Part shown: positions 1 to 23,059 of the stretch, piece after piece | Position numbering within the stretch: position 1 is the first letter of the stretch | Layout: each line of letters opens with the position of its first letter | Virus record (IMG/VR): IMGVR_UViG_3300027728_000098 | Coordinates: 1-23,059 of that record | DNA length: 23,059 bases | Reading direction: 5' to 3' (one strand) | Source: a virus | Program-made: the position numbers and the translations under genes | The notes under the pieces: model-generated | The model's input: the letters and a program-made list of their open reading frames with translations, nothing else | What the model was told of the DNA's origin: nothing | Databases searched by the model: none

Positions 1-3000
1 AAAGCCTTGCTCTTGAGCCTGCTGAAGGTCTGACAGCTTTGCCTGTAGTTGGTCAAGCTGGCCGAGCGTGGCGGCAGCAGCCGCAGCAGCCTCAGAGTTG
101 TTCGCCTGCCTCGCTGCTTTTTGCTGCTCCTGCACGCGAGCCTGTTCGCGCTCAACGGCAGCAAGATCATCGGCAAGTTTCGTTTGAGCGTCACCCGCTT
201 TCGTCAACGCTTCGATCCGCTTTGTGTCGGCGTCGGCCTGAGCGATAGCAGCATCCTTAGCAGCTCGCCGCGACTGTAGCTCTTTATCGACGGCACGGTT
301 GACCTTGTCCTGCTCCACCTTGATGCGGGCAATCTCCTCCGCTGTGATATTCAGCGGATCGACAACAGATGCCGCCGCCGCCTCAAAACCACGCATCGCA
401 TCGGTGACGGCACTGCTCTGGTCAACGATTCCGTTGAAGAACGAGTCGAACCGCTCGCGGGTCCGCTCGATGTCAGCCTCGACCTTGAACTGCGGCGACC
501 GCTCGGCATCAATCTGTGCCCGCAAGCCTTCAAGGTACGTCGTCGCCGCACCGGCGGCGGCGGAACGCTGCTCGGCAGCGTTGCCAAAAACAGCCTGCGT
601 CGTGCCGTCAATGATTTGCTGGCCTGCCGCCTCAAGCTCCGCAAGGTTCTGCTGTAGCTGTGCGTTCGCGTTTAGCTGCAAGTCACGCCCGAAGTTTTCC
701 AAATCGGTGCTGACGTAGCTTCCAATCGCCTCAAGAGCCTTGCCGAGCGCGACGGCGATTCCGTTGCCGATGATTTCAAACGTGTTGAAGATGCTTCTGA
801 ACACGCCGCTGAGAACCTCCAACACACCGGCAATCCGGTTGAAGGTTTCACCCGCTGTATTCAACGCGCCCGTGAACCCGCCGAAATATTCGACGTACTC
901 GTCAAAGATGCCAGCGAAATACTCCGCCCCTCGCAGCAGCGTGTCGGTGATCGCGTTGGCAATGCCCGTGCCGCCCTGTCCATCCACACCCACGAACTTT
1001 AGAAACTGGTTCGTGACATCGGTGACTGCCGGTGCGAGGTTGCCCAGCACCTGCCCGGTGATGCCCTGCACCGTCGCGGCCACCAAGCCGAAGGCATCGT
1101 TCATGCTGCCGACGTTTTCGACTTGCGTCTCGTCAACAATGATTCCGAGCCTTTCGGCTTGGGCTCGCAATTCTTCGATGCTGGTTGCACCCTCGCGAAA
1201 CAGCGGAGCGAGTGCGGCACCTTGTTTGCCAAATATCTCGACGGCGGCGGCGGCACGATCCGCCACGGTTGGCAGCGTCGAGATTGCGTTGCCGATAGCG
1301 GAGAACTGCTGCTCGGGTGCTAACGCACGCAGTTCGCCGACAGACAGGTTGATAGCCCGGAGCGACTTGTCGAGCGCGTCACCGGGAGTGGCCTTGCCGA
1401 TGTTCACCGCGAGCCTCTCAATTGCCCCGCCAAACTGTTCCGTATCGACGCCAGCCAGTTTCGCGGCGAGCGAGTAGCCCTGCAACGCCTCGACGCCGAT
1501 ACCAGTCCGCTGGGAAAAGTCGTCGAGTTTGTTGAAGGAAGCGTTGGCAGACGTGACGAGCCCTGAGATCTGATTCTGTACGCTGGCGAACGCACTGCCG
1601 AGCCCATCGATAGCGCCGCCGAGGCTTGTGACCGCATTGATCACGCCGCCCGCGAGCAGATTTTCAATCCCTTCAGCGACGGCAGCCTGATAAGCGTCTT
1701 GCTCAGCGACAAGATCTGCAATACTCGCTGCCTCTTCGTCAGCATTGCTGGCGACGTCAAAGGTGATCGTCTTACTCTCGGCTGCGTCGATTGCCTGCGT
1801 CAGGCTGGCGACAGAATCAAAACCCAGCGTCTTGGCGATCAGGTCGACATTCTTGCCTTCCACGCTGGAGAGCAGTGCCGCCGCAGACTCGATGCCGTCG
1901 ACGCCAAGCACGCGAAGCTGCGTGTCAATCTCCGTGCCGTCAATCACGGCAAGCTGCTGACGTGCGGACTCAATGGAATCAACGCCAATCAGTCGCAGCA
2001 CAGGCTCAATGTCTACGGCTGAAATAGAGGCTAGCCGCTCGCGTGCGGCGTCAATCGTGTCTACGCCCAGCAGTTGCAGAGTTGCCGTAACATCTACGTC
2101 CTGCAATTCGCCGAGCTTTGCCTGAGCAGCCTCTATGGAATCAAACCCAGTGGCTTGTAAGAACGCCTGGACACTTGTGCCGTCAAGCGTTGCCAACTGC
2201 TCTGCCGCGTCGCTGATTGTCGCGGTGCCAAGAAACTCAAGTGTCGCCGTGATACTGCGATCACCTAATGACTCAAGTGCCGCCCGAGCGGAATCAATTG
2301 ACTCAAAACCAATGGTTTGCAGCTTCGGCTCAATCTGCAAAGCACCCAGAGCGATTAGCCGCTCGCGTGCGGCGTCAATTGAATCCACACCAAGCACTTC
2401 AAGCGTGGCCTTGAGGTCAACGTCTGGCAGGCTTGCGAGCCGAGACTGGGCCGCCTCAAGCGAGCCGAACGATGACTCGATTGAACGGATCGTGTCTTGA
2501 ACCTCGGCAGCGTTGGCGATGTTGATCGTAGCGGAAGCATCGGTGTTGCTCAGCGACTCAAGTTGCTGCCTCGCCGCCTCAATCGTCTCCACGCCGAGAA
2601 CCTTGAGCACGGCATCAATCTGCGCACCGTCAATACCAGCAAACTGTTGCCGCAGGTCGTCCAGTTGCTCAACGCCTGCTACTTGCAGTGCTGCCGTAAT
2701 CTGTGTGTCTGTGAGTTGGGCCAGCGATGCACGCAGCTCGTTGCTTGCATCAACGCCCTCGCGAACGCCGACGACCTGCACCTCAAACGTCGTTGCAATA
2801 TCGCCCGACTGAATGCGTGAAAACTCTTCGCGGTATTGCTCGATCGAGACTCGCCCAGCCTCAAAGCGATTGCGTAAATCAAGGATCGCTGTTGCCTGCC
2901 GCTCTGCGGCTGGCGTTGAACCGCTGATCGCCGCAGCAATCTCCTGCGACTGCTCTGCAAAGCGTTCGGCTGACAGGGTGCCGCCTTCAAGGGCTGCTCG

Positions 3001-3489
3001 CAGCGGGGCAATCGCTTCTGCAAAGCGGTCGAGCGCAGTGCTGTCAGAGCCTTCCGATAGCTTGGCCGACTCCAGGCCAAAGTTGCGAGCGTCGATTGCA
3101 CCAAACTTGAGCAGTTCGTTGAGCCGCTCGAGGCTCGCAGTCCTTGCTTGCTCGGCAGTTTGATTCTGCTGCGTGATTCGCAGCCCTTCTTGGAAAGCCG
3201 CCGCCGCTCCCTTCGCCTCTTCGGTCAGCCGCCCAAACGCAGCCGCGTATTCCTGCGGCCCAACGACGTTGTCTCGCAGCTGGTCAGCCAGCGCTGAGAA
3301 CTTCGCGGCAAACTCTTCCTGAGCCTTGCCCGCCGCCGCCGTCTTTTCAGCAAACGGCGTAAAGACGTTCGTTGCCTTCTCAGCCTGTGCGGCGAGCTTG
3401 TCGAGCGCACGGTCAACCGGCGTGAGCGACTTTGCCAAGCCGCTCGCGTCACCAGTGACCTTTAATGCTAACCCGACGATGTTCGCCAT
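1..3489 (-). CDS. Tail tape measure protein (partial, runs off left edge)
   Basis: The frame is open without a stop from the ATG at 3489 to base 1 (1163 codons), so the C-terminus lies outside the window. Tape measure proteins set tail length and pass into the cell during DNA injection. Seen: an Ala/Gln/Glu-rich helical N-terminal part (to about residue 235), a 27-residue tandem repeat array (about residues 235-578), a Gly/Ala-rich hydrophobic part with typical tape-measure wording such as LVTSANASFNKLDDFSQRTG, EIFGKQGAAL and ENVGSMNDAFG (about 645-810), and a charged coiled-coil region rich in E, K, Q and A near the left edge. The start shares one base with the stop of the upstream chaperone frame (TGATG). 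The size, the position after G/G-T and the composition make the call secure. Confidence 0.93.
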   Translation of the reverse strand, partial: MANIVGLALKVTGDASGLAKSLTPVDRALDKLAAQAEKATNVFTPFAEKTAAAGKAQEEFAAKFSALADQLRDNVVGPQEYAAAFGRLTEEAKGAAAAFQEGLRITQQNQTAEQARTASLERLNELLKFGAIDARNFGLESAKLSEGSDSTALDRFAEAIAPLRAALEGGTLSAERFAEQSQEIAAAISGSTPAAERQATAILDLRNRFEAGRVSIEQYREEFSRIQSGDIATTFEVQVVGVREGVDASNELRASLAQLTDTQITAALQVAGVEQLDDLRQQFAGIDGAQIDAVLKVLGVETIEAARQQLESLSNTDASATINIANAAEVQDTIRSIESSFGSLEAAQSRLASLPDVDLKATLEVLGVDSIDAARERLIALGALQIEPKLQTIGFESIDSARAALESLGDRSITATLEFLGTATISDAAEQLATLDGTSVQAFLQATGFDSIEAAQAKLGELQDVDVTATLQLLGVDTIDAARERLASISAVDIEPVLRLIGVDSIESARQQLAVIDGTEIDTQLRVLGVDGIESAAALLSSVEGKNVDLIAKTLGFDSVASLTQAIDAAESKTITFDVASNADEEAASIADLVAEQDAYQAAVAEGIENLLAGGVINAVTSLGGAIDGLGSAFASVQNQISGLVTSANASFNKLDDFSQRTGIGVEALQGYSLAAKLAGVDTEQFGGAIERLAVNIGKATPGDALDKSLRAINLSVGELRALAPEQQFSAIGNAISTLPTVADRAAAAVEIFGKQGAALAPLFREGATSIEELRAQAERLGIIVDETQVENVGSMNDAFGLVAATVQGITGQVLGNLAPAVTDVTNQFLKFVGVDGQGGTGIANAITDTLLRGAEYFAGIFDEYVEYFGGFTGALNTAGETFNRIAGVLEVLSGVFRSIFNTFEIIGNGIAVALGKALEAIGSYVSTDLENFGRDLQLNANAQLQQNLAELEAAGQQIIDGTTQAVFGNAAEQRSAAAGAATTYLEGLRAQIDAERSPQFKVEADIERTRERFDSFFNGIVDQSSAVTDAMRGFEAAAASVVDPLNITAEEIARIKVEQDKVNRAVDKELQSRRAAKDAAIAQADADTKRIEALTKAGDAQTKLADDLAAVEREQARVQEQQKAARQANNSEAAAAAAATLGQLDQLQAKLSDLQQAQEQGF
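1756..2688 (-). repeat. Tandem 27-residue (81-bp) repeats inside the tape measure gene
   Basis: Eight consecutive units of exactly 27 codons fill 1756-2403; two more occupy 2527-2688, separated by a degenerate 41-codon unit (2404-2526). A diverged unit may precede them, up to about 2787. The consensus is roughly LxxLGVDSIxxARxxLxxLxxxxI, with fixed Gly at position 5, hydrophobic positions 6 and 9, and Leu at 16. Units differ in sequence but copies are close in places: a 24-base stretch ending CGGCGTCAAT is identical near 2033-2056 and 2354-2377. The pattern of a short beta-like stretch followed by an amphipathic helix is an inference. Confidence 0.92.
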
Positions 3490-3803
3490 CAGCCACCACC
3501 TAACGCTGCCTGCAATGCCAGAATCTGTGTCAGCATCTGATCGCCATGCTGCGGAGCCTTTTCAATCGGATTGAAATCATCGGCACTCGGGCACTTGCCT
3601 CTCGGTGAGTGCGGCGCGAGCATCGCACTCACTTCAAGACCTGTCTGCCGCCATGGATCGGGGAGTGCTTGGTAGTAGCGTGTATACGCCATCCACTCAG
3701 TCAGTTCCCGCGAATCCATGCGGCGAGACAGTTCGCCGACCGTCATGCCCAGGTGCCCGGCCAACGCGAACATAAAACGCCGCGTCGGCGAGACACTCAG
3801 GCT
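3489..3803 (-). CDS. Tail assembly chaperone T part, made as G-T frameshift fusion
   Basis: This is the downstream half of the tail assembly chaperone pair (lambda G/G-T type), which coats the tape measure during tail assembly and is absent from the virion. The open frame contains MTVGELSRRMDSRELTEWMA, a wording typical of phage tail protein T-like domains. Translation most likely enters from the upstream G gene by a -1 shift at 3803-3809, giving G residues 1-113, then SLSVSPTRRF, then the part beginning MFALAGH, 217 residues in all. An independent start at the ATG at 3773 (94 residues) is possible but has no good ribosome binding site. The stop shares a base with the tape measure ATG. Confidence 0.85.
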   Translation of the reverse strand, partial: SLSVSPTRRFMFALAGHLGMTVGELSRRMDSRELTEWMAYTRYYQALPDPWRQTGLEVSAMLAPHSPRGKCPSADDFNPIEKAPQHGDQMLTQILALQAALGGG

Positions 3804-4141
3804 TTTCCCAGTTGCTCGACATCCGCCTCCGTCATGTTGTTGTGCTTGAGAGCCTCATCAAAGAGCCTTCCCATCACCGCACCTGACTTGTTCGCCAGCG
3901 TGACGACTTGCTCGCGAGTGAAGAGCAGTTCGCCCTTCTCGTCGCACAGGACGCGGGCGAGGTACTCTGTGCGGAAGTTGTCGACGCCCGTCTCTCGCTT
4001 GCCGATCCAGAGACGTTCGTACCCGTCACGCTCGCCGACGCTCATCATGCGGATATACACGTCGCCGTTCCACTCGCGAACGGCCACCTGCTTCAGCCCG
4101 AGGTCGTCAGCCGCCAGAATCTGATCTGCTGTCAGTGCCAT
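3797..4141 (-). CDS. Tail assembly chaperone (G-like)
   Basis: This 114-residue protein lies between the tail tube genes and the T-like frame, the usual place of the lambda gpG analogue. It opens with MALTADQIL, has an acidic helical C-terminal half and ends EQLGKA. A ribosome binding site TAGGAG lies about eight bases before the ATG. The final codons CTG GGA AAA GCC TGA contain a slippery heptamer in the zero frame, so a fraction of ribosomes should continue into the T frame. Assignment rests on size, position and the frameshift signal more than on sequence similarity. Confidence 0.85.
   Translation of the reverse strand: MALTADQILAADDLGLKQVAVREWNGDVYIRMMSVGERDGYERLWIGKRETGVDNFRTEYLARVLCDEKGELLFTREQVVTLANKSGAVMGRLFDEALKHNNMTEADVEQLGKA
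3803..3809 (-). other. Programmed -1 ribosomal frameshift site GGGAAAA
   Basis: On the minus strand the heptamer G GGA AAA is in the zero frame of the G-like gene, one codon before its stop (TGA at 3797-3799). After a -1 slip the reading becomes AGC CTG AGT GTC and stays open into the T-like frame to the stop at 3489. Lambda G/G-T uses the related heptamer GGGAAAG. The gene order tube, G, T, tape measure fits exactly. Confidence 0.88.
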
Positions 4142-4151
4142 ACATCAACTC

Positions 4152-4481
4152 CTACGATGGTGAGAATCTGAGCGTCACCGTGTGTCGTTGCACATCGTTG
4201 ACCTTCTTCTCGACTGCAAGCCGTTGGAAGATCGCCTTGTGCGTGAACGTGACGCCCGGCCCGGTCACTGCAAACATGGCACGCTTGCCGTAGTTGGCTG
4301 GCGTGCAGTGCGCGGTGCCCAGACACACTACATCTATAGTGCCTAGGTCAAGCGAAAACGGTGAGCCGGCGCCGCCGCGAGAGATTGGCAGATCGCCGCC
4401 GTGCAGCACCTTGAGGTCGACGACCTCCAGGAACTCAACGCTGTTCCACGTTACGGTAATACCGGCAGCATTGATCGCCAT
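4152..4481 (-). CDS. Small tail protein, possibly tube-like
   Basis: This 109-residue protein begins MAINAAGITVTWNSVEF and is rich in beta-prone segments. It follows another tube-like protein (4505-4885) with a similar opening (MAI, then a TVTF/TVTW hydrophobic strand, then a strand before a Gly-rich turn). A GGAGG ribosome binding site lies about nine bases before the ATG. It may be a second tail tube or tube-associated protein; the similarity to its neighbour is weak and judged by eye. Position between the tail terminator and the tail chaperones supports a virion role. Confidence 0.6.
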   Translation of the reverse strand: MAINAAGITVTWNSVEFLEVVDLKVLHGGDLPISRGGAGSPFSLDLGTIDVVCLGTAHCTPANYGKRAMFAVTGPGVTFTHKAIFQRLAVEKKVNDVQRHTVTLRFSPS

Positions 4482-4504
4482 GACGGGATGCCTCCGTCAC
4501 GCTA

Positions 4505-4885
4505 TCAGCGAGCGACCTTGAATACCGCAGTGCCCTTGATAACGTCATTGAGCGCGAACGTCACGGCCGAACTCACAACGGTCGACGGCTTGTTCAAGAA
4601 CTCAGCGCTGGCATGCGTGATGACAAGCGTGCCTGTCGATGCGTCGTTGATGATTCCCTTGCCGATGTATTCGATCGTGACCTGCCGCCCGGTGTCAGTC
4701 GCGTTGCCCGTGAGCGGGCGATCCTGAGTCAGCACCGAGTTGCCAGCGGTCAGCCCGAGGTGCGATACGTCGATGGTGTTGTCGGTCGCCGGGTCGGCCA
4801 GGTTGTAGACGATGTTCGTGACGGTGTACCCGCCACCAGCGAACGTGAACACTGTGCCGGTCGAATCATGGGGCGTGATCGCCAT
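4505..4885 (-). CDS. Major tail (tube) protein candidate
   Basis: This 126-residue protein is Thr/Val/Gly-rich and predicted to be mostly beta strand: the N-terminal stretch TVFTFAGGGYTVTNIVY resembles the first strands of tail tube subunits, and the C-terminus reads FALNDVIKGTAVFKVAR. It stands directly after the DUF3168-type tail terminator and before the chaperones, which is where siphovirus tube proteins lie. AGGAG precedes the ATG by about nine bases, a strong start fitting an abundant protein. Tube identity is inferred from position and composition. Confidence 0.68.
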   Translation of the reverse strand: MAITPHDSTGTVFTFAGGGYTVTNIVYNLADPATDNTIDVSHLGLTAGNSVLTQDRPLTGNATDTGRQVTIEYIGKGIINDASTGTLVITHASAEFLNKPSTVVSSAVTFALNDVIKGTAVFKVAR

Positions 4886-4891
4886 AGCTAA

Positions 4892-5305
4892 TTACTCCTG
4901 CCAGAGGATGCCGTAAAGTTGCTGAACGGTGTAGACCGGCGGGAGGTCGCCGCCAGCCAGTTGTGCGAACCCGTCGCTCTCGGTATCGAGCGAGACGTTG
5001 CTCACCACCGCATTGTCGAAAGTGCCTCCCCACCCATCCAGAGACACGCGGCACTGATCGGCAATATCGCGGGCGGATTCGTAGGTTTCGGCGAAAATAT
5101 CGACCGATAAGTTTACTGTGGGGGCACCGATTGGCCCGGCAAGTGACTGCTGCCGCGTCACCGCCAGCCGCCGCCAGGTGATGAACGGCAGGGCCGCAGT
5201 TGCGGGGGCGATGACAGGGTAGATACGGGTCGATACCAGTGCCGTCACGGCGGCGGTCGTGATCAGCCGGTTGCGGATGACTGCCTCGGGAGACTTGAAC
5301 GCCAT
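4892..5305 (-). CDS. DUF3168-like tail terminator protein
   Basis: This 137-residue protein has the layout of the DUF3168 / SPP1 gp17-like family that caps the tail and joins it to the head: an N-terminal helix (PEAVIRNRLITTAAVTALV), a strand-loop with RIYPVIAP and PFITWRRL, a central strand pair (TVNLSVDIFAE), a long helix (ESARDIADQCRVSLDG), and a C-terminal strand. GGGAG precedes the start by about eight bases. It follows the gp10-like gene with three bases between, the normal order connector, closure, gp10, terminator, tube. Confidence 0.82.
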   Translation of the reverse strand: MAFKSPEAVIRNRLITTAAVTALVSTRIYPVIAPATAALPFITWRRLAVTRQQSLAGPIGAPTVNLSVDIFAETYESARDIADQCRVSLDGWGGTFDNAVVSNVSLDTESDGFAQLAGGDLPPVYTVQQLYGILWQE

Positions 5306-5308
5306 GTG

Positions 5309-6115
5309 TCAGACTCCCGAGATGGTGCCGGTGGCACTGTAGGTGAGCGTGGACAAGGCACGCTCCAGCGAGATCCGCAGTTCGCGTTGCAGGATCGCAG
5401 CCACTTGCCCTTGCGTCTGGGCAAATGCCGTGCGGATTGGCGGCTGGCCCGCTACGCCACCTTCCGGTGTGGGCGGGATCACAATCGGGTTGCCCGACTT
5501 TTTGAAATATGCTCCCGGCGTTGGCGGGTCAGTCTGCACTCGGCTGCGGTTGCCCGGCTGGCGAATCATGCCGAACGGGCCGAGCGACTTGTAGCTGGAC
5601 GCGATGTAGGCGTTCTGCCCGCTTACGGTGTGAACGAGTCCCTTGCCGCGAACCACCTCCTGCCGTCCCATTCGCGTCCGCACGAACGGCACCGACGGGC
5701 TTCGGCGCTGATAAGGGGTGTTGGAAAACTTGCTGACGACGCGGGCTCGCGTGCCGTACTCGATCAACCACTGGTGATACGCCCGGTCGCCTGCCTTGCC
5801 TGACGAGACACGCACCTTGCCACCGGCTGCACTCTCCGAGCCACGGTTGCCGGTGCGTCGATAGCCAATCAACCCGACCGCATTGCCGTTCTTTGTGTAC
5901 GCCTTCGCCAGACTCATCACAGCAGCCCGTAGGTTGCCCGTAGGGCCGACAGGCGTCAGTTCACGTAGCCGTGATTCGGCGGGCACGATCGCCTTCTGGA
6001 GGGCATCCTTGAGGGCCGCAGCGGTGAACCGCTTATCCCCAAGGTTACGAATCGCATCGCCGACTGCTTTCAACTCGGGGAAGTCCGCCGTGATGACAAT
6101 GCCCGCCGTAGCCAT
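5309..6115 (-). CDS. HK97 gp10-like tail completion / neck protein
   Basis: The 268-residue protein starts at the ATG at 6115, which shares its first base with the upstream stop (TGATG); a longer open frame upstream lies inside the head-closure gene and is not used. Features of the HK97 gp10-like family: an N-terminal amphipathic helix, VPAESRLRELTPVGPTGNLRAA with the typical PVxTGxLR turn, and the YHQWLIEYGTRARV segment. It is longer than usual family members (about 120-190 residues); the extra residues (about 140-220) lie before the C-terminal helix, and include Arg/Pro-rich loops. It likely acts at the head-tail joint. Confidence 0.78.
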   Translation of the reverse strand: MATAGIVITADFPELKAVGDAIRNLGDKRFTAAALKDALQKAIVPAESRLRELTPVGPTGNLRAAVMSLAKAYTKNGNAVGLIGYRRTGNRGSESAAGGKVRVSSGKAGDRAYHQWLIEYGTRARVVSKFSNTPYQRRSPSVPFVRTRMGRQEVVRGKGLVHTVSGQNAYIASSYKSLGPFGMIRQPGNRSRVQTDPPTPGAYFKKSGNPIVIPPTPEGGVAGQPPIRTAFAQTQGQVAAILQRELRISLERALSTLTYSATGTISGV

Positions 6116-6432
6116 CAGACGTTCTCCTGGCAGATGACCTCGTGGACGCTGCGATTGTGATGCTCCAAAAGACTGACGATTTCGAGCGTGCGGGATCGCC
6201 ACGTCAGCCGATGCGACTGCGTGAGCCCCGGCAGATACCGCATCTGCACGCGGTGACTGATCGCCACTTGGCTCTGCCCCGAGAGCAGCTGCTCGCGGGC
6301 CGAGACGCCTTCGACGCTCGCCCACACGGCAGACGAGTCAGCCCACGTCATGACCAGTTCGCCAACGGAGTTGGTGACGCCGCTGGCGACTTGCACCGTT
6401 ACCCGCTCGCGGAGTTTTCCGGGGTCGATCAT
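6115..6432 (-). CDS. Phage head closure protein (head-tail adaptor)
   Basis: This 105-residue protein begins MIDPGKLRERVTVQ, the standard opening of the SPP1 gp16 / head-tail adaptor family (short start, LRxRVTxQ strand), followed by TWADSSAVWASVEGVSAREQL and HRVQMRYLPGLTQSHRLTW, both typical. The family closes the portal channel after packaging and offers a platform for the tail. It overlaps the upstream connector gene by ATGA and the downstream gp10-like gene by TGATG. Confidence 0.88.
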   Translation of the reverse strand: MIDPGKLRERVTVQVASGVTNSVGELVMTWADSSAVWASVEGVSAREQLLSGQSQVAISHRVQMRYLPGLTQSHRLTWRSRTLEIVSLLEHHNRSVHEVICQENV

Positions 6433-7064
6433 CGGTACGATCCCCAGCGGTGTGCATCGAGCAACGCCTTGACGCCGTAAGGGATGTCGTTCGCCGCGCC
6501 ACTATCGGCGGCGAGCCGCCGCTCAAACCAGTGCCCGACCAGCATCAGGATCGCGTTGCGAACGCCCTGTGGCACGCTTGCACCAGACTCGCCACGCCCC
6601 GCCCACCATGTCACGGTGACAGAGTTGTAGTCGGTCAGGTGCCCCGGCCACGCCCCGCCGTAGGTGTTGCGGATCACGCCGGGCTTCGTGTCGCGGTCAA
6701 CGCGATAGGTGGACGACGACAACGCAGCGGTAGCACCCGATGCGTCGGAGGTAAACGTCACGCTGACAGCCGTCGCCGTGCCAGCCGTTGCCATTGGAGG
6801 CCGTGGCAGTTCAATCTCTGCTGGGAACCCGTCGAGCCGCATCACAAGCTGCTGATGGATGAGAGCCTCGTCCATGTACGCTTCGACCCACTCGCGAGCC
6901 GCCGTGATGAGAGACGTGAGATAGAAGTCGTCCGAGTCGGAGTCGATGCGGCAATGCACCTTCGCCTCGGCGAGAGATACGGGCTCGACCACGGGCTGCG
7001 TCTGCGTTCGCAGACTGCGATACCGCATCGGCCTGCCGTCATACACCGGCCTTGGGTAGTCCAT
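6429..7064 (-). CDS. gp6-like head-tail connector protein
   Basis: The 211-residue protein contains VSLAEAKVHCRIDSDSDDFYLTSLITAAREWVEAY, the classic start of the HK97 gp6 / YqbG-like connector family (a helix pair that rings the portal), and later VPQGVRNAILMLVGHWFERR, also typical. A beta-rich insert lies between (about residues 75-150). It sits just before the head closure protein and shares its first base with the stop of the upstream gene. Confidence 0.9.
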   Translation of the reverse strand: MDYPRPVYDGRPMRYRSLRTQTQPVVEPVSLAEAKVHCRIDSDSDDFYLTSLITAAREWVEAYMDEALIHQQLVMRLDGFPAEIELPRPPMATAGTATAVSVTFTSDASGATAALSSSTYRVDRDTKPGVIRNTYGGAWPGHLTDYNSVTVTWWAGRGESGASVPQGVRNAILMLVGHWFERRLAADSGAANDIPYGVKALLDAHRWGSYR

Positions 7065-7261
7065 CAGTTCCCTTTCCGGCGGCGCGGCGTGAGGTCAGCA
7101 GACTCGCCGCCTGGCTCAACGCTTGCCGTCTCGATCAGGTCGATCTGTTTCTCTGGGATCGCACGCCCCTCGGCAATCAGCCGCTGGGCCACATCGAGGT
7201 CACATTCAGTGACGTCACCGGGGCGGTACGTCGAGTAGTTGGCGGTGAACTTGATTTTCAT
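7064..7261 (-). CDS. Small head-region protein of unknown role
   Basis: This 65-residue protein starts at the ATG at 7261 (ATGA overlap with the glycosyltransferase stop). It reads MKIKFTANYSTYRPGDV, then LDVAQRLIAEGRA, and ends in a basic tail (TPRRRKGN). Short proteins with a strand, a YxPGDV turn and an ALIAxGxA helix are common between capsid and connector genes in HK97-like phages; their role is not settled. No catalytic motif is seen. Confidence 0.72.
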   Translation of the reverse strand: MKIKFTANYSTYRPGDVTECDLDVAQRLIAEGRAIPEKQIDLIETASVEPGGESADLTPRRRKGN

Positions 7262-7995
7262 GTCTGGGGCACACTCCATGCAGTGTCGGGGCGGGCGAGC
7301 TTGGTGGTGAAGTCAGTAGTCCACTGGAATACGGGCGCTTGCAGATTCTTTCCCGGCCATGCGACGACGTACTCGCCGTGGCCGAGGACGACACGCGGCG
7401 AGATAAAGACGCGGTTCCCGCTCTCTCGCCACCCTCTCCAAAAGAATATGTCATCATCAATTCTGCCGTCATTCCACGAATTGTCTGGGCCGGGCGTTGA
7501 CCAGAACCACGGCTTCTTGCATCGCTTCAGTGCTGCCGTGGAGATGACCGTCAGCCCGAAATGGGCCGAGTCGACTTCCTGCACGGGCTCGGCAAACCAA
7601 TCCGCTGGCACCGTTGAACTGCCGCTGGCCGGCGGGTCGTCGAGCGTGCCCTTGAGCGTCAGCATCGGGCGACCGTCTTCGCGTTTTGTTTGCAGCCCCG
7701 TGATCGCATCGCACTGGAACGTCAGAGCCATCGCGAATAGATGCTCGACGTCGGCCTTGGTGAAGAACGTGTCGTAGTCAATCGTCAGCAGATACTCGCA
7801 CTTGTCGATGAACTGCTCAAAGATTCGCGTGTTGACCTGTGACCAGAACGCACCCGTCCCCATTGTGGGCCGGATGCCCAGCGGCATCAGAGCCTGAGCC
7901 CACGCGAAATGGTTACTCGTGAACGACAGACGCGGCATCGAAAGCACGGCCTCGACGCGGATGTCCACTTCCGTACCGCCGACTTTGACAATCAA
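7258..7995 (-). CDS. GT-A-like glycosyltransferase embedded among head genes
   Basis: This protein of about 245 residues looks like a GT-A nucleotide-sugar transferase. Seen: an N-terminal strand and helix, YLLTIDYDTFF with a DxD-type motif (D73, D75), ITGLQTKREDG, then VDSAHFGLTVISTAALK (acceptor region), and later DGRIDDDIFFWRGW and VVLGHGEY, matching the usual DD-helix-H end of such domains. The start is taken as the TTG at 7995, eight bases after GGAG; a GTG at 8004 is in frame but overlaps the GGAG. It interrupts the normal order decoration, connector, and is preceded by a terminator-like hairpin. Likely targets are virion proteins, host surface sugars or DNA; the sequence does not say which. 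Confidence 0.8.
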   Translation of the reverse strand: MIVKVGGTEVDIRVEAVLSMPRLSFTSNHFAWAQALMPLGIRPTMGTGAFWSQVNTRIFEQFIDKCEYLLTIDYDTFFTKADVEHLFAMALTFQCDAITGLQTKREDGRPMLTLKGTLDDPPASGSSTVPADWFAEPVQEVDSAHFGLTVISTAALKRCKKPWFWSTPGPDNSWNDGRIDDDIFFWRGWRESGNRVFISPRVVLGHGEYVVAWPGKNLQAPVFQWTTDFTTKLARPDTAWSVPQT

Positions 7996-8005
7996 GGTAT
8001 GCACT

Positions 8006-8047
8006 CCAAAAGGAAACGGCTGGCGGGGATCGCTCCTCGCCAGCCGT
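8006..8047 (-). terminator. Strong hairpin with T-rich tail (intrinsic terminator or attenuator)
   Basis: On the minus strand a 32-base hairpin (8016-8047) has arms ACGGCTGGCG and CGCCAGCCGT pairing perfectly over 10 bp, then a G-T wobble and three more pairs closing a four-base loop. It is followed by TTTCCTTTTGG. This resembles a Rho-independent terminator downstream of the capsid and decoration genes. The T-tract runs directly into the GGAG ribosome binding site of the glycosyltransferase gene, so downstream genes must be reached by read-through or by another promoter. Confidence 0.82.
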
Positions 8048-8073
8048 CCATGATGGTCTATCTGTCAAGCGAT

Positions 8074-8523
8074 TCAGCCGTTGACCACGACCTGCACGCC
8101 GGAGCTTGCAGCGTCAACCGAGCCAGCTTCGCCGCGACCCAGCCGGGCAACGCTCGCCACAACGCTCGCAGCCACCGGCGTGGCGTTGACTCGCAGGTAC
8201 CGTTTCAGGCCTCGCGTGTCGATGTTGAGCCTGACGACATTTGAACCCGCAGTCCGCGAGCCGCTCGACGGGATCGAGAAGCCGCCGGTGCCACCGCCCA
8301 CAAGGGCAGTGACGTCAGCGTAGTCACTGGCAGAAGCATCGGACTGCTCGATCTTCAGGGCACGGCAGATCGCGTCGGTGGTGGCCGCAGCAGGCTCAAA
8401 CACAACGTCGATGGACGCATAGGCGTGGCCGAGCGTGTCGATGGTGTGCTGAGCAGTCTGGGCCGTCGTCGTGTCGGCTGCACCGATCAGGGCATCGGTC
8501 TTGGAATTGGCAAGGTGAAGCAT
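8074..8523 (-). CDS. Putative capsid decoration / minor head protein
   Basis: The 149-residue protein follows the major capsid gene and precedes the hairpin terminator. It opens MLHLANSKTDALIGAADTTT, and is rich in Ala, Thr, Ser and Val with predicted strands (ASIDVVFEP, NVVRLNIDTRGLKRYLRVNATP). Its placement and beta-rich make-up fit a head decoration protein, which stabilises the expanded capsid. The AGGAG before the start is good (about eight bases away). The family was not recognised with certainty. Confidence 0.62.
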   Translation of the reverse strand: MLHLANSKTDALIGAADTTTAQTAQHTIDTLGHAYASIDVVFEPAAATTDAICRALKIEQSDASASDYADVTALVGGGTGGFSIPSSGSRTAGSNVVRLNIDTRGLKRYLRVNATPVAASVVASVARLGRGEAGSVDAASSGVQVVVNG

Positions 8524-8550
8524 TAGCAGGTACTCCTGAGTGATTCGAAA

Positions 8551-9900
8551 TCAGCCGAACTTGAGGGCGACAATCGGGCCAGCCTTGGCAGCGTTGCCGA
8601 GGTCGTGAGCAACCATCGCGACGCGAGCCGTTGCAAAAGTGAGGGTCTGGTCGTACTCGATAAACCGGCTGGCGTCGGTCTTGATCGTCACGCCACGCCG
8701 CTCGCCGAACGTCGCTGCCTGGCTCATGTCGCCGAACAGGCAGGCCACCGTGCCGGTCGTGCCACTTAAGGCAGACTGGAGCGGATGGCACAGCACCACG
8801 GGGAAGCCGAGGAACTGGAGGTTCGCACCACCAGCGATGTCCGCAGCATTGTTGCCCGCGTTGGCGACCATCAGCCGCAGCATCGAGGAACCGTAGCCAG
8901 CGGGCGAGATGAAAAACTTCGCGTTCCGGCGGGCGAACAGCGGAGCCTTCGCGACGAGGCTGGTGAAGTCAGTCAGGGTCAGAGCATCGAACGTCGTCCG
9001 GCTGGTGGCAGTTGCCACGCTGGCCGAGTGCGTACCGTCGTTGATGGCGGAAGCCACACCTACCGTACCGTGGTAAGTGCTGCCGCCGTCACCGATGAGA
9101 CCGGCGTTGTCGTACGCTTCGGCGAACGACTGAGCCACCTCGACCGCCATTGCGTCGGCCAGGTCGATGACCGAGTCTTCCAGCAGGCTGTTGGGCACGC
9201 GGTTGTCGATGCCCCAAAGCTTCGCGATCAGGTTGACGTTGTCGAAGGTCACTTCGCTCGTAGAGGGAGCAGCGTTCTCGCCGATAGGCCGGGCCGACAG
9301 GCCGCTTGTCCTGCGAGCAACGAGCATCGAGTCGGTGTTCATCGAAACCCGGCGAAACTCGCTGGGCACAACGCCGAACTCTTCGACGAGCCGAATGATC
9401 TCAGACGACAGCTCGTCGCTGACGAGAACGCCACCGAGCGAGTTGATCGAGCCAGCCTGGGCACGGCTTTCGACGCCGTGATCGACGCACCACCGACGAG
9501 CCTCCGCATCACCGAGCGTGTAGCCCTTCAGGTGCATTCCGGCACGGTATGCCCGCTCTTCGGCGTTGGCACCCTTGAAAGCCTTGAGTCGGCCAGTGGC
9601 ACGGGGGATGGCGTAGTTGCGAGTTTCCACTTTGGTCTCCTTGACCTCGGGGGCATCAACGGCCTTGGCGGGCGCGGCCCGCTCAATCACGGCACGCAGT
9701 TCAATCTGTTTGGCTTCGATTCGCTGGAGCAGTTCGACCTGCTCACGCAGCTTGGCGGCGCGAGTCTCAAGCGACCGCAGGGAGGCCTCTTGCTCCTCGC
9801 TCATCGCGGGAGCATCACCTTCAGAGGGCGTCTCGCTGGTGGCCTCCATTTCGGCGACCACGGCGGCCAGTTCGTCGAGCAGCTGCTTCAGCTTGTCCAT
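8551..9900 (-). CDS. HK97-fold major capsid protein with N-terminal delta domain
   Basis: The 449-residue protein starts at the ATG at 9900 with AGGAG six bases upstream. Residues 1 to about 85 are a charged coiled coil (MDKLKQLLDELAAVVAEM onward), the delta scaffold normally removed by the prohead protease. The rest has HK97-family wording: GSINSLGGVLVSDELSSEIIRL, FRRVSMNTDSMLV, KLWGIDNRVPNSLLEDSVIDL (E-loop/spine helix area), KFFISPAGYGSSMLRL and FGFPVV-like NLQFLGFPVVLCHPL, and the C-terminal FGDMSQAATFGERRGVTIKTDAS. It is the shell subunit of the head. Whether cross-linking occurs cannot be judged. Confidence 0.95.
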   Translation of the reverse strand: MDKLKQLLDELAAVVAEMEATSETPSEGDAPAMSEEQEASLRSLETRAAKLREQVELLQRIEAKQIELRAVIERAAPAKAVDAPEVKETKVETRNYAIPRATGRLKAFKGANAEERAYRAGMHLKGYTLGDAEARRWCVDHGVESRAQAGSINSLGGVLVSDELSSEIIRLVEEFGVVPSEFRRVSMNTDSMLVARRTSGLSARPIGENAAPSTSEVTFDNVNLIAKLWGIDNRVPNSLLEDSVIDLADAMAVEVAQSFAEAYDNAGLIGDGGSTYHGTVGVASAINDGTHSASVATATSRTTFDALTLTDFTSLVAKAPLFARRNAKFFISPAGYGSSMLRLMVANAGNNAADIAGGANLQFLGFPVVLCHPLQSALSGTTGTVACLFGDMSQAATFGERRGVTIKTDASRFIEYDQTLTFATARVAMVAHDLGNAAKAGPIVALKFG

Positions 9901-9996
9901 GTTGGACTCCTGTGTGCGGGATGCGGGCGGCCAACGCTGCCCACACACTGAAGCTATGGCTGCAAGCCCCCACCCATCCAGAACACAGTAAAACAC
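9901..9996 (-). promoter_or_regulatory. Untranslated leader before the capsid gene
   Basis: About 96 bases separate the zinc-ribbon stop from the capsid ATG, the largest gap in the otherwise overlapping structural operon. It holds the capsid ribosome binding site and a GC-rich stretch that can form a small hairpin (GGGC...GCCC). An internal promoter to boost capsid expression would be reasonable here, but no clear -35/-10 pair is visible. Confidence 0.35.
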
Positions 9997-10170
9997 TCAG
10001 CCGACTCGCAGCCGCCGCACTTCGAACGCTTGCAGCACATGCTTGCCAGTGCAGCCGCACGCATCGCAGCGTAAGTACCGAATCTGGTACTCGCCCTGCC
10101 GCTGGCTGCTGGCGATTTGCAGCCGCCCGCCACGGCACCGCGAACACGAATCGCCTGTCTTAGCGGCCAT
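9997..10170 (-). CDS. Small zinc-ribbon protein
   Basis: This 57-residue protein has two CxxC knuckles, CSRC (residues 8-11) and CDAC (about 36-39), spaced as in a zinc ribbon, with the intervening strands LQIASSQR and YQIRYLRC. The ATG at 10170 overlaps the prohead protease stop by 11 bases. Zinc ribbons of this size bind nucleic acid or protein; Mu Com-like regulators have a similar layout, but there is no modification gene next door to support that role. It lies between protease and capsid genes, where scaffold or regulatory functions are possible. Confidence 0.75.
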   Translation of the reverse strand: MAAKTGDSCSRCRGGRLQIASSQRQGEYQIRYLRCDACGCTGKHVLQAFEVRRLRVG

Positions 10171-10813
10171 GCTTGCTGAGGTACTCGCGGAGGGCTGTGG
10201 TTTTCTGTGCCATCTCAATCCACGCTGCCGTCGCCACCGCTGTGTGCTTGCGGTACAAATCGAACGAACGCTGTGCCACGCTTACGTCAGCATCAGGGTA
10301 GGCAGGGAACGTCACTGGCCCCACGTCGATCAGGCTGTCGATCTTCGTGACGGTGCGGATGCTGCGGCCATCCTCCACGCTCCACGCCTCGCCGCCGGGG
10401 GCGATCTGGAAGCTGAACGAACTGCCACGCACGATGCCAGCGTCAATGTTGCTGGCGAGGTCGCGGCCATAGGTCGTGTCGGGCACCTTGAACTCATACC
10501 GCAGCCCGATCTCGTCCACGTTCATCCGCAGCGTGCCGGGATAGCGAGCCAGCGGGTAGTTCGCGTCGTGGTTGAAAAGTGCCCGCGTCTCTAGCGGACG
10601 CTTGCGGCCACGCCGCTCGGCGACGATGCCAAATGCTTCGGGGGCAATCCGCTCGGTGAACTCACCTAGGACGAGCGAGTTGACGCCGAACTTGGCGGCG
10701 TAGCCGACGATGTATCGGCTTTCGCCCGCATCGCCTTCTTCGCTGCGAGACTCCACGCGGAGCAGCGGCAGGGCGTCGGAGTCATCTTCGTACAGGCTGC
10801 GTCGCTCAATCAT
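10160..10813 (-). CDS. HK97-family prohead maturation protease
   Basis: The 217-residue protein matches the U35/HK97 gp4-type serine protease that cleaves the capsid delta domain. Seen: RYIVGYAAKFG strand, FTERIAPEAF (typical ERIxPGAF variant), FNHD with the likely catalytic His82, GLRYEFKVPDT, and IVRGSSFSFQI with the likely nucleophile Ser132. The start overlaps the portal stop by ATGA. The order portal, protease, capsid is standard. Confidence 0.94.
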   Translation of the reverse strand: MIERRSLYEDDSDALPLLRVESRSEEGDAGESRYIVGYAAKFGVNSLVLGEFTERIAPEAFGIVAERRGRKRPLETRALFNHDANYPLARYPGTLRMNVDEIGLRYEFKVPDTTYGRDLASNIDAGIVRGSSFSFQIAPGGEAWSVEDGRSIRTVTKIDSLIDVGPVTFPAYPDADVSVAQRSFDLYRKHTAVATAAWIEMAQKTTALREYLSKHGR

Positions 10814-12306
10814 TTTTGCTTGCTCCTCTTGCGTGTTGCCAGAACTGGCTCCGCTGCTGGAGCCGACTCACTCACTCCTGCGAGAATCGACGCAACCTGT
10901 GCGGCGGTGATGCTCGGGAACGACGCAGCGATCAGTGCCGCTGCCCCTTCCTTCGTGATGAGCCCCGCTGGCACTTGCTGCAAGATTGCAATCAGCCCCG
11001 TGATCTGTGCCTCGTTGAGCGACACGTCGGCGACCTGCGGAGCCACCGGCTCGGCTGGCTCGCCTTGCTCTGCCGCTGCCACGCCGCCTTCGACTGCCTG
11101 GCCGTCGATGCCGCTGCCCGGCCGCTGCTGGGCAAGCACGTCGTCCACTGACGGCATCGCACCGAGCGTGCCCATGTTGAGCGGGCGGTATCGCTCGTCG
11201 CCGCCGTCAACCGGGTCGAGGTTCTCACTGGCTCTGATGTCGTTCGTCGACACGACGCCAATGTCCCACATGGCACGGTAGTACGCCGACCGGCTCGCGG
11301 CATCGCCACGCAAGAGGCCACGCACGTCAAACTCGGCAAGGTACTTCTCGTCGTCAACGATCAAGTCTCGCACGAACGCAGACTCGAAACGTCGCAGCCA
11401 CGGCATGATCGTGTGCGTCACGAACTGAATCTCGCTCTGCGGCGAACCCGGCTCCAGGCCGAGCAGGTAACCGGGGACGCGGAACAGCCTCGCGATCTCG
11501 CGTAACTGATGCTCTCGCAGTTCCAGATACTGGGAATCGCTGTTCGACGCATACGGCACTTCGTAGGGCTTGAGCCCGCCGGTCAGTACCGCTGTTTCGT
11601 GGGCGTTGTGCGGGCCGCGATGCTTGCGGTTCCAATTCTCTGACAGTTCGCGGCGAGCCTCGGCGTTGAGTTGGTTCTCTGTGCTGAGGATGAAGCCCGG
11701 CCGGGCACCGGCACCGAAGAACCTCGCCCCGTGCACCTCGCACGCCCGAGCCAACGCGATCGCCTCGCGGCACTCCTCGACAATCGAGATGCCGTGAACG
11801 CCGTCGTCACTCGGCCCACGCAGGTGCAGAATCTGCTCGTCGGAGTAGACCGTCTGGCGACCCTGAGCCTCGCGATACGAATACCGCAGCCTGCCGTTCT
11901 CCAACGTCTCGACCTTCATCCGGCTCGGATGCAACGGCACGATCTGGTCAATCGCACCGGCCGCCCCCGGCACTAGCTCAGAGAACGCATCGCCCCACAA
12001 GGCGACGTGCATCACTGCCTGCTCACGCCACTCGAAACTCGTCTGCCAGTTATTCGGCTGGCTGTGCAGCCTGCGATAGAGCGGCAGTTCGCGGGCCAGC
12101 CGCTTGCCGCCGGTTTCAGTCCGCTCAAGCAAGTGCAGCGGCAGACCGGCCACCGTCTCGGCAAGGATCCGCAGGCACGAAAACACCGCAGCCACGGACG
12201 TCGCATTCTCAGGCGTAATCCTCACGCCAGCAGGCGACCGCCCGCCGTCGTCGTCCCATGAACGCTCTTCACCGGGGAGCCAGAGGATGCGGTTTTCGGC
12301 AATCAT
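10810..12306 (-). CDS. HK97-family portal protein
   Basis: The 498-residue protein starts at the ATG at 12306, overlapping the large terminase stop (ATGA); a longer open frame upstream lies within the terminase and is discarded. Family wording: ATSVAAVFSCLRILAETVAGLPLHLL at the N-terminus, QAVMHVALWGDAFSEL, HPSRMKV, YSDEQILHLRG, and LREHQLREIARLFRVPGYLLGLEPGSPQSEIQ, typical of portals. It forms the dodecameric channel at one vertex. A C-terminal extension (about 415-498) with Ala/Glu-rich segments and LITKEGAAALIAASFP resembles the helical tails seen on some portals. Confidence 0.95.
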   Translation of the reverse strand: MIAENRILWLPGEERSWDDDGGRSPAGVRITPENATSVAAVFSCLRILAETVAGLPLHLLERTETGGKRLARELPLYRRLHSQPNNWQTSFEWREQAVMHVALWGDAFSELVPGAAGAIDQIVPLHPSRMKVETLENGRLRYSYREAQGRQTVYSDEQILHLRGPSDDGVHGISIVEECREAIALARACEVHGARFFGAGARPGFILSTENQLNAEARRELSENWNRKHRGPHNAHETAVLTGGLKPYEVPYASNSDSQYLELREHQLREIARLFRVPGYLLGLEPGSPQSEIQFVTHTIMPWLRRFESAFVRDLIVDDEKYLAEFDVRGLLRGDAASRSAYYRAMWDIGVVSTNDIRASENLDPVDGGDERYRPLNMGTLGAMPSVDDVLAQQRPGSGIDGQAVEGGVAAAEQGEPAEPVAPQVADVSLNEAQITGLIAILQQVPAGLITKEGAAALIAASFPSITAAQVASILAGVSESAPAAEPVLATRKRSKQK

Positions 12307-13916
12307 ATGAAAAAGATTTCGGGGGTTGAGGCGGGCGATTGTTCGTTTCGCATCCAGAGACCGATGCCTTGGCAGAGTGCCACGATGCCGTCGATTCGCT
12401 CGGTGCTCTGGGCCTTGCTCGGGAAAATATTGCCGTGGCGATCCTCGTGTATGGCTGCGTTGCCGGCGTTCCAACTCAGGACGGGATGCCCAGCGTGCCG
12501 CATCCGACCGTTCAGCATCAGGTTCTCTAGTGTCTTCGCCGGTGCCGACATGCCGGGACCGCCTTGCGACCATCCTGCCACGGTCAACCCATCCCCTTGC
12601 AGCATGTTAGCGAGCATCTGGGCGTTAAACTTCATATCCACCGCCAGCCCCCGGACGCTGTATTCCTGGCAGATCTGCGTTATGTCGCGGTGCAAGGTGG
12701 TGTAGTCAGTCACGTTTCCATCGGTGACGCGGATATGCCCGTCACGAATCCAGCCGAGGTAGTCAACCTTGTCCCGCTGTGCTCGCTCAACGGCGTTCGC
12801 CTCGGGAATCCAGAAGAAGGGCAGCACGTCGATCGAGTTGTCGGACGGGTCGGGGCACACCAGCACCAGGGCGCTGAGGTCATATGTGCTGGCGAGGTCG
12901 AGCCCCGCGTAAACCGGGCGATCCCCGAACGGCCGCAGCGGAGTGGCACACGCACCCCACGCAGCTGGCGAGATCCAACGAGTATCCTGCGTCGTCCAGA
13001 CGTTGAGCCGGTAGCGGAGGAATGCGTTCAGCTTCGTCGGCGATTGCTCTGCCTCGCGGGCGTCTGCCCTGAACGAGTCCAGAGTGATCGTCTCGCCGAG
13101 ACTCGGGTTTGCCGCCTTCCAGGTCTCTTCGGTCTTCCACGTGCCATCGACGCCACAGTCCTGCGGAGCCGCATAGATGCACCCAAAGAATGCCGGATCG
13201 AACTTCGGATCGGCCATGCACTTTTCCGCGTACTGGTGCTGCTCCCAGCAGATCGAGCGGCGGTCGTATCCCGCCGTCGTGATCGACAGGATCAGCGGCT
13301 GTCGCCTGGCGGCACCGCCGTAGCGTAGTGCGTCCCAGAGCCGCCGGTCGCGTTGGGCGTGCAGTTCGTCGAATAGCAGGGCGTGGATGTTCAGACCCTC
13401 GGCTCGGAAAGCGTCAGCCGACAGCACGCGATAGAACGAGTTGCTCGCCTTGTGAATGATCGTCTTTCGCGAGTCGATCACCTCGAGATGCTTCGACAAC
13501 GCCGGCGAGGCTCTGACCATCGCTGCCGCTTCACGGTAGATGATTCCGGCCTGCTCACGGTCGCACGCCGCACCATACACCTCGGCACCGGGCTCCGAGT
13601 CGAACATCGTCATGTACAGGGCGATGCCCGCGAGGGTGGTCGACTTGCCTTGCTTCTTTGGGAGCTCGATGTACCCGAGGCGGTGTTTGCGAGTCTCGTC
13701 GGCGTTGAGCTCGCCGAACAGCCCACGCAGGACACGTTTCTGCCACGGCAGCAGCAGGAAGTTCTTGCCAGCCGCCTGGCCTTTCGAGTGACGCAGGATC
13801 TTCTCGAAGAACTGGCAGACGCGAACGTATTTCGCCTGGCCGGCTGGCGTGAGCTCAGGCTCCGTGGACTTTGAAGAAGTCGGAGACTTCGTCTGTTGGC
13901 TTTTCTTGTGAGCCAC
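12303..13916 (-). CDS. Terminase large subunit
   Basis: About 537 residues, HK97/YmfN-type (Terminase_1). Seen: Walker A PKKQGKST, Walker B HALLFDE, coupling motif SITTAG, and the nuclease acidic residues in YAGLDLAST, GLAVDMKF and ERIDGIVAL. The protein pumps DNA through the portal and cuts it. The start is uncertain: GTG at 13916 or TTG at 13919, with a weak AAGG-type ribosome binding site; both overlap the small terminase end by about 60 bases. The C-terminus ends with ATGA coupling to the portal. Confidence 0.96.
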   Translation of the reverse strand: MAHKKSQQTKSPTSSKSTEPELTPAGQAKYVRVCQFFEKILRHSKGQAAGKNFLLLPWQKRVLRGLFGELNADETRKHRLGYIELPKKQGKSTTLAGIALYMTMFDSEPGAEVYGAACDREQAGIIYREAAAMVRASPALSKHLEVIDSRKTIIHKASNSFYRVLSADAFRAEGLNIHALLFDELHAQRDRRLWDALRYGGAARRQPLILSITTAGYDRRSICWEQHQYAEKCMADPKFDPAFFGCIYAAPQDCGVDGTWKTEETWKAANPSLGETITLDSFRADAREAEQSPTKLNAFLRYRLNVWTTQDTRWISPAAWGACATPLRPFGDRPVYAGLDLASTYDLSALVLVCPDPSDNSIDVLPFFWIPEANAVERAQRDKVDYLGWIRDGHIRVTDGNVTDYTTLHRDITQICQEYSVRGLAVDMKFNAQMLANMLQGDGLTVAGWSQGGPGMSAPAKTLENLMLNGRMRHAGHPVLSWNAGNAAIHEDRHGNIFPSKAQSTERIDGIVALCQGIGLWMRNEQSPASTPEIFFI

Positions 13917-14328
13917 CAAGTCGTGCCCTTGAGGATGGAGTCAGACCGAACTCTGCCATGATCTGAACTTGCAGCGCGACCAAGCTGCGATACAGCGACC
14001 CAGCCGGGTTGGGCTTCACGCCCCCGAGGTCTGTGTGCATCACGACGCCCGAAGCTCGCAGTGCCAACAGACACGACTGAGCCGCAGCATACACCTCGCA
14101 CAAAACGGCCAGAGCCTCGCCGTCTGCCAGGGTGATGGTGCCGAGTTGCTGGAGCAGCGGAATCATCTCGTGCCACTTTTCGACGGCCGCCGGCTCGACC
14201 ATCAGACGGGCCGGCATCGCGGGAACGCCTGCCGGCGATTCCAAATCGGGCCGAATCTTGCGTTTGCCGGGATTGCCCATCAAACGCTCGACGGAGGCGG
14301 GTCTTTGCTTTGGGCCGGTTTTTGCCAT
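13855..14328 (-). CDS. Terminase small subunit, P27 family
   Basis: The 157-residue protein opens MAKTGPKQRP...LMGNPGKRK, the hallmark of P27-type small terminases, followed by a Pro-rich linker and helices (AAVEKWHEMIPLLQQLGTITLADGEAL) typical of the family. It recognises phage DNA for packaging. The C-terminal part (GLTPSSRARLGG) is also standard. The ribosome binding site before the ATG is poor. It lies directly upstream of, and overlaps, the large subunit, after an HNH endonuclease gene, as in many HK97-like phages. Confidence 0.95.
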   Translation of the reverse strand: MAKTGPKQRPASVERLMGNPGKRKIRPDLESPAGVPAMPARLMVEPAAVEKWHEMIPLLQQLGTITLADGEALAVLCEVYAAAQSCLLALRASGVVMHTDLGGVKPNPAGSLYRSLVALQVQIMAEFGLTPSSRARLGGSQEKPTDEVSDFFKVHGA

Positions 14329-14368
14329 GGTGAAAACGTGGCGGCAATCTGCGGACGCACGCCCCTAC

Positions 14369-14761
14369 CTAATACAATCCGTTTACGTCATTGGCAGTAT
14401 TTTGGCCGCCCCCCCTACCCGGTGCCTTTGCTTGCGTGCTGGGCAGTTCCTTGCCTAGTCGCTCAGCAACGGTCTTGCGAGTATGGCACGACGCACATAA
14501 GCACTGCCCGTTCGCGATGTCGTATCGCAAGTCTGGTCTCGCCACGACCGCGATGATGTGGTCAGCGTGGGCCTCGCGCCGCTTGGCACACACGCGGCTG
14601 CACGCCCGGCACTGCCAGTTGTCACGCTCCAGCACAGCCAGCCGCCACGCCCTGTGCTGAGGTGAGCAGTAGCCACGCTGGTGAGCGTTCGGCCCATTGT
14701 CCCGCCTGACAATCTTGTAGGTCGCCCTGGCCGGTCGCATCATCTCGATCCGCTGCGGCAT
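14369..14761 (-). CDS. HNH endonuclease
   Basis: The 130-residue protein starts at the ATG at 14761, sharing a base with the upstream stop (TGATG). It holds CRAC (51-54), AHADHI with the catalytic His68, Asn84 in DIANG, and CASCH (89-93), which together form the HNH beta-beta-alpha fold with a structural zinc. HNH proteins beside terminase genes often assist the terminase in end cutting and are required for packaging in HK97. The tail (about 105-130) is Gly-rich and encodes a run of G bases. Confidence 0.93.
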   Translation of the reverse strand: MPQRIEMMRPARATYKIVRRDNGPNAHQRGYCSPQHRAWRLAVLERDNWQCRACSRVCAKRREAHADHIIAVVARPDLRYDIANGQCLCASCHTRKTVAERLGKELPSTQAKAPGRGGGQNTANDVNGLY

Positions 14762-14886
14762 CACAGCACCGCCGCTTCAGTATCCGGCCCAACGTCGCTC
14801 TGGTTCTTGCCGACGAGCCTGCCCGCCGAATCAAAAACATGCCAGGTGTGCAGACCGTCTACGATACCTACGTACTCGGTTCTCAT
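14761..14886 (-). CDS. 41-residue protein between fibre and HNH genes
   Basis: This short frame starts at the ATG at 14886 overlapping the fibre gene stop (ATGA) and ends sharing a base with the HNH start (TGATG). Reading: MRTEYVGIVDGLHTWHVFDS, then AGRLVGKNQSDVGPDTEAAVL. Coupling at both ends argues that it is translated. The short alternation of strand residues (YVGIVDG, HTWHVFDS) looks like a small beta hairpin. Function unknown. Confidence 0.65.
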   Translation of the reverse strand: MRTEYVGIVDGLHTWHVFDSAGRLVGKNQSDVGPDTEAAVL

Positions 14887-15671
14887 GTGTTTACCAACGC
14901 CCCGTAGGGTTGCCCGAGCGAAGACAGCAGAGTAGACGCCGACTCGGGGAGGTCTGTCAGGCCCGATTCAAGCAACGCAGACATCCGAGGCTCCATCGCA
15001 GACACAACTACATTTAGATTACGCCCCAGATAGCTGACGTATTGCGTAGAGAATAGCCCAAGTGCGTATCTCACATTTGGCGTAAGCGTAATGATCTCCG
15101 GATAGCCTCCCTCTGGCGAGAGGCTGCGAGTAAACACAGTGCTGCCTGAATTGAAAAGCGTCTCATCGGCAGCAGTGCGGGCGAGCAGCGTCACCGTAGT
15201 ACCGTCAAACGAATACAAACCCATTCGGCCGAATGCACCAGCTGTTTGAGCGGCACTAAAAGTTACACCGACCAAGGAGGTTATGGTGATATTGTGCGGC
15301 ACACTGAAGAAGCTGAGTATTCCTCTTCCAACCCCAGCTATGCCTCCAGCCCCAGGGGGGATGCCGGCCGAAGTAAAACCGCGATTGTAAATATCGTATC
15401 GGGCTGCGCTGCGGTCGCGGTCGAAGGCGAGAAGTCTAGTATCGCCCGTCATCACAACATTCGCAGACAGTCTCGCGTCGGGTAACGTGCCCGATGTTAG
15501 TTCGCTCGCGTCTGTAGTCGCCGCTGCCGGGTTACCTGCTGGCCCCTGCGGCCCGACGCCACCGCTCGCAGCAGCCGAGACGGTCGACGATCCGACGTTC
15601 GCGGCAATGGTGCCGCCGCCGGATACTGCCGCCGTGATTGGCTGCGAGACTACGGTAGCTGTGATCGTCAT
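14883..15671 (-). CDS. Tail fibre-like protein with collagen-like spacer
   Basis: The 262-residue protein has a repetitive Ala/Ser/Gly/Thr N-terminus, a short collagen-like GPQGPAG stretch (40-46), and ASELTSGTLPDARLSANV (55-72), a spacer motif frequent in phage fibres. Residues about 75-262 form a probably beta-rich C-terminal domain (FSVPHNITITSLVG, GRMGLYSFDGTTVTLLART, NVRYALGLFSTQYVSYLG), a likely receptor- or surface-binding part. The gene seems less GC-rich than its neighbours, suggesting separate acquisition. It starts by ATGA overlap with the preceding gene. It sits upstream of the terminase, an unusual position. Confidence 0.75.
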   Translation of the reverse strand: MTITATVVSQPITAAVSGGGTIAANVGSSTVSAAASGGVGPQGPAGNPAAATTDASELTSGTLPDARLSANVVMTGDTRLLAFDRDRSAARYDIYNRGFTSAGIPPGAGGIAGVGRGILSFFSVPHNITITSLVGVTFSAAQTAGAFGRMGLYSFDGTTVTLLARTAADETLFNSGSTVFTRSLSPEGGYPEIITLTPNVRYALGLFSTQYVSYLGRNLNVVVSAMEPRMSALLESGLTDLPESASTLLSSLGQPYGALVNT

Positions 15672-15994
15672 GCCACCACCTCAACTACGCCTTGCAACGC
15701 CGTCCGCTGCACGCCGCCGGGAGCAACCCAGTCGAGCCGCCAGCCATAGGTGCCGGCAGCGAGCGACCGCGTCTGCGTGTCTGTGAGGCTCACGGCGACA
15801 ATCGCAGCAGCGGCATCGGTGACGCTCGTCGTGATCGGCGATACCGTTCCACCCGTCACTAGGCTTGTGAGCGTGCTGGTCACCGTGTAGCCGACGAGCG
15901 AGACGCCACCGAAGTCGATGGACGTGGCGAAGTCGTCACCGCGTTTGAACGCGAGGCTCATGGTGCCGGGTAGCTGTGTGTACGTTGAACTCAC
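15668..15994 (-). CDS. Baseplate-like beta-domain protein (BppU N-domain type)
   Basis: This 108-residue protein is read from a GTG at 15994, with AGGAG eight bases upstream and a GTGA overlap with the previous stop; an in-frame extension upstream is unlikely. It has FKRGDDFATSIDF, YTVTSTLTSL, VSLTDTQTRSLAAGTYGWRLDW and a C-terminal TALQGVVEVV strand. The pattern (GDDF, then LTxxQTxxLxxGxYxWxL, then GxVxV) is that of small Ig-like or BppU N-terminal-like domains linked to baseplates and fibres. It is coupled to the fibre gene that follows and likely helps attach or assemble it. Confidence 0.65.
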   Translation of the reverse strand: MSSTYTQLPGTMSLAFKRGDDFATSIDFGGVSLVGYTVTSTLTSLVTGGTVSPITTSVTDAAAAIVAVSLTDTQTRSLAAGTYGWRLDWVAPGGVQRTALQGVVEVVA

Positions 15995-16263
15995 TTGGTT
16001 GCTCCTGCTTTGCAGCGGCACGACGCTGGGCACGGGCACGCCGTGCGATGTCCGTCGCCGTGAACGATGTAGCCTTTGCCGCCGCACTCAGTGCAGCAGG
16101 CAGGCTTCGGCCTGGGTGGCTCTGGCGTGGGCTCTGGAGCCCGTTCCTGTGCCGTAGTGGCGTAGGCTGCCGAGACCGCCGCCGAGGCTCTAGGAGCCTC
16201 TTGGTCGAGTTGTGCAGGGTCTGCGGCGAGTGACGCCAACAGTGAGAGCAGCCATTGCCACAT
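15991..16263 (-). CDS. Exported or anchored small Cys-rich protein
   Basis: The 90-residue protein starts at ATG 16263 within a TGATG junction. A hydrophobic N-terminus (MWQWLLSLLASLAADP) looks like a signal or anchor, followed by a low-complexity Ala/Glu/Pro linker and a C-terminal Cys-rich part with CCTECGGKGYIVHGDGH and CPCPASCRCKAG. The CxxCxGKG knuckle resembles a DnaJ-type zinc motif. No function can be assigned; location in the membrane-protein cassette suggests an envelope role. Confidence 0.65.
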   Translation of the reverse strand: MWQWLLSLLASLAADPAQLDQEAPRASAAVSAAYATTAQERAPEPTPEPPRPKPACCTECGGKGYIVHGDGHRTACPCPASCRCKAGATK

Positions 16264-16526
16264 CACCAGCCCTCCCCGTGGTTGAGAACTTTGTGCCCGT
16301 CTTCGTCCACGCGAGCATGCACAACGTACTGCGGCTGTTCAGGCGGCGGCGGCTCGGCGAACATCATCGCCCACAATCCGAGGCGTGCGAGCCGCTGCAC
16401 GAACCGCAGCACCGGGCGTGCTGGCTCGGGCTTGACCGGCGAGTAGTCGCTGGTCGCGGCCCACCACGTGAGCATCACGGCGACCACGCCGACGACCAGA
16501 GCGGATTGGATTTCTCTTTTGGTCAT
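16263..16526 (-). CDS. Small membrane protein of unknown role
   Basis: The 87-residue protein has one clear N-terminal membrane segment (SALVVGVVAVMLTWWAA, about 8-24), a basic middle (RFVQRLARLGLWAMMF, perhaps amphipathic or a second short membrane segment) and a hydrophilic tail with a Pro run. It overlaps the upstream gene by ATGA and the downstream one by one base. It resembles spanin or holin-accessory proteins only in size and topology. Confidence 0.65.
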   Translation of the reverse strand: MTKREIQSALVVGVVAVMLTWWAATSDYSPVKPEPARPVLRFVQRLARLGLWAMMFAEPPPPEQPQYVVHARVDEDGHKVLNHGEGW

Positions 16527-16750
16527 CGGTCAACGCTCCAGATCGAGTAGAGAAACATGACGACGCAAGCACCGACCACGCTGCCGATCAGCCCGGCTGG
16601 AGCGTCACCGAACGGCAGACCACCGGCGAGCGAGCCAGCAATGCCGAGGCCAATCGTTGGCACCCAGCCTTCAGGGCAGCGACCGGGCATCACCCACTTG
16701 GCGATGCCACCAGCAATCGCACCGAATACGAGCCATACAAGCAATGACAT
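16523..16750 (-). CDS. GlsB/YeaQ/YmgE-type membrane protein
   Basis: The 75-residue protein starts at the ATG at 16750 with AGGAG five bases upstream. Its sequence (MSLLVWLVFGAIAGGIAKWV, then PGLGIAGSLAGG-like glycine-rich helix, then GSVVGACVVMFLYSIW) matches the three-helix, Gly-rich GlsB/YeaQ/YmgE family (transglycosylase-associated protein). Cellular members are stress-linked inner membrane proteins of unclear activity. In this cassette a holin-like or envelope-perturbing role is possible but not shown. Confidence 0.82.
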   Translation of the reverse strand: MSLLVWLVFGAIAGGIAKWVMPGRCPEGWVPTIGLGIAGSLAGGLPFGDAPAGLIGSVVGACVVMFLYSIWSVDR

Positions 16751-16758
16751 GGGCACTC

Positions 16759-17898
16759 CTAGAGACCGAGGTTGTAGACGTCAGCGATGAGTCGTGCAGT
16801 GTGTGGCGTGGCGGCTTGCTTCTCGGACGGTGCAGGTTGCAGCCATCCGCCGTGGTCGAGGTTGCGATACCGGAAGTTCACGCCCGAGATGCTGAACGAA
16901 TCCTGCCCGGCAAGCATGGCGTCGACAGTCTCACGCGAGACCCAGAACGAGCCGTCAGGCTGGTCGGCGGGCCACTTTCCACCGGCATTGAAGACGCCCC
17001 AGCTATTCATACATAGCAGGCCGTCACGCTTGCCTTCGTTCGCGGCATAGCGCACAGAAATAAAGCACATGCAATGAGCCCAACTCCCAGACCTTACTGC
17101 GAATCCATCAGCGTCACGCTGCGACGAGAATCCGACACCGCTGCATACCGGCACCGGGTAGCCCGACTCGATGCTGGCCGCAGCCTCATCAAAGTTCCGC
17201 ACTAACGCGACGTTCTTCGCCGTGTTCTTGTTGCTGAGCTTCGCCAAGGCGATGCCATTGGCACCACCACCGCACAGCATATTCCCCCACTCTTTGGCGC
17301 GGCTCGGGTTGTACGTCGTGAGATCCGCGCCCGGATACGCTTGGCGAAACAGGATGCCGCCGACTGTCTTGTCTGTGCATTTACCTGCCACCCAGCGTGC
17401 AGCTGCTCCACCGTAAGAGCCGTCGGAGTAGCCCGCCTGCGTCACCGGCGGGAGTCGACCGGCTGTCCTCGATCCTGAATACAGCGGCTCAGTCGCCACC
17501 AGCTTCGGCGGCTCTGGCAGTTCGCCTTCAGCAAAATCGACCGCTTGGCCCACATACGAACCCATGGCCCAGCCAAAGCTGACACAATCACCGATCCCCT
17601 GCCGCCACGGGCCGAACGGCTTGCCGTAGACCAGGCGGTGAGCCCTATCGGCGTGCCTGTAGAGAAAAGTGTCCTTCTGCTGCGCCTTGGCGATGACGTC
17701 TTTGCCAGCGTCCGAGAAAAGCGGCTGGTCGAGCGTTGCCAGAAACTGCCGCGTACCCTCGGGATCAGGCACATACCCGAACTGCCCGTCGACTCTCGCC
17801 ACGACCTTGCTCGTGGCTTGCGTGACCAGTGCCGACAGCACAGCCATCACGACCACGAACGCCACGGCAGACAGAGACCATTGATTACTTCGTGACAT
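16759..17898 (-). CDS. Membrane-anchored papain-like cysteine peptidase
   Basis: The 379-residue protein has an N-terminal membrane anchor (about 9-28) and a C1-like peptidase domain. Seen: WRQGIGDCVSFGWA with Gln100 and likely nucleophile Cys105, the middle insert with GGAAARWVAGKC, GSWAHCMCFISVRY with likely His275, and GLLCMNSWG with Asn298; together these give the Q-C-H-N order of papain-type enzymes. The Q-to-C spacing (five) is one short of papain. Topology places the domain outside the cytoplasm. It lies among membrane proteins, so a lysis, cell-wall or injection-related task is a guess. It overlaps the upstream gene by 14 bases. Confidence 0.85.
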   Translation of the reverse strand: MSRSNQWSLSAVAFVVVMAVLSALVTQATSKVVARVDGQFGYVPDPEGTRQFLATLDQPLFSDAGKDVIAKAQQKDTFLYRHADRAHRLVYGKPFGPWRQGIGDCVSFGWAMGSYVGQAVDFAEGELPEPPKLVATEPLYSGSRTAGRLPPVTQAGYSDGSYGGAAARWVAGKCTDKTVGGILFRQAYPGADLTTYNPSRAKEWGNMLCGGGANGIALAKLSNKNTAKNVALVRNFDEAAASIESGYPVPVCSGVGFSSQRDADGFAVRSGSWAHCMCFISVRYAANEGKRDGLLCMNSWGVFNAGGKWPADQPDGSFWVSRETVDAMLAGQDSFSISGVNFRYRNLDHGGWLQPAPSEKQAATPHTARLIADVYNLGL

Positions 17899-18439
17899 CG
17901 GCAGCAGCCCTCGCTAGGTCACGCAGTGCCGACACCCACGCCGCTCGGCTCTCAGGCGTCACAGGGCCGCCAGACGAGCCGACAGCGTCGTCTAAGAACT
18001 TATGCACGCTGTCTCGCACCTGCGGCTGTCGGGCACCGATGCTCTCGCCACGGCACCGCATCTCGCGGGCGGCGACACGCAGGTCGTCGAACGCTACACC
18101 CGTCTTGAGTCGCTGGTCATGTGAGCCGTCGTACTCGAGGCACTCGGCTAGCTCTGCACAGAGAGCCGACATCGTCGCAGCGTCCGACGCTGCACTCGGC
18201 CCGATAAACTTGCCTCGTAGCGTGAACGCATCCGGCGGCACCGGCACCGGCACGGGCTGCGGCGCTGGCTTGCTCGGCATGAACGCAATCGCAGCAGCGA
18301 CCAGCAGGGCGAACGCTGCGAGGTGCTTGCCGTCGATGCGGGGCTTGTTCGCCGAGGCGTACCACGCCTGCACTCGCTCAGTGATCTGCTGACCGGCGAG
18401 AGCGTACAAAGCAAACGCCAGAAGGATGGCTGTAATCAT
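17885..18439 (-). CDS. Two-helix membrane protein with external domain
   Basis: The 184-residue protein starts at the ATG at 18439 overlapping the previous stop (ATGA). Two hydrophobic segments (MITAILLAFALYALAG at the N-terminus and HLAAFALLVAAAIAFM, about 39-54), a Pro/Val linker (KPAPQPVPVPVPP), then a mostly helical soluble domain with conserved-looking Cys residues (LCAELAECLEY, EMRCRGES). Family not recognised. Topology and tight coupling to the peptidase gene suggest a partner in the same envelope function. Confidence 0.68.
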   Translation of the reverse strand: MITAILLAFALYALAGQQITERVQAWYASANKPRIDGKHLAAFALLVAAAIAFMPSKPAPQPVPVPVPPDAFTLRGKFIGPSAASDAATMSALCAELAECLEYDGSHDQRLKTGVAFDDLRVAAREMRCRGESIGARQPQVRDSVHKFLDDAVGSSGGPVTPESRAAWVSALRDLARAAADVTK

Positions 18440-18792
18440 TTCGCTCTCACCAGTGGAAGGATTGTTTCGATCGTCCCGGCGGCAATCGCCACGACCAGCG
18501 CCCGTGCCGGTGGCCGGACAACAAACCAGAACGGGTACACCGTCATCGGCACGCACGCCACAGCCAACGTGTCGAACAGCACGCCGACAGACTCCAGCAC
18601 GATGTCCTTTTTCTGTGGCCCGGTGAGCGTCTGCGTAGCGTCGAGCATCTCGACCGCCAGCCTGACCAGTGCCGCGACCAGCGACCCGAACTCAGCCCAC
18701 GTCAGACCGTCGCGGGCCTGATCGCGGGCAGCGTGCAAGAACCGCTGAGCCGCGACGATGAACGCCGGGAGTGTGTTTTCGTCGGACACCAT
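18436..18792 (-). CDS. Holin-like small membrane protein
   Basis: The 118-residue protein is read from the ATG at 18792, with GAGAGG about seven bases upstream; an in-frame extension upstream is rejected. It has an amphipathic N-terminal half (LPAFIVAAQRFLHAARDQARDG, then WAEFGSLVAALVRLAVEM), then LTGPQKKDIVLESVGVLFDTL and two hydrophobic stretches (about 70-92 and 95-112). The TGPQKK-helix next to membrane helices resembles some phage holin-type proteins (LLH type). No signature clinches it; the neighbours (membrane proteins and peptidase) favour a lysis role. Confidence 0.6.
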   Translation of the reverse strand: MVSDENTLPAFIVAAQRFLHAARDQARDGLTWAEFGSLVAALVRLAVEMLDATQTLTGPQKKDIVLESVGVLFDTLAVACVPMTVYPFWFVVRPPARALVVAIAAGTIETILPLVRAK

Positions 18793-18817
18793 CGGGCACC
18801 TCTCGGGACGTTGAGCC

Positions 18818-19075
18818 TCAGTCCGATTCTGGCGGATTGCCCTGGCTGTCTGGCAGAGGCCAGACAATCACGTCTAGCAGCCACTGGTACACGTCCTGCC
18901 AGCAGTCGTCGGCTTCCTGCCAGCTTTCCTTGCGGTCGAGCAGGAACGGCTGCGTGAAGACTTCCTCGCGCCCGCCGACGATTTTCCCGTCGACGTCCTG
19001 CAGCGTCAGGTAGACGTACCGCCGCCCGTACTCGACGACGATCCGCCGCTCGATGCCGTCGGGCCGCTCACTCAT
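18818..19075 (-). CDS. Conserved-type small protein, function unknown
   Basis: The 85-residue protein overlaps the upstream helix-turn-helix gene by eight bases. It is acidic and Trp-rich: strands RRIVVEYGRRYVYLTLQDVDG, then a helix SWQEADDCWQDVYQWLLDVIVW. No motif was recognised. Confidence 0.68.
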   Translation of the reverse strand: MSERPDGIERRIVVEYGRRYVYLTLQDVDGKIVGGREEVFTQPFLLDRKESWQEADDCWQDVYQWLLDVIVWPLPDSQGNPPESD

Positions 19076-19427
19076 CGGCGAACCCTTCCATCGCCTCGCG
19101 GGCGTCGTTGGTCAGTTCGATTCTTTTCAGCACGAACTGCCTGGGCTTCGTTACCTGCCGCTCGCCCCGCGTCCTGTCGTTCCAAGTCGCTTGGATGGCA
19201 ATGCACGCCTTGCGAATCTCGCTGGGAGTCGGGTCGCGGCTCTCGCCCCTCGATGGCTTGAATCGCAGCCGCCGGTCATTCCGCAGCGGCAGATTCCAGA
19301 CATCGCGGAGCCGCAGCACCTGATCCTTCGTAATCGTGAAGCGGGTGCAAAGGTCGGCGATTGGCATGTGCGTTTCCCAATCAGCGGCGAACGCCTGGAT
19401 GCTGATCGTCGCGGTGATGCCTGCCAT
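19068..19427 (-). CDS. Probable helix-turn-helix protein
   Basis: The 119-residue protein contains MPIADLCTRFTITKDQVLRLRDVWNLPLR (about 21-49), which reads as a helix-turn-helix: helix, tight turn, then a recognition helix DQVLRLRDVW, followed by a basic segment (NDRRLRFKP). The C-terminal part holds TPSEIRKACIAIQATW and RQVTKPRQF. It may bind DNA as a phage regulator or recombination accessory; the exact family is unclear. It follows the second glycosyltransferase with four bases between. Confidence 0.62.
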   Translation of the reverse strand: MAGITATISIQAFAADWETHMPIADLCTRFTITKDQVLRLRDVWNLPLRNDRRLRFKPSRGESRDPTPSEIRKACIAIQATWNDRTRGERQVTKPRQFVLKRIELTNDAREAMEGFADE

Positions 19428-19431
19428 AGGG

Positions 19432-20304
19432 TCACTCCAGCCAATACATCACAGACCGCATCGCCGGATCGAGGTACAACCGATGCCCTGTCCTCTCGGC
19501 AATCGTCGCATGAAATGGCACATGCTCGCAGTCCGTCCCGTCATACGTTCCAGCGAGGTACGCCTGCGTCTCGTAGATCGCCAGCCCGCCGAACGCAGAG
19601 CAGACCGGGATCGGCGGTGAGCCGACTGCCGGTAACCAGCGATGCTTCCAGCCCCCGAGGCCAGCGGTGTAGTCATCCCACGACGAATTGAGCCTCAGTG
19701 CCCACGCGTCATAGTGCAGCCACGACTTGGTCGGCCCATGTTCCATGATCGACACGCTCGCCATCCCATAGGCGTCGGTCATCGTCGCAAGCGATCCCAT
19801 ACCGTGCATCACGCCCGCGTGGCTCCAGCCGCCCCACGCATCCCAGTCGATGACCAGCGTGTAGGTCGAGTCGGCACAATGCCGCCGCACCCACTCCTGG
19901 CACGCCGTGCGGTACTCAGCCAGGGCGACCGTTCGCGGCCCGGCAAACTCTGCCGAGAACTGCTGCCGGTTGAGCGTCTGCGAGTGGAACGACGCCTGCG
20001 GATAGGCTCCGCAGAAGTTTGCCAGCACCGTTTCCGTATCGTCGGTGTTGTCGTTGGTGGCAATGTGGAGCCGCCACGACCGGCAGTCAGCGACAAGCTG
20101 CAAGAGCCTAGCCAGATTCGCGTTGAGCCACGGGGCACAGTTGCGAGCCAGCCCGACGATAGCCACGTCGGACTCAGCCCACGCATCGACGCCCGTGTGA
20201 TACATGCGGGCGAAGTCACCCGCGAACGCATCGAGCGGATAGATCAGGTGTTCAGGCACCAGTTGCGATTTTGGCAAGTTTTTCAATGAGGCTGAGTCGG
20301 TCAT
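19432..20304 (-). CDS. Putative glycosyltransferase (CAP59/GT69-like pattern)
   Basis: The 290-residue protein has the GT-A build: VAIVGLARNCAPWL at the start of the fold, LHIATNDNTDDTETVL, VIDWDAWGG with a DxD-like D153-W-D155, and CSAFGGLAIYETQAYLAGTY then DGTDCEHVPFH near the end. This second part resembles fungal-type mannosyltransferase relatives (CAP59) found also in bacteria and phages; that link is from memory. The ATG at 20304 lies 53 bases inside the upstream glycosyltransferase gene and has no strong ribosome binding site, so a later start (for example GTG near 20259) is possible. Confidence 0.7.
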   Translation of the reverse strand: MTDSASLKNLPKSQLVPEHLIYPLDAFAGDFARMYHTGVDAWAESDVAIVGLARNCAPWLNANLARLLQLVADCRSWRLHIATNDNTDDTETVLANFCGAYPQASFHSQTLNRQQFSAEFAGPRTVALAEYRTACQEWVRRHCADSTYTLVIDWDAWGGWSHAGVMHGMGSLATMTDAYGMASVSIMEHGPTKSWLHYDAWALRLNSSWDDYTAGLGGWKHRWLPAVGSPPIPVCSAFGGLAIYETQAYLAGTYDGTDCEHVPFHATIAERTGHRLYLDPAMRSVMYWLE

Positions 20305-20890
20305 CGTATTGCGTCACATGCACGAGGTGCGGCTTGTCGGGCTTGTTCATATCGCCGGGGTGGTGGTTCCACTCTGGACCCAGGAACGTCGTCTCGTCGT
20401 AGAGTCTGGTGGGGCTGTCAAGTTTTCCGTGCGGGCCGGGCTCGACGACGTAGCCCATCAGCCGCATGATCGCCGCCTGCTCCCACCACGGGTGCTGCAC
20501 GCAGTCTGTGCCCTCCATCCACGCACGCTCTAGCGTCGGAATCATGTCCTGCGTCACGACCCACACGCCGCAGTTCGGGACGCGACCGCACTCGGTCAGA
20601 TGCTCGACCACCGCTTGGCATGTGCCCGGCTGCAACTCAGCGATGATGTCAGCACCGGGCCATGCGATCACGACATCCACGTCGAGCCAGCAGACAACGT
20701 CATACGTGCCGAGGGCCGCGTGCAGGGCGGGCAACTTATTCCACGACGGCGGGCGGTCGCCACCCTCCAGCAGCAGCGTGCGGATGTCGTGGCCGTGCCG
20801 CTTGGCATACGCTGCCATCAGCGGCACAGTGTGCCGGGACATCGCGGTGTGCAGGTCGCCGGTCCAGCCGGTGAGAATCAGAGACCGCAT
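20252..20890 (-). CDS. Putative GT-A glycosyltransferase
   Basis: The 212-residue protein begins MRSLILTGWTGDLHTAMSRH, then PSWNKLPALHAAL, and VVCWLDVDVVI with a DxD motif (D70, D72), followed by PNCGVWVVTQ (acceptor side), HPWWEQAAIM, FLGPEWNHHPGD and HVTQYDDR. This order (WxK helix, DxD, NxGxW, WWEQ, WNxH, H.TQ) resembles the GT34/galactosyl-transferase type of GT-A enzymes. It lies between a GNAT-like gene and another glycosyltransferase, forming a small sugar-modification cluster. Donor and acceptor are unknown. Confidence 0.8.
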   Translation of the reverse strand: MRSLILTGWTGDLHTAMSRHTVPLMAAYAKRHGHDIRTLLLEGGDRPPSWNKLPALHAALGTYDVVCWLDVDVVIAWPGADIIAELQPGTCQAVVEHLTECGRVPNCGVWVVTQDMIPTLERAWMEGTDCVQHPWWEQAAIMRLMGYVVEPGPHGKLDSPTRLYDETTFLGPEWNHHPGDMNKPDKPHLVHVTQYDDRLSLIEKLAKIATGA

Positions 20891-20893
20891 CGC

Positions 20894-21310
20894 CTACACC
20901 TCGGCCCATTCGCTGCCGTTACGCTGGAAGAGCACCACCTCAACGCACCCGAGCTTCCTGGCGATGTCTGCCGTGGCCGGCGAGAACACTGCCAAGGGCT
21001 TACGGATGTCGATCACGCCGGCACCCGCGAGTACCGCAGTCAACGCCGTACCCTTGCCCGTGTTGCGGTATCGCTCCTCGACGAACTGCTCGAGAGTCTG
21101 CATGGCTCGCCAGACGTGCGAACACGCCCAACCGACCATCGCACCGTCGCAGTGCCAGACGGCGATCGGCGTGCAGCTGCTGCCCTCACCTTCCAGCACC
21201 GCGGCTACCTCGATCTGAAACTCACTGCCCGGCTTCGTCAGCCGGGAACGGATGGCGATCATGTCCCGTGGATCGAGGCCGTCGATCGTCGCCAGTGTGA
21301 CTTGGTTCAT
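20894..21310 (-). CDS. GNAT-like N-acetyltransferase domain protein
   Basis: The 138-residue protein overlaps the RusA-like stop by ATGA. It has the GNAT pattern: IAVWHCDGAMVGWACSHVW (two strands), a helix TLEQFVEERYR, the acetyl-CoA pyrophosphate loop RNTGKGTAL (RxxGxG, about 82-90), then a helix and KPLAVFSPATADIARKLG ending in a strand GCVEVVLF. Substrate unknown. It could modify a small molecule, protein or phage component. Confidence 0.72.
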   Translation of the reverse strand: MNQVTLATIDGLDPRDMIAIRSRLTKPGSEFQIEVAAVLEGEGSSCTPIAVWHCDGAMVGWACSHVWRAMQTLEQFVEERYRNTGKGTALTAVLAGAGVIDIRKPLAVFSPATADIARKLGCVEVVLFQRNGSEWAEV

Positions 21311-21705
21311 TGCACCCTCACGGTGGTTCGTGCCTCATTCCCGTACGAACGATCCAGCACATGCTTTCCGATCTGATGATCATCGACGTACGCAATCCCG
21401 TTGAGGGCGTCTTCAACGCCGCTCAACAAGTTCTTGTTGTCACCTCTAGGCAATATCGGAACGCCTGTGCGTAGCGTGCCGTCCTTGCGAAAGTGACTCT
21501 TCGGGCGCTCAAACACCCAATCAATGATCATCGTGAGTGGCAGTTGATCGGTCGGCGATGCTCCAGCGGATTTCGCTGCCAATGCGATTGCCGCCCGATA
21601 CTCACGTATCCCATTATCTGGGTAGTAAGTGTGCCCGCTCTTTGTGGTTCGCTGCCTTGGCTGCGGCACGGGCTTGCCCGGCACAGTGAACGTGATTGGC
21701 TTCAT
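21307..21705 (-). CDS. RusA-family Holliday junction resolvase-like protein
   Basis: The 132-residue protein starts MKPITFTVPGKPVPQPRQR, the usual RusA opening (strand, GKPxPxxRPR), followed by IREYRAAIALAAK and a conserved second half: RGDNKNLLSGVEDALNG and AYVDDHQIGKH. RusA cleaves four-way DNA junctions. The family motif is normally DxDNxxK...DALNG...DD; here the second Asp is Lys91 and the Lys is Ser95, while Asp89 and the DD pair (108-109) are kept. It could be an altered or inactive relative. The role would be resolving branched DNA before packaging. Confidence 0.88.
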   Translation of the reverse strand: MKPITFTVPGKPVPQPRQRTTKSGHTYYPDNGIREYRAAIALAAKSAGASPTDQLPLTMIIDWVFERPKSHFRKDGTLRTGVPILPRGDNKNLLSGVEDALNGIAYVDDHQIGKHVLDRSYGNEARTTVRVQ

Positions 21706-21726
21706 GCGTCCATCGTCGCAGTGGCG

Positions 21727-21933
21727 TCAAGCAATCCACGTCGAGCGATTGAGCACCTCGAAGTGCCTCATAACTGGACGCACGCGCCAGCCCTCATGAA
21801 TCTCGTCCATGACATACGCATGGATGACGAGCCCGTTCGCTAGGTGTAGCACCTCGACGCCCAGCTGGACGGGCCTGAAGGCTCCGTCCAGTGGGCCGCC
21901 GAGGAACTCGACTGTGAGCCAGCCTTTCGCCAT
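21727..21933 (-). CDS. Small protein of unknown function
   Basis: The 68-residue protein is read from the ATG at 21933, two bases after the stop of the secreted-protein gene; a longer frame overlaps that gene and is less likely. It begins MAKGWLTVEFLGGPLDGAFRPV, with strands and a GGPLDG turn often seen in small phage proteins, then VIHAYVMDEIHEGWRVRPVMRHFEVLN. No known domain was recognised. Confidence 0.7.
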   Translation of the reverse strand: MAKGWLTVEFLGGPLDGAFRPVQLGVEVLHLANGLVIHAYVMDEIHEGWRVRPVMRHFEVLNRSTWIA

Positions 21934-21935
21934 TG

Positions 21936-22247
21936 TCACTCGTACCGGATCACGGCGAACCAACCACGCGGGCCGCGAGCGACAGCTTTTTCCACGATCC
22001 TGTAGCGACCGTAGAAGCAGCAGCTGCGGATCGCCGCATCAGGCGACGACGACGAGAACCCGATGCCTTCACGCCTGCCGCCATTCATCCCGCAATGACG
22101 CAGAACGCCAGTGCGTGCCATCGTCTCGGCATCTTGTTGTGCCGTGGAAATGTTCACCCGCCGGGCGTTGATGATGACATCGTTTCCGAAAATGATGCCG
22201 GGGGGGGCGGCGCATAGAAACGCGAGAGCCAAGACAATCCGTTGCAT
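21936..22247 (-). CDS. Small secreted Cys-containing protein
   Basis: The 103-residue protein starts at the ATG at 22247, seven bases after AAGGAG. Residues 1 to about 21 (MQRIVLALAFLCAAPPGIIF) form a signal peptide, with cleavage plausible near 20-22. The remainder has TARTG-like MARTGVLRHCGMNGG, then FSSSSPDAAIRSCCFYG and VARGPRGWFAVIRYE, and four Cys outside the leader counting CC as two. An eight-base C run lies in the signal region. This seems to be the first gene of the long minus-strand operon. Family not recognised. Confidence 0.75.
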   Translation of the reverse strand: MQRIVLALAFLCAAPPGIIFGNDVIINARRVNISTAQQDAETMARTGVLRHCGMNGGRREGIGFSSSSPDAAIRSCCFYGRYRIVEKAVARGPRGWFAVIRYE

Positions 22248-22261
22248 ACATTCGCTCCTTC
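22216..22261 (-). repeat. 46-bp direct repeat, copy 1 (leader with RBS and signal-peptide start)
   Basis: The 46 bases here match copy 2 at 23010-23055 with two differences. They include AAGGAG, the ATG and the first ten codons of the secreted-protein gene (MQRIVLALAF). The two copies lie 794 bases apart (start to start) in the same orientation. Confidence 0.95.
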
Positions 22262-22402
22262 AGGGTCTGGACGCTCCTGCGTCCGATAAAGCAACAGTAG
22301 GCGATGCGTCAAGCGAGACGCTCAAGCAGTTTGCGGACGCTAGAGGAATGTGAGGGGGTGGTCAAAGCCCTAACTATCGGCATAAACTTCTGAAACGGGA
22401 AC
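22248..22402 (-). promoter_or_regulatory. Intergenic control region with GACGC inverted repeats
   Basis: This 155-base gap separates the divergent secreted-protein gene (minus) and the tRNA (plus). It has a hairpin GGACGC-TCCT-GCGTCC (22269-22284), a second one GCGTC-AAGCGA-GACGC (22306-22321), and a further GGACGC near 22335, so five copies of GACGC/GCGTC within about 70 bases. On the minus strand TTGACG (22306-22311 area) is followed about 16-17 bases later by a TTTATC-like -10; on the plus strand TAAACT lies just ahead of the tRNA. Both promoters are weak readings. Confidence 0.5.
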
Positions 22403-22474
22403 GCCTGCGTAGCTCAATGGCAGAGCAGCGGTTTTGTGAACCGCCGGTTGCTGGTTCAAGTCCAGCCGTAGGCT
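22403..22474 (+). tRNA. tRNA-Thr (anticodon UGU)
   Basis: The 72-base sequence folds as a cloverleaf: acceptor GCCTGCG with CGTAGGC (one G-T), U8-A9, D arm GCTC/GAGC with AATGGCA loop, anticodon stem GCGGT/ACCGC with loop TTTGTGA (anticodon TGT), five-base variable loop, T arm GCTGG/CCAGC with TTCAAGT. Position 73 is T and no CCA is encoded. G1-C72 and C2-G71 fit Thr. Position 37 is G, while U36-ending anticodons normally carry a modifiable A37. The GTG that overlaps the anticodon suggested tRNA-His, but the stem does not allow it. Confidence 0.88.
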
Positions 22475-22524
22475 CTTTGACCGACGAGGAGCGGGAGCGG
22501 CACCATATTCCCGACGCCGGGAAA

Positions 22525-22671
22525 ATGGTGCCGACACTGACGGACGCGGAGCGAGAGGCGATTGACATTGCAGAGAGTTGGCTGCCGCCACAGTGCCAGG
22601 AGTCAGCCGCAACGCTCCATCACCTCTGGCTCAGAGTCGCCCGCGACGATCCGGCCGTGCGAGTGCTGTAG
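22525..22671 (+). CDS. Small LTDxER-motif protein after the tRNA
   Basis: This plus-strand frame gives 48 residues from the ATG at 22525 (MVPTLTDAEREAIDIAESWL, then PPQCQESAATLHHLWLRVAR). The frame is open further upstream through the tRNA, and a TTG start at 22477 (adding LTDEERER) is possible. The motif LTDxERxAI...TLxxL resembles the C-terminal half of the convergent gene at 22683-22937, so the two are probably related. No good ribosome binding site is seen. It ends 11 bases before that gene's stop. Function unknown. Confidence 0.5.
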   Translation: MVPTLTDAEREAIDIAESWLPPQCQESAATLHHLWLRVARDDPAVRVL

Positions 22672-22682
22672 CCAGTGTTCGC

Positions 22683-22937
22683 TCATGTCAGTCTCTCCAG
22701 CAACCCGCGAAGCGTGTCTTTGTATTTTTCGCGGTTGTGGTTCTGAGTCAATCTGGTCAGCGGCTTTCGCACTTCCGCAAACCACTCAATCGCCCCCCGC
22801 TCGTCGTCGGTAAGCCGCAGCCGCTCAATCTCTCTCGCAGCGTCTGGGCCGTCAGGGTTCCTCAGCCAGTGGACTTTGTGGTCACCTGTGCCATCGGCGA
22901 CCTCCAGCCGACGCAGCCGCTCAAGCATGTCGCTCAT
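22683..22937 (-). CDS. Small LTDxER-motif protein, function unknown
   Basis: The 84-residue protein is read from the ATG at 22937, with TAGGAG about eight bases upstream; a longer frame reaching the ATG at 23045 overlaps the leader remnant and is not preferred. It reads MSDMLERLRRLEVADGTG, then HWLRNPDGPDAAREIERL, LTDDERGAIEWFAEV and a C-terminal TLRGLLERLT. Charged helical protein with no recognised domain. It is convergent with the plus-strand relative at 22525-22671. Confidence 0.72.
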   Translation of the reverse strand: MSDMLERLRRLEVADGTGDHKVHWLRNPDGPDAAREIERLRLTDDERGAIEWFAEVRKPLTRLTQNHNREKYKDTLRGLLERLT

Positions 22938-22948
22938 CGCTCCAACTC

Positions 22949-23041
22949 CTAGGTCAACGCGTGGAATCGAAAACCGTCCCACGAATACCGTATGCCGGTC
23001 GTGCCCATCAGAAACGCGAGAGCCAACACAATCCTTTGCAT
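22949..23041 (-). pseudogene. Truncated copy of the secreted-protein gene (30 codons)
   Basis: From the ATG at 23041 (AAGGAG seven bases upstream) the reading is MQRIVLALAFLMGTTGIRYS, then WDGFRFHALT and a TAG at 22949-22951. The first eleven residues equal those of the intact secreted protein at 21936-22247, and similarity stops there, so this looks like a leader remnant. The TAG overlaps the ribosome binding site of the next gene, so the short frame may still act as a translated leader. Confidence 0.7.
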
Positions 23042-23055
23042 ACATTCGCTCCTTC
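23010..23055 (-). repeat. 46-bp direct repeat, copy 2
   Basis: Matches copy 1 at 22216-22261 with two differences. It carries the ribosome binding site and the start of the 30-codon remnant. The copies bracket the tRNA and two small convergent genes. Confidence 0.95.
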
Positions 23056-23059
23056 GTGG

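Follow-up and report, generated by a model that had tools for sequence, protein, structure and literature searches.

A predicted GT-A-type glycosyltransferase gene fixed in the head module of a clade of uncultured freshwater phages

Hundreds of related freshwater viruses carry, as a fixed member of their head gene block, a gene for a predicted GT-A-type glycosyltransferase (GT), and the virus studied here probably uses the product of this gene to sugar-coat one of its own particle proteins. The material was the 23,059-base IMG/VR virus record IMGVR_UViG_3300027728_000098, which is called the window below; this bacterial virus is represented by environmental DNA only. Computational analysis revealed the fold of the encoded protein, a set of invariant active-site residues, a strict linkage of the gene to the head module, strong purifying selection, and a conserved terminator-like hairpin that precedes the gene.

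A fixed slot between the capsid and connector genes

The GT gene encodes 245 residues and is located on the minus strand, between a putative decoration gene and a connector gene (Table 1). Read along this strand, the head module has the order HNH endonuclease, TerS, TerL, portal, prohead protease, major capsid protein (MCP), putative decoration protein and GT, and it continues 3′ of the GT with a 65-residue protein, a gp6-like connector, a head completion protein and the tail genes. The coordinates originally assigned to the gene, and its placement between capsid and connector genes, are borne out by the open reading frame and by the Pfam and PHROG matches of its neighbours. The adjacent gene that had been called a decoration gene fits this description in position and size, but the sole match of its product is a PHROG whose function is unknown, and the label therefore denotes position and size only. 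The open reading frame of the GT extends from 7258 to 8004 with a GTG start. Because the proteins of relatives begin with MIVKV or MLVKV, which corresponds to the TTG at 7995, we took this TTG as the start codon.

Table 1. Positions of the GT gene and associated features. Positions are those of the window unless a contig is named.
Feature	Position	Strand	Basis or remark
Predicted GT-A glycosyltransferase, 245 aa, TTG start, head-module core gene	7258..7995	(-)	AlphaFold2 model, PDB matches, invariant residues
Shine-Dalgarno-like GGAG, 8 nt upstream of the GT TTG	8004..8007	(-)	sequence
Intrinsic-terminator-like hairpin (8016-8047) and T-rich tail (8008-8016), spacer between decoration gene and GT	8008..8047	(-)	sequence
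Small conserved protein, 65 aa, ATG overlapping the GT stop (ATGA)	7064..7261	(-)	sequence; downstream of GT in most relatives
gp6-like head-tail connector	6429..7064	(-)	PF05135 E 1e-13; phrog_442
Head completion protein	6115..6432	(-)	PF05521 E 7e-19
Putative decoration/head protein, 149 aa	8074..8523	(-)	phrog_5707, function unknown; missing in distant-MCP lineage
Major capsid protein (MCP), HK97 type	8551..9996	(-)	PF05065 E 3e-28; phrog_10
Prohead serine protease	10160..10813	(-)	PF04586 E 5e-39
Portal protein	10810..12573	(-)	PF04860 E 1e-88
Terminase large subunit (TerL)	12303..13919	(-)	PF20441, PF03354
Second GT-A-like glycosyltransferase, possible partner	19432..20304	(-)	AlphaFold2 pLDDT 84, pTM 0.86; Foldseek COLGALT1/GalNAc-T-like
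50-nt perfect-hairpin insertion in the GT gene of relatives	L103:5180-5229; matching site in L157-L171 (15 contigs)		sequence

Two other features of the window lie outside this module. A tRNA-Thr (TGT) is encoded at 22403-22475 on the plus strand, opposite to the phage genes and close to the end of the record. The minus-strand gene at 16759-17898 encodes a 379-residue protein that carries a hydrophobic N-terminal segment and Cys/His/Asn stretches of papain-like appearance. This product had no Pfam match and may act as a peptidase in lysis or processing.

Relatives were collected in scans seeded with the GT (390 relatives), with a distant GT (164) and with one yet more distant (36). At all 240 flanked loci, some of which are overlapping pieces of one contig, the order is MCP, an optional decoration gene, GT, an optional small gene, and connector. 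The slot is identical, with zero exceptions, at 36 further distant GT loci, down to approximately 30% identity. As a safeguard against the bias of GT seeding, loci were also retrieved with the connector as the seed. Here the GT is present wherever the site is reached, the remaining loci being cut by the contig end; not one contig that has the connector and extends across the site was without it. Long contigs picked via the second GT either carry the head-module GT or, in eight cases, have neither this GT nor the connector. This places the GT among the core genes of the head module; it is not an insertion. The earlier description of a gene inserted into, and interrupting, the order of the virion genes consequently fails, as the slot is fixed in all relatives found.

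The original prediction had also placed a terminator-like hairpin ahead of the GT gene, and this element is present in the window. The stem is followed by the tail TTTCCTTTT, directly before the GT gene. A T-rich tail preceded by a stem of at least nine pairs was found in 95% of the 114 distinct spacers compared and in 4% of dinucleotide shuffles, and the hairpin is kept as a structure across the clade with stem sequences that are unrelated. Judged from these sequences, the hairpin is a putative intrinsic terminator that would allow an excess of capsid-gene product, with the GT, connector and tail genes located beyond it.

Fold, active site and comparison with known systems

AlphaFold2, supplied with an alignment of 23 relatives, produced a model of the GT with a mean pLDDT of 88 and a pTM of 0.88. 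Foldseek ranked STIV A197 first among structural matches (E 1e-7), followed by COLGALT1, LH3, mimivirus R699, TarP and the polypeptide GalNAc transferases. With VIA-align, A197 was again the best PDB match (Z 17.3 over 176 residues, 2.9 Å), after which came the protein glycosyltransferases LH3 (Z about 16), COLGALT1 and GalNAc-T2 together with TarP. A Z of at least 8 was reached by 680 of 998 PDB chains, and nearly all of the matches listed are GT-A enzymes; cellulose synthase and RmlT are also among them. The top matches in BFVD come from uncultured tailed phages, and several of these proteins are annotated as GT-A type; a protein of Mycobacterium phage Ardmore stands at rank 23.

All 153 distinct GT sequences, among them 21 relatives at roughly 30% identity, share the same seven residues: D73 and D75 of the DxD metal motif, H145, D180, D182, H206 and E208. 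By analogy with other GT-A enzymes, D180, D182, H206 and E208 would represent acidic acceptor-side residues and the histidine ligand of the C-terminal half. In view of the model, the PDB matches and the invariance of these residues, a predicted GT-A fold with a conserved active site is well supported, and we infer that the protein catalyses sugar transfer. Structure prediction, and not Pfam, thus upheld the GT-A assignment that had been made earlier from sequence.

Sequence searches with the GT yielded little. It had no Pfam match, phmmer detected no match among all PDB chains at E ≤ 1, and tblastn with three divergent members of the family found none in 50,697 phage records. The only PHROG hit was a weak profile match to phrog_1574, whose function is unknown. 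This profile was considered as a functional clue and set aside, because its matches in Planctomycetota genomes are mostly generic GT-A-like proteins located away from phage head genes.

Both virion glycosylation by phage glycosyltransferases and the presence of such genes in the capsid-to-connector interval are already known. In Cluster J mycobacteriophages, glycosyltransferases lie between the MCP and connector genes (Thibault gp11-gp19, Omega gp16-17; PMC3706429). That interval contains 8-10 variable genes with several glycosyltransferases and a methyltransferase, whereas here a single GT is always present in the same slot. Glycosylation of capsid and tail-tube proteins is attributed to Che8, Corndog and Myrna in citations of Freeman 2023 (as cited in PMC12619734 and PMC12363180), and Corndog carries glycosyltransferases inside its virion operon and has capsid subunits that may be modified (PMC4351075). 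The enzymes of Che8 (gp110), Corndog (gp36-gp38) and Myrna resemble the window GT in being phage-encoded, and those of Corndog also in the location of their genes among virion genes. They differ in that they belong to phages of other hosts, share no detected sequence similarity with it, and have functions shown by mass spectrometry, whereas that of the window GT is predicted. Given the Cluster J genes and these cited reports, modification of virion proteins is less rare than the original prediction had supposed.

The closest structural counterpart comes from STIV, whose MCP is glycosylated and for which A197 is essential (PMC10551542). A197 (PDB 2c0n) is likewise a small single-domain viral GT-A protein, but it has no detectable sequence similarity to the window GT, it belongs to an archaeal, non-tailed virus with an internal membrane, and its target is putative there too. 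The glycosyltransferase domains of COLGALT1 and LH3 (Z 14-16) share the GT-A fold and have a Mn2+/DxD site and protein acceptors, in their case hydroxylysine. However, these are eukaryotic multidomain enzymes with 11-13% identity to the GT, and their acceptor is not transferable from the fold alone. What is new is a sequence family unmatched in the phage records searched, which constitutes a single core gene fixed in a large uncultured clade.

Divergence of the GT and a 50-nt insertion in some relatives

Between the window and distant GT-seeded relatives, the GT has approximately 85% amino-acid identity, and identity at four-fold degenerate sites is approximately 0.45, as in the neighbouring genes. 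Because these sites are as saturated as those of its neighbours, a recent transfer of the GT was rejected. The divergence of the GT is old and has proceeded under strong purifying selection. In the same comparison the GT had seemed far more conserved than every neighbour (85% compared with 34% for the MCP), a contrast that is partly due to selection bias in the GT-seeded set. When loci were collected with the connector as the seed, and likewise across 75 dereplicated loci, the GT evolves at about the pace of the connector; faster-evolving or swapped MCPs are still clear. Among the 75 dereplicated loci, GT identity correlates with that of the connector (Spearman 0.81), the head completion protein (0.80) and the MCP (0.64). 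A GT identity of at least 80% is combined with an MCP identity below 42% in 156 pairs of these loci, and 53 pairs have the reverse combination. GT and MCP types have thus been reassorted among these phages.

Such mosaicism is seen in L026, L030, L059 and others and in L122-L133, as GTs of approximately 85% identity with MCPs of approximately 34% and no decoration gene, and as the reverse. The TerL proteins of L056, L060 and L076 are discordant as well (72%).

The partial discordance between GT and MCP divergence is what might be expected of a cargo gene recently acquired by the head operon, as the original prediction implied. We regard this explanation as barely credible. The synonymous sites are saturated, the slot is constant in every relative down to 30% identity, no relative was found without the GT, and for this clade the fixed synteny contradicts such an origin.

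In 15 relatives, an identical 50-nt insertion follows GT codon W51, and its sole variation is a single T-to-C change, which preserves pairing in the stem. The insertion forms a long perfect hairpin, carries stops in all frames and breaks the reading frame; the window GT is without it. Both halves of the GT gene are intact in all 15 relatives as far as the contigs extend, and the six longest insertion-bearing records contain no second copy. A scan of all of IMG/VR for the hairpin found it at the GT site only. The phages that carry it have MCPs as divergent as 88% and 33-35% identity to that of the window. Genes that have otherwise diverged match exactly over the element and roughly 50-100 nt upstream of it, and identity falls soon after the element, a pattern that would fit spread by gene conversion.

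The translational bypass of T4 gene 60 also involves a 50-nt gap with a hairpin and an adjacent stop (PMC5009743). The insertion resembles it in its length of 50 nt, its perfect stem and a GGT followed by TGA, but the codons at its edges are mismatched (TGG/TGC and GGT/GAC). Because the codons at the two edges differ, ribosomal bypassing is a candidate mechanism only. A search with one HNH family found no homing endonuclease specific to the insertion-bearing relatives. We describe the insertion as a candidate bypass or homing-protected element, or a recent knockout; judged by its sequence, bypass and knockout appear equally possible. A frame-breaking insertion in 15 relatives may mean that the GT gene is sometimes dispensable.

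Probable role and target

The strict linkage of the GT to the head module makes a target in the virion or in virion assembly the best guess. We consider it somewhat better than an even chance that the GT is a soluble, metal-dependent GT-A enzyme that is made late and most likely glycosylates a particle or assembly protein. The enzyme would be produced with the head operon, and the upstream terminator should hold it below the capsid level, in catalytic amounts. In the host cytoplasm, before or during assembly, it would transfer a sugar from a host nucleotide-sugar to the particle or assembly protein. The second GT, whose window copy has no Pfam match, is found in 13 of 14 long relatives; it may act in the same pathway and may extend the same glycan. 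Overlapping it in the window is a third GT-like gene (20252-20890, minus strand), which has a weak GT34/MNN10 match below the cut-off; a search of 15 long relatives found it only in the two nearest. The host that would supply the nucleotide-sugar is likely to be a planctomycete, because the only two matches in genome collections (L155 and L156) are both contigs of Planctomycetota metagenome-assembled genomes, one of them a Pirellula. Neither contig has bacterial flanks, and a binning error is therefore possible.

Location among the head genes does not by itself prove that the substrate is a virion protein, and GT-A folds are associated with no single acceptor class, as the matches to TarP and cellulose synthase illustrate. 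Phage glycosyltransferases that alter serotype are well known, and the cell-wall enzymes TarP and RmlT are among the structural matches, so that the GT could instead alter host surface glycans or a receptor late in infection and limit superinfection or re-adsorption of progeny. We judge this rather unlikely, as conversion genes are usually accessory whereas the GT is fixed inside the head operon of all relatives, its divergence tracks that of the connector and head completion genes, and no flippase or membrane partner was recognised in the neighbourhood. That the protein is a structural or assembly factor derived from a GT-A enzyme, with catalysis absent or incidental, would suit its obligatory place among head genes and its connector-like conservation. 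It is nevertheless improbable, since all expected catalytic and metal-binding residues are invariant at approximately 30% identity, which is not expected of a non-enzyme. Viral glycosyltransferases that add diverse glycans to DNA exist, according to a citation of Pyle 2024 in PMC12619734, but glycosylation of a hypermodified base of the phage DNA is very improbable here. The GT gene lies in the head operon and not in a nucleotide module, and no thymidylate-synthase-type gene (PF00303) was found in 26 long relatives, with controls positive in 9 of 14, although fragments and other routes are possible.

If a virion or assembly protein is indeed the substrate, the candidates can be narrowed. The idea that virion proteins are glycosylated agrees with the co-location of the genes, but the decoration protein, which had been named among the targets, cannot be an obligatory one, because a large MCP lineage without a decoration gene has a GT that is 83-86% identical to that of the window. 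The MCP or a connector or tail component is more likely. The decoupling of GT and MCP types in both directions speaks against an enzyme that recognises features peculiar to the MCP, and it makes a target whose features are confined to one MCP type unlikely.

A fuller version of the preferred reading has an unlikely but appreciable chance of being correct as a whole. In this version, the GT would be a single, dedicated and obligatory virion-protein glycosyltransferase in the core head module of phages, probably of planctomycetes, that form a large uncultured clade. Glycosylation would be built into head morphogenesis, with the participation of the second core GT, instead of serving as an accessory shield; in certain phages of the clade, the gene would have been invaded by a mobile 50-nt hairpin that is either bypassed by the ribosome or switches the enzyme off.

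The GT represents a sequence-distinct family that can be used to annotate hundreds of genes now called hypothetical. Because the gene is so strictly linked to the head module, the question of its target is testable with one expressed enzyme and a few candidate acceptors. Should the target prove to be a virion protein, glycosylation of proteins would be a constant feature of a common group of freshwater tailed phages and not a peculiarity of a few mycobacteriophages.

Follow-up and report, generated by a model that had tools for sequence, protein, structure and literature searches.

The stretch of DNA analysed in the present study (the window) is the 23,059-base IMG/VR virus record IMGVR_UViG_3300027728_000098, a partial record of approximately 23 kb in which minus-strand genes predominate. 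Between early genes (RusA and glycosyltransferase-like genes) and the HNH/TerS/TerL genes lie six small ORFs (H, Q, P, T, N and Z), arranged head to tail at 15991–18792. All six had been described in an earlier reading of the sequence (hereafter the original prediction), and all were present on the minus strand, as follows.

H, 18436–18792, minus strand: 118-residue protein with two hydrophobic segments.
Q, 17885–18439, minus strand: 184-residue protein; structure model with a pLDDT of 84.6.
P, 16759–17898, minus strand: 379-residue papain-type (C1-like) cysteine peptidase, predicted to be membrane-anchored.
P, codon of the catalytic Cys105, 17584–17586, minus strand.
P, codon of the catalytic His275, 17074–17076, minus strand.
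P, codon of the catalytic Asn298 (NSWG motif), 17005–17007, minus strand.
T, 16523–16750, minus strand: 75-residue multi-span membrane protein related to GlsB/YeaQ (PF04226).
N, 16263–16526, minus strand: 87-residue single-span protein.
Z, 15991–16266, minus strand: 91-residue protein with a signal-like N-terminus.

The stop-to-start distances were −4 for H/Q, −14 for Q/P, +8 for P/T, −4 for T/N, −4 for N/Z and −4 from Z into the following tail-type gene, giving overlaps at five of the six junctions when the last is included. Translational coupling, proposed for the whole set, is thus supported at the overlapping junctions but not at P/T, where an 8 bp gap separates the genes. Since Z overlaps the tail-type gene, the operon-like run extends beyond the cassette, the limits of which are set by conservation and not by gaps. 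Comparison with two close relatives gave dN/dS values of 0.07–0.18 for H, Q, P, T and N, showing that these genes are under purifying selection. These values ruled out an origin of the genes as chance ORFs; moreover, a search of other genomes for the same six-gene order, as the original prediction had proposed, found it again in approximately 100 contigs.

The central gene of the cassette encodes P. In an alignment of 20 P relatives (44–89% identity), Gln100, Cys105, His275, Asn298, Ser299 and Trp300 were invariant, and the triad, the preceding glutamine residue and NSWG were also retained in the full-length copies inspected, which rules out a catalytically dead protein. One sub-clade reads NQGSAGTC at the catalytic cysteine residue (NQGxxGxC), which is the papain signature. 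Sequence searches detected little of this relationship: P matched no Pfam family up to an E-value of 1, PF00112 had no match in the window, PDB sequence searches, run both with the single P sequence and with a profile, returned nothing meaningful, and a PHROG search gave a weak match. Structure prediction was more informative. The AlphaFold2 model of P (pLDDT 74.7) matched 71 PDB structures at E≤0.001 in Foldseek, with xylellain (3OIS; 1e-7) at the top, followed by cathepsin B, cruzain and others, and the best 50 of the 71 were papain-type enzymes or their proforms throughout. Matches among viral models included C1 peptidases of phages and LysA from mycobacteriophage MOOREtheMARYer (E 7e-5). 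Judged from its conserved residues and modelled fold, P is a papain-type peptidase with a competent Cys-His-Asn site.

Hydropathy analysis of P revealed one N-terminal anchor (residues ~6–26), Ala/Ser-rich and preceded by a short positively charged start, and on the predicted topology the enzyme domain should face the periplasm. The anchored C1-like peptidase of the original prediction, with its catalytic cysteine at residue 105, was therefore borne out by the invariant residues, the papain fold of the model and the predicted anchor. The anchor is missing from P of loci L218, L226 and L238 and of several prophages; in the three named loci P starts a few bases from the Q stop codon, indicating that it is truly absent. 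Enzymes with or without a membrane anchor next to small membrane proteins are typical of endolysins, and the coexistence of both forms of P fits endolysins, which occur both ways.

A profile search located P relatives on at least 595 IMG/VR contigs (at least 600 stretches matched). Loci were then scored with profile HMMs built from the six window genes. Of 103 loci whose upstream sequence extended for 1.5 kb or more, 93 had the order H-Q-P; downstream of P, 98 loci were scored, of which 93 had N, 92 had Z and 67 had T. When H alone served as the starting point, each of the 60 loci with sufficient sequence downstream contained P, and no case of H-Q paired with a conventional endolysin instead of P was found among the loci searched from H. 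Starting from TerL, P was present in 14 out of 14 relatives that either had a cassette match or extended 10 kb or more upstream; the TerL relatives without a cassette match had less than 5 kb upstream. Taken together, the gene order, the 60 H loci and the 14 TerL relatives show that P and its partner genes form a linked set. Upstream of more distant TerL genes in prophages, several of them broken or fragmentary, we found neither P nor clear lysis genes near TerL, with the exception of L352, which contains P. The INPHARED phage collection contained no P relative.

The partner proteins are less readily assigned. H always lies upstream of P. Its conserved features are G..KK, D74, P82 and G106..E109, with a conserved aspartate and a conserved glutamate residue near or in the two hydrophobic segments. 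No family match backs the earlier label ‘holin-like’, and H is at best a holin candidate. Searches against holin families gave no significant match for any cassette partner, several of which are small membrane proteins, and no neighbour of P in divergent prophages had a significant match to a holin assignment in PHROGs. Spanin families likewise gave no significant match for any partner, the Rz-like match reaching only E 0.019. No lipobox was seen in main-clade H, Q or Z, whereas one was present in three of 110 N proteins; lipobox-like neighbours were visible in divergent prophages and in L226. Q consists of two N-terminal hydrophobic helices, a proline-rich linker and a conserved helical domain (residues ~74–184), which is predicted to be periplasmic; it is modelled as a confident helical bundle (pLDDT 84.6) but matched no PDB fold and has no known relatives. 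T, described as GlsB/YeaQ-type in the original prediction, is related to that family: the best relative matches PF04226 (GlsB/YeaQ/Transgly_assoc) with E 7e-5, and the match of the window copy falls below the cut-off (E 0.054); an 83-residue GlsB-like protein of the planctomycete locus L257 matches the T model with 8e-17. N has a conserved hydrophobic second helix (RPVLR..LARLGLW) and a conserved C-terminal HGxGW motif. Z has a conserved AAV..AYA helix and a Cys-rich, zinc-ribbon-like tail, in place of which prophages of the Blastopirellula marina type have a thioredoxin fold with WCPYC, a feature that hints at thiol chemistry in the periplasm.

As the window is a partial record, complete relatives were needed to test whether an endolysin is absent. 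Two genomes look complete: G002 (45,242 bases with a 123-base end repeat; P and TerL 85% and 97% identical with those of the window respectively) and G003 (42,155 bases with a 102-base end repeat). Pfam searches with all of their called genes gave no lysozyme, amidase, transglycosylase, M15, M23, CHAP or NlpC/P60 domain among the matches listed; the less obvious genes were also re-run, with at most 25 families listed, so that weak endolysin matches could be hidden. In addition, 21 long records gave no match to Amidase_2, and 29 gave none to T4-type lysozyme, SLT, M15_3 or M23. Thus the claim that no conventional endolysin accompanies the peptidase stood in both genomes among the matches listed, and for five families in 21–29 records, although another, unrecognised endolysin may exist among the unknown proteins of the relatives. 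Of the two findings named in the original prediction as refuting it, an incompetent Cys-His-Asn site and a conventional endolysin elsewhere, neither was encountered within this scope. Apart from the cassette, neither genome has a cluster of membrane or exported proteins. Both also encode an integrase, so these phages are probably temperate, and a separate S78 prohead protease, which rules out P as the prohead protease.

One phage type has the cassette before HNH/TerS/TerL and another has it after the tail genes, which are the two usual places of lysis genes. P of G003 and P of the relative G005 are 96% identical; G005 has relatives of the window TerL, portal, protease and capsid (four out of four), and G003 has none detectable. 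Pfam analysis likewise showed different backbones, with an HK97-type portal, TerL and capsid in G002, and a lambda-type portal and a GpA nuclease in G003. From these gene contents, the cassette moves intact between unrelated virion blocks, and such whole-module exchange makes an action on the host more likely than a role in the particle. Could the peptidase nevertheless be carried in the virion, opening the envelope at entry, or process virion proteins during assembly? This would be in keeping with the phage type in which P follows the tail genes, and with prophages L258 and L260, in which head genes lie on one side of P and tail genes on the other, but P has a predicted membrane anchor and is always accompanied by a set of small membrane proteins, the complete relatives have their separate S78 protease, and the structural genes found alongside 96%-identical copies of P are unrelated. 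We therefore regard such a role as improbable.

P relatives were found on eight genome contigs, the carriers being Planctomycetota MAGs, B. marina DSM 3645, an unassigned bacterium, two Mucilaginibacter and an alphaproteobacterial MAG (one small contig). In a draw of Planctomycetota genomes, 12 of 392 carried P. In Planctomycetota prophages P lies near TerL, portal and capsid genes, and the order in B. marina, where P spans approximately 9783–10951 of locus L079, is H, Q, P, an N-like gene and a thioredoxin-type Z, followed by TerL, portal and capsid genes. The hosts of these relatives make it very likely that the host of the window phage is a planctomycete; the unusual wall postulated for the host would thus, through the prophage relatives, be the planctomycete envelope, which is indeed unusual but contains lysozyme-sensitive DAP peptidoglycan (PMC4432640). 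Around the Mucilaginibacter relatives no phage genes were visible. This last observation would suit a module acting on the host surface or in superinfection exclusion, in which the anchored peptidase and its partners would trim or remodel proteins of the envelope in infected or lysogenic cells, lysis being left to an unrecognised protein elsewhere. The C1-type active site (suggesting protein substrates), the many accessory membrane proteins and the integrase of the probably temperate complete relatives point the same way. However, modules of this kind are usually patchy, yet P was present in every informative TerL relative (14/14) and H locus (60/60); it is also grouped with late genes, and the complete genomes contain no other lysis candidate among the matches listed. 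On balance, we consider this explanation unlikely.

We propose instead, as the probable though by no means certain explanation, that the six genes are the host-lysis cassette of these phages, with the C1-type peptidase as the lysis enzyme. The proposal draws on the gene order, conservation, active site, fold, mobility and planctomycete association, together with the lack of alternatives in the complete relatives. The cassette adjoins late genes, is co-directional with them and is conserved as a unit, as lysis cassettes are, and the occurrence of nearly identical P with unrelated structural genes argues against a virion function. It would constitute the exit module of a tailed, temperate phage that infects Planctomycetota. 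Made inside the cell, P would be fixed in the membrane by its N-terminal anchor so that its catalytic domain faces the periplasm; there it would take the place of an endolysin by cutting peptide bonds that hold the envelope together, either in peptidoglycan cross-bridges or in wall/outer-membrane proteins. T and N, possibly with H and the anchor region of Q, may provide membrane permeabilization and timing; the periplasmic domain of Q probably serves to bind P, to regulate it or to attach it to the envelope, and Z may act on thiols or metals in the periplasm.

Several observations weigh against a function in lysis: the lack of a significant holin or spanin family match for any partner, the Mucilaginibacter relatives without phage genes, the location of P between head and tail genes in L258 and L260, and the lysozyme-sensitive DAP peptidoglycan of planctomycetes, which an ordinary endolysin should be able to attack. 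C1-type enzymes, moreover, normally cut proteins.

The same peptidoglycan means that P may cut peptidoglycan peptides, whereas the true proteases among its closest folds mean that it may instead cut envelope proteins. A tentative version of the lysis proposal, overlapping with it in likelihood as a sub-case, is that P is a D,D- or L,D-endopeptidase of peptidoglycan that is merely C1-like, the cassette being conventionally muralytic apart from its sequence divergence. Besides the planctomycete DAP peptidoglycan (PMC4432640), this is favoured by the frequency of papain-fold CHAP and NlpC/P60 lysins (PMC10318531), and by the cysteine-protease domains of mycobacteriophage LysA (PMC3314691), given the fold match of P to a LysA. 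Conversely, the solved structures nearest to P in fold belong to true proteases (xylellain, cathepsins and cruzain), the NSWG motif and oxyanion glutamine residue are of the C1 and not the CHAP type, and P lacks a cell-wall-binding domain.

A broader idea, possible but doubtful at present, is a phylum-wide proteolytic exit, in which Planctomycetota phages would dispense with peptidoglycan hydrolases and a C1-type peptidase would digest envelope proteins with the help of five partner families, some of them thiol-active (the thioredoxin-type Z). Planctomycete walls were disputed for decades as protein wall versus peptidoglycan, and if these phages do rely on a protease instead of a muramidase, amidase or transglycosylase, this would reveal the load-bearing or exit-limiting bond of the envelope. 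Several hundred environmental phage contigs, in which the lysis genes defy annotation today, would also gain a lysis module, and the cassette would offer a marker tying viral contigs to Planctomycetota and open five new partner families to study. The prophage copy in B. marina DSM 3645 makes the proposed role in lysis testable.

Literature searches found no paper combining a cysteine protease, holin, lysis and Planctomycetes, nor one linking a transglycosylase-associated protein with holin, phage and lysis; the widespread cassette is apparently undescribed. P shares with peptidase family C1 (papain, cathepsin B, cruzain and xylellain 3OIS) the fold, the Gln-Cys-His-Asn order, NSWG and, in one sub-clade, NQGxxGxC, but differs in having no PF00112 or PDB sequence match and in being phage-borne, predicted to be membrane-anchored and part of a six-gene cassette. 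Precedents for cysteine peptidases in lysis are provided by the pseudomurein endoisopeptidases PeiW and PeiP of methanogen phages, which lyse hosts with a non-standard wall (PMC4592898), and by the N4/N5 cysteine-protease domains of mycobacteriophage LysA, papain-fold peptidases within a phage lysis enzyme (PMC3314691). PeiW and PeiP, however, use Cys-His-Asp and act on pseudomurein, and in LysA the peptidase belongs to a modular lysin that also has amidase/glycosidase and binding domains, whereas P stands alone. We know of no membrane cassette comparable with that of P for PeiW or PeiP. CHAP, NlpC/P60 and Amidase_5 endolysins are likewise papain-like superfamily hydrolases serving lysis (PMC10318531). 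Unlike these, P has a C1-type motif order and no Pfam match to them. Phages of Gram-negative bacteria carry cassettes of a SAR or anchored endolysin with holin and spanin genes, in which the enzyme has an N-terminal anchor and the small membrane-protein genes overlap, beside the terminase genes or after the tail genes. In the present cassette the enzyme class differs and the partners are unrelated in sequence to known holins and spanins, but the predicted anchor of P, the gene overlaps and the position are those of such cassettes.

A short way upstream of the six-gene cassette, two glycosyltransferase-like genes follow in succession, and the first was kept in 16 of the fetched loci.

Window 19432-20304, minus strand: glycosyltransferase-like gene, first of two
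Window 20252-20890, minus strand: glycosyltransferase-like gene, second of two
Window 21936-22247, minus strand: 103-aa protein, predicted to be exported, with a signal-like N-terminus and several cysteine residues

Counterparts of the 103-aa protein are kept in the early region of both complete relatives, G002 and G003. In G002, a candidate outside the cassette was seen, possibly a small holin.

G002 8539-8697: single-span protein of 52 aa, encoded after the tail genes

Relatives of the peptidase were also present in two Mucilaginibacter (Bacteroidota) genomes (L081 and L082); the L081 copy was without the anchor, and no obvious phage genes were seen adjoining it. A 6.2-kb contig with the cassette (L080), binned into an alphaproteobacterial MAG, is probably a mis-binned virus fragment. 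Contig L060, from record G004, has an interrupted reading frame for the peptidase, the result of either misassembly or decay of this copy.

The Z gene, last of the cassette, has a thioredoxin fold (WCPYC) in the Blastopirellula marina-type prophages (L079, L253 and L254), whereas Z of other phages has a cysteine-rich, zinc-ribbon-like tail in its place.

L079 11337-11906: Z gene with the thioredoxin fold
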